A stretch of DNA of 57,096 nt from Candidatus Competibacter sp. (GTDB taxonomy: Bacteria; Pseudomonadota; Gammaproteobacteria; Competibacterales; Competibacteraceae): positions 12,346-69,441 of the forward strand of contig JARSSH010000049.1 of assembly GCA_029624815.1 (NCBI GenBank). Direction: 5' to 3'. The translations under genes and the position numbers were made by a program. This document shows, piece by piece, positions 1-57,096 of the stretch. Within the stretch, counting starts at the first letter, position 1. Each line of letters begins with the position of its first letter. The notes under the pieces were generated by a model. The model saw only the letters and a list, made by a program, of their open reading frames with translations. It did not search any database and was not told where the DNA came from.

Positions 1-1
1 T

Positions 2-29
2 TTTCTGAGCTGCCTATTCGGCAGTGAAG
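2..29 (-). CRISPR. First (leader-proximal) repeat of a type I-F CRISPR array
   Basis: Read on the minus strand, these 28 bases have the I-F repeat layout: a short 5' flank, stem CTGCC, loop GAATA, stem GGCAG, and the 8-nt handle CTCAGAAA. The repeat is oriented leftward, so the array continues beyond the left edge of the window and only one spacer base (position 1) is visible. The cas6f gene and an AT-rich leader lie immediately upstream, which makes this the leader-proximal repeat. The first base is C rather than the usual G, a change often tolerated at the leader junction. Number and content of spacers cannot be seen. Confidence 0.88.
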
Positions 30-159
30 TAGACCATGGTCCTGGCAATACTCTAATTGTTAAAGAAAAATCCCACAATCGCCCCGAAAACCCAAATCAT
101 GACTACCTATCTAACTCATTGATTTACATGGTTAGATTTGGCCGTCGAAAAATTAGGGT
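30..159 (-). promoter_or_regulatory. CRISPR leader between cas6f and the array
   Basis: This 130-bp AT-rich stretch separates the cas6f stop codon from the first repeat and holds no convincing ORF. It should carry the array promoter and the signals that direct new spacers to the first repeat. It contains a consensus IHF site (entered separately). I did not assign a specific -35/-10 pair for the array promoter. Confidence 0.7.
112..124 (-). promoter_or_regulatory. Consensus IHF-binding site in the CRISPR leader
   Basis: On the minus strand the sequence reads AATCAATGAGTTA and fits WATCAANNNNTTR at every defined position. It lies about 83-95 bp upstream of the first repeat. IHF bending of the leader is established as necessary for Cas1-Cas2/3 integration in type I-F and I-E systems, so a functional role here is an inference from position and consensus. 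Confidence 0.6.
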
Positions 160-723
160 TCAGAACCACGGAATCGTTGCGGTCGGACTCAGGCCATAGG
201 CACTAAATTTGCCGTTCGTCGGTTGCTCTCGAACAGCCAGATGCTCCACGAACAAGCGAAACTGTTGGCCGGTGCTCTGGCTGGTCAAAACTAGGTAGGG
301 CAGATTTAACCGTTTCGCCTTACCATCTGGAATCACCTGGATGGCTTGCTCGATGGTCACACCTCTTCGGGCGATCAATCGCCGCCGTTGGCGTTCCGGG
401 TTACTCTTGACCTGCACGCGACGCACCACTCGCTGCTTGGCGTGAGCAGGAACCTCGGTAATCTCGCTCACGGCTGCATGATCCCGCATCCCCACCAACC
501 AGTTGGAGAGCATCAGCTTTTCCAGCCCAACCCTGTTACTGTGCAAGCGCAAGCGTTCACCTAAGGATCGGCCATTCTTTCCGACATCCGGGAAACTCAC
601 GCCGATGTTGCGCCCGCCATGCGTGACCAATCCACGGTGCAACTTGCCGAAAAGGACGTTCATCAGGATCGGGGCAGAGAATTCCGGATCGAGCAGGAGC
701 CGGATATCGATATAACGGTCCAT
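160..723 (-). CDS. cas6f: Cas6f (Csy4) crRNA-processing endoribonuclease
   Basis: The 187-aa product has the length of Pseudomonas Csy4 and closely follows its known sequence pattern, including the N-terminal MDRYIDIRL, the arginine-rich helix SNPERQRRRL and the C-terminal STGQQFRLF and IPWF segments. The presumed general base His29 is present (KLHR). Csy4 binds the repeat hairpin, cuts 3' of its stem and remains on the crRNA 3' end as part of the Csy complex. An in-frame TTG two codons upstream overlaps the csy3 stop, but ATG at 723 gives the family N terminus. It is the last gene of the csy operon and sits next to the leader. Confidence 0.95.
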   Translation of the reverse strand: MDRYIDIRLLLDPEFSAPILMNVLFGKLHRGLVTHGGRNIGVSFPDVGKNGRSLGERLRLHSNRVGLEKLMLSNWLVGMRDHAAVSEITEVPAHAKQRVVRRVQVKSNPERQRRRLIARRGVTIEQAIQVIPDGKAKRLNLPYLVLTSQSTGQQFRLFVEHLAVREQPTNGKFSAYGLSPTATIPWF

Positions 724-725
724 GT

Positions 726-1787
726 TCAACCGGCCTCGCCGAAGACCCCACCGCGCACCAGGGTGGCGATGACGAAATGTTGCTGTTCCAGTTCCGGGAT
801 CTGATCCTTGATAATCCAGTTGTGGAGCAAGTTATAGAAGTCCTGTTTGGGCTTTGGTTTTCCGTTTTCATCTTTGCCAGGATTAGGTTGTCGGTAGGCT
901 TTCCCCTGGGTCGTGACCGAACCATAGGGTTCTACGGCGATAGGCCCGAGTTCGTCGGCGCCGTCATACCAAGTATCGATGGTACGCAGAGCATTGCCGA
1001 CCTTCTGCGAGTGGATGCCGGCGATGCCACCCACTGCATAGAGCGTCTTGCTCTTGTCGCCCCGGCCACGATCGAGAATGAGTTCCTGCGAGGGGAACAC
1101 TTCCTGTCCAGCGCCCATGCGGACAAAGGCGGTAATCTCCAGCAGTACATGTTGCTCGCCGGCAAGCCCTCCCGCGATCAGGGTGGCGAGAGCGTCGAGC
1201 GCTGCACCTGCTTTGGCGCGGTGTTCAAAGCTACGCAGCGAGAGCGATAAGGCATCGAAGATCCAGCTCTCTTTCGCAGCACCGCCGACGAGGTGCGCAA
1301 CGTGCACTTCGACCTGTTCGGCGCCGATGCGGTTGCGCCACAAAAAGCGGCCATTGGCAAGATTGAAAGCATAGCGGCGGGCCAACTCGCCAAAACCGTT
1401 GGTCTCGGTGTAACCGTGGACCGTGGCCACCAGTTTATTCCGGTAATCTGCATCGTTGCAGGCCGAAGGCTTGCCGGTGCCGCCCAGCACACGCAGGGTG
1501 AAACTCACTTTCAGCGTATCGGCATCGCTGGGCAGGGCGGCGACATCCACCGTTTGCAGGTTGGGGTTCTCGATAGCGGCATCCAGCTTAGCCGGATCCT
1601 GATCTTTGGTCTTGAGCCGGTTGGAGATGGTGCCGCGCACGGATTTTTCGCGGATCGCGACGGCGGACCAACCGGTACTGTTGCTGCGCATGTCCCAATT
1701 TCCGGCATGGAAAAGCGCGTCGGAAGGGTCCAGCTTGCGTTCAAAAGCAAGGACGGAAGCGGTTTTGAGATCTTCTTTTTTAGCCAT
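726..1787 (-). CDS. csy3: Cas7f (Csy3), crRNA-binding backbone subunit
   Basis: The 353-aa product matches the Csy3 family from its start ([19 protein letters not shown]) through the GNW and RGTISNRLK segments. Six copies normally line the 32-nt guide of a type I-F Csy complex, and their thumbs displace every sixth guide base. The longer open frame to 1898 runs into csy2; ATG at 1787 is preferred because AAGGAATC lies just upstream and the product then begins like the family. The gene follows csy2 after 22 bp and its stop abuts the cas6f start, consistent with one transcript. Confidence 0.94.
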
Positions 1788-1809
1788 GATGAGATTCCTT
1801 TGGTTGGGG

Positions 1810-2814
1810 TCAGGCTGAAAGTGGAGCGGTATCGTCGGTGTCAGCGACGTAATCGTTGCGGCAGCGATAAAGGCCAGACTCGGTGTCAGTCGTGGCATAC
1901 CAGAGCAATTGATTCACATCAGTCAATCGGTGAGGGCTGACCCACTGGCCGATGGAATACAGACTTTCGACGAAGCGGAACCAGGTTTTGCCATCGCGGG
2001 CGTTTTGTACGTGACCCGGAGGGAACAATTCGGACAGAGCGCCGTAACCAACCGGAATGGGAACGATCCAACCATCCCTGGGCTCGGGTTTCCACTCAAC
2101 TCGCTTCGGCGTTGCATCCGATTCGTTCGCTATGGATTCAGGCCGTACCGGTTGCCAGTTGAAGCGTGCAAGATCGAGAAGCGCATCCAGAGCGGTGGCC
2201 GTGGGCGACGCTTCACGCAGGCGTGTGAGCCGATCGCGTAGCAGATCGTCCCTGCTGACCAAGGCAAAACCAGGTAGCCAGCGGCGGCGGAGATAACGGA
2301 AGCTGCGGCGCATATCCTCAGTCTCCCCACCTAGCAAAATAATCTCGGGGCGAGAACGCCAGTCTCGACCGGGGAGCACGCTGCCGCCCGCGACCCGCAT
2401 GCAGGACAATTCCTCCAAGGTCGCTTTCACGATAGCGGCTTGCGCTTCGCGATCCAGCCTAACAAAACCGCCGCTTACGCCGAACGCCAAGGTGATCTCC
2501 ATGTGCATGCGGCCCTCTTCGACGATAGCGACGGTACTGCCGTCTTTATCGATGGGGTTGCGCGTCAGGCAAAATGTCTTGACGTAGCTACCTGAGGTAA
2601 CTTGTTCTTCGAAGTCATGGCAGATCACGCCGATACTGTCCAAAGCCAGCGGGAAATCATGGCGCTCCAACCGACGCGCAAGCGCCCACATCAACCCGAG
2701 GAATGCCGTCATTGCCGGGAAACCATGCGTCAGCGGGCTGGAGATGGCGTTGGCGTTCTGTACGCGAAGGTGTGGTAACACCAGTAACCCATCGCTGTGG
2801 GGCAAGGTGCTCAT
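1810..2814 (-). CDS. csy2: Cas5f (Csy2), crRNA 5'-handle subunit
   Basis: The 334-aa product begins [19 protein letters not shown], the typical Csy2 opening, and continues with a [21 protein letters not shown]-like stretch seen in the family. Csy2 pairs with Csy1 at the foot of the Csy complex and holds the 8-nt 5' handle of the crRNA. The open frame extends to 2889, but the ATG at 2814 overlaps the csy1 stop by four bases, the usual translational-coupling arrangement, and gives the family N terminus. No frameshift or missing region is apparent. Confidence 0.93.
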
Positions 2815-4178
2815 TGCTTGGCTCCCCGCGTGGCAATGTAAGTCGGTGCTTCCGCTGCAACCCGCTGATGGTGTAGCACGCCCGCCCACTCGGTATGCAA
2901 CAGGAGTTCATCGCGCCATTGACGGCCTTCGATATCGCCGAGCGGCAATGTTTGACCAAGTGCGTGGTTCAACCAATTACCGAAGCGCCGGCCAATACCC
3001 ATCGGCCAATCCATCCATTGCCAATGACTACAGAATTCCGCATCAGCGGCATCCTCGGACTCGGCCCGGCGTGGATCGAGCCAGAGTTTTTCATCGTCCG
3101 CGAGCCGGCAATTAAGGTTTCGCGTCCATCCCGCAGACAGGGTGGCCTGCCGAGAATGGGCAAAATCGACCAATTCATCGATCAAGCGATCGATTAAAGC
3201 AGTGCGCCGGTCACGGGTGTCCTTGTTGGGTGGTGGATCGCTCAGCAGAAAATCGCGCAGTATCTTGGCTGTTTGCCGGACTTCCGCGATGCGACCAAAG
3301 AATGGGAAGACCGAATCGACGAATAAAGGGGCTTTGACAGGTTGGGTTTTCCAGTTGGGTGGACTGGAGGCTAACAGGTAGTTGTTGCCCCCTCGTTCGC
3401 TGTTTAGCTGACTAATGTTCTGCGGCTTGGTGCCGCCAAACTTTTGTACCGCCAAACTGGGATATTCGTGGTAGCCGGTTTCATGATCGCGATGTTCACG
3501 CCGCGCCTGCCGGGCGAGTTTGCCAGCTTCGCCAAAGCGATCTTCATTGATCGTTTGAAACACGGTATGCGCTAACGTGCTGGAATAAAGCGGGGCCAGT
3601 AGATGGTAGGCGGTATCGTCGGCCGGATCTTCGTCAGCTAGCCAGTAGATCTGTTTGGCGAGTGTGTGGGAACCAGGTTTGGCGCTACGTGGGGTGGTAA
3701 TGCCACGAAAGGCATCGGCCCAATTCTGGGCTTGCTCGGCGTCATCGCTCAGTGCAGCCAGCAAGTCCAGGTCGCACTCCTGTAGCCAGTCGAGCAGCGA
3801 TCGTCCGCTGACCTCCAGCTTCAGCAGCTTATAGACGTCCAAGGCTGCGGCGTTGCCGACGACATCACTGCTGAATGCGTCACCGAGCGCATGGCTGCCA
3901 ACTTCATCGCGAGGCTTCAACTCGCTTGGCACACAGAACAGATTGGTGCCGCGTGCATCGGGGTGGATGGGTTTAAGCGTATGGGTGACAACCTGAATCC
4001 ACGCAACACGCTTTGCCGCTTCAGCCAGCCAGGCTTCGCGTGCAAACTGAGCGATCAGTTCATCTCGCTTTGGGTCGTCGGGCTGCAGCTTGTCGAGCTT
4101 GCCATTGAGCCGATCCGTGAGGAAGGTCTCAATGGCATTGCGGAAAGCTGCCCGGCGTTCGTTAGAAATACCAGTCAT
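2811..4178 (-). CDS. csy1: Cas8f (Csy1), large subunit and PAM reader
   Basis: The 455-aa product is assigned as Csy1 from its position before csy2, its length, and family-like segments such as the N-terminal RNAIETFLTDRLNGKL and the central KFGGTKPQNISQLNSERGG. In I-F complexes this subunit recognises the CC PAM and, with Csy2, caps the 5' end of the crRNA. It is the first gene of the csy1-csy2-csy3-cas6f operon. Its ATG is preceded by only a weak GAGAGA, and a short upstream frame with a far stronger Shine-Dalgarno overlaps its start (see 4162-4278). The operon promoter is probably at 4385-4413. Confidence 0.93.
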   Translation of the reverse strand: MTGISNERRAAFRNAIETFLTDRLNGKLDKLQPDDPKRDELIAQFAREAWLAEAAKRVAWIQVVTHTLKPIHPDARGTNLFCVPSELKPRDEVGSHALGDAFSSDVVGNAAALDVYKLLKLEVSGRSLLDWLQECDLDLLAALSDDAEQAQNWADAFRGITTPRSAKPGSHTLAKQIYWLADEDPADDTAYHLLAPLYSSTLAHTVFQTINEDRFGEAGKLARQARREHRDHETGYHEYPSLAVQKFGGTKPQNISQLNSERGGNNYLLASSPPNWKTQPVKAPLFVDSVFPFFGRIAEVRQTAKILRDFLLSDPPPNKDTRDRRTALIDRLIDELVDFAHSRQATLSAGWTRNLNCRLADDEKLWLDPRRAESEDAADAEFCSHWQWMDWPMGIGRRFGNWLNHALGQTLPLGDIEGRQWRDELLLHTEWAGVLHHQRVAAEAPTYIATRGAKQ

Positions 4179-4278
4179 GGGATTCTCTCGTGATTACGAA
4201 AAACGTAGAATCCCCAGAGCGGTGCTCCGGGATGTGGAAATATCTCGCGTCAGACTCTTCTGACCAGGTGGTAGTCAT
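4162..4278 (-). CDS. Possible 38-codon upstream ORF overlapping the csy1 start
   Basis: An ATG at 4278 opens 38 codons ending at 4162, out of frame with csy1 and running past its ATG by 14 bases. A strong AAGGAGG lies at 4291-4297, 12 nt upstream of the ATG. The same Shine-Dalgarno is ideally spaced for a GTG followed directly by TGA. The peptide (start MTTTWSEESD) matches nothing I recognise. It may be a leader peptide that couples translation to csy1, or the strong site may simply reflect a mis-chosen start. Treat it as a candidate regulatory frame, not as an established gene. Confidence 0.25.
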   Translation of the reverse strand: MTTTWSEESDARYFHIPEHRSGDSTFFVITRESHDWYF

Positions 4279-4350
4279 TCACACCTGTATCCTCCTTCCT
4301 GCAACATTTCCTGTAGGTGGAGCCACTTGACTTGGCTTTCGTACCGCGCG

Positions 4351-4378
4351 CCCCATCAAGACGGCCATCTTGGTGGGG
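4351..4378 (-). other. Stem-loop at the 5' end of the predicted csy mRNA
   Basis: CCCCATCAAGA and TCTTGGTGGGG form an 11-bp stem with one G-T pair around a 6-base loop. Read on the minus strand it begins about where transcription from the TATAAT at 4390-4385 should start, so the csy mRNA would open with this hairpin. No T-run follows on either strand, so it does not look like an intrinsic terminator. A stabilising or regulatory 5' hairpin in a roughly 200-nt untranslated leader is the simplest reading. Confidence 0.55.
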
Positions 4379-4384
4379 CATCAA

Positions 4385-4413
4385 ATTATAGATCCCTAGT
4401 CACTGTTAGGTGA
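4385..4413 (-). promoter_or_regulatory. Predicted sigma-70 promoter of the csy1-csy2-csy3-cas6f operon
   Basis: On the minus strand a perfect -10 TATAAT lies at 4390-4385. With a 17-bp spacer the -35 is TCACCT (4413-4408), a poor match to TTGACA. Transcription would start near 4378, about 200 nt before csy1. The CreR-like protospacer (4397-4422) and its PAM (4395-4396) cover the spacer and -35 of this promoter, so a bound Csy complex would be expected to block RNA polymerase. Confidence 0.6.
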
Positions 4414-4422
4414 GCTAGTAAC
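4395..4422 (+). promoter_or_regulatory. Partial protospacer with CC PAM for the CreR-like guide
   Basis: CC at 4395-4396 is followed by a 26-base site that matches the guide at 4497-4522 at 19 positions. Guide positions 1-5, 7, 8, 10, 11, 13-17, 19, 21, 22, 25 and 26 agree; 6, 9, 12, 18, 20, 23 and 24 differ. Every sixth position (6, 12, 18, 24), which Cas7f flips out of the duplex, is mismatched, so 19 of the 22 positions able to pair would do so. The similarity ends at the guide boundaries. The site lies over the csy promoter. Confidence 0.8.
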
Positions 4423-4470
4423 AAGAAGATAATGAAGTACTGGAGAGGCTACGCTTTCTGATAAACTTTT

Positions 4471-4544
4471 GCAACTGCTGAAAAGCAGCTCAGAAATAGT
4501 CTCTATTTGGTGATCAAGCCACGTTAACTGCCGAACAGGCAGCC
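4471..4544 (+). ncRNA. CreR/CreA-like degenerate mini-CRISPR (crRNA-like regulatory RNA)
   Basis: Two degenerate I-F repeats flank one 26-nt guide. Repeat 1 (4471-4496) has stem CTGCT/AGCAG around a GAAA loop and the exact array handle CTCAGAAA (4489-4496). Guide: 4497-4522. Repeat 2 (from 4523) begins GTTAACTGCC, has the complete stem CTGCC/GGCAG around GAACA (4528-4542), and diverges right after the expected Cas6f cut at 4542. Processing would give 8-nt handle, 26-nt guide and 20-nt 3' hairpin, 54 nt in all. Compared with the array repeat at 2-29, repeat 2 agrees at 18 of its first 21 positions. A possible -10 GATAAA lies at 4460-4465, with no good -35. The guide fits the csy promoter. Published relatives are the Cas-regulating (CreR) and CRISPR toxin-antitoxin (CreA) RNAs. 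Confidence 0.82.
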
Positions 4545-4553
4545 ATTGCCTCC

Positions 4554-4844
4554 ATGAAATCTTCTCTCGTCCTTTCCTCCTACAGCGCGGGCATTCGCGA
4601 TCTGATATCGCGCCATCATGTTGTAAACCCTAGGGTATTCGGTTCCGTCCTGCACGGTACCGACGAGGAGGGCAGCGATCTCGACCTATTGGTCGATCCG
4701 CTTCCAGGCACGACCTTGTTCGATCTTGGCGGTTTGCAGGTCGCGCTTGAGGACTTGCTCGGGGTTCCGGTGGATGTGGTCACGCCGGGCGATCTGCCCG
4801 CGCGGATTCGTGCGCGGGTCGTGGCGGAAGCCCGGCCCTTGTGA
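4554..4844 (+). CDS. Small MNT-type nucleotidyltransferase inside the cas locus
   Basis: The 96-aa product carries the minimal nucleotidyltransferase signature GSVLHGTDEEGSDLDLLVD (about residues 29-47): the GS pair and the first two metal-binding aspartates (SDLDL); VDVV near residue 74 would supply the third acidic position. Such domains usually act with a HepT partner (MntA antitoxin AMPylating HepT), but no HepT-like frame follows; only 82 bp separate it from the cas2-3 stop. It is the only gene in the locus on the plus strand. Its ATG lies 12 bases after the Cas6f hairpin of the mini-CRISPR, with no clear Shine-Dalgarno, so it may share that RNA's transcript. Whether it is an antitoxin relic, a toxin guarded by the locus, or a regulator is unknown. 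Confidence 0.8.
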   Translation: MKSSLVLSSYSAGIRDLISRHHVVNPRVFGSVLHGTDEEGSDLDLLVDPLPGTTLFDLGGLQVALEDLLGVPVDVVTPGDLPARIRARVVAEARPL

Positions 4845-4926
4845 GTCGGCCGCAACGGAACAATCTGCTGCCGACCAACCAAACACCGGATGCCGGCTGA
4901 GCAGCGTTGCGTGAGGGCAGGATTCA

Positions 4927-7900
4927 TCAGCGTTTCCGCGTAAAACCCAAGGCGGGATGAAAACGCCAGCCCTGAGCGTTTTCGGGCAGGGTCACGGTGC
5001 CGTAGCGCATGGCGCATTCATCCAGCGAGCGGTCGAATTCCGTCGCCAGCGCGGCGAGTTCTTCCATGTAGTCGCTGCCGCCCCACGGCTCGATGCGAAT
5101 TCCGCTCACTTGCTCGTCGGGAATGCGATGGTTCAGGTTTTCCTCGACTTCGACGTAGAGCTTCCGATAGCGCTCCTTGCTGGGGGCGATACGGTGCAGG
5201 ACATAGTCTTCGCCTTCCTCGTCGGGCAGCAGAACCAGTTCCACCCGCGGGATCGGATCGAAACGAAAGGGTTGCTGCTGCGGCAAGACGCCCGTAAGCG
5301 AGACTCCAGGCCGCAGCCAGTGGGTCGTGGCATTGAGGGGCGGCGCCGGGAGCGCGCCCTTGCGCCGCTGATAGGCACTCAGCTCGGCTTCGCCGGACTG
5401 CGGCAGCATCTGGTACTGGATGCGCGCATGCTCAAGATCGACCAGCCGCTGCGTTGGCCGCAAGGTGTCATTCGGTCTGGGCAGGATGCGAGGCCGGGCG
5501 TCGATCACCGTGCGTTCGTCTTCCTCTAAAAGATCCGCGAGCCGATAGGCTTGTAGGCGGAAACGGACATCGGCGGTCTCGAAACCTGGCTTGCAATAGG
5601 CAGGTTCATTTGGGTGCTCGAAGTGGCGCAGGTTGCCATCGAGCACCATCAGATTGGGCTTCTCCACCGTGCCAAGACGATGGCGGCGAATGCGGCCCGC
5701 TAACTGGATGAGCGAGCGCATGGAAGACGGTTCGACCACAGCCCAATCGTAGTCGTGGTCGCGACCCACCTCAGTAACCGGACTGCCAAGCACAATGAAG
5801 ATCTGGTCAGGTTCAGGCGCTGTGGCCAGCCTGCCACGGATTTCCGGCAGTGCGAACACGGCATCGGGCTGGCGCCGGTTCAAGGCCGCATCGAGACGCC
5901 GTTCGATAGCGGAGCGGGTCAGCAGCGGGAACTGCGAATGGTAGACGCACAGGTGGATGCGCACGCCGGGCGGTGCGCCCAGGGTGTACAGGGCCAGCGC
6001 GACGTCGATGAGCGGATCGATGTTGGCCATGCGCAGGAGACCAAAGCTCACCCGCTTGCCGGATTGCGGATCGATCGCATGATGGTCGGCGTGCAGGCGC
6101 AGGGCGGCTGCGAACATCGTGGTGGCCAAGCACGGCCGTAGATCGTCGTAAGGTTTGCCATCCAAGGCGAGCGGCGCCAATTCGGCGCGACGGCGAACCA
6201 CTTCCCCAGCCAGTCGCGCATGGCGGCGCTGGGCAAATTCAAGTTGCCGAATCGCGAACACCTCTCCATCTCGGCAATCTTGCGTGACTTGGTCGAATTC
6301 ATCGACCCACATACAGCAAACTTCGGGCGCTTGACCGGGGTGCTCACCCCGATTGCGCTGGAACCAGCGCCGCCCGTCCAGATAGGCCGCGAACAGTCCT
6401 TGCACCAAAGCGGGTGGCAAGGTGGCCGAAGACAACAGTACCCGGCTGCCCAGCAATCCCGCCCAGTGCACCAGGCGGGCGAGTGCGGGTAGATCGTCGA
6501 TATCGAAATCATCCGGTTCGTCGAGCACCAGATCGCTGCTCATCAGACGCAGCATCGGCGCGATCTGCCGGCCGCCACGCTGGCTTTCGGTGGCGGGCAC
6601 GAGGTGATCGATGGTGCAGACCAACAACGGCGCCGCCAGCAAGGCATGGATGGCGGGCTCGTGGGACAGGCGCTGTAGCAGAGGGTGATCGCGGTTGCCT
6701 TCGAATTCCACGCCGCCATCCTCGGCAAGTAGCGCTTGGGTGGATTCCGAGCCGCTGTTTTCGGCGAGTTGGGCGTAGTGTTCGAATAGCTCGCGGCTGG
6801 CGGCCCCGCCGACCCGGATCGCGAGCGCGGTGTCGGACAACTGCAAGAGATCACGAAAGGCGCGGCCCGTTTGTAGCGTCAAGGTACGCAATCCAAGGGC
6901 GAAAGCGCATCGCATCCCCAAGGCCGGGTCGGCCAGCGCATTCATGATGCGCGCATTAGCCAGAGTCTTGCCGCAGCCGGTGGAGGCCATGTTGACGATG
7001 AAAGCGCCGTGCTTTCGAGCCGTTTCCCGTAGCGAGGCTGCCACATCGGCAGCCTTGTCTTGCCAGGCAAAGCGCGTGTTGCCGCTACGCTTGCGCAGAC
7101 CACGATGATTGACCAGCCGGGGCAGATAACGCTCGAAACCAGGCAGGGCGTGGCTGACGACTCCCGCATGACGGGCAACACCCAGCAGGTGCTCGTCCAA
7201 TGTCTGATTGAGTTCGCCGGTTTTACGGTTGGTATTGGCGAACAGGGGATAGGTGGGGTTGAGGTCGGTGCGCTGGCTCCGTTCAGTCTGACTGGAGTAA
7301 TGATGATCGGCCAGCATCAGGCCGAGGCGGCTCAGGTGCATGATGTAGGGATCGTCCAGCCCGTGGAGATGATCATCCTTGCTTTCGAGGTCTTGCAGCC
7401 GTTTGGCCGCCCGTGCCGCGCGCTTGCGCCAGGCATCGGTGATGACCGGTAAACCCTGCGGAAACTGCCAATAGGGTTCGATGGCTTTGCGATCGTTTGT
7501 GTCAGTGAGTTCGTTCCAGTTCGCGTCGATCTTGTTCAGCAAGCCGTCGAGTTTCACTGAATGCAGGTTTCTTACCCTAGCGCCTAACCGGAGCCACTGT
7601 CCTTTGCCGTCTTCCGCAGGCATTACCGGCAACCGATGATGAGTCAGCACCAGCCAGCCGACCGCTTTGGCGAGTGGCGGCATGTGTGCAAAAGGCTTGT
7701 TGCCACGCGCGGCGAGGTCGATCCCATCGCGCAGCAATCGCTGGGTCCAGCTTGCGTCGTCTTCGGCTGTCGGGTCGATGAGACGGGCCAGCCATTGCGC
7801 GTCGTTGCTTTCGCCGATGAAGGACTGGAACAGTCGCAGCGATACCCATTCATGGCGATACAGGTTGCGATCCATGGGGCCACGAATCGTCAGGCGCATC

Positions 7901-8298
7901 TGAAAGGCCAGGCAGGCTTTGCCAAGGTCGTGGAGTAGCGCGGCCAAGGACGAAAGCAGGTGGATGGCAGTCAGGCTATGCCAGTCGTTCTCATCCTCGC
8001 GGCGCAGCACGTTGCGCCGGGTGATGTTGGTCGGCGTCGCGCCTTGCGCGTTGAACTGCCGGGCGTCGCCCACGATCCACAGCAGTTCGCTGTGATCCTT
8101 ACCGCGTATCCAATGGCAGGCGACCGCCGTATTCTTGCGAGCGGTCTGTCGCAGCAAACGGTGCAGGGTCTCCAAACCCTGTTGAGTAATAGGCGTTTGC
8201 CAGGTCCGGTCGCCGCGTCGTTCGGCGAACTGGTCGAGAATGCGTCGGGTTTCAGTGAGCGCGTTCTTGCTGCACTGGGAAATCAGCAGGACGTTCAT
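4927..8298 (-). CDS. cas3: Cas2-Cas3 fusion nuclease-helicase of type I-F
   Basis: The 1123-aa protein joins an N-terminal Cas2-like domain (about 1-95, start MNVLLISQCSKNALTETRR) to an HD nuclease domain (LLHDLGKACLAFQ near 120) and a superfamily 2 helicase with ASTGCGKT (Walker A), LVLDEPDDFD (DExx-type box) and SSATLPP (motif III). This fusion is diagnostic of type I-F: it associates with Cas1 for spacer uptake and is recruited by the Csy complex to degrade target DNA. It overlaps the upstream cas1 gene by four bases. Downstream it is separated from csy1 by the nucleotidyltransferase and mini-CRISPR interval, so the csy genes probably need their own promoter. Confidence 0.95.
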   Translation of the reverse strand: MNVLLISQCSKNALTETRRILDQFAERRGDRTWQTPITQQGLETLHRLLRQTARKNTAVACHWIRGKDHSELLWIVGDARQFNAQGATPTNITRRNVLRREDENDWHSLTAIHLLSSLAALLHDLGKACLAFQMRLTIRGPMDRNLYRHEWVSLRLFQSFIGESNDAQWLARLIDPTAEDDASWTQRLLRDGIDLAARGNKPFAHMPPLAKAVGWLVLTHHRLPVMPAEDGKGQWLRLGARVRNLHSVKLDGLLNKIDANWNELTDTNDRKAIEPYWQFPQGLPVITDAWRKRAARAAKRLQDLESKDDHLHGLDDPYIMHLSRLGLMLADHHYSSQTERSQRTDLNPTYPLFANTNRKTGELNQTLDEHLLGVARHAGVVSHALPGFERYLPRLVNHRGLRKRSGNTRFAWQDKAADVAASLRETARKHGAFIVNMASTGCGKTLANARIMNALADPALGMRCAFALGLRTLTLQTGRAFRDLLQLSDTALAIRVGGAASRELFEHYAQLAENSGSESTQALLAEDGGVEFEGNRDHPLLQRLSHEPAIHALLAAPLLVCTIDHLVPATESQRGGRQIAPMLRLMSSDLVLDEPDDFDIDDLPALARLVHWAGLLGSRVLLSSATLPPALVQGLFAAYLDGRRWFQRNRGEHPGQAPEVCCMWVDEFDQVTQDCRDGEVFAIRQLEFAQRRHARLAGEVVRRRAELAPLALDGKPYDDLRPCLATTMFAAALRLHADHHAIDPQSGKRVSFGLLRMANIDPLIDVALALYTLGAPPGVRIHLCVYHSQFPLLTRSAIERRLDAALNRRQPDAVFALPEIRGRLATAPEPDQIFIVLGSPVTEVGRDHDYDWAVVEPSSMRSLIQLAGRIRRHRLGTVEKPNLMVLDGNLRHFEHPNEPAYCKPGFETADVRFRLQAYRLADLLEEDERTVIDARPRILPRPNDTLRPTQRLVDLEHARIQYQMLPQSGEAELSAYQRRKGALPAPPLNATTHWLRPGVSLTGVLPQQQPFRFDPIPRVELVLLPDEEGEDYVLHRIAPSKERYRKLYVEVEENLNHRIPDEQVSGIRIEPWGGSDYMEELAALATEFDRSLDECAMRYGTVTLPENAQGWRFHPALGFTRKR

Positions 8299-9272
8299 TG
8301 CGCCCGCTTCCCCATATCGAGGGCGACTGCCTTCACGGTGTCGATCATGAAATCCAGCGCTTCGGTACGGGAAAAACTCTCGATACAGGCGTGGCGAAAG
8401 GTTTGCTCGTCATCGCCCCGCGCAGCGGAAATGAAGGCTTGAGGCAGGATCACCGCGTCCTTGATCAGGTCCGCCACGTCGAACACCAGCCCACCCCGGC
8501 GAGTCTTGCCGTGCAGAACCGCGAGACCGTGTGGCAGGCCGAGCACCCAGGTCGCGGTAGCCCCCAATCCATAGGCCAGATAGTTGCCGTGATCCAAAAA
8601 GCGATTGGCCGGATCGGTTCCCGTGCCGTTCTTGGCACGGACGAAATCGCCGTAATCCACCGCGCGGACCGCGAACTTGAACAGTTTTTTGGTGAGGCGC
8701 GCTTCTTCGGTCAACAGGGCCGTGTTATCCATAGCCGCATCGAGCAGATGCCGCGATTCTTCCAGGGCGGACAACAGGGGTTCGCGCGGAACCTGAAAGC
8801 CGTTGTCAGCCAGTAGTCGGTTGTCGCACCAGTGCGCGGCGATACGCTCCAATCGGGCGCGTTGAAATGTCTTGGCCGCTTCCAGGCGCAGACCGTCATC
8901 GAACCAGAAGCGCACCCAGCTTTGCAGGTATTCCGTCGGGCGGTATTCACTCTGCGGGGCGAACCAGGCGACTTCAATATCGAACTCGTTCGCGCTGTAA
9001 AGGGGTGTACCACCGCCCCCGCAAAAACCGACCATGACGCCCGCCTTGGCCAGCTCGCGCATCGCTGCTTGGGTGATGGAAGTGCCCGTGCCGAGCAGCA
9101 GGGATGTGGTATTGGCGATGGGAATATTCCAGTACAGGGAGTTCTTCCCTTGATCGGTGACGTATTCCACGCGCCCACCGTTAACCAGCACGCGACAATG
9201 TTCGAGGTAATAGAGGTTGGCTCGCTTGGAATGCAGAATGGTTTTTAAATCGGAAGGAGAAAAATTTTCCAT
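8295..9272 (-). CDS. cas1: Cas1 integrase, type I-F
   Basis: The 325-aa protein has the I-F Cas1 opening (SPSDLKTILHSKRANLYYLEHCR split by its N-terminal MENF), the GTGTSITQAAMRELAKAG segment, and the C-terminal catalytic region with HGNYLAYGLGATATWVLGLP and HGKTRRGGLVFDVADL, where the metal-binding His and Asp occur. With Cas2-3 it integrates new spacers at the leader-proximal repeat. It is the first gene of the cas1-cas2-3 transcription unit. A GGAGA lies within its first codons rather than before them, and the likely -10 is only 13 bases upstream of the ATG, so the mRNA may be nearly leaderless. Confidence 0.95.
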   Translation of the reverse strand: MENFSPSDLKTILHSKRANLYYLEHCRVLVNGGRVEYVTDQGKNSLYWNIPIANTTSLLLGTGTSITQAAMRELAKAGVMVGFCGGGGTPLYSANEFDIEVAWFAPQSEYRPTEYLQSWVRFWFDDGLRLEAAKTFQRARLERIAAHWCDNRLLADNGFQVPREPLLSALEESRHLLDAAMDNTALLTEEARLTKKLFKFAVRAVDYGDFVRAKNGTGTDPANRFLDHGNYLAYGLGATATWVLGLPHGLAVLHGKTRRGGLVFDVADLIKDAVILPQAFISAARGDDEQTFRHACIESFSRTEALDFMIDTVKAVALDMGKRAQ

Positions 9273-9284
9273 AAGAAATATGGC

Positions 9285-9290
9285 ATTATG
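9285..9290 (-). promoter_or_regulatory. Possible -10 element of the cas1-cas2-3 promoter
   Basis: CATAAT on the minus strand matches the consensus at five of six positions and lies 13-18 bases upstream of the cas1 ATG. A start of transcription near 9278 would leave about six untranslated bases. No good -35 is present at 16-18 bp, so this is tentative. No match to the CreR-like guide is visible here. Confidence 0.35.
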
Positions 9291-9341
9291 GTTCGATGAC
9301 GGGGTCGGTCGCGGCCAGCGGCTCGCATCGACCGAGAATCG

Positions 9342-9809
9342 TTACAATTTTTCGGGGTCGCTCCTAACGACCAGCATCGTCGTCTGGTATTCGATCACCG
9401 GTCGATCACGCTGGTTATAGGCTCGATTTTGGTAGACGAACAAAAACCGCTCCGGGTTTTTGGTGGCGCGCAGATCGACCACTTCGGCCTCCGCGCGGAG
9501 GGTATCCCCAAACAATACCGGCGCGGTGATCTTCAGCCGGTCCACACCGATGTAGGCATGGATTTCATAGCCGTCCTGGGCCAGAAACTCGGCGATGGTG
9601 TCGGCGTGATGAACCAGGCCGTCGGCGACGGCAAAGATGATCGGTCCCGCCAGGGAGCGCTCTTTAAACCAGGTTCCCTTGGCATATTCGGCGTTGCTGT
9701 GAATCGCCATGTTGAACCAGGTGAGTTGATGCAGGAGGGAGAAGTCCCCCCGATCCAGAGTCCGACTGACCCGACAAGGAATTTTGGTACCGGCGGTGAC
9801 GTTGCCCAT
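9342..9809 (-). CDS. MaoC-like hot-dog hydratase/thioesterase-fold protein
   Basis: The 155-aa protein is recognised as a MaoC/(R)-enoyl-CoA hydratase-type hot-dog fold from its length and the pattern DxxPxHxxxxxA-like region (WFNMAIHSNAEYAKGTWF, IIFAVADGLVHH) followed by GVDRLKITAPVLFGDTL and the strand segment VEYQTTML-like end. Members hydrate enoyl-CoAs in fatty-acid or polyhydroxyalkanoate metabolism. Substrate cannot be told from sequence. It stands alone between the cas1 upstream region and an empty interval and has a plausible promoter at 9994-10021. It is probably unrelated to the CRISPR locus. Confidence 0.65.
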   Translation of the reverse strand: MGNVTAGTKIPCRVSRTLDRGDFSLLHQLTWFNMAIHSNAEYAKGTWFKERSLAGPIIFAVADGLVHHADTIAEFLAQDGYEIHAYIGVDRLKITAPVLFGDTLRAEAEVVDLRATKNPERFLFVYQNRAYNQRDRPVIEYQTTMLVVRSDPEKL

Positions 9810-9993
9810 CGTACGATGGCTCCTTTTGTCCTATTCAATGAGGGCCGCATCGCCGCTGTTGGGCGATGCGGATTGGATTCAAGGGGAAGTGACGGTTTCC
9901 CCTCGGAGTGTTCACTGCATCCAGCAGCGGGATTCGAGCGGAAAACCGCCTTGCGGCGGCGCCGCTGTATGAAGTCAAGGATTTCTCGCGTAT

Positions 9994-10021
9994 AATTTAT
10001 GTTATATGTTACGGTTGTCAA
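9994..10021 (-). promoter_or_regulatory. Probable promoter of the MaoC-like gene
   Basis: On the minus strand a perfect -35 TTGACA (10021-10016) is followed after 16 bp by TAAATT (9999-9994), four of six to the -10 consensus. The surrounding 50 bp are strikingly AT-rich for this genome. The transcript would have a leader of about 180 nt before the MaoC-like ATG. Confidence 0.45.
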
Positions 10022-10065
10022 CAAAATGTCTTGCAATAGAAACGTAGGTCGCTTCATGCCGGTAG

Positions 10066-10304
10066 CATGACGCCACCATTGATACCGAATGGATTTCTGA
10101 GCGCCGCCGGACGATGTCAAGCTTGGCCGCGAAGAGGGCGAGGCATCGATCGGACGCCTGCGAACAAACGCTTTGACGAGTGAGGATCGGGGGCCGTCGG
10201 TCAAACCGATCCAACTCTTTGATCAGGCATTGACCTTGATCGAACGGGCGCTGGCGGGGAGCGAATTCCCGACAATTTCACCCTATCGAAGCGCCGCCTC
10301 CTAA
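10066..10304 (+). pseudogene. Remnant of a coding region with a frameshift
   Basis: Plus-strand codons from 10066 read HDATIDTEWISERRR, and after a shift of frame near 10100 continue APPDDVKLGREEGEAS and on through VKPIQLFDQALTLIERALAG to a TAA at 10302-10304. Both pieces have protein-like composition, but no start codon opens the first and a TAG lies directly before it. The 3' end overlaps the ybbP stop. I do not recognise the family. It may be the wreck of a small gene or a chance open stretch; the rest of 9810-10300 shows only the promoter noted for the MaoC-like gene. Confidence 0.3.
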
Positions 10305-12847
10305 AGTTCCCGCAAGCTGCGCCAGGGGGGGTGGTTCAGGGCCGAGCGCGCGCCTAGCAGTCCGGCCAAGCCCACCCCCAGCACGCCCACGCCGCCGCCG
10401 AGCAGCCAGATCCACGGATTCCATTGATAGGGGAATTCGAACACCCGCGTGGCCAGCACATAGCCCAGCACGGTCGCGGCGGCGGCGGCCAGTACTCCGG
10501 CCAACAGCCCCAAGGTTGCAAACTCCGCCAGCAGGCTTTGCCGCACCACCGTCCGGCGCGCGCCCAGAGTGCGCAGCACGGCGCTCTCGAAGCGGCGCTC
10601 GTCCTGAGTGGCCTGAATCGCCGCGTACAACACCACCAGTCCGGCCGCCAGAGTAAACAGGAACACGTATTCGACGGCGGCGATCACCCGGTCCATGATC
10701 TCGCGGACCTTGCTCATCAGCGCATCCACGTCCAGCACCGTCACCGACGGATACTGGCGCACCAGATCCGCCAGTAGCGGCTTCTGGCCAGCGGGCAGAT
10801 GGAAGCTGGTGATCCAGGTCGCCGGATAGTGATCCAGCACGCCTGACGGGAATACCACGAAGAAATTGGCCCGGAACGAATCCCATTCGACGCTGCGCAG
10901 ACTGACGACTTTCGCTGGTAACTCCTGGCCGGCGATCTGGAAGCGCAGGGCATCGCCCACGGCGATGCCCAATTCTTCCGCCAGCCCGATTTCCACCGAA
11001 GCGACGCCCTGGCCATGATCGTCCGCATTCCACCAGCGGCCGGCGAGGATGCGGTTGTCCTCCTGCAAGCGGTCGGCCCAAGACAGGTTGAACTCCCTTT
11101 CCACCAAGCGTTTGGCGCGCGGATTGTCGTAATCGTCCGGTCCCACCGCTTGTTCGTTGATCGCCGTTAGCCGCCCGCGCACCATCGGGAACAGTTCCAC
11201 GTCGCGCAAACCATGCGTGCGCAGAAAAGCGCGTGTGCCGGCCACCTCGCCGGGCTGGATGTTGATCAAAAAGTGGTTGGGCGCATCGGCCGGCAGACTG
11301 GCCCGCCAGTTGGCCAGCAGTTCGGTGCGCACCACGGTCAGCATCAGCAGCGCCATCAACCCCAGTCCCAGCGCCACCACCTGCACCGCGCTGCCGGGAC
11401 CGCGCCGGGCGATGTTGGCCAGCCCGAAGCGCCAGGCCACTCCGACCTGGCCGCGCAGCAGACCCAGCGCTTGCACCAGCACCCAGGCCGCCAGCGCCAG
11501 CGCCGCCACCGTCCCCGCCACCCCGGCGCAGACGTACAACGCCAGTCGCCATTCCCCCGCCTGCCAGACCAGCAGGGCCAGCGTCGCCGCCACGGCGGGG
11601 CCGTACAGCGCCAGCAGGCGCGGGTTGACCGGACCGAGATCGCGGCGCAGCACCCGCAACGGCGGCACCTCCCGCAACCGCAGCAGCGGCGGCAGACCGA
11701 AGCCGAGCAGGGTCACGAAACCGGTCGCCAGCGCCGGCAGGATCGGTTGCCAGGACGGCGCCGGCAGTTCGCCGTTGCCGACCAGTTGGCCGAGCACGCC
11801 GCTCAGGCCGTACTGGGCGAGGTAACCGACCAGCACGCCCGCCGCGCCGGCCAGCAGCGCCAAGGCCAGCAGTTCCAGCAGAAACAGTCGGACAATCAGC
11901 GCTTCGGTGGCGCCGACACAGCGTAGGATGGCGACGCTGTCCCAGTGGCGGGCGGCGAAACGACGGGCGGCGATGGCCACCCCCACCCCGGCCAGAATTA
12001 CGCTGACCAGCGCCGCCAGGCTCAGAAACCGCTGCGCCCGATCCAGCGCCGCCCGCAGTTCGGCGCGGGCGTCGCGCACGCCCTGCAACTTCTCGCCGCT
12101 CGCCAGCCGGGGTTGCGCCCAGGCTTTGAAGGCGTCGAGCGCCGCCGGCTCGCCGGCCAGCAGCAGGCGGTATTCGACCCGGCTGCCGGCCTGCACCAGT
12201 TGGGTCGAAGGGATGTCGGCCAGATTCATCATCAGGCGCGGCGCGATGCTGAACAGATCGCCGGCCCGATCCGGTTCGTAAGCCAGCACCGCCCCGACCC
12301 GAAACTCGCGGCTGCCCAGGTGCACCGCATCGCCGACCTGAAGATTCAACCCCTGCAACACGCGCTCGTCCAGCCAGACCTGCCCCGGATCGGGGATGGA
12401 ATCGACGGCGCGGGGAGTATCGAACGGCCGGTCGCCGATCTGCACGATGCCGCGCAGCGGGTAGCCGGGGCCGACCGCCTTGACTTCGGTCAATTGGGTC
12501 AGGTCGCCGGCCAGAACCACGCTGCGAAACCCCAAAGTCTCCGCGACCCGCAGGCCGCGCCGTCGCGCTTCCTCGGCCAGCAGGGCTTGAATCGGGTTCG
12601 GCGCGGACACCACCTGATCGGCGCCCAGCAACTCGCTGGCCTTGCGTTCCATGGCCTGCTGGATGCGGTCGGTGAAGAAGCCGACGGCGGCGACGCTGGC
12701 GACGGCGATCGACAGGGCAACGGCCAGCACCCGCAGTTCGCCGGACCGCCAGTCGCGGCGCAGGGCGCGCAAGGCCATGCGGCCGATGTTGCGCCAGTTC
12801 GGGGCACTGGTTTCGAGCGGGGAAACCATGGTCGCGGCTTTCGACAT
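10301..12847 (-). CDS. ybbP: YbbP-family FtsX-like ABC transporter permease
   Basis: The 848-aa membrane protein has the YbbP layout: an N-terminal transmembrane helix (LRVLAVALSIAVASVAAVGF, about 39-58), a periplasmic domain, a first FtsX block with three helices near 275-400, further helices near 410-500, a second periplasmic domain, and a C-terminal FtsX block near 715-840. It follows ybbA by four bases. The pair is thought to export or extract hydrophobic molecules from the inner membrane and is classically divergent from tesA, as here. The high GC content produces long open frames on other strands in this region, which are not genes. Confidence 0.88.
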   Translation of the reverse strand: MSKAATMVSPLETSAPNWRNIGRMALRALRRDWRSGELRVLAVALSIAVASVAAVGFFTDRIQQAMERKASELLGADQVVSAPNPIQALLAEEARRRGLRVAETLGFRSVVLAGDLTQLTEVKAVGPGYPLRGIVQIGDRPFDTPRAVDSIPDPGQVWLDERVLQGLNLQVGDAVHLGSREFRVGAVLAYEPDRAGDLFSIAPRLMMNLADIPSTQLVQAGSRVEYRLLLAGEPAALDAFKAWAQPRLASGEKLQGVRDARAELRAALDRAQRFLSLAALVSVILAGVGVAIAARRFAARHWDSVAILRCVGATEALIVRLFLLELLALALLAGAAGVLVGYLAQYGLSGVLGQLVGNGELPAPSWQPILPALATGFVTLLGFGLPPLLRLREVPPLRVLRRDLGPVNPRLLALYGPAVAATLALLVWQAGEWRLALYVCAGVAGTVAALALAAWVLVQALGLLRGQVGVAWRFGLANIARRGPGSAVQVVALGLGLMALLMLTVVRTELLANWRASLPADAPNHFLINIQPGEVAGTRAFLRTHGLRDVELFPMVRGRLTAINEQAVGPDDYDNPRAKRLVEREFNLSWADRLQEDNRILAGRWWNADDHGQGVASVEIGLAEELGIAVGDALRFQIAGQELPAKVVSLRSVEWDSFRANFFVVFPSGVLDHYPATWITSFHLPAGQKPLLADLVRQYPSVTVLDVDALMSKVREIMDRVIAAVEYVFLFTLAAGLVVLYAAIQATQDERRFESAVLRTLGARRTVVRQSLLAEFATLGLLAGVLAAAAATVLGYVLATRVFEFPYQWNPWIWLLGGGVGVLGVGLAGLLGARSALNHPPWRSLREL

Positions 12848-12851
12848 GGTT

Positions 12852-13622
<771 letters not shown>

Positions 13623-13636
13623 TGCCAGGTTCTTCG

Positions 13637-14272
13637 ATGATGAATACGAATCGCTCACCGTGTTTACCGATTTTGCTGTTGGGGTTGGTGGTTTTGTTTG
13701 GTTCCGCGGCCCGCGCCGAATCGCCGGTGATTTTGGTGCTGGGCGACAGCTTGAGCGCCGGTTACGGGATTCCGGTCGAAAAAGGCTGGGTCAACTTGCT
13801 GCAACGCCGGTTGGCGGAGCGCGGTTTCCCGCACCGGGTGGTCAACGCCAGCATCAGCGGCGATACTACCAGCGGGGGTCTAAGCCGGCTGCCGGCGGCG
13901 CTGGATCTGCATCGCCCCGCCATCGTCGTTCTGGAACTGGGCGCCAACGATGGCTTGCGCGGCCAACCGCCGATGGCGATGAGCCGCAATCTGGCGGGGA
14001 TGATCGAACGATCCCAGCAGGCCAGCGCGCGGGTGTTGCTGGCGGAGATGCGTATTCCGCCGAATTATGGCCCCCTGTACGCGCAAAAGTTTCAGGCGAC
14101 GTTCGGGGAATTGGCCAAGCATTACGCGATTCCCTTGATTCCGTTCCTGCTGGAAGGTGTGGCGGGCAATCCGGCGCTGATTCAGGACGATGGGCTGCAC
14201 CCACGCGCCGAGGCGCAGCCGCGAATTCTCGACAACGTCTGGACAGTGCTGGAGCTGGTGTTGAAGTCGTGA
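13637..14272 (+). CDS. tesA: TesA-type SGNH esterase / lysophospholipase L1 (secreted)
   Basis: The 211-aa protein begins with a signal peptide (core LPILLLGLVVLFGSAARA, cleavage after ARA) and carries the SGNH/GDSL blocks: LGDSLSAGYG with the catalytic serine, the glycine block ISGDTTSGG, LELGANDGLRG with the asparagine, and DGLHP with the catalytic Asp-His pair. TesA is a periplasmic acyl-CoA thioesterase/lysophospholipase/arylesterase. Two adjacent ATGs (13637, 13640) precede the signal peptide; a TTG at 13622 is also in frame. It is divergent from ybbA-ybbP, a common gammaproteobacterial arrangement. Confidence 0.92.
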   Translation: MMNTNRSPCLPILLLGLVVLFGSAARAESPVILVLGDSLSAGYGIPVEKGWVNLLQRRLAERGFPHRVVNASISGDTTSGGLSRLPAALDLHRPAIVVLELGANDGLRGQPPMAMSRNLAGMIERSQQASARVLLAEMRIPPNYGPLYAQKFQATFGELAKHYAIPLIPFLLEGVAGNPALIQDDGLHPRAEAQPRILDNVWTVLELVLKS

Positions 14273-14352
14273 TGGTCCATTGGGTGATCCATCCGCGCCG
14301 GTCATGATGGAACGCGTCGATCGCCCCCGAGCTTGGCGGAGGAGACGTTTTC

Positions 14353-14460
14353 TCATCGCGCTTGCTCGTCGATGCGTTGGCGTTGCTGCTGGACGGTATC
14401 CTGGATTTGCGATTCCAGTTGATGCGCTTTGTCTCTAAGCCAAATACGGTAGTGTTCCAG
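14353..14460 (-). pseudogene. C-terminal gene fragment truncated by the IS1-type element
   Basis: Thirty-five sense codons ending in TGA at 14353-14355 read LEHYRIWLRDKAHQ, then a glutamine- and arginine-rich helix ending QRQRIDEQAR. This looks like the coiled-coil end of a real protein. The frame is cut at the edge of the IS1-type element, and no matching N-terminal part is visible beyond the other edge (15235 onward), where the Hsp90 gene begins. It is most likely what remains of a gene disrupted and partly deleted by the insertion. Confidence 0.35.
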
Positions 14461-15235
14461 ACATGGATTTCATACCAAAACCTCAAATTCATATCGGTTG
14501 ATAAAGAGGCCAATAACGATGTCATGCATTTTGTCGAGTTTGGAAAAACAAATCGTCTTTCTGACTAATCTTTTAATGCGCGTCCGAAGAGTGAGGTGTT
14601 TCCGTTCAATCTTTTGAGTATTCGCCTTATCGACCGTAGGCTGTTCGGATGGCAAGTGGCGTTCGTAGGCTCCCCAGTCATCCATGTAAAATCGGGTAAT
14701 CCCGAAAGGTTCTAGAAGCGCCTTGAGTTTTTAAGAACACTTCGTCTTTGTGACCACCGAGGGTATACGCCAGAATTTTCCCGGTGTTGTGATCGATGGC
14801 ATGCCATAGCCAACGCTGATGTTCTTTGCTCTGAACGTAGCTCCACATCTCGTCCAGTTCGGCTTCTGTATCTTCAACCTTTTGAATACCAACAATAATT
14901 TCATGCGTATTCAGGCAGTTCAGCACGGCTCGATTGACCGATTCGAGGCACGATTCTTTTTTTAACTCATTGATCACGGTGGTCGGGCTGATTTCCAAGA
15001 CTCGCGCGGTATCCCGAATGCCACTGCCATTGATGGCCATCTCAACGATCTTGTTTTTGACTTCCGGTAAATATCCGTTGTACTCGTAGTCTAAAATAAA
15101 TGTCTTGACAAAGGCATTCTGGATGTTGACAAACATAGCGTTGTTTTCCGTTCTCTGTTTTTCCGCGCTTTGAGATTCTATCTTGACCACAACCGGGACA
15201 AAGAACAGGAATTAAAACCATATTAAAATTCCATG
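14461..15235 (-). mobile_element. Decayed IS1-family insertion sequence
   Basis: The interval encodes an IS1-type transposase in broken frames (entered separately) and is about the size of IS1. It is much more AT-rich than its surroundings. The two ends share an imperfect inverted match, CATGGATTT at the left and CATGGAATTT on the opposite strand at the right; I could not find a convincing target duplication, so the limits are approximate. A truncated gene fragment lies against its left edge. Confidence 0.6.
14470..15221 (-). pseudogene. IS1-family transposase, two frameshifts
   Basis: The N-terminal part starts at ATG 15221 and shows the InsA-like zinc finger (LCPGCGQDRISKRGKTENG, then VCQHPEC). 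It then shifts frame near 15105 to a stretch beginning TFILDYEYNGYLPEVK and containing the helix-turn-helix GSGIRDTARVLEISPTTV and the catalytic DEMWSYVQSKEHQRWLW. A second shift at a run of five A near 14733 leads into FYMDDWGAYERHLP and the IERKHLTLRTRIKRL end. The InsA and InsB parts would be in one frame, without the programmed shift of classical IS1. Single-base changes in both places suggest decay, though sequencing error cannot be excluded. Confidence 0.72.
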
Positions 15236-15307
15236 AATGATTAAAAATACCCAAGTAAATTCAAGATCAAAACATAGCACATCCAAGTCTAGAGCACTAC
15301 CCACCCC

Positions 15308-17191
15308 ATGCCCAAGATGCGCACCAGTTTTCAAGGTCTGGTCCGGTTGCTGGCCCAGAGCTTGTACCCGGAACCGGACGTGTTCATCCGCGAGTTGTTG
15401 CAGAACGCCCACGACAGCATCCAACTGCGGCGGGTCCACGACCCGGAACCGCCCGGCGAAATTCGCATCGACGTGGACGAACGCGCCCGCGCCTTGAGCT
15501 TCGGCGACAACGGCGCCGGCATGGATCGGCGGGACATCGAGGAATTCCTGAGCGTCATCGGCGGCACCGGCACCGGCAACCGCGCCCGCGAACTGGCCAC
15601 CCGCGACGTGGCGGTCGCCACCATCGGCCAGTTCGGTATCGGCCTGCTATCGGCCTTCGTGGTCGCGGAACGGATCGAGATCCAAACCCGCAAGCCGATG
15701 GCGATGCAAGCCTGGCGCTGGGTCAATCGTGGCGGCGAAGACTACGAACTGGACGTCCTGCCGGCAAACGCGCAACCACCCGGTACGCGAGTGACGGTCA
15801 CTCTGACGGCCCATCAAACCGCTTTTCTCGACGGTCGCCTGATCCGCCAGACCGTGCGCCGTTACGCCGATTTCCTGCCCTTTCCCATCCTGCTGAACGG
15901 TTTCGGCCCCATCAACGCCGTCAATGCGCCTTGGCATGAACCCAACTGGCGCGATCCCGGTGAGCGAGAACGCTCGTTGAGCACTTTCTTGAGCCAACGC
16001 TACGCCGATCCGCCGCTGTTGACGATTCCCATCGATCTGGCGCAACCGCGCACGCTCGGCGGCTTGTTCGTCCCCGCCCGCTACACGCCGGGCGGATCGG
16101 CCGGCGGCGCGGTGGATGTGTTCCAGGCCCGGATGTGCATTCGGGCCAACGATACCGAATTGCTACCGGAGTGGGCGCGGTTCGTGCGCGGGGTGCTGGA
16201 TTGTCCCGACCTGCAACCGACCGCTGCCCGCGACAACGTCATCCGCGATGCCGCCTATCATGCCCTGCGCGAAGCGTTGGGAGCCTCGATCGTCACCGCC
16301 CTGCTCGACTTGGCCGCCCGTGACCGGCCGCGCTTTCTGCAACTGTGCGACTGGCATCACGACGCCATCAAGGGCATGGCGGCGCGACATGCGGAATTTG
16401 GCGCGGCGGTGCTCGATCACCTGCCGTTCGAAACCAACCAGGGACTGTTGACCCTGCCCGACTATCTCTCGCGCCAACCAACGACGACCGAGGGCAAACG
16501 ACCGCTGTACTTCTTCACCCACGAAGCCGACGCCAACCAATTCTATGCCCTGTGCCAAGCGCGCCAGTTGCTGGCCGTCAACGCCGGCCGCCCCTTCGAC
16601 GAAACCCTGCTGCGTCGTTTCGCCAGTCAATCCCCGGACACCGTCACGCTCAAGCCGCTGGATCGCCTGGACGATCCGGCCTTGTACCAGCGACTGGACG
16701 CAGCGGAACAGGCCGCTTACACCCGACTGGAACAGGCGTTGGAACGGGCATTGGCGGAGCGGGAAATACCGGTGCGGGCACGGGCCAGTCGCTTCCAGCC
16801 CACGAGCTTGAGCGTGGCGCTGCTTGCCGGACAGCGCGTCACTGCTTTCGATGAGATGGAACGGGCACTGGAAAAACCGTTTCTACTGGAGGGGTTGGCC
16901 GAATTGGCCGGGGAGGTGCGCGATCGTCTGCGGAGCCAGCCGTTGACGCTGTTGCTGAATGTGGATCATCCATTGGTGCAACGTCTAGGTGGACTACCCG
17001 ACCCCGACAATCCGCGCTACCGACCGCTGCTCGCCGGCTTGTATCACGGGGCACTGCTCAACGCCCAGCACCGCCTGACGCCCGCCGCCGCTCGTCGCTT
17101 CCATGCCGATTTACAGGCGCTGCTGCTCGAACATCTGGAGTTGTGGCTTGGACAGGAACCGCCCGGTCCAACAACGGCCGAGCGGCATTGA
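15308..17191 (+). CDS. Divergent Hsp90/HtpG-family chaperone
   Basis: The 627-aa protein has the GHKL ATPase motifs of Hsp90: ELLQNAHDSI (catalytic Glu, Asn), DNGAGM, and the lid GQFGIGLLSAF. The middle domain follows, with a TAARDNVIRD segment that resembles the HtpG SRE(I/N)LQ-RDNVIRD region. The remaining two thirds differ from canonical HtpG and the protein ends in a helical C-terminal domain. It is likely an Hsp90 paralogue of the shorter, environmental-bacteria type rather than housekeeping HtpG. It stands alone, downstream of the IS1-type element, and no Shine-Dalgarno is evident before ATG 15308; ATG 15317 is an alternative. Confidence 0.82.
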   Translation: MPKMRTSFQGLVRLLAQSLYPEPDVFIRELLQNAHDSIQLRRVHDPEPPGEIRIDVDERARALSFGDNGAGMDRRDIEEFLSVIGGTGTGNRARELATRDVAVATIGQFGIGLLSAFVVAERIEIQTRKPMAMQAWRWVNRGGEDYELDVLPANAQPPGTRVTVTLTAHQTAFLDGRLIRQTVRRYADFLPFPILLNGFGPINAVNAPWHEPNWRDPGERERSLSTFLSQRYADPPLLTIPIDLAQPRTLGGLFVPARYTPGGSAGGAVDVFQARMCIRANDTELLPEWARFVRGVLDCPDLQPTAARDNVIRDAAYHALREALGASIVTALLDLAARDRPRFLQLCDWHHDAIKGMAARHAEFGAAVLDHLPFETNQGLLTLPDYLSRQPTTTEGKRPLYFFTHEADANQFYALCQARQLLAVNAGRPFDETLLRRFASQSPDTVTLKPLDRLDDPALYQRLDAAEQAAYTRLEQALERALAEREIPVRARASRFQPTSLSVALLAGQRVTAFDEMERALEKPFLLEGLAELAGEVRDRLRSQPLTLLLNVDHPLVQRLGGLPDPDNPRYRPLLAGLYHGALLNAQHRLTPAAARRFHADLQALLLEHLELWLGQEPPGPTTAERH

Positions 17192-17196
17192 TTGGA

Positions 17197-17787
17197 TCAT
17201 TGCGCGGGCGGCTGGTAGTCGGGCACCCGGTTGCGGACCGGAGGAACGGTTTGCAGATACCGGAACATCGCCCGCAGATCGTCCTCGCTTAGATGCGAAT
17301 ACGCCTGCCAAGGCATCGGCGGCATGATCGGCCGGCCGACCCCCGCGTGCTTGCCGGTCTTGATCGCCTGCACGAACTCGCTTTCCTTCCAGGAACCCAG
17401 TCCGGTTTCCTTGTCGGAGGTCAGATTGATGGCGTAGCTGATGCCCCAGGGACCGGCGTAGGCGGTATTGGTGGCGGAACCGAACCAGATCCAGGAGCCA
17501 TCGGCCTTGGGCGGCGGCGAAAGCTTGAGTGATTCTGGATGGCCGGACAACTGACGCGACAAGTCGGGTTCGGGGCCCTTGGAACCCATTTTCATCGGCG
17601 TATGGCAATCGGCGCAGCCACCCGTCGCCACCAGATAAGCACCGTGCGAGACCCGGTCGCCGTCGTCGGGCGCCGCCCGGACCGGGAGGCTGGCCGCGCC
17701 CAGCACCACGAGGGCGGCTACCGTCAATCTGTTGAAAAACAATTGAAAAACAGTATTCCGACAGGGCAACGCAACACAATTTTTCAT
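17197..17787 (-). CDS. Periplasmic monohaem c-type cytochrome
   Basis: The 196-aa product has an N-terminal signal (hydrophobic core LTVAALVVLGAASLPVRA, cleavage near ARA-AP) and one haem motif CADCH preceded by GAYLVATGG. A methionine in the RPIMPPMPW segment is the probable sixth ligand, and the SEDDLRAMFRYLQTVPPV ending is typical of class I cytochromes related to alcohol/gluconate dehydrogenase cytochrome domains. The start at 17787 is chosen because GAGGAAT lies six bases upstream; in-frame ATGs at 17790 and 17805 exist. It converges with the Hsp90 gene, five bases apart, and no dehydrogenase partner is nearby. Confidence 0.82.
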   Translation of the reverse strand: MKNCVALPCRNTVFQLFFNRLTVAALVVLGAASLPVRAAPDDGDRVSHGAYLVATGGCADCHTPMKMGSKGPEPDLSRQLSGHPESLKLSPPPKADGSWIWFGSATNTAYAGPWGISYAINLTSDKETGLGSWKESEFVQAIKTGKHAGVGRPIMPPMPWQAYSHLSEDDLRAMFRYLQTVPPVRNRVPDYQPPAQ

Positions 17788-17928
17788 CATATTCCTCACG
17801 TTCACGACCGGTCAGCTCCGGCAAAATCAGTATAGGTCGTGAATTGAGGCGCGCTGGCAACCGCCAATGAAAATGATTTGCATCACGAATTCATGCGCGC
17901 CGCCAGGAAATTTACCCGCCGGCGCGAT

Positions 17929-18273
17929 TCAACCCGGCGGCCAACCCAATTCCCGGCCCGCCAACAAATGCATGTGGACGTGAAACACGAGTTGGCCGGC
18001 ATCGCGATTGCAGTTGATCACCGTGCGGTAGCCGCTTTCGGCCACGCCCAGTTCCGCCGCGATCTGCTTGCCCGCCAGATACAGCCGACCGATCAGCGCG
18101 GCGTCCGTCTCGCTCAGATCGTTCAGGGTGGGGATATGCCGGCGGGGAATCAGCAGAAGATGCACGGGGGCTTCGGGGTTGATGTCTCGAAAGGCCAGTA
18201 CCTCGCCGTCATCGTACAAAGTATCGGCGGGAATATCGCCGGCGGCGATCTTACAAAAAATGCAGTCGTTCAT
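17929..18273 (-). CDS. hinT: HIT-family nucleotide hydrolase (HinT-like)
   Basis: The 114-aa protein has the HIT/HINT plan: MNDCIFCKIAAGDIPAD at the N terminus, AFRDINPEAPVHLLLIPRRH, and the catalytic histidine triad VFHVHMHLLAG. HinT-type enzymes hydrolyse adenosine phosphoramidates. The start ATG at 18273 begins the family sequence; the open frame extends far upstream only because of the GC-rich antisense of recR. It lies 20 bp downstream of recR on the same strand and may be cotranscribed with dnaX-ybaB-recR. Confidence 0.92.
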   Translation of the reverse strand: MNDCIFCKIAAGDIPADTLYDDGEVLAFRDINPEAPVHLLLIPRRHIPTLNDLSETDAALIGRLYLAGKQIAAELGVAESGYRTVINCNRDAGQLVFHVHMHLLAGRELGWPPG

Positions 18274-18293
18274 GACGCTTGCTCCGTTCGATC

Positions 18294-18890
18294 TCACAAA
18301 TCGCGGCGGCCGGCAAAGGCGTGCGCCAGCGTGCCGCCGTCCACGGACTCCAATTCGCCTCCCAACGGCACGCCGTGGGCGATGCGGGTGGCGCGGATGC
18401 CGCGCTCGCGGGCCAGCTCGGCGATGTAGTAGGCGGTTGCCTCGCCTTCCACGGTCGGATTGGTGGCGAGAATCATCTCGCGCACTTCGCCCTCGTCCAG
18501 GCGGGCCTCCAGAATCTCCAGCCCCAACTCCGCCGGCCCGATCCCATCCAAGGGCGACAAATGGCCCAGCAGCACGAAATACACGCCCTGAAAGCCGGTG
18601 GAGTGCTCCACGGCCAGCACATCGGCCGGGGTCTCGACCACGCACAGCAGCGAACGGTCGCGGCGCGGGTGACCGCACAAAGCGCACAGATCGGTTTCAC
18701 TCAGATCGCGGCACAACCGGCAGCGGCCGATCCGGTCCAGCGCCGTCCGTAGCGCCTCGACCAAGCGCGCGGCCCCATCGCGATCCCGTTCCAGCAGATG
18801 CAGCGCCATCCGTTGCGCCGACTTCGGTCCCACTCCCGGCAAGCAACGCAACGCCGTCATCAACTGGGCGAGTAGCGGCGAAGCGGCCAC
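18294..18890 (-). CDS. recR: RecR recombination mediator
   Basis: The 198-aa protein has the helix-hairpin-helix region ([20 protein letters not shown]), the four-cysteine zinc finger CRLC...CALC, and a Toprim domain ([15 protein letters not shown]). It loads RecA in the RecFOR gap-repair pathway together with RecO. It follows ybaB by eight bases, the conserved dnaX-ybaB-recR arrangement of proteobacteria. Confidence 0.95.
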
Positions 18891-18898
18891 GTAAACGG

Positions 18899-19234
18899 TC
18901 AGAACGGCAGTTTCAAATCGCCCATCATGCCCGGCGGCAAACCCATGCCGGCGGTCAGGCCGCCCATTTTTTCCTGCATGGTCCGCTCGACCTTATGGAC
19001 GGCGTCGTTGAACGCGGCGGCGACCAGATCTTCCAACATATCCTTGTCATCGCCCACCAGGCTGTCGTCGATCCGAATCCGTCGGACCTCGTGGCGACCG
19101 GTGATGACCACGCTGACCAGCCCACCACCGGATTCTCCGACAACCTCCATCGCCGCGATTTCCGCTTGCGCCTTTTGCAGGTTTTCCTGCATCTTTTGCG
19201 CCTGTTTCATCAAATTACCCAAACCGCCTTTCAT
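18899..19234 (-). CDS. ybaB: YbaB/EbfC-family nucleoid-associated protein
   Basis: The 111-aa protein begins [20 protein letters not shown], the typical YbaB helix, followed by the strand-rich core [20 protein letters not shown] and a methionine- and glycine-rich tail. EbfC/YbaB dimers bind DNA with weak specificity. The start at 19234 has AAGGAGA immediately upstream; the longer open frame to 19267 is rejected. It lies between dnaX and recR. Confidence 0.94.
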
Positions 19235-19297
19235 CGTTGCTCTCCTTAAAATCAGTAAATCAGTCACGATAGGATCATGGCCGCCGCTGGAGAATCG

Positions 19298-20881
19298 TCA
19301 GCCCTTGGTTTCATCCAGCGGATGGACCGTCACGATTCGCGCGCCGAACGTTTCCTGCATGTCCCGCACATGCGGATCCCGAGCGATCTGCTCGGCGGCG
19401 ACCTGCTGTCGTTCCGCCTGTTGCTGAAACCGCTGACGGGCGGGGGTTTCCTCCACCGTGCTCCCTACTTGAAACCGCAGGCTAACCGGTGCGCCAAGCT
19501 GTTGCTCCAGCGCCACTTTCAATCGATCCTCGATCGATTTATTGCACAATTGGGCATGACCGGGCTCCAGGGCCAACCGAAACTCGTTGCCTTGCCGCTC
19601 GATCAGGGCGCAATTCATCGCCACCTGCTTGGCGATGCCGGTCAGCTTGAGCCGCTCGACCAGAGTGTCCCATTCCGAGGTGGCTTGGGTTGGAGCACTG
19701 CTCGCGGGCGACGCGGGTCGCGAAGCGGTCGCAACGGCCGACGCTGCTGGAGCGGATCTGGCCTCGAACGAGGGTGACGCCGCGATCTCCCGAACCGCCG
19801 GCCGGAAGCACAGCATCCGCAGCAGCACCATTTCGAAGCCGCCGCGCGGTTCGGGCATCAGCGGCAGATCGCGCCGACCCAGTAGGGCAATTTGATAGAA
19901 TAATTGCACATCTTCCGGCGGCAGGGTTCGCGCCAATTGCTGTAGATCCTCTGGATCGGCCACGCCATCCTCCGGCACGGCGCCGGGCACCGCCTGCGCC
20001 AATGCCACCCGCTGCAGCAGCGATAGCAGTTCGGCCAGCACCATCGCATAATCCGGGGCCAGTTCATCCAGTTCGGCCACTTGCCGCATCACCGCAGGCG
20101 CCTCACCGGCCGCCAGCGTCTGCAACAGGCTCACCACTCGTCGCCGGTCAATACTACCGAGCATGGCCTCGACCGCGGACGCCTCCACCCGGCCGCCGCC
20201 AAACGCAATCGCCTGATCCAACAGACTCAGGGCATCGCGCATGCTGCCGTCGCCGGCGCGGGCGATAAGTTGCACCGCCGCGGGCTCGCGCGGGATCTCC
20301 TCACGCTCCAAAACCCGATCCAGATATCCGGCGATCTGGCTGGCCGGCAAGCGCTTGAGGTTGAATTGGAGACAGCGCGACAGAACCGTGACCGGCAGTT
20401 TTTGCGGATCGGTGGTCGCCAGCAGGAACTTCACGGGCGGCGGCGGCTCCTCCAAGGTCTTCAACAATGCGTTGAAGCTGTGCGCCGACAGCATGTGGAC
20501 TTCATCGATCAGATATACCTTGAAGCGGCCCCGGCCGGGCGCGTACTGCACGTTCTCCAGCAGTTCGCGGGTATCCTCAACCTTGGTGCGCGAGGCGGCA
20601 TCGACCTCGATCAGGTCCACGAAGCGACCGGCATCGATCTCACGGCAAGCGGCGCACCGACCACAAGGCGTGGAGGACACGCCGACCTCGCAGTTCAACG
20701 ACTTGGCGAAAATCCGGGCGATGGTGGTTTTGCCCACCCCACGCGTGCCGGTGAACAGGAAAGCGTGATGTAGCCGCTGTCGGTCAAGCGCGTTGGTCAA
20801 CGCACGGACCACATGCTCCTGGCCAATCAATTCGTGAAAGGTGCGGGGGCGCCATTTGCGGGCCAGAACCTGATAGCTCAT
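19298..20881 (-). CDS. dnaX: DNA polymerase III tau/gamma subunit
   Basis: The 527-aa clamp-loader ATPase shows MSYQVLARKWRPRTF at the start, Walker A GTRGVGKT (about 45-52), the zinc-binding cysteines CGRCAAC, Walker B LIDEVHML and sensor ATTDPQKLP, with SRC arginine finger. The C-terminal third is rich in Ala, Ser and Pro (linker) followed by the polymerase-binding tau domain, shorter than in E. coli (643 aa). I did not see an A6G-type slippery heptamer by eye, so a gamma product by frameshift is not supported. It heads dnaX-ybaB-recR and lies downstream of the 4.5S RNA gene. Confidence 0.95.
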   Translation of the reverse strand: MSYQVLARKWRPRTFHELIGQEHVVRALTNALDRQRLHHAFLFTGTRGVGKTTIARIFAKSLNCEVGVSSTPCGRCAACREIDAGRFVDLIEVDAASRTKVEDTRELLENVQYAPGRGRFKVYLIDEVHMLSAHSFNALLKTLEEPPPPVKFLLATTDPQKLPVTVLSRCLQFNLKRLPASQIAGYLDRVLEREEIPREPAAVQLIARAGDGSMRDALSLLDQAIAFGGGRVEASAVEAMLGSIDRRRVVSLLQTLAAGEAPAVMRQVAELDELAPDYAMVLAELLSLLQRVALAQAVPGAVPEDGVADPEDLQQLARTLPPEDVQLFYQIALLGRRDLPLMPEPRGGFEMVLLRMLCFRPAVREIAASPSFEARSAPAASAVATASRPASPASSAPTQATSEWDTLVERLKLTGIAKQVAMNCALIERQGNEFRLALEPGHAQLCNKSIEDRLKVALEQQLGAPVSLRFQVGSTVEETPARQRFQQQAERQQVAAEQIARDPHVRDMQETFGARIVTVHPLDETKG

Positions 20882-20948
20882 GAGGTTCCTCTAATGGCGA
20901 AGAAAGGCGGTGATCCTGTAAGCCGTCATCCCTGACCACGCATCTTGA

Positions 20949-21065
20949 GGGGGTGGCGGCCCCTATCAGCCACACCCCGGCGCCCGAGGCCACTGCTGCC
21001 GCTGCTCCCTTCCGGGCCTGACGGGGTTCACAGTTTGTCGTCGCGGAGGGACCGATACGGGCCAC
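20949..21065 (-). ncRNA. ffs: 4.5S signal recognition particle RNA
   Basis: On the minus strand the conserved SRP core is plain: GTCAGGCCCGGAAGG followed by GAGCAGC, the asymmetric loop and GGAA tetraloop region that bind Ffh. The ends pair: GTGGCCCGTATCGG at the 5' side with a GATAGGGGCCGCCAC segment at the 3' side. The length of about 117 nt fits the bacterial 4.5S type. It lies between tRNA-Ser and dnaX on the same strand; ends are approximate. Confidence 0.88.
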
Positions 21066-21095
21066 CATTGCAACCAGAGTGGGAGTGGGTCGATT

Positions 21096-21185
21096 TGGCG
21101 GAGAGAGAGGGATTCGAACCCTCGTTAGAGTTACCCCTAAACAGCATTTCCAGTGCTGCGCCTTCGACCGCTCGGCCATCTCTCC
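21096..21185 (-). tRNA. tRNA-Ser (GGA anticodon)
   Basis: The gene reads GGAGAGA at the 5' acceptor strand and TCTCTCC-G-CCA at the 3' end, so CCA is encoded. The anticodon loop CTGGAAA gives anticodon GGA (codons UCC and UCU). The long variable arm between the anticodon and T arms and the TTCGAATCCC T-arm are typical of class II tRNA-Ser. It is preceded by the terminator at 21189-21219 and followed by ffs. Confidence 0.96.
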
Positions 21186-21188
21186 AAA

Positions 21189-21219
21189 ATCTTGCCGTGT
21201 TTTTTTACCACGGCAAGAT
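21189..21219 (-). terminator. Probable terminator of the rimP-pnp operon
   Basis: ATCTTGCCGTG and CACGGCAAGAT form a perfect 11-bp stem around an A-rich (minus strand) loop. On the minus strand it is followed by a short T-run within GATTTTGG. It lies 62 bp after the pnp stop and just before tRNA-Ser, so it probably ends the pnp transcript; the weak T-run leaves room for RNase-assisted processing. Confidence 0.7.
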
Positions 21220-21280
21220 GGAAAAATATACTCGAAGCAACCGCGCCAAGGCAAGAAACCATGGCTGCGGTGGACCGATT

Positions 21281-23362
21281 TCAGTCCAGACCCTTCATGC
21301 TCAAACGCACACGGCCCTGCTTGTCGATTTCCAGCACCCGAACCTTGATCACATCGCCGACCGCCAGTTTATCGCTCACATTCTGCACGCGCTCCTCGCA
21401 GATCTGGGAAATATGCACCATCCCATCTCGGCCGGGCAGAATGGCCACGAACGCGCCGAAATCCATGATCCGAACCACCTTGCCCTCGTAGATCTGCCCG
21501 ACTTCCACATCGGCGGTGATCTGTTCGATGCGACGGCGGGCTTCGTCGCCGGCCGCCTTGTCCACGGCGGCGATTTTCACCACGCCGTCGTCGGTGATAT
21601 CGATGGTGGCGCCGGTTTCCTCGGTGATGGAACGAATGGTGACGCCACCCTTGCCGATCACATCGCGGATCTTCTCCGGATTGATGCGCAGGGTGGTGTA
21701 GCGCGGTGCGTACTCGGACAGTTCCAGCTTCGGCGCGTCGATGACCGCGCCCATTTTGTCGAGAATATGCAAGCGCCCCTCGCGGGCTTGGGCCAGCGCC
21801 TGCTCCATGATCTCGCGGGTGATGCCGTCGATCTTGATATCCATTTGCAGGGCAGTCACCCCGGTGGCGGTGCCGGCCACCTTAAAGTCCATATCGCCCA
21901 AATGATCTTCATCGCCAATGATGTCGGTCAGCACCGCGAAACGGTCCTGCTCTTTGATCAGGCCCATGGCGATGCCCGCCACCGGCGCCTTGATCGATAC
22001 GCCGGCGTCCATTAACGACAAACTGGCGCCGCAAACCGAGGCCATCGAGCTGGAACCGTTGGATTCGGTGATTTCCGACACGACCCGCACGGTGTAAGGA
22101 AAGTTCTCCGGTTTGGGCATCACGGCCTGCACGCCGCGCTTGGCCAGGCGGCCGTGCCCGATTTCCCGGCGCTTGGGGCTGCCGATCTGACCGATCTCCC
22201 CCACCGAATACGGCGGGAAGTTGTAGTGCAACAGGAACGGCTGGCGGTACTCACCCTCGATGGCATCGATGATCTGGGCATCGCGATCCGTGCCGAGCGT
22301 GGTGACCACCAGCGCCTGGGTTTCGCCGCGAGTGAACAGCGCCGAACCGTGAGCGCGCGGCAGTACCCCCACCCGAATGGAAATCGGCCGCACCGTGCGG
22401 GTATCGCGGCCGTCGATACGCGGCTGGCCGGACAGGATGCGCCCGCGCACGATCGCGCTTTCCAGCGTCGAGTAGGCGCCGTCGATTGCCTGCGTGGTCC
22501 AGCGTCCCGGTTCCTGGGCCGTCAGTTGCGCGCTCAGTTGCTCGTGGATTTCATGCACTCGCTGCTGGCGGGTCAGCTTCTCGGGAATTTGATAGGCTTC
22601 GGCTAGCGCGGTTTCGGCGCTGGCGCGCACTGCGTCCGCCAGCGCCGCATCATCGGCCGGCGGCTGCCAGTTCCACGATTGCGCGCCGGCTTCCGCCGCC
22701 AATTCGTTGATAGCGCGAATGGCGGCCTGCATCTGCTCGTGACCGAACATGACCGCGCCGAGCATGACCGCTTCGGATAACTCATCGGCCTCGGACTCCA
22801 CCATCAGCACCGCCCGCTCGGTCCCGGCCACCACCAAGTCCAATTGCGAGTCCTTCAACTCGCGGCGGGTTGGATTGAGCAAGTATTGACCATCGCGGTA
22901 ACCGACTCGGGCCGCGCCGAGCGGCCCCTGGAACGGCATGCCAGACAGCGCCACCGCCGCCGAGGCGCCAAGCAGGGCTGGGATTTCCGGATCCACCTGA
23001 CTGTTCAACGACATCACGGTGGCGACGATTTGCACCTCGTTGGTGAATCCGTCCGGAAAGAGCGGGCGCAACGGCCGGTCGATCAGTCGGGCAGTCAGGA
23101 TTTCGCTTTCGGAAGGACGACCCTCGCGGCGGAAAAAACCGCCGGGAATACGACCCGCCGCATAGCTACGCTCCTGATAGTCCACACGCAGCGGCAGAAA
23201 ATCCCGGTCTTCCTTGGTCTTCCGGTCGGCGACCGCGGTGACCAACACCACGGTATCGGCCATGTTGACCACCACCGCACCGCTGGCCTGCCGGGCAATT
23301 TCGCCGGTTTCCAGCGTTACCGCGTGCTGGCCGTACTGAAAAGTCTTTTTGATGGGCGTCAC
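21281..23362 (-). CDS. pnp: Polyribonucleotide nucleotidyltransferase (PNPase)
   Basis: The 693-aa protein has two RNase PH domains (N-terminal [20 protein letters not shown]; second core beginning near 310), a KH domain ([20 protein letters not shown], about 560) and a C-terminal S1 domain ([20 protein letters not shown]). It degrades RNA 3' to 5' phosphorolytically as part of the degradosome. The start is a GTG at 23362. It follows rpsO by 37 bp, the conserved rpsO-pnp pair; E. coli pnp is autoregulated through its leader, but this gap is too short to show a comparable hairpin clearly. Confidence 0.96.
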
Positions 23363-23399
23363 GAAAGCGTCCTATGCAACAAAAAGTCGATGGAAAACC

Positions 23400-23669
23400 T
23401 CAGCGGCGCAGGCCAAGGCGGCTAATCAGATCCTGGTAGCGTTGCAGATCCTTTCTTTTCAGATAATCCAGCAACTTGCGGCGCTGGTTGACCATTTTCA
23501 GTAACCCGCGGCGGGAGTGGTGATCCTTCTTATGGTCGCTGAAATGCGACTGCAAGCCGTTGATGCGGGTGGTCAGCAGCGCGACCTGCACCTCCGGGGA
23601 ACCGGTATCGACGGGAGCGCGCTGAAAATCCCGCACGACCTGAGTCTTTTGTTCGATGTTAAGCGGCAT
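23400..23669 (-). CDS. rpsO: 30S ribosomal protein S15
   Basis: The 89-aa protein matches S15 throughout, including [17 protein letters not shown], the [19 protein letters not shown] segment that contacts 16S rRNA and the YLKRKD ending region. The ATG at 23669 gives the standard length; the longer open frame upstream is an artefact. It lies between truB and pnp in the nusA-infB operon. Confidence 0.97.
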
Positions 23670-23752
23670 AAGGTACTCCAATTCGGATTCGATAAATTCA
23701 ATAAAGTGGGGGATGTTAGCTCCATTCAAGGTCGGGCAACAAGCAAACCTTG

Positions 23753-24673
23753 TCATGGATCCTTACAAACCAGCAATCGACGCGGCGCGACCCGGCCATC
23801 GTCAAGGATTTCGCCAATGCCGAAAAAGCTTTGCTCATCCTGATATAAACGCACCCAGCCTTGGGAAGGAGCGCGCGGCGCCAACACGGGCTGGCCTTGC
23901 CGCAAATAAAAGGCGGCATCCTCCCCCACCCGCACCGCCGGCCACTGCATCACCGCACTGTCCGAAGGCAACAGATCCGCATCCAGCGCCGCCAACCCCT
24001 GCCCGGCCCGCTCGCGCAAGGACTCCAACGTTACCATCCTCGCGGCATCGTAGGGCTCTACCACGGTGCGGCGCAACACCGCGATATGCGCGCCGCACCC
24101 CAGTATTTCGCCCAGGTCGGTGGCCAGCGTCCGGACATAGGTACCCTTCGAGCAACGCAGCTCGCATTCCAATTCCTCATCCCCCAGACGCAGCAAACGC
24201 AACTCGCGGATGGTCACCTCGCGCGGCTCACGTTCGACTTCGATTCCTTTGCGCGCCAACTTGTACAGCGGCTGACCGTTATGTTTCAGCGCGGAGTACA
24301 TCGGCGGGACTTGTCGGATCGTGCCCATGAGCCGCCGCAGCGCCGCCTCCACCGATTCCCGGCGTAGCGATCCCACCGGGCGGACGGTCACCACTTCACC
24401 TTCCGCGTCGCCGGTCGCGGTGGTCACTCCCAGCCGGCAGGTAAAGCGGTAGCCCTTATCGGCGTTCAACAAAAACCCGGACAGTTTGGTGGCCTCGCCC
24501 AGACAAATCGGCAACAAGCCGCTGGCCAACGGATCGAGGCTGCCGGTATGCCCGGCCTTGGCGGCCCGATACAACCCCTTGACCGCTTGCAGCGCCGCAT
24601 TCGAAGTCCAGCCGATCGGCTTGTCCAGCAACACCACACCGCTTACCGGACGGCGCTGACGGCGTTCGCTCAT
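23753..24673 (-). CDS. truB: tRNA pseudouridine-55 synthase
   Basis: The 306-aa protein carries the TruB signatures [15 protein letters not shown] and [15 protein letters not shown] with the catalytic aspartate, plus [10 protein letters not shown] and [15 protein letters not shown]. It makes pseudouridine 55 in the T loop of tRNAs. Its ATG overlaps the rbfA stop by four bases. The C-terminal PUA-like part is present. Confidence 0.97.
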
Positions 24674-25083
24674 CCCTGGCGCTCCAGGCCGGCGCCATCG
24701 TCCATCGCCGGCTCATCGCGGTGGCGGTCGGCATCGGCGGCCACCGCGGCATCAATGAGCGCGGACAACCGGGCGGCGCGCTCCACCATCTCGTCGTAGC
24801 GGAATTCCAACTTTGGCACGATACGGATGCGCATGCGCCGGCCCAGCTCGCGACGCAGGAGCGGCGCGAAGCGATTGAGCTCGGCGACCCGCTCCGCCCG
24901 TTCGGCCGGCTTGCCCATCGAAGTGACGTAAATTCGGGCATACGCCAAGTCGCGGCTGACCTCGACGCTGGTCATCGACACCAGGGTCAGCCGTGGATCG
25001 CGCAGTTCGGTGCGGATCAAATCCGCCAGTTCCCGGCGAATCTGCTCACCCACCCGACGGGTGCGGGAGGAGGGTTTCATCAT
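24670..25083 (-). CDS. rbfA: Ribosome-binding factor A
   Basis: The 137-aa protein has the RbfA KH-like fold pattern: RRVGEQIRRELADLIRTEL, DPRLTLVSMTSVEVSRDL and YARIYVTSM, then the LRRELGRRMRIRIVPKLEF segment. It assists 30S maturation at helix 1 of 16S rRNA. Two adjacent ATGs (25083 and 25080) are possible starts. The C terminus is an acidic, hydrophilic tail. It lies 24 bp after infB and overlaps truB. Confidence 0.95.
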   Translation of the reverse strand: MMKPSSRTRRVGEQIRRELADLIRTELRDPRLTLVSMTSVEVSRDLAYARIYVTSMGKPAERAERVAELNRFAPLLRRELGRRMRIRIVPKLEFRYDEMVERAARLSALIDAAVAADADRHRDEPAMDDGAGLERQG

Positions 25084-25107
25084 CGCTCGATCACTCCGCG
25101 GCGCCCG

Positions 25108-27885
25108 CTACAAGGTGCGCTCCACCTGCACCCGCTCGAAGACTTCAATATGGTCTCCCTGGCGGATATCGTTATAGTTGCGCACGCCCACACCGCATTC
25201 GGTGCCGGCGCGCACTTCGCCGACATCGTCCTTGAATCGCCGCAAGGAATCCAGCGCGCCTTCGAAAATCACCACATTGCTGCGCAGAACCCGGATCGGG
25301 CTGTTGCGACGCACCACGCCATCCACCACCATACACCCGGCCACCACGCCAAACTTGGGCGAACGGAACACATCGCGCACCTCGGCCAAGCCGACGATCT
25401 CTTCCTTGAAGGTTGGCTTGAGCATGCCGACCATCGCGCGTTTTACGTCGTCGATCAGTTCGTAGATGATGCTGTAATAGTGCAGCTTCAACCCTTCCTC
25501 TTCGGCCAGCCGCTTGGCGACGCTGTCGGCGCGGACGTTGAAGCCGATGACGATGGCCTTGGAAGTCTTGGCCAGGTTGATGTCGGATTCGTTGATGCCG
25601 CCGACACCGCTGGCAATGATCTTGACCTGCACCTCGGTGGTGGACAATCGAGTCAGCGCGTCCACGATGGCTTCGGCGGAGCCCTGCACGTCGGCCTTGA
25701 GCACCACGTTAAGGATATTGATTTCCCCGGCCTCGAATTGCCGGGAAATACCGTCGATATCCATCACCGGCTTGCGGGTCTGTTCCTCACGGGCCTTGCC
25801 TTGGCGGAACAGCGCGATTTCGCGGGCCTTGCGCTCGTCGGCGACCGCGATGACGTCATCGCCCGCCTTGGGAGTACCGGACAGACCGAGCACTTCCACC
25901 GGAATCGAAGGGCCGGCTTCGCTCACGTTCTGCCCGGTTTCGTTGAGCATGGCCCGCACCCGGCCGTATTCGAGACCGCTCAGAATCACATCGCCCTTGC
26001 GTAAGGTTCCGTTCTGCACCAGCACGGTCGCCACCGGGCCGCGGCCCTTGTCCAGCCGCGATTCGATCACCACGCCCTTGGCCAAACCGTCCACCGGCGC
26101 ATGCAGTTCCAGCACTTCGGCCTGCACCAGAATCTGATCGAGCAGCTCGTCCACACCCGCCCCGCTTTTGGCGGATACATAGGTGAACAGAGTGTCGCCG
26201 CCCCATTCCTCGGAGATGACGCCCTGCGCCGACAATTCGCTCTTGACCCGTTCCGGATCGGCGCCGGATTTGTCCATCTTGTTGACCGCCACCACGATCG
26301 GCACCCCGGCGGCACGGGCATGGTGAACGGCTTCAATCGTTTGCGGCATCACGCCGTCGTCAGCCGCCACCACCAGCACCACGACGTCGGTGGCCTTGGC
26401 GCCGCGTGCGCGCATGGCGGTAAACGCGGCGTGACCCGGTGTGTCGAGAAAGGTGACCACGCCTTTGGGAGTACGCACATGGTACGCGCCGATGTGCTGG
26501 GTGATACCACCCGCTTCGCCGGCCGCAACCCGAGTTCGACGAATGTAATCGAGCAGCGAGGTCTTGCCATGATCCACATGACCCATGATAGTGACCACCG
26601 GCGGGCGTGGCATCGCTTCGCCGCCAGTCTCGGCGGTCAGTTCTTCCTCCAGCGCGTTTTCGTTAAGCAGCTTGTAGGTATGCCCCATCTCCTCGACAGC
26701 CAACGCGGCGGTTTCCTGGTCGATCATCTGGTTGATGGTGACCATCACCCCCATCTTCAGCAGCGTCTTGATGACTTCGGTGGCTTTGAGCGACATCTTC
26801 TGGGCCAGATCGATGACGCTGATGGTCTCGGGCAAGGCGACCTCGCGCACCATGGGCGCGGTGGGTTTGGCAAAGCCATGTCGCTGCAGCGGCGTGGGCG
26901 CGGCGGACTTCGTCCCCCTGCTCTTCCTAAGTTTGCGCCGGTCGGCCTTATTGGAGATTGCCTCCTTCGATTCGGCACGCCCGGGTGGGAACCGTTCCCC
27001 GCCACTCCCCGCCTCCCGACGCTGGCCCGGCGCACCGGCTCCGCTCTCGCCACGCGGTTTGTGCGTGCTCCGATCCGGCGCATCGGGACGCCTTCTGACC
27101 GCTCTTGGCTCCACTGTCGGCTCCAGCGGCTTCCCAGCTTTAAAGCCCCTCGCTGGCGCACCCGGTCCGGCGTGCCGCTCGATCTGGACCAATACCGGCG
27201 AGGTATTATCATCGGTCCGGAGGGCCGTTGTTTCAGCGGATTGGGGAGCGGCAACATGCTCCACCCGGCGGCGGGCTTCTTCCTCGGCTTGGCGGCGGGC
27301 TTCTTCCTCGGCTTGGCGGCGGGCTTCTTCCTCGGCTTGGCGGCGGGCCTCTTCCTCGGCTTGGCGACGGGCCTCTTCCTCGACCTCGAGTAAGCGACGG
27401 GTTTCCTCGTCCGATGGCCGCGGTTGCACCGTCGTCACCACCGATGGCTCAAGCCGCGCGTCGCTGGTTTCCTCCGCATGGCGGAGCCGTTCTTCCACTT
27501 CCGCTGCTGGCGCGAACGACTCGACCAGCACAGGCTCGCGCTGGCGGGAAGTGTCTTCCTCAGCCACACTGCGCTTAACATAGGTACGCTTTTTGCGCAC
27601 TTCAACGCTGACGGTTTTAATCTGCCCGCCGCCGCCGCCGGCCATCTTGATTTCGCTATGAGTTTTACGCTTGAGCGTGATCCGCTTGGGCTCGGCCGAT
27701 GCTCCCGGAGTCGGTCGGTTACCGTGGCTCTTGCGCAGGTGCGCCAATAGATCCATTTTCTGTTTTTCCGTAATCGTCACTTCCCCGCCGCTAACCGATA
27801 TACCGGCTTCAGCGAACTGTTCCAATAGGCGATCCACCGGTATGCCGACGACCGTTGCAAATTGCTTGACCGTTACATCCGTCAT
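25108..27885 (-). CDS. infB: Translation initiation factor IF-2
   Basis: The 925-aa GTPase has the N-terminal IF2 domain ([20 protein letters not shown]), a long charged linker, a second N domain ([20 protein letters not shown]), and the G domain: [14 protein letters not shown] (G1), [10 protein letters not shown] (G2), DTPGHAAF (G3), [10 protein letters not shown] (G4) and SAKSG (G5). It delivers fMet-tRNA to the 30S subunit. The linker holds a tandem repeat of an eight-residue unit (see 27263-27385). It lies between nusA and rbfA. An AT-rich ribosome-binding region is not conspicuous; ATG 27885 gives the family start. Confidence 0.97.
27263..27385 (-). repeat. 24-bp tandem repeat in the infB linker
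   Basis: About five near-identical copies of a 24-bp unit encode the repeated peptide RRQAEEEA, ending in a diverged copy with RRRVEHVA. It forms a charged helical linker between the N-terminal domains of IF2. IF2 linkers vary widely between species in repeat number and this array would be prone to slippage. Confidence 0.85.
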
Positions 27886-27915
27886 TTACCACCCCCAGCC
27901 CAAGCTCGTTCCCGT

Positions 27916-29496
<1,581 letters not shown>

Positions 29497-29540
29497 GTCA
29501 TTCTGCCTCCCAGCTGGAGCCGCATGCTGTCATCCTGCCT

Positions 29541-29999
29541 TCAGAGTTGGGGTACCAGCCGAGCTTTCTCAATCCGCTCAAGCGGTATTTCCCATTCCTG
29601 CCCGTCGCTGCATGTAATCACCACGTCATCGCCGCGCATCCCAAGTAGGCGCCCGACCAGTTTCCGCCGCCCGTCCACCGGTTCTCCGAGCTGGATTCGA
29701 ACCATCGCGCCGGCAAAGCGCACAAAATGTTTGGCTTCGAACAGCGGACGGTCCAGCCCGGGCGAAGAGATCTCCAGGGTGTACGATCCACTGATTGGAT
29801 CCTCGACATCCAGCACACCGCTCAGTTGATGACTGACTCGCTGGCAGTCATCCAAAGTAATGGCGTTTTCACCGTCGATATAAACACGCAACAGCATGTT
29901 GGCCTGGCGCGGGTGGAATTCCACACCCACTAATTCATAGCCCATCGCTTCCACCGTGGCGGCCACTATCCGCCGGAGCATTTGAAAATCCTGGCGCAT
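29541..29999 (-). CDS. rimP: Ribosome maturation factor RimP
   Basis: The 152-aa protein shows the RimP pattern EAMGYELVGVEFHP, MLLRVYIDGENAITLDDCQ, DPISGSYTLEISSPGLDRPL and the C-terminal SH3-like domain with GRLLGMRGDDVVI. It is needed for 30S assembly. The ATG at 29999 gives the usual length; the longer open frame upstream lacks family similarity. It is the first protein gene of the rimP-nusA-infB-rbfA-truB-rpsO-pnp operon, with the tRNA-fMet gene and a terminator upstream. Confidence 0.95.
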   Translation of the reverse strand: MRQDFQMLRRIVAATVEAMGYELVGVEFHPRQANMLLRVYIDGENAITLDDCQRVSHQLSGVLDVEDPISGSYTLEISSPGLDRPLFEAKHFVRFAGAMVRIQLGEPVDGRRKLVGRLLGMRGDDVVITCSDGQEWEIPLERIEKARLVPQL

Positions 30000-30180
30000 C
30001 TCGATCACCAAATAAAAAGTGGGCCAGCGGCCCACTTTGTTCGCCCATCTGCTGGATCCCTCACGGCGCAAAAAACAAAAGCTGGGAAAACCCACCGTAT
30101 GTCCATGCGCGCCGTCTCCTCCATCGGCTTTCACCGACAGACGACGCCGTCAGGCATTCGCCTTACCGTAGCACACCCAA

Positions 30181-30201
30181 TATTATCGGTTCGGACGCAC
30201 C
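30181..30201. repeat. Copy 1 of a direct repeat flanking tRNA-fMet
   Basis: TATTAT and TTCGGACGCACC separated by three bases (CGG). The same two elements, one base apart, recur at 30434-30452, upstream of tRNA-fMet. This copy lies between the tRNA terminator and rimP. Function unknown; it may belong to the promoter region of rimP. Confidence 0.5.
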
Positions 30202-30216
30202 CTAAAACGGCCCCAT

Positions 30217-30238
30217 AAAAAAAGCCCTTGACGGGCTT
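30217..30238 (-). terminator. Intrinsic terminator after tRNA-fMet
   Basis: On the minus strand AAGCCC and GGGCTT form a 6-bp stem around GTCAA, followed by a run of seven T. It lies 11 bp downstream of the tRNA-fMet gene, so it should end or attenuate that transcript before rimP. Confidence 0.82.
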
Positions 30239-30248
30239 CCTTGGAATT

Positions 30249-30325
<77 letters not shown>

Positions 30326-30433
30326 TCAGAGTTAGTCAGCTTAGCATGAACACTTCGAGCTTTGCAAATATATTGACCCTGTCCGCGGGGCGATCACCCC
30401 ATATCGGCATAACAAATTGATCTTACCACCGGA

Positions 30434-30452
30434 TATTATTTTCGGACGCACC
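30434..30452. repeat. Copy 2 of a direct repeat flanking tRNA-fMet
   Basis: TATTAT, one base (T), then TTCGGACGCACC, matching the elements at 30181-30201. It lies about 110 bp upstream (minus strand) of tRNA-fMet in an AT-rich interval. The remainder of 30326-30536 holds no gene; a TTGCAA at 30362-30367 with CTAAGC 17 bp away is a weak candidate tRNA promoter. Confidence 0.5.
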
Positions 30453-30536
30453 ATGCCTTATTTTATTTCAACCAATTGATAACTATTAAGAAAAATACAT
30501 AGCGCGATTGCCCCGACTCTGTCTGGATTGCAGGGT

Positions 30537-31859
<1,323 letters not shown>

Positions 31860-32192
31860 TTGACCACTCGCAGATTCACCCTGTTCGCTGTTACGGCATT
31901 GACCCTGGCAGCTTGCGCAAGCGCCCCTGTGCAAGAGATGAGCGACGCCCGACAGGCTATTTGGTCAGCCGAGGCCAGCGGCGCGGCGCGGCGCTCGCCC
32001 GATACCTTGCAAGCGGCCTGGATTCTGTTGCAAAGAGCCCAAGCACATTTGGAAGCGGGCGCCTACGAAGATGCGCGCAGGTATGCCATGGACGCGCGCG
32101 ACGAAGCGATCAAGGCACGGGAGGACGCGGCACGCGATGCCGCGATTCGATCAGATTCCCCCCCAGACTCACCGCTCCACACGGAGCCCTGA
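31860..32192 (+). CDS. Small lipoprotein with DUF4398-like domain
   Basis: The 110-aa product starts at TTG 31860 and has a lipoprotein signal peptide (FTLFAVTALTLAACAS, lipobox LAAC with Cys about residue 19). The mature part is helical with the pattern SDARQAIWSAEASGA, then LQRAQAHLEAGAYEDARRYA, resembling DUF4398, a TPR-like outer-membrane lipoprotein domain. No Shine-Dalgarno is clear, so the start is uncertain. It is followed 14 bp later by the thioredoxin-like gene. Confidence 0.68.
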   Translation: MTTRRFTLFAVTALTLAACASAPVQEMSDARQAIWSAEASGAARRSPDTLQAAWILLQRAQAHLEAGAYEDARRYAMDARDEAIKAREDAARDAAIRSDSPPDSPLHTEP

Positions 32193-32206
32193 CAACCGAA
32201 CCCCCA

Positions 32207-32728
32207 ATGCCCGCCATCGCCCCATGTTGCGCTTACCGGCGCCGGATCGATTTTCGAGCGGCGCTGTTGATACTGGCATTGCTGGCGATAGGCCCGCCCG
32301 CCCGCGCGCAAGGTCCGAACTTCACTCTGCCCGGCGTAGATGGCCAGCCGGTACGATTGGCCGATTTCCATGGCCGGTGGGTCATCGTCAATTTCTGGGC
32401 GACATGGTGCACGCCCTGCTTGCTGGAACTGCCGGAATTGCAGGCTTTTCACGATCAGCGCCACAAACACGCCATAGTGGTCGGCGTCAATTTCGAGGAT
32501 ATCGCCCCCTCCGAAATCCGCGCCTTTGTCGAACGGCTGGCCATCACCTTCCCCGTGGCGCTGAGCGGCGGCGAACCTTTGCCCGGATTCGAGCTGAAGG
32601 GCTTGCCCACCACGTTCCTGATTTCACCCGACGGGCAACTCGCCGACACCCACTTGGGTACCGTAAACGCCGCCATGCTGACAAAACGGTTGGCCGAACT
32701 GCAATCGGCCGGCGATTCGTCCCGTTAG
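32207..32728 (+). CDS. TlpA/ResA-type periplasmic thioredoxin
   Basis: The 173-aa protein has a signal sequence or anchor (FRAALLILALLAIGPPARA) and a thioredoxin domain with the redox motif WCTPC in VNFWATWCTPCLLELPEL, and the cis-proline loop KGLPTTFLISPDG. Such proteins reduce disulphides in the periplasm, often for cytochrome c maturation. ATG 32207 gives the natural signal peptide; the longer open frame upstream overlaps the lipoprotein gene. No ccm genes are nearby. Confidence 0.88.
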   Translation: MPAIAPCCAYRRRIDFRAALLILALLAIGPPARAQGPNFTLPGVDGQPVRLADFHGRWVIVNFWATWCTPCLLELPELQAFHDQRHKHAIVVGVNFEDIAPSEIRAFVERLAITFPVALSGGEPLPGFELKGLPTTFLISPDGQLADTHLGTVNAAMLTKRLAELQSAGDSSR

Positions 32729-32751
32729 ACCGGTTCGAGAGGAAAAACACC

Positions 32752-33024
32752 TTGAAAACCCTGTGCCTCCGCTGCTACGTGACCGGCCGCGTTCAGGGCG
32801 TTGGCTTCCGCTACGCCACCGCCGAAAAAGCCCTGGGGTTGGGCGTCAACGGTTACGTGCGCAACCTGCCGGACCGACGGGTGGAAGTATTGGCCTGCGG
32901 GGATGAAAAAGCGGTTATCGCCTTACGCAACTGGTTGTGGCAGGGCCCCCACCTCGCCCGAGTCGCTGACGTTCGCTGCGAAACATTGCCCTATCAGGAT
33001 ATTCGCGATTTTCGGATCGACTAG
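32752..33024 (+). CDS. acyP: Acylphosphatase
   Basis: The 90-aa protein has the family signature GRVQGVGFRYATAEKALGLG with the catalytic arginine (FR) and the asparagine in GYVRNLPDRRVEV. It hydrolyses acyl phosphates. The start is a TTG at 32752 with GAGAGG upstream; no ATG gives the full domain. It follows the thioredoxin-like gene by 23 bp and borders the DnaA-box region. Confidence 0.9.
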   Translation: MKTLCLRCYVTGRVQGVGFRYATAEKALGLGVNGYVRNLPDRRVEVLACGDEKAVIALRNWLWQGPHLARVADVRCETLPYQDIRDFRID

Positions 33025-33033
33025 ACCGGAAAC

Positions 33034-33279
33034 GATTTTTTATTTTAAGAGAGCTTGACTTATCCACAGGCGTATGCACTTTCTTTCCTTGGTGATTTTC
33101 GCCCGCCGCGTTAGGGCAAATTTCTTGCCAAATCATAATTAACAATATAACTTTATGATAATAAAACAAATATTAAATGATTAAAAAGTCATCAAATCGT
33201 CATTCTTCTATTCGCGACACGGAGTTACGCGCATCGGACGAAAGTTATCCACAGAGTTATCCACAGGTTCTGTGGATAA
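33034..33279. other. DnaA-box cluster with AT-rich core, candidate replication origin
   Basis: Four perfect DnaA boxes (TTATCCACA) occur: plus strand at 33060-33068, 33245-33253 and 33257-33265, and minus strand at 33271-33279. Between the first and second lies a markedly AT-rich stretch (about 33134-33205), and GATTTTTTATTTT at 33034-33046 resembles the 13-mers of the E. coli unwinding element. No gene lies in 33025-33313. This is the composition of an oriC, or of a DnaA-titrating or reactivating site. Most genes to the left run leftward and many to the right run rightward, as expected around an origin. dnaA, dnaN and gidA are not in the window. Confidence 0.6.
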
Positions 33280-33313
33280 CGTCCGAATCACTCCCTCGGC
33301 GCACTCGACCGAT

Positions 33314-35032
33314 CTAGCGCTGTTCCACCGCCAACCGCTCCCGCAACCAGCCGAGCAGATCCGCTCGCGCCACTTGCGTGTGATCCGGATCGCGCCGACC
33401 ACGGTACTCCACCCGACCGATGGCCAGATTGCGTTCGCCGACCACCACGCGATGCGGGATGCCGATCAACTCCATGTCGGCGAACATCACGCCGGGACGG
33501 GCGTCGCGGTCGTCCAGCAAGACCTCAATGCCCGCGGCCACCAGTTCCCGATACAGCGCCTCGGTGGTTTCGCGCACCGCCGCCGAGCGCGCCGCGCCGA
33601 TCGGCAGCAGCGCCACCTGGAACGGGGCCATCGCCGCCGGCCAGACGATGCCGCGCTCGTCGTGGTTCTGCTCGATGGCCGCCGCCACCACTCGCGACAC
33701 GCCGATACCGTAGCAACCCATGGCGACGGTGACCGGCTGACCATCCTCGCCGAGCACCTCGGCCTGCATGGCGGCGCTGTACTTGCGGCCAAGCTGGAAA
33801 ATATGGCCGACCTCGATGCCGCGAGCAACGGCCAGCGTACCTTGTTCGTCGGGACTGGGATCGCCCTGAACCACGCTACGAATATCGGCGATCAGCGGTT
33901 CCGGGCAATCGCGGCCGAAGTTGACGCCGGTCAGGTGCCAGTCGTCCTGGTTCGCGCCGGCCACCATATTGGCCATGTTCGCCACGCTGCGATCGGCGAT
34001 CACCGTACCGTCGAAACCGACCGCGCCGAGCGAGCCGGGACTGGCGCCAAATGCCGCCCGGATCGCCTCGGGACTGGCGAAAGCCAGCGGAGCCTTGACC
34101 TGTGGCAGCTTTTCGGCCTTGATCGCATTCACGTCGTGGTCGCCGCGCACCAGCAGCAGCACCGGCTGCCCGTCCTCACCTTCGACCACCACCGCCTTCA
34201 CTGTCCGCTCGGCGGGAACTTTAAGGAAATCACACAGTTCAGCAATGGTCTTGACACCAGGCGTATGGACGCGCGTCAGGGTTTCGGCCGGCGCCGGGCG
34301 CTCGCCGGGCGGAGCCATCGCTTCGGCCAGTTCGACGTTGGCGGCATAGTCGCTGCCGTCGGAAAAGGCGATGGCGTCCTCGCCGGATTCGGCCAACACA
34401 TGAAATTCGTGGGAATGCGCGCCGCCGATGCTGCCGGTATCGGCCAGCACCGCGCGAAACCGCAGCCCCAATCGGGTGAAGATGCGCGAGTAGGCGTCGT
34501 ACATCCGCTCATAGGTTTCCTGTAGCGAGGTCGGGTCCAGATGAAAGGAATAAGCATCCTTCATCAGGAACTCGCGGGCTCGCATCACCCCGAAGCGCGG
34601 CCTGACCTCGTCGCGGAATTTGGTCTGGATTTGGTAGAAGTTGACCGGTAGTTGCTTGTAACTCTTGATCTCGCGGCGAAATAGATCGGTGACCACCTCC
34701 TCGTGGGTCGGACCGAAGCAGAAATCGCGTTCGTGGCGATCCTTGATCCGCAGCAGTTCCGGGCCGTATTTCCGCCAGCGACCGGATTCCTGCCACAATT
34801 CGGCGGGTTGGACGGCGGGCATGGACAATTCCAGCGCGCCGGCCCGGTTCATTTCCTCGCGCACCACCGCCTCGGTCTTGCGCAGCACGCGCAGGCCCAA
34901 CGGCAACCAAGTGTAGATACCGGCGGCGAGCTTGCGAATCAGGCCTGCTCGCAACATGAGCTGATGGCTAACCACCTCGGCGTCGGCCGGGGTTTCCTTG
35001 ACGGTGAACAACGGAAAACGGGATACGCGCAT
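33314..35032 (-). CDS. proS: Prolyl-tRNA synthetase
   Basis: The 572-aa class II synthetase shows [20 protein letters not shown] at the start, motif 1 ([15 protein letters not shown]), motif 2 ([21 protein letters not shown]), the editing INS domain in the middle, motif 3 ([17 protein letters not shown]) and the C-terminal anticodon domain. Length and the INS insertion are those of the bacterial long form, which hydrolyses Ala-tRNA-Pro. It is transcribed toward the DnaA-box region. The gap to the DUF4124 gene upstream is 27 bp. Confidence 0.97.
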
Positions 35033-35059
35033 GAATCGGCCTTGTGGTGAGTCGATGGA

Positions 35060-35530
35060 TCAGGGGTTGCAGAAATAATCCTGGTCTTTTCGAGCTTTTT
35101 GCAATTCGGCCTCGCGCTGCTGGGCGTCGAGCGCCACTTTGTTGCCCTGAGCATCGGTCTTGACCACCGGCCGGTCGCTTTGCAGCGTCTCCACGTTTTT
35201 CTTGGCGACCTCGCAATTCTTGGCGCGTAAATCCCCCTCTTTCCGTGCCTGTTCCTGCTGCTGCTGCTGTACCTTGGCTTCTTCCTCGGCCAATTTTTTG
35301 GCCAATTCCTCCTGTTCCTTGGCCAAATCGCGGGCTTGAGCGTTTTCCTGTCCGAAACCGGCGGGCTTACGCACCGTCTCATAGGTGACCCCAGCCGGCG
35401 GCGGCAGTTCGGAATACTTTATCTGCCCCCGCTCGTCGTTCCACTTGTAGATGAACTGCTGGGCCTGCCCCGTGGCGGCCACCCCGCAGCCAACCAACAC
35501 CAACACCAACAACAGCATTCGTTTCGACAT
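35060..35530 (-). CDS. DUF4124-domain periplasmic protein
   Basis: The 156-aa protein has a signal peptide (MLLLVLVLVGCGVAATGQAQ, with a possible VGC lipobox) and the DUF4124 motif FIYKWNDERGQIKYSELPPP. A charged coiled coil follows (EQEELAKKLAEEEAKVQQQQ), then a C-terminal CNP. The function of DUF4124 is unknown; such proteins are common in gammaproteobacterial envelopes. GGAGGCTGT precedes ATG 35530. It may be cotranscribed with proS. Confidence 0.8.
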   Translation of the reverse strand: MSKRMLLLVLVLVGCGVAATGQAQQFIYKWNDERGQIKYSELPPPAGVTYETVRKPAGFGQENAQARDLAKEQEELAKKLAEEEAKVQQQQQEQARKEGDLRAKNCEVAKKNVETLQSDRPVVKTDAQGNKVALDAQQREAELQKARKDQDYFCNP

Positions 35531-35868
35531 ACAGCCTCCAATCGACCCTGGGATTGCCGGAGAGGCAACAGCACGCCGGGCGCCCGGCATTCCGTGCCCA
35601 TTCCCCGACCACGGCGAATTTTGCTCGAAAATAAAGTTTATGTAGTATAAGCGGCTCGCAAGACCCGCGCCCAGCGCGTACCGGCGGCTTTCATGACGGG
35701 TTGCGCCCGTCGGGCGTCACCCCTTCCGCGCAGCGGTCACCCCGCCTTGTCGCGGACCCGGCACACCACTCACGGACCCGGCCATGATACGCCCGTACTG
35801 CGGCGAAAGAATGGTTTTGCTGCCTTGCCTGTCTCTTAACCCCGATTCGCCATGAGGAGTGAACGCTT
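35531..35868. other. Intergenic region between DUF4124 gene and ilvB
   Basis: No gene is apparent in 338 bp. A TATACT -10-like element lies on the minus strand at 35649-35644 and could serve the DUF4124 gene, without a good -35. A GC-rich hairpin (GACGGG/CCCGTC, about 35695-35712) has no T-run. I found no Ile/Val/Leu-rich leader peptide, so ilv attenuation is not supported. GAGGAG at 35852-35857 is the ilvB ribosome site. Confidence 0.5.
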
Positions 35869-37610
35869 ATGGATCTCATTACGGGTGCTGAAATTCTCGT
35901 CCGTTGTCTCAAGGAAGAAGGCGTCGAATGCATGTTCGGTTATCCGGGCGGCGCCGTGCTTCACATCTATGACGCCCTGTACGCCCAGGACCACATCAAG
36001 CATGTGCTGGTCCGTCACGAACAGGCCGCCGTCCACGCCGCCGAAGGGTACGCCCGCGCCAGCGGCAAAACCGGCGTGGTGCTGGTCACCTCCGGCCCCG
36101 GCGTCACCAACGCCGTCACCGGCATCGCCGACGCCTACATGGATTCCATCCCACTGGTGGTGTTTTCCGGGCAGGTGCCCACGGCGCTGATCGGCAACGA
36201 CGCTTTTCAGGAAGTCGACGCGGTCGGCATTACCCGGCCTTGCGTCAAGCATAATTTCCTGGTCAGGGACATCAAGAATCTGGCCGAAACCATTAAGAAA
36301 GCCTTCTATATCGCCAGCACCGGCCGCCCCGGCCCGGTCTTGATCGACCTGCCGAAGGACATCACCATCGGCAAGGCCGAGTTTCATTATCCCAAGAAGA
36401 TCAAGCTGCGCTCCTACAATCCGACGGTCAAGGGCCACGCCGGGCAGATCCGCAAGGCGGTGGATCTGATTCTGTCCGCCAAGCGGCCGGTGATTTATAC
36501 CGGCGGCGGCGTGATCCTGAGCGAAGGGTCGCCGGAATTGGTCGAACTCACCCAACTGCTAGGCTATCCGATCACCAACACGCTGATGGGATTGGGCGCC
36601 TATCCGGCCACCGACCGGCAGTTCATCGGCATGTTGGGCATGCACGGCACCTACGAAGCCAACATGGCGATGCATCACTGCGACGTACTGATCGCCATCG
36701 GCGCCCGCTTTGACGACCGGGTGACCGGCAAGATCGACAAGTTCTGCCCGGAAGCCAAGATCGTGCATGTGGACATCGACCCGTCGTCGATCTCCAAGAA
36801 CGTCCAGGTCGATATTCCCATCGTCGGCTCGGTGCCGAGCGTGCTGCGCGGCATGATCAACGTCGTCCGCGACGAAAAGCTCAAGCCCGACGCCGAGGCG
36901 CTGGACCGCTGGTGGCGACAGATCGACGAGTGGCGGGCCATGAAGTCGCTGAGCTACCGCCAAAGCGACGAGGTGATCAAGCCGCAGTACGTGATTCAGA
37001 AGCTGTACGAGGTGACCGAAGGCAAGGCCATCGTCACATCCGATGTCGGTCAGCACCAGATGTGGGCGGCTCAGTATTATCTGTTCGACCGACCCCGGCA
37101 ATGGATCAACTCCGGCGGTCTCGGCACCATGGGTTTCGGCCTGCCGGCGGCGATGGGCGCCAAGCTGGCCTTCCCCGATCAAGACGTGGCCTGCGTGACC
37201 GGCGACGGCAGCATCCAGATGATGTTGCAGGAACTGTCGACCATGAAGCAGTACTACACGCCGGTCAAGATCGTGAACCTGAACAACGGCTACCTCGGCA
37301 TGGTGCGGCAATGGCAGGAGTTCTTCTACCAGAAACGCTATAGCATGACCTACCTGGAAGCATTGCCGAATTTCGTCATGCTGGCCGAGGCTTACGGCCA
37401 TGTCGGCATGCGCATCGAGAAACCGGGCGATGTGGAAGGCGCGCTGCGCGAGGCTTTTGCCATGAAGGATCGCACGGTGTTTCTGGACTTTATTACCGAT
37501 CAGGGCGAGAACGTGTTCCCGATGATCCCCTCGGGGGGCGGCCAAAACGAAATGCTGCTGGCCGAACGCGACGAAATGGTCTCGACTCACGACGAAGGCA
37601 TGGTGCTGCT

Positions 37611-37614
<4 letters not shown>
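35869..37614 (+). CDS. ilvB: Acetolactate synthase large subunit
   Basis: The 581-aa thiamine-diphosphate enzyme has the N-terminal domain with the catalytic glutamate (RHEQAAVHAAEGYAR), the central FAD-binding domain, and the C-terminal TPP motif GDGSIQMMLQEL ending in NNGYLGMVRQWQ. It condenses pyruvate to acetolactate or with 2-oxobutyrate, the first common step to valine, leucine and isoleucine. It overlaps the small-subunit gene by four bases, and ilvC follows, giving ilvB-ilvN-ilvC. Confidence 0.96.
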
Positions 37615-39207
<1,593 letters not shown>

Positions 39208-39322
39208 GGTCATACGTCGAGGGTAGGGCGTGGCTTTCCAATTTGCTCGCGCCCTGCTTTTATTTGGTGAGAAATTCCTTACCCCACGGCTTGATGAGTA
39301 TGGATACCATAACCAGCAAACC

Positions 39323-40141
39323 ATGGAAAATAACTCTCCGTCTCTCATGACCAAAGACGAATCTTCTGAAATCCGCCGTTCGCGCGGCGTTTATCTGCTG
39401 CCCAACCTGTTCACCACCGCCGCGCTGTTCTGCGGTTTCTACGCCATCATCGCCGCCTTGCGGGGCCGTTTCGAACCCGCCGCCGTAGCGGTGTTCGTGG
39501 CCATGGTGCTGGACGGGTTGGACGGCCGAGTCGCCCGGCTGACCCACACCGAAAGCGAGTTCGGCGCCCAGTACGACAGCATGGCCGATTTGGTGTCCTT
39601 CGGCCTGGCGCCAGCCCTGATCATGTACGAATGGGCCTTGGGCGCGATGACCGAAATGGGACCGTTTCTGTCCAAGCTGGGTTGGCTGGCGGCGTTTTTC
39701 TACACGGTGATGGCGGCGCTGCGATTGGCCCGCTTCAACGTGCAACTGGGCAGCACCGACAAGCGCTACTTCATCGGTCTGCCCAGCCCCTCGGCGGCGG
39801 CCATCGTGGTCGGACTGGTCTGGTTCTGCACCGACCTCGGCCTGACCGGCGCGCGGATGCTTTGGCCAGCACTGATTATCACGGTTGGCGCGGGAGCGCT
39901 GATGTTCAGCAACGTCCTGTACTTCAGCTTCAAACAGGTCGACTTGCGCGGACCGGTGCCCTTCATGGCGGTCCTGGCCGTGGTGCTGGTCTTCGTGCTC
40001 ACCTCGATCGATCCGCCCAAGGTGCTGTTTATCGGCTTCCTGCTGTACGGATTGTCGGGACCGATGCTGTTCCTGGCGCGGTTGCGACAACGCGCCCGCC
40101 GCCGCGCTCAAGGCTCGGGGGAGCCGCCCGAGCCTCAGTAG
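39323..40141 (+). CDS. pssA: CDP-diacylglycerol--serine O-phosphatidyltransferase
   Basis: The 272-aa membrane protein has the CDP-alcohol phosphotransferase motif in DGLDGRVARLTHTESEFGAQ followed by YDSMADLVSFG, and eight or so hydrophobic helices, beginning with RRSRGVYLLPNLFTTAALF. It makes phosphatidylserine for phosphatidylethanolamine. ATG 39323 is chosen; ATG 39347 and a GTG at 39230 are also possible. It follows ilvC on the same strand, a neighbourhood (ilvC-pssA-leuA) seen in several gammaproteobacteria; here leuA is displaced by the trehalose genes. Confidence 0.93.
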   Translation: MENNSPSLMTKDESSEIRRSRGVYLLPNLFTTAALFCGFYAIIAALRGRFEPAAVAVFVAMVLDGLDGRVARLTHTESEFGAQYDSMADLVSFGLAPALIMYEWALGAMTEMGPFLSKLGWLAAFFYTVMAALRLARFNVQLGSTDKRYFIGLPSPSAAAIVVGLVWFCTDLGLTGARMLWPALIITVGAGALMFSNVLYFSFKQVDLRGPVPFMAVLAVVLVFVLTSIDPPKVLFIGFLLYGLSGPMLFLARLRQRARRRAQGSGEPPEPQ

Positions 40142-40158
40142 GTTGGCGACGCGCCCTG

Positions 40159-42975
40159 TCAGCTCTGCACCGACTCATTGACCAGTAGCGCCACCGGGAA
40201 ATGCTGGAATACTTCCCGCAACCACAACGCCTCCTCGCCCTGCACGGTTTGTCCGGTCAGGACATTGTGCCAGCGCAGGCGGGAGCCGACCGGCGGCAAT
40301 ACCCGGGTTTCATGCCAAACCGCCTCGCCCAGGGGATACTCGCCATCCTTGACCAGGCTGCTCGGGAAGCGCGGCACCACCACCAGCGCCCGCCGCTCGC
40401 CCAGCTCCCGCGCGAACGCCACCACATGTCCCTTCAAGCTGCCGATCACCGTCAATTTCTGATAGGCGCCATGCTGGAACAATTCCGATTCGACTCGCCG
40501 CGCCTGCAAGGCTCGATAGATCATAAACAGCTTGATCCGGCCATCCTCCGGCGTCGCCAGCAGCTCCGCGATCAACTGCGGAAGGTGTCTCGCATGACCG
40601 CCCGTAGGATCCTGCAACGCCTTGAGCAAAGCGCCACGCCGCTCGAAATCGACTGGCCGCCGGTTGTCGGGATCCACCAGGCTTAAATCCCACAACTCCG
40701 TACCCTGGTAGAAATCGGGCACGCCGGGCGCGGTGAGCTTGAGAAGCGTCTGGCTGAGCGAATTGAGAATACCGTGGTGCTGGACCCGGCGCTGGAAAGG
40801 CAGGAAGGCTTGCAAAAAAGGATTGTCCTTGCCCGGCTCCATCACCCGCTCGGCGAAAGCGAGCAAGGCATCTTCATAGGCGCTGTCGGGTTCCAGCCAG
40901 TTGGTATGCACTTTCGCTTCGCGAGTGGCCTTGATCAAATAGGCTTTGACGCGCTCGATAAAGGCGGGGTAATCGGCCAGATCGAAAGGATAGGCACCCA
41001 GCAAGGTCTGGTACAGCAGGTATTCGTCGTCGTTCTCGGGCGCCAGCCGATCCCCGACCCGCACCTTGCGAAACAGGTTGGTCTCATGCCACTCCCGCAA
41101 GTGGCGCTCCCATTCATCCGGCATTTCCGACAGCACGTTCAATCGGGCGCGCACATCCTCGCCGCGCTTGGTGTCGTGGGTCGCGCTGGCGTTCATCGCA
41201 TGCGGCCAGCAAGCGACCCGATGCTGGTTGAAGGCGTGAAATTCATCGAGATCAATGCCGAACTGCAACGGTCCCGCGCCGACCTCATTGAGCGACAGCA
41301 GCCGATTATAGACATAGAACACCGTATCCTCGACGCCCTTGGCCATCAGCGGCCCGGTGAACTGCTGCAAGCGCATAATGAAATGCAGCCACTGGTTTTT
41401 GTCCTCGGTCGCCATGTGCTCGTCGAACTCCAAGCGCAGGAACCGCTCGATGAAATCCAATTCATTGCGGAAATTGGGGATGTTGAGCCGGGCTTGGGCA
41501 ATGACTTGCCGAATGTACTCCTGGTCCGCCCGACTGGCGCCGGTGCTATCGATATAGGTGCGGTAAACCGGGAACAGCACCAGAATCTCGATCAGGGCCA
41601 CTTGGAGCCCGTACAGGGTAAAATCGCTGGCGTAACGGTAATGCTCGGAAATGCGCTTGAGCAGGTGCGCCAGGTTGTCGATATCGCCGGCCAGATGCTT
41701 ATCCACGATCATGCGCTTGTTGTGATCGATCAGCATTTCGCAGGACGTGGTATTACCGATAAACGAGTGATACGTTCTGGTGAACTCCGCCTCGGCGGCC
41801 GGTTGGCAGAACAGGCTATTAATCACGCCAAGAAAATCGTAGCCGCTGGTGCCTTGGCAGGGCCACCTTACCGGCAGTTCCTCGCCGTGCTCCAAAATCT
41901 TTTCCACCACCAGGTAGACATAGGGTACCTGTTCGCGCAGGCGATGGAGGTACTGCGCCGGATCGTAGAGACCATCGATATGGTCGACCCGCAAGCCGCT
42001 GATCTTCCCCTCGGCCACCAGCTTCAGGACCAGCTCATGAGTGAAGTCAAAGACTTTACTGTCCTCGATCCGTAGTGAAATCAGGTCGTTGATGGTGAAA
42101 AACCGCCGATAGTTGAGTTCCTCGTTGCCCACCTTCCAGTAGGACAGCCGGAAGAATTGCTCGTCGAGCAGACTGTCCAGCAAATCGAAGCTCCCAGGGT
42201 TACCCGCCTCACCGTTGAAAACGCGGATATTCTCCTCGATGAACTCACGCACTTCGGGGCTGCCGTTCCACAGCTCCCACAACATCTGCTTGATAAAGGA
42301 AATCTGGTCATAGCGCTCGCGCCCTTCCTCGCCGGAGGGGATGTACTTGAGCAAATAAAGCACCCCCAGGAACTTGACGAAGTGTGGATGAGTACGATCG
42401 AGAAGGGCGCGCAACCGCCCCAGATCGTAGGTCAGCAAGCGATAATAGGACTCGATGCGGATTGGAAAGCGGAAATCGTAGTAGTGAACGGCCAATCCCT
42501 GCTCGCTGTAGCGCAATTGCAATTCACCGCTTTCCAGGCAGTTACCGTAGAACTTGCCGAGAAACGGCGCCAGCACCCGACCGCGAATCCCCTCGTACAG
42601 ATGATTCCAGTTGATGTCGAAGAAATCGTGATAGAGCGAATCCGGACCATTCTCCAATACATCCACCAGCACCCGGTTCTGACTGTCGAAGGCCATGTGG
42701 TTGGGCACGATATCCTGCACCCAGCCGATGCCCTGTTCCCTCAACACTTGACTGAGCCTCTCGAACCGCTCCATCCCGCCCAGTTCGGGATTGATGGCGT
42801 GCGCGTCCACCACGTCGTAACCGTGTTGGCTGCCATGGCGCGGGGTGAGGATCGGCGAGGCGTAGATGTCGGATACTCCCAGTTCGGCCAGATAGGGAGC
42901 GATGGCGGCGGCGGCGTCGAAGCCGAAATCCGGAGTGAATTGCAGGCGATAAGTCGCGACGGGAATGCGCATCAT
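40159..42975 (-). CDS. treY: Malto-oligosyltrehalose synthase (TreY)
   Basis: The 938-aa GH13 enzyme begins MMRIPVATYRLQFTPDFGF and shows YASPILTPRHGSQHGYDVVD, VQDIVPNHMAF, GLRVDHIDGLYDP and STHDTKR-like region (NASATHDTKRGEDVRARL), all characteristic of TreY. It converts the reducing end of maltodextrins to a trehalose linkage. Twin ATGs at 42975 and 42972 open the family sequence; the frame to 43134 is rejected as it overlaps treZ. It follows treZ by 28 bp. Confidence 0.95.
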   Translation of the reverse strand: MMRIPVATYRLQFTPDFGFDAAAAIAPYLAELGVSDIYASPILTPRHGSQHGYDVVDAHAINPELGGMERFERLSQVLREQGIGWVQDIVPNHMAFDSQNRVLVDVLENGPDSLYHDFFDINWNHLYEGIRGRVLAPFLGKFYGNCLESGELQLRYSEQGLAVHYYDFRFPIRIESYYRLLTYDLGRLRALLDRTHPHFVKFLGVLYLLKYIPSGEEGRERYDQISFIKQMLWELWNGSPEVREFIEENIRVFNGEAGNPGSFDLLDSLLDEQFFRLSYWKVGNEELNYRRFFTINDLISLRIEDSKVFDFTHELVLKLVAEGKISGLRVDHIDGLYDPAQYLHRLREQVPYVYLVVEKILEHGEELPVRWPCQGTSGYDFLGVINSLFCQPAAEAEFTRTYHSFIGNTTSCEMLIDHNKRMIVDKHLAGDIDNLAHLLKRISEHYRYASDFTLYGLQVALIEILVLFPVYRTYIDSTGASRADQEYIRQVIAQARLNIPNFRNELDFIERFLRLEFDEHMATEDKNQWLHFIMRLQQFTGPLMAKGVEDTVFYVYNRLLSLNEVGAGPLQFGIDLDEFHAFNQHRVACWPHAMNASATHDTKRGEDVRARLNVLSEMPDEWERHLREWHETNLFRKVRVGDRLAPENDDEYLLYQTLLGAYPFDLADYPAFIERVKAYLIKATREAKVHTNWLEPDSAYEDALLAFAERVMEPGKDNPFLQAFLPFQRRVQHHGILNSLSQTLLKLTAPGVPDFYQGTELWDLSLVDPDNRRPVDFERRGALLKALQDPTGGHARHLPQLIAELLATPEDGRIKLFMIYRALQARRVESELFQHGAYQKLTVIGSLKGHVVAFARELGERRALVVVPRFPSSLVKDGEYPLGEAVWHETRVLPPVGSRLRWHNVLTGQTVQGEEALWLREVFQHFPVALLVNESVQS

Positions 42976-43003
42976 GAAAACGGGATCCTTATCGTTGGAG
43001 CGT

Positions 43004-44848
43004 TCAGGCGGGAACATCGGCGATATAACCCACGACGGCGTAAGACGGGAGCGCCAGCGAAGTCGGGCGAGCGCCATCGGCCAGACACGCCGGCAAGGCG
43101 GAACCGGCGCCACCCCAATCCGGTTCGGCCGCATCCAGTACTTTGCGCCACGACCCGGCGCCCGGTTCGACGGCCACGGTCGCCGGGTCGGGGGCGAAGT
43201 TCATCCAAACGACGATTCGATTGCCGTCGCACCAGCGCCGCAATTCCAATACGGTCGGAGCAACCACGGTCGCGGTCAGGCTGGCATTGTCCAACCGGGC
43301 CAGCGCCGGCAGTTCTCGCCGCAACCGCAGCAATTCGCGATAAAAGGCGCGCAATTGCCCGTGTCGGCCGGTTTTTCCGAGATCCCATTGCAGTTTCGAG
43401 CCCTGGAACGTCGCTTCGGATTGCGGATCGGGGGCTTCGCCCGCGGCGTGGAAGGCGGCGAATTCCTTTTTTCGGCCCTCGCGCACTCCCTCGATCAACG
43501 CCGGGTCGCCGTGGCTGATGAAATACAGGAATGGGCGCGGCTCGCCATATTCCTCGCCCATGAACAGCATCGGAAGGTAAGGCGACAGCAGCACCGCCGC
43601 CGCCGCCAACTTCAGCGCCGGAAACGGCAGCAGGCCCGCCAGCCGCTCGCCCAGCGCCCGATTGCCGACCTGATCGTGATTTTGACTGCACACCACGAAG
43701 CGCCAAGCCGGGCAATCGCCGGGGTCGTCACCGTGGAAACGCTGGCGGTGCGGGGAGTAGTCCCAGGCATAGACGAACGGCCGACGATAGATCCGCGCCA
43801 TCTGCTCCAGGGCGCCGAAATCCTCGTAATAACCATGCCGCTCGCCGGTCAGCACCGTGTGCAGGGCGTGGTGGAAATCGTCGCTCCATTGCGCGTCCAG
43901 CCCGTAGCCGCCGGCGATCGGCGGGCGCACGATGCGCGGATCGTTGAGGTCGCTTTCGGCGATGAGATAGAACGGCCGGCCCTGGCGTTGTTCGCAGTCG
44001 GCGGCGGCTTCGGCCAACTCCGCCAGGATGTGGCGGGCGCCGAAATCGTAGATGGCATGCACCGCGTCCAGCCGCAGCGCGTCGCAGTGGCAGGTCTCGA
44101 ACCAGTACAGCGCGTTGCCGACCACGTATTCGCGCACGCCGGGACTGTGCGGGCCGTCGTAGTTGACGGCGTCGCCCCAGGGGGTGCGGTAGTGGTTGGT
44201 GAAATAGGTGCCCAGTCCCCACAGGTAATTGCCTTCGGGGCCGAGGTGGTTGTAAACCACGTCCATGATCACCGCCAAACCCTCGCGATGGCAGGCGTCC
44301 ACCAGCCGCTTCAGGCCCTCGACTCCGCCGTAGGAATCCTGCGCCGCATAGGGATAAACGCCGTCGTAGCCCCAGTTGCGATCGCCGGGGCATTGCGCGA
44401 CCGGTAGCAGTTCCAGGGCGTTTACCCCCAGTTCCCGCAACTCCGGCAGGCGGGGGATGATGGCGTCGAATGTCCCTTCCGGGGTAAACGTCCCGACATG
44501 CAGTTCGTACATCACCCATTGCGTCAGCGGCGGCGATTGCCAGCGCGCGTCGGTCCAGGCGAAGGACTGGTCCACCACTCGCGATGGGCCATGCACGCCT
44601 TGCGGTTGGCCGTGGGACGCCGGATCGGGGCGGTCGGTTTCCCCGTCCCATCGGTAGAAGTACAGCGCGCCAGGTTCGATGTCGGTGACGGTGGCGCGCC
44701 AGTAACCGCGTTGGTCGCGGGTCATGGGAACCAGCCGCTCCTCGGGCGCGACCAAGTGGACCGCCGCCTGCTTCAGCAAGGGCGCCCATAGGCTAAACGC
44801 GCATTGACGGTTGCCGCGATAATCGGCGCCCAGTTTGGAATGGTTCAT
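43004..44848 (-). CDS. treZ: Malto-oligosyltrehalose trehalohydrolase (TreZ)
   Basis: The 614-aa protein has an N-terminal CBM48-like domain (FSLWAPLLKQAAVHLV) and the GH13 barrel with YELHVGTFTPEGTFDAI, VIMDVVYNHLGPEGNYL, ALRLDAVHAIYDFGARHIL and AESDLNDPR (catalytic Asp and Glu), with SQNHDQVGNRALGERL near the end. It releases trehalose from TreY products. ATG 44848 has GGAGG upstream. With treY and glgX it forms a glycogen-to-trehalose set on the minus strand. Confidence 0.95.
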   Translation of the reverse strand: MNHSKLGADYRGNRQCAFSLWAPLLKQAAVHLVAPEERLVPMTRDQRGYWRATVTDIEPGALYFYRWDGETDRPDPASHGQPQGVHGPSRVVDQSFAWTDARWQSPPLTQWVMYELHVGTFTPEGTFDAIIPRLPELRELGVNALELLPVAQCPGDRNWGYDGVYPYAAQDSYGGVEGLKRLVDACHREGLAVIMDVVYNHLGPEGNYLWGLGTYFTNHYRTPWGDAVNYDGPHSPGVREYVVGNALYWFETCHCDALRLDAVHAIYDFGARHILAELAEAAADCEQRQGRPFYLIAESDLNDPRIVRPPIAGGYGLDAQWSDDFHHALHTVLTGERHGYYEDFGALEQMARIYRRPFVYAWDYSPHRQRFHGDDPGDCPAWRFVVCSQNHDQVGNRALGERLAGLLPFPALKLAAAAVLLSPYLPMLFMGEEYGEPRPFLYFISHGDPALIEGVREGRKKEFAAFHAAGEAPDPQSEATFQGSKLQWDLGKTGRHGQLRAFYRELLRLRRELPALARLDNASLTATVVAPTVLELRRWCDGNRIVVWMNFAPDPATVAVEPGAGSWRKVLDAAEPDWGGAGSALPACLADGARPTSLALPSYAVVGYIADVPA

Positions 44849-44983
44849 GGGAATTATGCCTCCGTGGCTGGTGGGTGGGTTGCGGTTTTTTTGGCAACCC
44901 AACATGCATCTGGAAAACCGAAACGGTCTTTGTAGCGTGAGACGGGTTGGGTTGACGGGGCGTCCGCCCAACCTGCAAGGATT

Positions 44984-47131
44984 TTACGCCGAAGCCGTTG
45001 CACTGGATGGTTGTTGCAGGACTACCAGAGCCCGGCCCGCCACCGGCACGGTGGGCGCCTCGGCCCCGTAACCACGACCGCGTTGCAGAAAGCGGGGTTG
45101 AGCGGTATCCATCACGGTTCGCCATTCCCTGGCGAGCAACGTCTTGGGCAGGGTGAATTCGACCGGCTCGTGGTCGGCGTTGAACAGCAGGATGAAACTA
45201 TCGTCGATGATCCGCTCGCCACGCCGGTCGGGAGTGGCGATTTCCGCGCCGTTCAGGAAAATGCCGATGGCCTTGGCCAAGCCGTCATGCCATTGTTCCT
45301 CGGTCATCTCGCCCCCGTCGGGATTGAACCAGACGATATCATGCACACCGGAACCGTGGATCGACCGGCCCTGGAACCATTTGCGCCGCCGCAGCACCGG
45401 ATGCTCCTGGCGGAACGCCATCAACTCGCGGACGAATTCCAGCAGCGCCGCGTTTTCCTCCGGCAGATCCCAGTTCAGCCAGGATATCTCGTTATCCTGG
45501 CAGTAGGCATTATTGTTGCCGTCCTGTGTGCGGCCCATTTCGTCGCCGGCCAGCAGCATGGGTACGCCCTGGGACAAAAACAGCGTCGCCAGGAAATTGC
45601 GCTGCTGGCGCTGGCGCAGGTACAGGACTTCCGGATCGTCGGTCTCGCCCTCGACCCCACAGTTCCAGGAGCGGTTGTGACTCTCCCCGTCGCGGTTATC
45701 CTCGCTGTTGGCCTCGTTGTGCTTGTCGTTGTAGCTAACCAGGTCGCGCAGGGTGAAGCCGTCGTGGGCGATGATGAAATTGATGCTGGCGCTGGGATTG
45801 CGGCCGTTGGACTGGTACAGGTCGGAGCTGCCGGTGAAGCGGAAGGCGAAGTCGGCCAGCCGGCTTGGCTCGCCGCGCCAGAAGTCGCGCACCGTGTCGC
45901 GGTAACGGCCGTTCCACTCGGACCACAGCAAGGGGAAACCGCCGACGTGATAGCCGCCTTCCCCCACGTCCCAGGGTTCGGCGATCAGCTTGACGTCGGA
46001 CAGCACCGGATCCTGATGGATGATGTCGAAGAACGCCGCCAGTCGATCGACGGCGTACAATTCCCGCGCCAGCGCCGAGGCCAGATCGAAGCGGAAACCA
46101 TCGACGTGCATCTCCAGCACCCAGTAGCGCAGGCTGTCCATGATCAGCTTGAGCACCTGCGGATGGCGGACGTTGAGCGAGTTGCCGCAACCGGTGAAAT
46201 CCATGTAGTAACGCGGGTTGTCCTCGACCAGGCGGTAGTAGGCGGCATTGTCCACGCCGCGCAAGGTCAGGGTCGGCCCCATTTGGTTGCCTTCACCGGT
46301 GTGGTTGTAGACCACGTCCAGAATGACCTCGATGCCGGCCCGGTGCAGCGCCTTGACCATCTCCTTGAATTCGCGCACCTGTTGGCCCTGAACGCCGCTG
46401 GCGCTGTAGCCGGAGTAGGGAGCGAAGAAATTCAGCGAATCGTAACCCCAATAATTGCGCAGCCCGGTGTCCGCCAGATGACCCGGATGTGCGAGGTAGT
46501 GATGCACCGGCATCAACTCGACCGCCGTGACATCGATGGAACGCAAGTGCGCGACGGCGGCGGGATGCGCCAGGCCGGCGTAGGTGCCGCGCAGCTCCGG
46601 CGGAATGTCGGGGTGCAGGCGGGTGAATCCCCGGACGTGCAATTCGTAGATCACCGTCTCGTGCCAGGGCGTGCGCAGCAGTTCGTCGCCTTCCCAGTCG
46701 AAACGCGGATCGATCACCACGGCCTTGGGCATCAACCGCGCGCTGTCCTGCTCGGACAAGGCCAGATCGTCGTCGGGCTGGTTCCACGGATAGCCGAAGA
46801 TGGCCTCGCCGGGCTGGACATCGCCGTCGAGCGCCTTGGCGTAGGGATCGATCAGCAGCTTGTTGGGGTTGAAGCGATGGCCTTCGTGCGGGGCAAACGG
46901 GCCATGCACGCGAAAGCCGTAACGCTGGCCCGGCCCGATTTCCGGGACGTAGCCGTGCCAGATGAATTTATTGACTTCCTTCAGCTCCAGCCGGGTTTCC
47001 CGGTTCCTTTCATCGAACAGGCATAGATCGACCCGAGTGGCGTTCTCCGAAAACAATGCGAAATTGGTGCCTTTACCGTTCCAATAAGAGCCCAGCGGAT
47101 AGGGTTTGCCGGGCCAAAGCGGGTGAGACAT
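44984..47131 (-). CDS. glgX: Glycogen debranching enzyme GlgX/TreX
   Basis: The 715-aa GH13 enzyme starts [20 protein letters not shown] and contains the CBM48 region, [35 protein letters not shown] (nucleophile Asp), [19 protein letters not shown] (acid Glu) and [20 protein letters not shown]. It removes 1,6-branches from glycogen, giving maltodextrins to TreY and TreZ. It lies 135 bp upstream of treZ in the same direction and is divergent from leuA. Confidence 0.95.
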
Positions 47132-47373
47132 AAAACCTCCTTCTGTGCGCGACTCCTTCGCCGAGAGTTACGATTATAGCAAGTTATCGCGGCCGACCGC
47201 CGGAACACCCTCGTCCTCGCCCGTTGCGCTCGCCGGAGTCGAACCCGAGGGCCGGTTGAGCCGATCGAATATTCGGCTGACAACCCTCGTGAAATCGCCA
47301 TAATCAACCACCATGATCCGCCGGCTTCGCCAGCTATCGGCGCGGCGATCGAACCTCACTGGAGAGCACCCGC

Positions 47374-48909
47374 ATGAACAAGCTGATTATCTTCGACACC
47401 ACCCTGCGCGACGGCGAACAAAGTCCCGGCGCTTCCATGACCAAGGAAGAAAAAGTCCGCATCGCCAAGATGCTGGAGCGAATGCGGGTGGACGTGATCG
47501 AAGCCGGTTTCCCGATCGCCAGCCCCGGCGATTTCGAAGCGGTGCGGGCGGTGGCGCGAGCGGTCAAGGACAGCGTGGTCTGCGGCTTGGCGCGCGCCGC
47601 CGACGCCGACATCGACCGGGCCGGCGAGGCATTGAAGGAAGCGGCGGCGGGCCGCGTCCACACCTTCATCGCCACCTCGCCGATCCACATGCGGATGAAG
47701 CTGCGAATGGAACCGGATCAAGTGATAGAACGAGCGGTCGAGGCGGTGCGTCGCGCCCGGCGCTGGACCGACGACGTGGAATTCTCCGCCGAGGACGCCG
47801 GCCGTTCGGAGCTGGATTTTCTGTGCCGGATCACCGAGGCGGTGATCGCCGCCGGCGCCCGCACCATCAACATTCCCGACACGGTCGGCTACAACGTTCC
47901 CGAGCAGTTTGCCCACACCATTCGCGGTTTGATCGAGCGGGTGCCGAACGCCGATAAAGCCATCTTCTCCGTTCACTGCCACAACGATCTGGGTCTGGCG
48001 GTGGCCAACTCGCTGGCGGCGGTGCTGGCCGGCGCGCGTCAGGTGGAATGCACCATCAACGGCTTGGGCGAGCGGGCCGGCAACGCCTCGCTGGAAGAGA
48101 TCGTAATGACGGTGCGCACCCGCCACGACGTATTCCAACTGGAAACCGGCATCGACACCACCCAGATCGTGCCCGCCTCGCGGCTGGTGGCCAACATCAC
48201 CGGTTTTCCGGTGCAACCGAACAAGGCCATCGTCGGCGCCAACGCCTTCGCCCACGAATCCGGCATTCATCAGGACGGCGTGCTCAAGCACCGCGAAACC
48301 TATGAAATCATGCGCGCGGAAGATGTGGGCTGGAGCGCCAACCGCATGGTCATGGGCAAGCATTCGGGTCGCAATGCCTTCCGCACGCGACTGGAAGAAC
48401 TGGGCGTCAGTTTCGCCACCGAGGAAGAGTTGAACGATGCCTTCGCCCGCTTCAAGGAACTGGCCGATAAAAAGCACGAGGTGTATGACGAAGACTTGCA
48501 GGCGCTGGTCACCGATGCTTATCTGGCGGCGGAAAACGAGCGGGTGAAACTCCTCTATCTGCGGGTTTGTTCCGAAACCGGCGAAACCCCGAATGCCCAA
48601 GTCACCCTGGCGGTGGACGGCGAGGAACGCAGCGCCGCCGCAGCCGGCGGTGGTCCGGTGGATGCCTCATTCAAGGCGATCGAACGCATCCTGCAAACCG
48701 GCACCGACCTGTTGCTGTATTCGGTCAACAACATCACCAGCGGCACCGATTCCCAGGGCGAAGTGACGGTGCGGGTCTCCAAGGGCGGGCGGATCGTCAA
48801 CGGCCAGGGCGCCGACACCGACATCGTGATCGCCTCCGCCAAGGCCTATGTGAACGCGCTCAACAAAGTGCTGCAACCGGCCGAGCGGGCGCATCCGCAA
48901 CTGTTGTGA
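47374..48909 (+). CDS. leuA: 2-Isopropylmalate synthase
   Basis: The 511-aa protein has [19 protein letters not shown] (catalytic Arg, metal Asp), the second signature [36 protein letters not shown], and a C-terminal leucine-binding regulatory domain ending near [14 protein letters not shown]. It commits 2-oxoisovalerate, a product of the ilv pathway encoded upstream, to leucine. A GGAGAG precedes ATG 47374. The 242-bp gap to glgX shows no leader peptide with consecutive Leu codons that I can recognise. Confidence 0.96.
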
Positions 48910-48919
48910 GCCGACCGCG

Positions 48920-49867
48920 ATGACCGGCGACCGCAAGCGTGAGTATCTGAACGCGCTGGGCATTGCGTTGTGGCTGCCGCGCCGGCCGCTGGCCGTGCAG
49001 CCGCAACCGACGGACTCCCCGCTTCCGCTCGCGGCGGAAGGCTTGGATGCTTCCACTCTCGCGTCCAATCTCTCCGCCGTGAGTTCCCCCTCCGCCGAGA
49101 TGGAGCCCCCTCAGGATCAACCGCCGCCGATGGCCATGAGGGATGCGGAGGACTTCGAATCCTTGCCCCCTGACGACTGGATTCCACCCATGACGGACGA
49201 CTGGGAACCGGTCTTCGAAACCGCCGCCGATCAGGCTCCCGCGCCGCCCGCCGCCCGCCGCGAAGCGCGCATCGCTCGGATGGATTGGGAAGAACTCGCG
49301 GCGACAGTCCGGCAATGCGCCGCCTGTGGCCTGTGCGCTACCCGCACCCAGGCTGTGTTCGGGGTCGGCGACCACGAGGCCGAGTGGCTGGTGATCGGCG
49401 AGGCTCCCGGCGCCGACGAGGACCGGCTCGGCGAACCGTTCGTCGGCCGGGCCGGCAAGCTGCTCAATCCCATGCTGTTGGCGATCGGCCTGCAACGCGA
49501 GCAGGTCTATATCGCCAATATTCTGAAATGCCGCCCGCCGGAAAACCGCGACCCGGCGCCCGCCGAGGCAACCCTCTGCCGACCATTCCTGGAACGGCAG
49601 ATCGAACTGATCCGACCACGCATCATCTTGGCGCTGGGCCGCATCGCCGCCCAGAATCTGCTGGATACCGATACTCAGATTGGCAAGCTGCGCGGCCGGA
49701 TCCACCGTTTCGGCCCGGCGCAAATTCCGCTGGTGGTGACTTACCATCCCGCCTATTTGCTGCGCTCGCCGCGCGAGAAGCGCAAGGTCTGGGACGACCT
49801 GCGACTGGCGCGGCGCGCCATGGCCGCCGCCACGAACGGGACGACCCGAAAACTGGCCGAGTCATGA
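48920..49867 (+). CDS. Family 4 (Fe-S) uracil-DNA glycosylase
   Basis: The 315-aa protein has a low-complexity Pro/Ala-rich N-terminal third (about 1-110) of unknown role, then a family 4 UDG domain: [19 protein letters not shown] with two cluster cysteines, [20 protein letters not shown] (motif A), [13 protein letters not shown] with the next cysteine and LCRPFL with the last, and [10 protein letters not shown]. It removes uracil from DNA. Similar N-terminal extensions occur in other proteobacterial members. It follows leuA by 10 bp and overlaps rimI by four bases. Confidence 0.9.
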
Positions 49868-50331
49868 ATGCGTTACGGGAACCCCAGGTCGGCCGATTCC
49901 GACCAATGCTCTACGCCGACCTCCGGGAAGTGATCGCGATCGAGAAGCGTGCCTATGAATTCTCCTGGACCGAGAGCATCTTTCGCGATTGTATCCGGGT
50001 CGGTTACCACTGCCAGGTATTGGAAACTCCGCACGGCTTCATCCAGACCTACGGCGTGATGTCGGCGGCGGCTGGTGAAGCCCATATCCTTAATCTTTGC
50101 GTGCGGCCGGAACTGCGGGGACGCGGGCTGTCGCGGCGCATGTTGAACCATCTGCTCGAACTGGCGCACGCCGTTGAAGTACAAACCGTATTCCTGGAGG
50201 TTCGTCCCACCAACGCCGCCGCCGTGCGGCTTTACAGCTCCGCCGGCTTCTGCGAGATCGGCCTGCGGCCGGGTTATTATCCCTCCACCGGCGGGCGGGA
50301 AGACGCACTGGTGATGGCCAAGGCACTATGA
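49864..50331 (+). CDS. rimI: RimI-type ribosomal protein S18 N-acetyltransferase
   Basis: The 155-aa GNAT protein has AHILNLCVRPELRGRGLSRR with the acetyl-CoA loop (RGRGLS), FLEVRPTNAAAVRLYSSAGF and the GLRPGYYP segment typical of RimI. It acetylates the N-terminal alanine of S18. Its ATG overlaps the glycosylase stop (ATGA), an arrangement common in gammaproteobacteria. Confidence 0.92.
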   Translation: MNALREPQVGRFRPMLYADLREVIAIEKRAYEFSWTESIFRDCIRVGYHCQVLETPHGFIQTYGVMSAAAGEAHILNLCVRPELRGRGLSRRMLNHLLELAHAVEVQTVFLEVRPTNAAAVRLYSSAGFCEIGLRPGYYPSTGGREDALVMAKAL

Positions 50332-50364
50332 TCGAAAGGCAAAACGGCCTGCGCGAAAATCAAC

Positions 50365-50393
50365 TTGCCCTACCGATGGGCTTCGCCTATAGT
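50365..50393 (+). promoter_or_regulatory. Sigma-70 promoter of the cold-shock gene
   Basis: TTGCCC (50365-50370) and TATAGT (50388-50393) are separated by exactly 17 bp. Transcription would start near 50400, leaving an untranslated leader of about 150 nt before the csp gene. Such long leaders are typical of cspA-type genes, where they act as temperature-responsive RNA structures; I did not fold it. Confidence 0.65.
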
Positions 50394-50549
50394 TTTGGCG
50401 CGTGTGATTCTCAAGTCGTGAATTTGTTCGTTCGCTGCAACAACCATCGGTTATTCAGTCCGTCATTTTCCCCGTCTTGAATTCGTGCGGCTTGTGCGGG
50501 CATCCGCCCGGTTGTTCCAATACCCAAAGTCTTCAGGAAATGCATCAAT

Positions 50550-50762
50550 ATGGTCACTGGCACCGTCAAATGGTTTAACGAATCCAAGGGGTTCGGCTTC
50601 ATTACGCCCGATAACGGCGGCGATGACGTGTTTGCGCACTTTTCCGCGATTCAGGCACGCGGCTTCAAGACGCTCAAGGAAAATCAGAAGGTTTCCTTCG
50701 ACGTCACCATGGGGCCCAAAGGCAAGCAAGCAACCAATATCAAGCCACTGGACGAGGACTAG
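50550..50762 (+). CDS. CspA-family cold-shock protein
   Basis: The 70-aa single cold-shock domain has [18 protein letters not shown] with RNP1 (KGFGFI) and VFAHFSAI as RNP2. It binds single-stranded nucleic acid and can melt RNA secondary structure. It is monocistronic: its own promoter and long leader lie upstream and a strong terminator follows 27 bp after the stop. Which paralogue it is cannot be told. Confidence 0.95.
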
Positions 50763-50789
50763 CTTTTTCGTTCGGTTGTCCAGATTCCT

Positions 50790-50819
50790 AAAAAGCCCGG
50801 AATAACCGGGCTTTTTTTT
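50790..50819 (+). terminator. Intrinsic terminator of the csp gene
   Basis: AGCCCGG (50794-50800), loop AATAA, CCGGGCT (50806-50812) and a run of T through 50819. The A-run on the 5' side makes it potentially active on both strands, so it may also stop transcripts from the convergent biotin operon. Confidence 0.92.
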
Positions 50820-50979
50820 CGCCCTCTCCCCCAAGCCGCTCTTTATTTCCCGGGCCGCGTCCAGTCCCTGTTGCCCGCACCTGGCCGAGTTCCGTCCCTT
50901 TCGCGCCTCGCTTGTCAAAATACTCCGGACGGTAGTAGGTATTTCCGTTCATAAAAATCGATAAACCAATGAGCCGTGA

Positions 50980-51696
50980 TTATTCGTATCCGCTTTGAGC
51001 GTGCTTTTCAGGCGGCTGACGGAACGGCGCCAAACCCGGTAAAATCGATAAATACAGCGCCGGCGCGATCTGCTCGGGACTTTCGCCGTACGGAGCCACC
51101 CCCAGCAACGGCGCGTCCAGCCGGGCATGGAGCGCGTCGAGATTCGCTTCGAAACAGGCCATGGCCGGATCGATGCGATTGGCGACCCAACCCGCCAGCG
51201 TCAACCCTCGTCGGGCGATCGCCTCGGCGGTCAGTAGCGCGTGATTCAGGCAGCCCAGCCGCATGCCCACCACCAGAATCACCGGCAAAGCCAGAATGCG
51301 CGCCAAATCGGCGGTGTCGTACCGCTCGTCCAGCGGTACCTGAAAGCCGCCGACGCCTTCCACCCACACCACCTCCACCATGGCCTGCAGCCGTTCGAAC
51401 GCCTGTTGGATCACCGGTATCTCGATGGGCCGACCCACCGCGTGGGCGGCGATATGCGGCGCGACGAAGGGTTCGTACAAAAAAGGGTTGACCGAATCGA
51501 GCGGCGGCGTAATGGAGCTGGCTGCCATCAGGCGCGTGACGTCTTCGTTATGTCCGTCATCTTCAACACCCGCCGCGATCGGTTTCATGCCGATCGCGGT
51601 CCGACCCGACCGGCGCGTGGCGTGCAGCAGGGCACAGGTCACATGGGTTTTGCCCACTCCGGTATCCGTGCCGGTCACGAAAAAAGCCTGTTTCAT
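50980..51696 (-). CDS. bioD: Dethiobiotin synthetase
   Basis: The 238-aa ATP-dependent enzyme has the P-loop FVTGTDTGVGKTHVTCALL and the VEGVGGFQVPL segment with conserved glycines. It closes the ureido ring of dethiobiotin. It is the last gene of bioB-bioA-bioF-bioC-bioD and starts nine bases after bioC ends. The C terminus ends in a Gln/Lys-rich tail. Confidence 0.95.
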   Translation of the reverse strand: MKQAFFVTGTDTGVGKTHVTCALLHATRRSGRTAIGMKPIAAGVEDDGHNEDVTRLMAASSITPPLDSVNPFLYEPFVAPHIAAHAVGRPIEIPVIQQAFERLQAMVEVVWVEGVGGFQVPLDERYDTADLARILALPVILVVGMRLGCLNHALLTAEAIARRGLTLAGWVANRIDPAMACFEANLDALHARLDAPLLGVAPYGESPEQIAPALYLSILPGLAPFRQPPEKHAQSGYE

Positions 51697-51705
51697 GAAA
51701 ATCGC

Positions 51706-52524
51706 TCAACCCGTTTTCGTGGCGATCAGCCACACCGCATCGTAGGTCAACGGCAAGCCGGCGGTTTCCCGCAGCCGTTCGTAGCGCGCGGCGATGGCTT
51801 GCCAGGCGCCACGGCTCAAGGGCGTGGGGCGACGCTGCTCGACCTCGCGCGCTCCGACCGCCTTGACGGCCCGAAGCAGGGTCCGCAAATCGGGATAGTG
51901 TCGGCGCACCGGCTGCCGTCGCCAAATCCGCATCTCCCAACCACCGGCCCGACAATCCGCCAGCAGGCGCTCGGGCGGCGCAATGGTCAGTACGTGGCTG
52001 TATTCGTCGATTTCGGCAAAGGCATGGCGCAGTTCGGGAAAGTTGTCGGTTCCCAAGGTGGCGGCCGCCAACACGCCACCGGATTTCAGTACCCGCCCGG
52101 CCTCGGCCAGACACCAGCCGGGATCGTTCCATTGCCAGGCCAGGCTGGACCAATACAAGTCAAAACCACCGTCAGCCAGCGGCAGGGCCTCGATATCGGC
52201 GCAAATCAGCGCCGCTTCGGCGTCGTGGGTACGGGCGGCGGCCAACATGCCGGGCGCGAAATCGATCAGCGTCAGTCGGGCGCCCGGCCAGCGCCGTCGC
52301 AGCCAAAACACGCCGTAGCCGGTGCCACAACCCGCATCCACAATGGCGGCGGGATCGAGCGCAAGGCCGGATCGATCCAGGTAGAACGCCAGTTGATCGC
52401 AGACCTCGCGCTGGACATCGGCGGCGGCATCATAGGTCGTCGCCGCCCGATCGAAGGCTTGCCGGATGCGTTGCTTGGCCGGCAGCGCGGCGGGCGGGCT
52501 AGTGAGGATGACCGGCACAGTCAC
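51706..52524 (-). CDS. bioC: Malonyl-ACP O-methyltransferase
   Basis: The 272-aa SAM-dependent methyltransferase shows FDRAATTYDAAADVQREV, the SAM loop VDAGCGTGYGVFWLRRRW, and LADGGFDLYWSSLAWQWNDP typical of BioC. It methylates malonyl-ACP so that the fatty-acid machinery can build pimeloyl-ACP. The start is uncertain: GTG at 52524 or 52518 overlapping bioF by about 26 bases is favoured, while ATG 52545 would add seven residues. No bioH is in the window, so the matching esterase must be elsewhere. Confidence 0.9.
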   Translation of the reverse strand: MTVPVILTSPPAALPAKQRIRQAFDRAATTYDAAADVQREVCDQLAFYLDRSGLALDPAAIVDAGCGTGYGVFWLRRRWPGARLTLIDFAPGMLAAARTHDAEAALICADIEALPLADGGFDLYWSSLAWQWNDPGWCLAEAGRVLKSGGVLAAATLGTDNFPELRHAFAEIDEYSHVLTIAPPERLLADCRAGGWEMRIWRRQPVRRHYPDLRTLLRAVKAVGAREVEQRRPTPLSRGAWQAIAARYERLRETAGLPLTYDAVWLIATKTG

Positions 52525-53665
52525 GCAGAGCCGCGATGAGGGCATCAAGCTGAGTCGCCTCGTGCGCCGCCGAAAGGGAAATGCGCAAGCGGGCGGTTCC
52601 GACCGGGACAGTGGGCGGACGGATGGCCGGCACCCACAGGCCACGTTCGAACAAGCGCCCGGACAGCCGCACGGCGGCTTCGTTGTCGCCAACCAGCAGT
52701 GGCTGGATCGCCGTCGGTGATGGCGGCAGGCGCCACGGCAGGCCAGCGAGCCCCGCTCGCAAGCGGGCGATCAACTGTCGCAGATGAGCGCGCCGGTCAT
52801 CGCCCGCCGCGATCAGCGCCAAGCTGGCCAGCAACACGGCGGCCATGATCGGACTGGAGGCGGTGGTGAAGATATACGGCCGCGCCCGCTGCGCCAGCCA
52901 CTCGATCACTCGCCGGTCTCCGGCCACGAACGCGCCGGACCCGCCAGCCGCCTTGCCCAGCGTCCCCATCAGGATCAGTCGCGGCGAGGGCGGCAGCTCA
53001 AAATGGGCAAGGCTGCCCCGACCGCCGGGACCGAGCACGCCAAAGCCGTGCGCGTCGTCGATCACCAGCCAGGCGTCGAAGCGCTCGGCCAGATCGAACA
53101 GTTCCGGCAACGGCGCCAGATCGCCATCCATGCTGAATACCGCGTCGGTGAGAATCAGCTTGCGCCGGGCCGTGCTCCGTTGCAAGCGATGGGCAAGCAC
53201 CTCCATATCACCATGCGGATAACGCAGATGCTCGGCGCGCGCCAGCAAGGCGGCGTCGATCAGGGAGGCGTGATTCAGCTTGTCGGCGAACACGGCGTCG
53301 TCGCGCCCCACCAGCGTCGGCACGATCGCCAGATTGGCCATGTAGCCGGCGCCGAAATACAGCGCCCGCTCGCGACCCACGAAGGCCGCCAGCCGTTCCT
53401 CCAATTCCGCGTGCGGGCGCAGGTGACCGCTCACCACATGCGAGGCGCCGCTGCCCACCCCCCAGCGCGTGGCTGCTTCCCGCGCCGCCGCGATCAGGGC
53501 AGGATGGTTGGCCAAACCGAGGTAATCGTTGCTGCAAAACGCGACCAACCGCCGGTCATCGATCCACGCTTCCGGGCCGCAAGGTGCGTCCAGCGTGCGG
53601 CGGCGGCGCAACAGGCCATCCGCCCTCAGTTGAGCAAGGCCACTGTCCAGCTCGTCCCAGATCAT
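52499..53665 (-). CDS. bioF: 8-Amino-7-oxononanoate synthase
   Basis: The 388-aa PLP enzyme has FCSNDYLGLANHPALIAAAR, GSGASHVVSGHLRPHAELEE, VIDDAHGFGVLGPGGRG, and the PLP lysine in LMGTLGKAAGGSGAFVAGD. It condenses pimeloyl thioester with alanine. Its ATG at 53665 overlaps the bioA stop by four bases and its end overlaps bioC, consistent with tight coupling. Confidence 0.95.
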   Translation of the reverse strand: MIWDELDSGLAQLRADGLLRRRRTLDAPCGPEAWIDDRRLVAFCSNDYLGLANHPALIAAAREAATRWGVGSGASHVVSGHLRPHAELEERLAAFVGRERALYFGAGYMANLAIVPTLVGRDDAVFADKLNHASLIDAALLARAEHLRYPHGDMEVLAHRLQRSTARRKLILTDAVFSMDGDLAPLPELFDLAERFDAWLVIDDAHGFGVLGPGGRGSLAHFELPPSPRLILMGTLGKAAGGSGAFVAGDRRVIEWLAQRARPYIFTTASSPIMAAVLLASLALIAAGDDRRAHLRQLIARLRAGLAGLPWRLPPSPTAIQPLLVGDNEAAVRLSGRLFERGLWVPAIRPPTVPVGTARLRISLSAAHEATQLDALIAALRDCAGHPH

Positions 53666-54984
53666 GCCAGCGCGGCGTCCAGCGCCGCCACCGCGCGTTC
53701 GGCCAAGAGGACCGCTTCGTCGTCGTCGAGGATGTAGGGCGGCATGAAATACAGCGTGGCTCCCAACGGCCGCAGCAGCAGTTCGCGTTGCAGCGCCTCG
53801 CGAAAGAAACGCAACCGAAAATCGGGATCGGCGCTGTCGATATCGACCGCCCAGATCATGCCGCGCTGGCGGAAATGCCGCGCCCGTGGGTGATTGGCCA
53901 GCGGCGTCAACAACTCGGTAAAACGCTCGGCAAAGCGCCGGTTGCGCGCCAGCACCTCGTCCTCGGCGAAGATGTCCAGGGTCGCCAGCGCCGCCCGGCA
54001 GGCCAGGGTATTACCGGTGTAGGAATGGGAATGCAGAAAAGCGCGGGTCAGGCTATCGTCGTAGAAAGCGCCGTAGAGTTCATCCGTGCTCAGCACCACC
54101 GACAGCGGCAGGTATCCGCCGGTAATACCCTTGGACAGACAAAGCAGATCGGGGCGGATACCGGCCTGTTCGTGGGCGAACAGGGTGCCGGTGCGACCGA
54201 AGCCCACCATGATCTCGTCAGCGATCAGATGGACCCGGTACCGGTCGCACAAAGCACGAGCCCGGCGCAGATACTCCGGGTCGTACATCACCATGCCACT
54301 GGCGCCCTGCACCAGGGGTTCCACGATCAGCGCGGCGACCGACTCATGACGGGCCGCCAGCACCGCCTCCAGTCCGCTTGCGGCGCAGCGGGCGACATCG
54401 GCGGCCGTCTCTCCCTCCTCGGCCTGGCGGGCATCGGGAGAGGGAACAGTGACGCCATGGTGCATAAGCGGTCCGTAGGCTTCCTTGTACAAGCCGACAT
54501 CGCTCACCCCCAGCGCACCCAGCGTCTCGCCATGGTAGCCGCCGGTCAGACAGAGGAAGTCCCGCTTGCCGGGCTGGCCGTGATTGCGCCAGTAGTGATG
54601 CGACATTTTGAGGGCGATTTCCACCGCCGCCGAACCGTCCGAGGCGTAGAAACAGTGGCCTAGCGCGCCGCCGGTCAGGGCCGACAGCCGCTCCGACAGT
54701 TCCACCACCGGCGCGTGGGTGAACCCGGCCAGAATGACATGTTCGAGCCGGTCCAGCTGCTCCTTCACGGCGGCGCCGATGCGCGGGTTGGCATGACCGA
54801 ACAGGTTCACCCACCACGAACCGATGGCGTCCAGATAGCGCCGGCCTTCGAAATCGTACAGCCACGCACCCGCGCCACGGGCCACCGGCACCAGCGGCAA
54901 CGCGCCGGAGTCGTGGTATTTCATTTGGGTACAGGGGTGCCAAACCGCTTTCAGGCTGCGATTCAACCAGTCGGTGTTGCCCAT
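53662..54984 (-). CDS. bioA: Adenosylmethionine-8-amino-7-oxononanoate aminotransferase
   Basis: The 440-aa class III aminotransferase shows WHPCTQMKYHDSGALPLVPV, GSWWVNLFGHANPRI, GGYHGETLGALGVSDV, ADEIMVGFGRTGTLFAHE and the PLP lysine in LCLSKGITGGYLPLS. ATG 54984 gives the family N terminus. It lies 13 bp after bioB, within the biotin operon, whereas in E. coli bioA is divergent from bioBFCD. Confidence 0.95.
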   Translation of the reverse strand: MGNTDWLNRSLKAVWHPCTQMKYHDSGALPLVPVARGAGAWLYDFEGRRYLDAIGSWWVNLFGHANPRIGAAVKEQLDRLEHVILAGFTHAPVVELSERLSALTGGALGHCFYASDGSAAVEIALKMSHHYWRNHGQPGKRDFLCLTGGYHGETLGALGVSDVGLYKEAYGPLMHHGVTVPSPDARQAEEGETAADVARCAASGLEAVLAARHESVAALIVEPLVQGASGMVMYDPEYLRRARALCDRYRVHLIADEIMVGFGRTGTLFAHEQAGIRPDLLCLSKGITGGYLPLSVVLSTDELYGAFYDDSLTRAFLHSHSYTGNTLACRAALATLDIFAEDEVLARNRRFAERFTELLTPLANHPRARHFRQRGMIWAVDIDSADPDFRLRFFREALQRELLLRPLGATLYFMPPYILDDDEAVLLAERAVAALDAALA

Positions 54985-54997
54985 GGCCGGTTGTCGT

Positions 54998-55990
54998 TCA
55001 GATTCCGCGCAGCCCGAGCTTTTCAAACAGCGTGTTGTCCAGAGGAGTTTGCGGGTTGCTGGTGGTCAGCAGGTGGTCGCCGTAGAAAATCGAGTTGGCT
55101 CCGGCCAGGAAGCACAGGGCCTGTTCGGATTCGCTCATCTGTTCCCGGCCGGCCGACAGGCGCACGTAGCTGCGCGGCATGGCGATGCGGGCGGCGGCAA
55201 TGGTGCGGGCAAACTCGAAAATATCGATGGGATCGCTGTTGGCCAGCGGCGTACCGGGAATCGGCACCAGATTGTTGATCGGCACCGATTCCGGCGGCGG
55301 GTCGAGATTGGCCAGTTTGGCGATCAACCCAGCGCGATGCCGACGCGATTCGCCCATGCCGACAATGCCGCCGCTGCAGACCTTCAGACCGGCTTCGCGC
55401 ACGTTCCGCAAGGTATCCAGCCGATCCTGATAAGTGTGAGTGGTGACGATATCCCCGTAAAACTCCGGGGCGGTATCGAGATTATGGTTGTAGTAGTCCA
55501 GCCCGGCCTCTTTCAACTGCTCGGCCTGACCGTTCTTGAGAATACCCAGGGTGACACAGGTCTCCAGACCAAGCGCCTTGACGGCGCGCACCATCTCCAT
55601 GACCGCCGGCATGTCCTTCTCCTTGGGGCCGCGCCAGGCCGCGCCCATGCAGAAACGGCCGGCGCCCTGTTCCTTGGCCGCCTTGGCCGCCGCCAGCACT
55701 TCCTCGGTGGACAGCAGGCGCTGCGCCTCCAGCCCGGTCTGGTAGCGTTTGGATTGCGAGCAATAGCCGCAATCTTCCGAGCAATTGCCGGTCTTGATCG
55801 ACAACAGGGTCGAACGTTGCACGGCGTTGGGGTCGAAGTGCTTGCGCAATATTTCCTGGGCACGAAACAGCAGATCGGAGAAAGGCAGTTCGAACAGCGC
55901 CAAGACCGATTCGACGTTCCAGCGTGGAGCTGAAGGAAGCGGTGGCCGAGCGTGCGCTACGGCTTGGGAAAGTAGAGCGGTATCGTTCAT
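54998..55990 (-). CDS. bioB: Biotin synthase
   Basis: The 330-aa radical-SAM enzyme has the cluster motif [13 protein letters not shown] (CxxxCxxC), [14 protein letters not shown] and SGGIVGMGE, with the conserved arginine and cysteines of the second cluster ([11 protein letters not shown]). It inserts sulfur into dethiobiotin. ATG 55990 starts the protein; the open frame to 56059 is longer than the family. It heads the operon; no BirA operator-like palindrome was evident upstream. Confidence 0.96.
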
Positions 55991-56175
55991 GGGTGAATTC
56001 TCAAGGATGGTCTGCGTGAGTCGCTGATCAGGCTTCGGAAACGTGGCGAGTTTGGGCATGTCGAGGGTCGCGAGGCCGCAGCGACGCCAGCCGCCTACCG
56101 GCGCCCCCTTTGGTCGGCTTTAAGATAGCATTCCCGGTCTGGAAAACCATCCCCCACCGGCAGCGCGATGGTTTA

Positions 56176-56202
56176 CTCCCCTCGCCCGTTTGGCAGGGGG
56201 AG
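56176..56202. repeat. GC-rich palindromic element between bioB and the EncFtn gene
   Basis: CTCCCC and GGGGAG are separated by 15 bases rich in GC (with TTT in the middle). This type of dispersed palindrome is common in GC-rich gammaproteobacterial genomes. Only one copy is evident here and it lacks a T-run. The rest of 55991-56262 contains no gene I can support. Confidence 0.35.
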
Positions 56203-56262
56203 AGAGGAGCAAATGATGAGCCAGCAGCCGGACAGGCGCGGATAACCGCCAATCCAGTAAGG

Positions 56263-56550
56263 CTATTTGTGAGCGATTTGCTTCTCCGTGAACAGGTAAT
56301 CCTTGAGTTCCTTGTCAAAGGTCGGGTCTTTCCTGCGAATCCATTCCAGCACCATGGAGGCATGTTCCTTTTCCTCGTCCCGATTATGAGCAAGGATGGC
56401 TTTCAGCTCTCCATCCTTGCAAGTATCCACTCTCTGGTTGTACCAGTCCACCGCTTCCAGTTCTTCCATGAGCGAAACGATGGCACGGTGCATATCCCGT
56501 GTATCATCGGAAAGCTCCGAAATCGGTTCGTGATAACCTTCATGAGCCAT
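56263..56550 (-). CDS. Encapsulated-ferritin-like (EncFtn) protein lacking a cargo peptide
   Basis: The 95-aa helical protein matches the EncFtn family of encapsulin-associated ferritins: HRAIVSLMEELEAVDWYNQR, then ILAHNRDEEKEHASMVLEWI and a LKDYLFTE ending. Residues Glu30, Trp36, Tyr37, Glu60 and His63 correspond to the ferroxidase-centre residues known in Rhodospirillum EncFtn. ATG 56550 follows AGGAGGAAGC. The protein stops at TEKQIAHK without the C-terminal encapsulation peptide, and no encapsulin shell gene is adjacent. It may act freely or with a distant shell. Confidence 0.85.
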   Translation of the reverse strand: MAHEGYHEPISELSDDTRDMHRAIVSLMEELEAVDWYNQRVDTCKDGELKAILAHNRDEEKEHASMVLEWIRRKDPTFDKELKDYLFTEKQIAHK

Positions 56551-56786
56551 TTTGCTTCCTCCTGTATTCAATAAATACGAATTGCATGATCATTATCTAT
56601 CCACAAGCATCGATGTAGCAAATGTTCTTCCAGCATACTCGTTACCGGAACAGGTCGCCCCATATGATATCCTTGAGCATAATCGACATTATAATTTGGT
56701 ATACTTTAAATTAAATTAGTTTTTACTTTTTTTATGATTGATATCATTCTGGTTGACGGTAGGTTGAGTGATATGGAGAGACGGTT

Positions 56787-57096
56787 ATGATTCGCTTGGT
56801 ATTCACCGATCAGATGCGGGAACGGCTGCGTCACGAGCGGCTTCATCATCCGCATCCTCGGGTGCGGCAACGGTTGGAAGCGCTCTATCTCAAGAGCATG
56901 GGCTGGTCGCATCAGGCGATTTGCGCGAGCGTGGGCATCACCAAGCCGACCCTGATTGGCTACCTGCGGTTGTTTCAGGACGGGGGCTGGACGGCGCTGA
57001 CGGCGTGCCGGTTCCGCCGGGCCAGCAGCGCGCTGGCGCCTCAGGTCAAGTCTTATTGTTGCTGGAAAAAAGGAGACGGGATGCGGTGGGTGATGC
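56787..57096 (+). CDS. IS630-family transposase, N-terminal part (runs off the window)
   Basis: From ATG 56787 the frame stays open to the window end (103 codons). It encodes a helix-turn-helix region typical of IS630/Tc1-like transposases in this kind of genome: VRQRLEALYLKSMGWSHQAI, then VGITKPTLIGYLRLFQDGGW and TALTACRFRR. After residue about 84 (LAPQVKS) the sequence no longer looks like the family (YCCWKKGDGMRWVM), which suggests a frameshift or a junction just before the edge. A 236-bp AT-rich gap separates it from the EncFtn gene. Confidence 0.62.
   Translation, partial: MIRLVFTDQMRERLRHERLHHPHPRVRQRLEALYLKSMGWSHQAICASVGITKPTLIGYLRLFQDGGWTALTACRFRRASSALAPQVKSYCCWKKGDGMRWVM

What the first reader, a model, noticed from the sequence alone, without database searches (positions are those of the whole stretch)
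4395..4422. The mini-CRISPR guide matches the promoter of its own csy operon, with a correct PAM
The 26-nt guide at 4497-4522 agrees at 19 positions with 4397-4422, preceded by 5'-CC, the I-F PAM. The first eight positions agree except position 6. The site overlaps the -35/spacer of a promoter with perfect TATAAT that reads toward csy1. Similarity stops at the guide limits. A Csy complex loaded with this guide should repress csy1-4, giving a feedback loop that senses crRNA or Csy shortage, for instance when anti-CRISPR proteins are present. Partial pairing would allow binding without efficient Cas3 cleavage.
Basis: partly seen in the sequence, partly recalled or inferred. Interest (0 to 1): 0.95.

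Follow-up and report, generated by a model that had tools for sequence, protein, structure and literature searches.

The report
CRISPR-guarded toxin minigene before csy1
A tiny degenerate CRISPR unit next to a bacterial immune system carries a guide that matches a control region just upstream; what that region appears to control first is a very small toxin-like gene, which would make the cell depend on keeping its CRISPR immune complex.

Summary
The 26-nt guide (4497-4522) matches 4397-4422 at 19/26 with a CC PAM; mismatches include every flipped-out sixth position (6, 12, 18, 24). Permuted guides reach 19/26 with CC in 7 of 3000 trials over 57 kb and 19/22 at pairing positions in 0 of 3000. 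At up to 3 mismatches it is the only non-self hit in the genome.

The interpretation needs changing. Between target and csy1 lies an overlooked minigene (4282-4250, minus): strong SD, GTG start complementary to codon 5 (CAC), AGA AGA (AGA is the rarest codon in the window's long ORFs), stop. It shares length and its last six residues with the minigene read from the Acinetobacter LoGeW2-3 CreTA locus, and a matrix from nine other loci ranks it first in the window. Best reading: a type I-F CreTA addiction module rather than mainly csy autorepression. csy1 starts 71 nt later, so csy1-4 may be tuned too.

Among 82 csy1 loci, 29 carry such a unit: in 10 the target lies 22-86 nt from csy1 (CreR-like); of the 19 others, 13 have the minigene. 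Function is inferred; nothing was tested at the bench.

The parts
4469..4496 (+). psiR1: degenerate I-F repeat (stem CTGCT/AGCAG with a 4-nt loop, by eye) ending in an intact 5' handle CTCAGAAA
   Evidence: last 8 nt identical to the array repeat CTTCACTGCCGAATAGGCAGCTCAGAAA
4497..4522 (+). psiS: 26-nt guide of the CreA-like RNA
4523..4550 (+). psiR2: repeat with intact hairpin CTGCC..GGCAG and decayed last 8 nt
4397..4422 (+). target of the guide (19/26; 19/22 outside the flipped sixth positions)
4395..4396 (+). CC, the I-F PAM, directly 5' of the target
4385..4390 (-). TATAAT, possible -10 reading toward creT and csy1; -35 not recognisable
   Evidence: sequence; one search found no full sigma-70 promoter
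4350..4379 (-). GC-rich hairpin near the start of the inferred creT transcript
   Evidence: 4178-4380 folds with z -2.92 against shuffles
4291..4297 (-). Shine-Dalgarno AAGGAGG, 8 nt before the GTG
4250..4282 (-). creT-like minigene GTG AAT GAC TAC CAC CTG GTC AGA AGA GTC TGA (VNDYHLVRRV); tandem AGA at 4261-4256
   Evidence: top matrix site of the 57-kb window (39.7, next 5.6)
4210..4233 (-). GC hairpin with a loose T stretch between minigene and csy1; possible leaky terminator
   Evidence: not called as a terminator by the scan
2811..4178 (-). csy1 (cas8f)
1810..2814 (-). csy2 (cas5f); start chosen by me
726..1787 (-). csy3 (cas7f); start chosen by me
160..729 (-). csy4 (cas6f), expected to process the guide RNA
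4927..8298 (-). cas3f (Cas2-Cas3 fusion)
8295..9272 (-). cas1f
4554..4844 (+). MntA-like nucleotidyltransferase gene, 3 bases after psiR2; no HEPN partner recognised next to it
   Evidence: 31.2 bits, below the NCBIfam MntA cut-off of 60; a similar gene at the same place in L078
1..28 (-). leader-proximal repeat of the main CRISPR array, which continues left of the window
   Evidence: 205 repeats in contig C49

Best explanation
This is a type I-F CreTA module (CRISPR-regulated toxin-antitoxin) in the cas3-csy1 gap. The mini-CRISPR (creA) is transcribed, cut by Csy4 into one crRNA-like RNA (5' handle from psiR1, 3' hairpin from psiR2) and loaded into the Csy complex. That complex binds 4397-4422 through PAM and partial pairing (sixth positions flipped out) and blocks transcription of creT. 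creT is a short RNA with a strong SD and a 10-codon minigene whose start lies in a hairpin with the codon-5 region and whose codons 8-9 are the rarest codon seen here (AGA AGA). If Csy is lost, broken or inhibited, creT is made; ribosomes initiating on it would tie up the rare tRNA-Arg(UCU) and/or jam on the structured start, stopping growth, so the cell is addicted to its CRISPR effector. csy1 lies 71 nt beyond the minigene, so read-through from the same promoter may also restore Csy (a built-in CreR-like effect). Shown by sequence: guide, PAM, target, repeat decay pattern, minigene and its relatives, codon rarity. Inferred: transcription, processing, repression, toxicity, tRNA sequestration, co-regulation of csy1.
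For: Guide-target match beyond chance and unique in the genome. Sixth-position rule: in the 28 loci found by repeats alone, positions 6/12/18 mismatch in 59 of 84 cells, the other 15 of the first 18 positions in 46 of 420; in the final 29, 64 of 87 vs 37 of 435. Asymmetric repeat decay: 5' handle form kept in psiR1 26/26 vs psiR2 2/26, canonical stem in psiR2 26/26. Minigene: same length and last six residues HLVRRV as the one I read in the LoGeW2-3 record, which agrees with the published mini-ORF in length, SD and codons 2, 3 and 5; in WCHA45 that toxin needs SD, start codon and start-codon hairpin (PMC10097628). A matrix from 9 other loci ranks 4282(-) first in 57 kb, 39.7 vs 5.6. Start codon and codon 5 complementary in 11 of 12 rows, with AU in 7 and GC in 4 at the varying pair. 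AGA is rarest of 61 codons, 17 of 14,715; one tRNA-Arg(UCU) found by pattern. Shuffled leader: SD + short frame + AGA-AGA 2 of 20000; codon-5 pairing as well 0 of 20000.
Against: No transcript, processing, repression or toxicity data. No recognisable promoter for creT or csy1. In A. baumannii the paper names only codons 2, 3 and 5 as sensitive to synonymous change, so rare-codon sequestration is not what that experiment showed. Only one of the three start-hairpin pairs varies on both sides, and sliding the partner by 2 columns gives almost the same covariation score (0.328 vs 0.338), though fewer paired cells (72.2 vs 97.2%). In the window the best local fold uses a shifted register, CAGGUG/CACCUG. 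The minigene starts with GTG, and a 38-aa frame from ATG 4278 runs into csy1, so the SD could serve a csy1 leader. The downstream hairpin lacks a tight T tract.
Confidence: 0.77

Rival explanations
1. Pure CreR: the guide RNA makes the Csy complex repress its own csy1-4 operon, so that csy expression rises when crRNA or Csy is short or inhibited; the minigene is just part of the leader.
For: Target lies upstream of csy1; in 10 of 29 related loci the target is 22-86 nt from csy1 with little room for a toxin, so this use is likely at the same site elsewhere; CreR is reported for I-B, I-E and V-A (review passage). An array of 205 repeats would compete for the same complex.
Against: A CreT-like minigene sits between target and csy1 in this window and in 12 other far-class loci.
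Confidence: 0.13
2. Attenuator: the short reading frame with two rare Arg codons and the following hairpin form a translation-controlled leader of csy1, and the guide match is a second control layer.
For: SD, short frame with tandem rare codons, then a GC hairpin just before csy1; the region just before the csy1 start can pair with GGGGATTCT.
Against: The codons at that place differ between relatives (AGA, ATA, TTA), the hairpins lack tight T tracts (by eye), and codon 5 stays complementary to the start codon in 11 of 12 rows, which fits CreT better.
Confidence: 0.05
3. Ordinary relic: a leftover spacer resembling a nearby sequence by local duplication, without function.
For: Guide and target are similar on the same strand 100 bp apart, as a duplication would give.
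Against: Divergence is concentrated at positions that do not pair in the Csy complex, across loci; similarity ends at the guide limits; the repeat parts needed for one guide RNA are the parts kept.
Confidence: 0.02

Closest known systems
Type I-F CreTA of Acinetobacter sp. WCHA45 / LoGeW2-3 (Wang et al. 2023, PMC10097628; abstract, sections 6, 9-12, 15, 29 and passages read; figures and supplement not seen)
   Same: Place (cas3-csy1 gap), divergent two-repeat creA, CC PAM, partial match, 33-bp mini-ORF with SD toward csy1, start-codon hairpin; HLVRRV end as in the LoGeW2-3 record.
   Different: Different lineage; GTG/CAC instead of ATG/CAT; tandem AGA AGA, the rarest codon here; 26-nt guide (WCHA45: 20 nt); MntA-like gene next to creA. 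In WCHA45 the target is downstream of the mapped promoter; here a TATAAT lies on the csy1 side of it.
Haloarchaeal type I-B CreTA (H. hispanica, H. hubeiense; PMC8501985, passages read)
   Same: Degenerate-repeat guide represses a small RNA with strong start signals and two consecutive rare codons (AGA or AUA).
   Different: Archaeal I-B systems with other minigene sequences; there the tRNA sequestration was shown by experiment.
CreR, cas-regulating RNA (primary paper not held, nothing of it read; passages of reviews PMC13131331, PMC12737573, PMC12948488)
   Same: Mini-CRISPR RNA directing the effector to a promoter upstream of cas genes.
   Different: Described as generally not coupled with toxin genes; one review names I-B, I-E and V-A. 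Here a toxin-like minigene intervenes.
CrePA (review passages only)
   Same: Effector-repressed toxin tied to a CRISPR-Cas system.
   Different: Protein toxin; here an RNA minigene. Some other surveyed loci encode small proteins at this place.

Membership tests
Type I-F CRISPR-Cas | csy1-4, Cas2-Cas3 fusion and Cas1f | tested here: met
   each above the cut-off of its own NCBIfam I-F model
CreTA | creA: guide between two degenerate repeats that keep 5' handle and 3' hairpin | tested here: met
CreTA | partial PAM-flanked match of the guide to a nearby control region | tested here: met
CreTA | creT: small gene with strong translation start signals downstream of the target | tested here: met
   (sequence only)
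CreTA (I-F Acinetobacter type) | hairpin involving start codon and codon 5 | tested here: met
   GTG and CAC are complementary, but the predicted best stem in the window is CAGGUG/CACCUG, which takes in only the first base of GTG
CreTA (haloarchaeal type) | two consecutive rare codons | tested here: met
CreTA | toxicity of creT and its suppression by effector plus creA | not testable with these tools
   needs expression experiments
CreR | target controls cas genes | tested here: inconclusive
   csy1 is downstream but behind the minigene and a hairpin; the promoter scan found nothing for either
CreR | generally no toxin gene coupled to it (as a review puts it) | tested here: not met
   CreT-like minigene at 4282-4250; toxicity itself untested

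The most novel reading that the evidence does not exclude
One promoter serves two ends: Csy-CreA holds down a toxin minigene and the csy operon behind it, so losing Csy both poisons the cell and remakes Csy, and only cells that can rebuild the complex recover. The minigene family unites the Acinetobacter start-hairpin toxin with the haloarchaeal tRNA-sequestering toxins, since across I-F loci it mostly keeps both a start-codon hairpin and tandem rare-type codons (AGA, ATA or TTA). The same site in other I-F systems is a toxin-free CreR, so CreR and CreTA would be interchangeable states of one locus.
Probability: 0.4. Interest if true: 0.8.

Novelty: new member of a known kind. Interest (0 to 1): 0.62.

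Why it matters
It moves the finding from a regulator to a probable CRISPR-guarded toxin, and shows that such units lie in the cas3-csy1 gap well beyond Acinetobacter: 29 of 82 surveyed csy1 loci. The pooled sixth-position pattern is a natural record of how the Csy complex reads targets for repression. The tandem rare-type codons suggest a simple test (extra tRNA-Arg(UCU)) for the I-F CreT toxin, whose exact target the Acinetobacter paper left open.

Tried and rejected
Considered and set lower: pure CreR as the main reading (minigene in between); attenuation (codons vary, no tight T tracts); the 38-aa frame from ATG 4278 as a csy1 leader (none of the 13 other minigene loci has a start within 11 nt after the minigene start whose frame reaches csy1); chance; duplication relic.

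Led nowhere: csy1 relatives in viral contigs (none); one Burkholderia locus from genome contigs, in which the repeat search and the pairing search found no unit; promoter scan. Literature searches for I-F autorepression, I-F CreTA, MNT/HEPN next to creA and CrePA were seen as listings; they showed no paper on a native I-F CreR, but most subscription papers are not held. The primary CreR paper and the supplement of PMC10097628 could not be read; that paper reports 19 more creTA modules, so some surveyed loci may already be listed there.

Results against or weaker: of 31 units first flagged, L064 and L079 were dropped because their best CC matches are unconvincing; keeping them gives 66/93 vs 49/465. 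Three units (L049, L060, L097) were found by a score that ignores sixth positions, which favours the pattern; the count without them and with L064 and L079 is 59/84 vs 46/420. An unrestricted search put a non-CC site one match higher in L060, L062 and L096. 53 of 82 loci have no divergent unit; 28 of these have a gap of 120 nt or less and 12 could not be resolved. Pooled p values are nominal because loci are related; dropping 5 sister loci (24 left) gives 55/72 vs 29/360. The survey holds one genome twice (L008, L012). Matrix training loci were picked after seeing the window, and the shuffle tests were designed after seeing the minigene. Two of 14 minigenes (L034, L086) lack a tandem pair of these codons; codon rarity was measured only in this window. 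In the 5' stem of psiR1, 22 of 26 pair fully in the fixed register, three more with a 4-nt loop by eye, L061 with one mispair.

Full report
Observation. The guide at 4497-4522 and the sequence 4397-4422 agree at 19 of 26 positions, with CC directly before the target and no similarity outside the guide. The mismatches are 6, 9, 12, 18, 20, 23 and 24. In type I effectors every sixth base is flipped out of the duplex and pairs imprecisely (PMC7305327, one passage read). All four such positions mismatch here, so the match at pairing positions is 19/22. Permuted guides reach 19/26 with CC in 7 of 3000 trials over the 57 kb and 19/22 at pairing positions with CC in 0 of 3000 (locally 2 and 0 of 20000). 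In the 3.63-Mb genome the CC-plus-guide pattern with up to 3 mismatches hits only the target and the guide itself.

Setting. The locus is a complete type I-F system: cas1f, cas2-3f, csy1-4. The main array lies left of the window on the same contig, with 205 repeats, 199 of them identical, mostly at 60-bp spacing. The mini-CRISPR sits in the cas3-csy1 gap, pointing away from csy1. Its first repeat keeps the last 8 nt of the array repeat; its second keeps the hairpin while its last 8 nt have decayed. Those are the parts a unit making one guide RNA needs.

What is under the targeted region. On the csy1 strand, after the target, come TATAAT (4390-4385), a GC hairpin (4350-4379), AAGGAGG, a 10-codon frame GTG AAT GAC TAC CAC CTG GTC AGA AGA GTC TGA (4282-4250), a second GC hairpin, and csy1, 71 nt after the stop. 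Wang et al. 2023 (PMC10097628) describe the same layout in Acinetobacter: creA with two degenerate repeats in the cas3-csy1 gap, CC PAM, and a 33-bp mini-ORF with SD downstream of the target. In WCHA45, toxicity needs the SD, the start codon and a hairpin of the start codon with codon 5. Reading the LoGeW2-3 plasmid (L063) I find MFSTHLVRRV, which agrees with the published mini-ORF in length, SD and codons 2, 3 and 5; the window gives VNDYHLVRRV.

Survey. I collected csy1 loci from relatives, class, order and phylum samples, one Burkholderia locus and 7 of 17 plasmid hits: 82 loci with the window. 28 were flagged with a divergent mini-CRISPR by repeat pairs alone and three more by a repeat-blind self-match search. 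In the 28, with no pairing used to find them and targets picked by total matches with CC, positions 6/12/18 mismatch in 59 of 84 cells and the other 15 of the first 18 in 46 of 420. Two of the 31 were dropped as unconvincing. In the 29 left the best CC-flanked match lies on the guide's strand between unit and csy1 in 29 of 29; mismatches at positions 1-5 are 0 of 145, at 6/12/18 64 of 87, at the 15 others 37 of 435. The sixth positions are thus near the 75% expected of unrelated bases while the rest are held. In 26 units found by repeats, the 5' handle form CTNAGNAR is kept in 26 of 26 first repeats and 2 of 26 second repeats.

Two layouts. The gap from target to csy1 is 22-86 nt in 10 loci and 189-535 nt in 19. 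The near group has little room for a toxin and looks like CreR. The reviews I could read in passages name I-B, I-E and V-A for CreR or type I and V-A in general. In the far group 13 loci, the window included, carry the SD-minigene; a 14th minigene (L039) has no detected unit. Tandem rare-type codons are AGA AGA or AGA AGG in 9 of 14, and ATA ATA, TTA ATA and TTA TTA in one each; L034 and L086 have none. They fall at codons 8-9 in most, at 6-7 in L039 and L090 and at 9-10 in L065.

Tests of the minigene. A weight matrix from 9 other loci, the window not among them, scores 4282(-) at 39.7; the next best of all positions in 57 kb is 5.6. Start codon and codon 5 are complementary in 11 of 12 rows: AUG with CAU in 7, GUG with CAC or CGC in 4 (L065, with an extra codon, left out, L039 and L090 counted as one row). 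97.2% of cells pair against 8-72% for slid controls, but only one pair varies on both sides and the slide by +2 has nearly the same covariation score (0.328 vs 0.338), so the covariation support is modest. AGA is the rarest of the 61 sense codons in 30 long ORFs of the window (17 of 14,715; in-frame AGA-AGA occurs once), and one tRNA-Arg(UCU) gene was found by pattern. Shuffled leaders give SD + short frame + AGA-AGA in 2 of 20000 and with codon-5 pairing as well 0 of 20000.

Mechanism and limits. The best reading is CreTA: Csy-CreA represses creT, and loss of Csy frees it. Toxicity, repression and rare-tRNA sequestration are inferred. In A. baumannii the paper names only codons 2, 3 and 5 as sensitive to synonymous change, so the tandem codons may matter only in hosts where they are rare. 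In haloarchaea two consecutive AGA or AUA codons were shown to cause the arrest (PMC8501985, passages). Whether the promoter also drives csy1 is open: the scan recognised no promoter in 4100-5000, neither the inferred one nor one for csy1, and the second hairpin lacks a tight T tract.

Verdict. As a kind this is known (I-F CreTA); the lineage, the breadth and the combined start-hairpin plus rare-codon signature are what it adds.

Noticed in passing
window 4554-4844 (+); L078 from about 410 bp upstream of csy1, pointing away from it: An MntA-like nucleotidyltransferase gene starts 3 bases after psiR2, with no HEPN partner recognised; L078 has a similar gene at the same place followed by a HepT-like fragment that looks frameshifted.
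   Followed up: partly
L036 about 877 bp upstream of csy1; L065 2974-4008: Other protein toxin-antitoxin genes sit in the same gap: a CcdA antitoxin homologue and a VapC-family toxin plus an XRE regulator (annotation). The gap may be a landing site for such genes.
   Followed up: partly
L049, L061, L098, L099 upstream of csy1: In place of the minigene, small proteins lie between target and csy1 (L049 and L061 similar, 39% over 33 residues; L098 and L099 short and hydrophobic, by eye); no Pfam match for the three tested, L049, L061, L098. Candidates for CRISPR-repressed protein toxins. L099 has no confirmed unit.
   Followed up: partly
L015 (G034) and L017 (G022), cas3-csy1 gap: Mini-CRISPRs pointing the same way as csy1 with 32-nt spacers that match, by position, the end of cas3 (27/32, PAM GC) or the start of csy1 (27/32, PAM CT) of their own locus.
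   Followed up: no
29 surveyed loci: Position 14 of the guide mismatches in 13 of 29, more than any other non-sixth position in the first 18; no explanation.
   Followed up: no
contig C49 left of the window: The main array has 205 repeats and runs to near the contig edge; the first leader-proximal repeat spacing is 129 bp instead of 60.
   Followed up: no
L039 (G316) upstream of csy1: A minigene with AGA AGA but no unit detected by either search, although L090 with a nearly identical minigene has one; possibly a decayed antitoxin.
   Followed up: no
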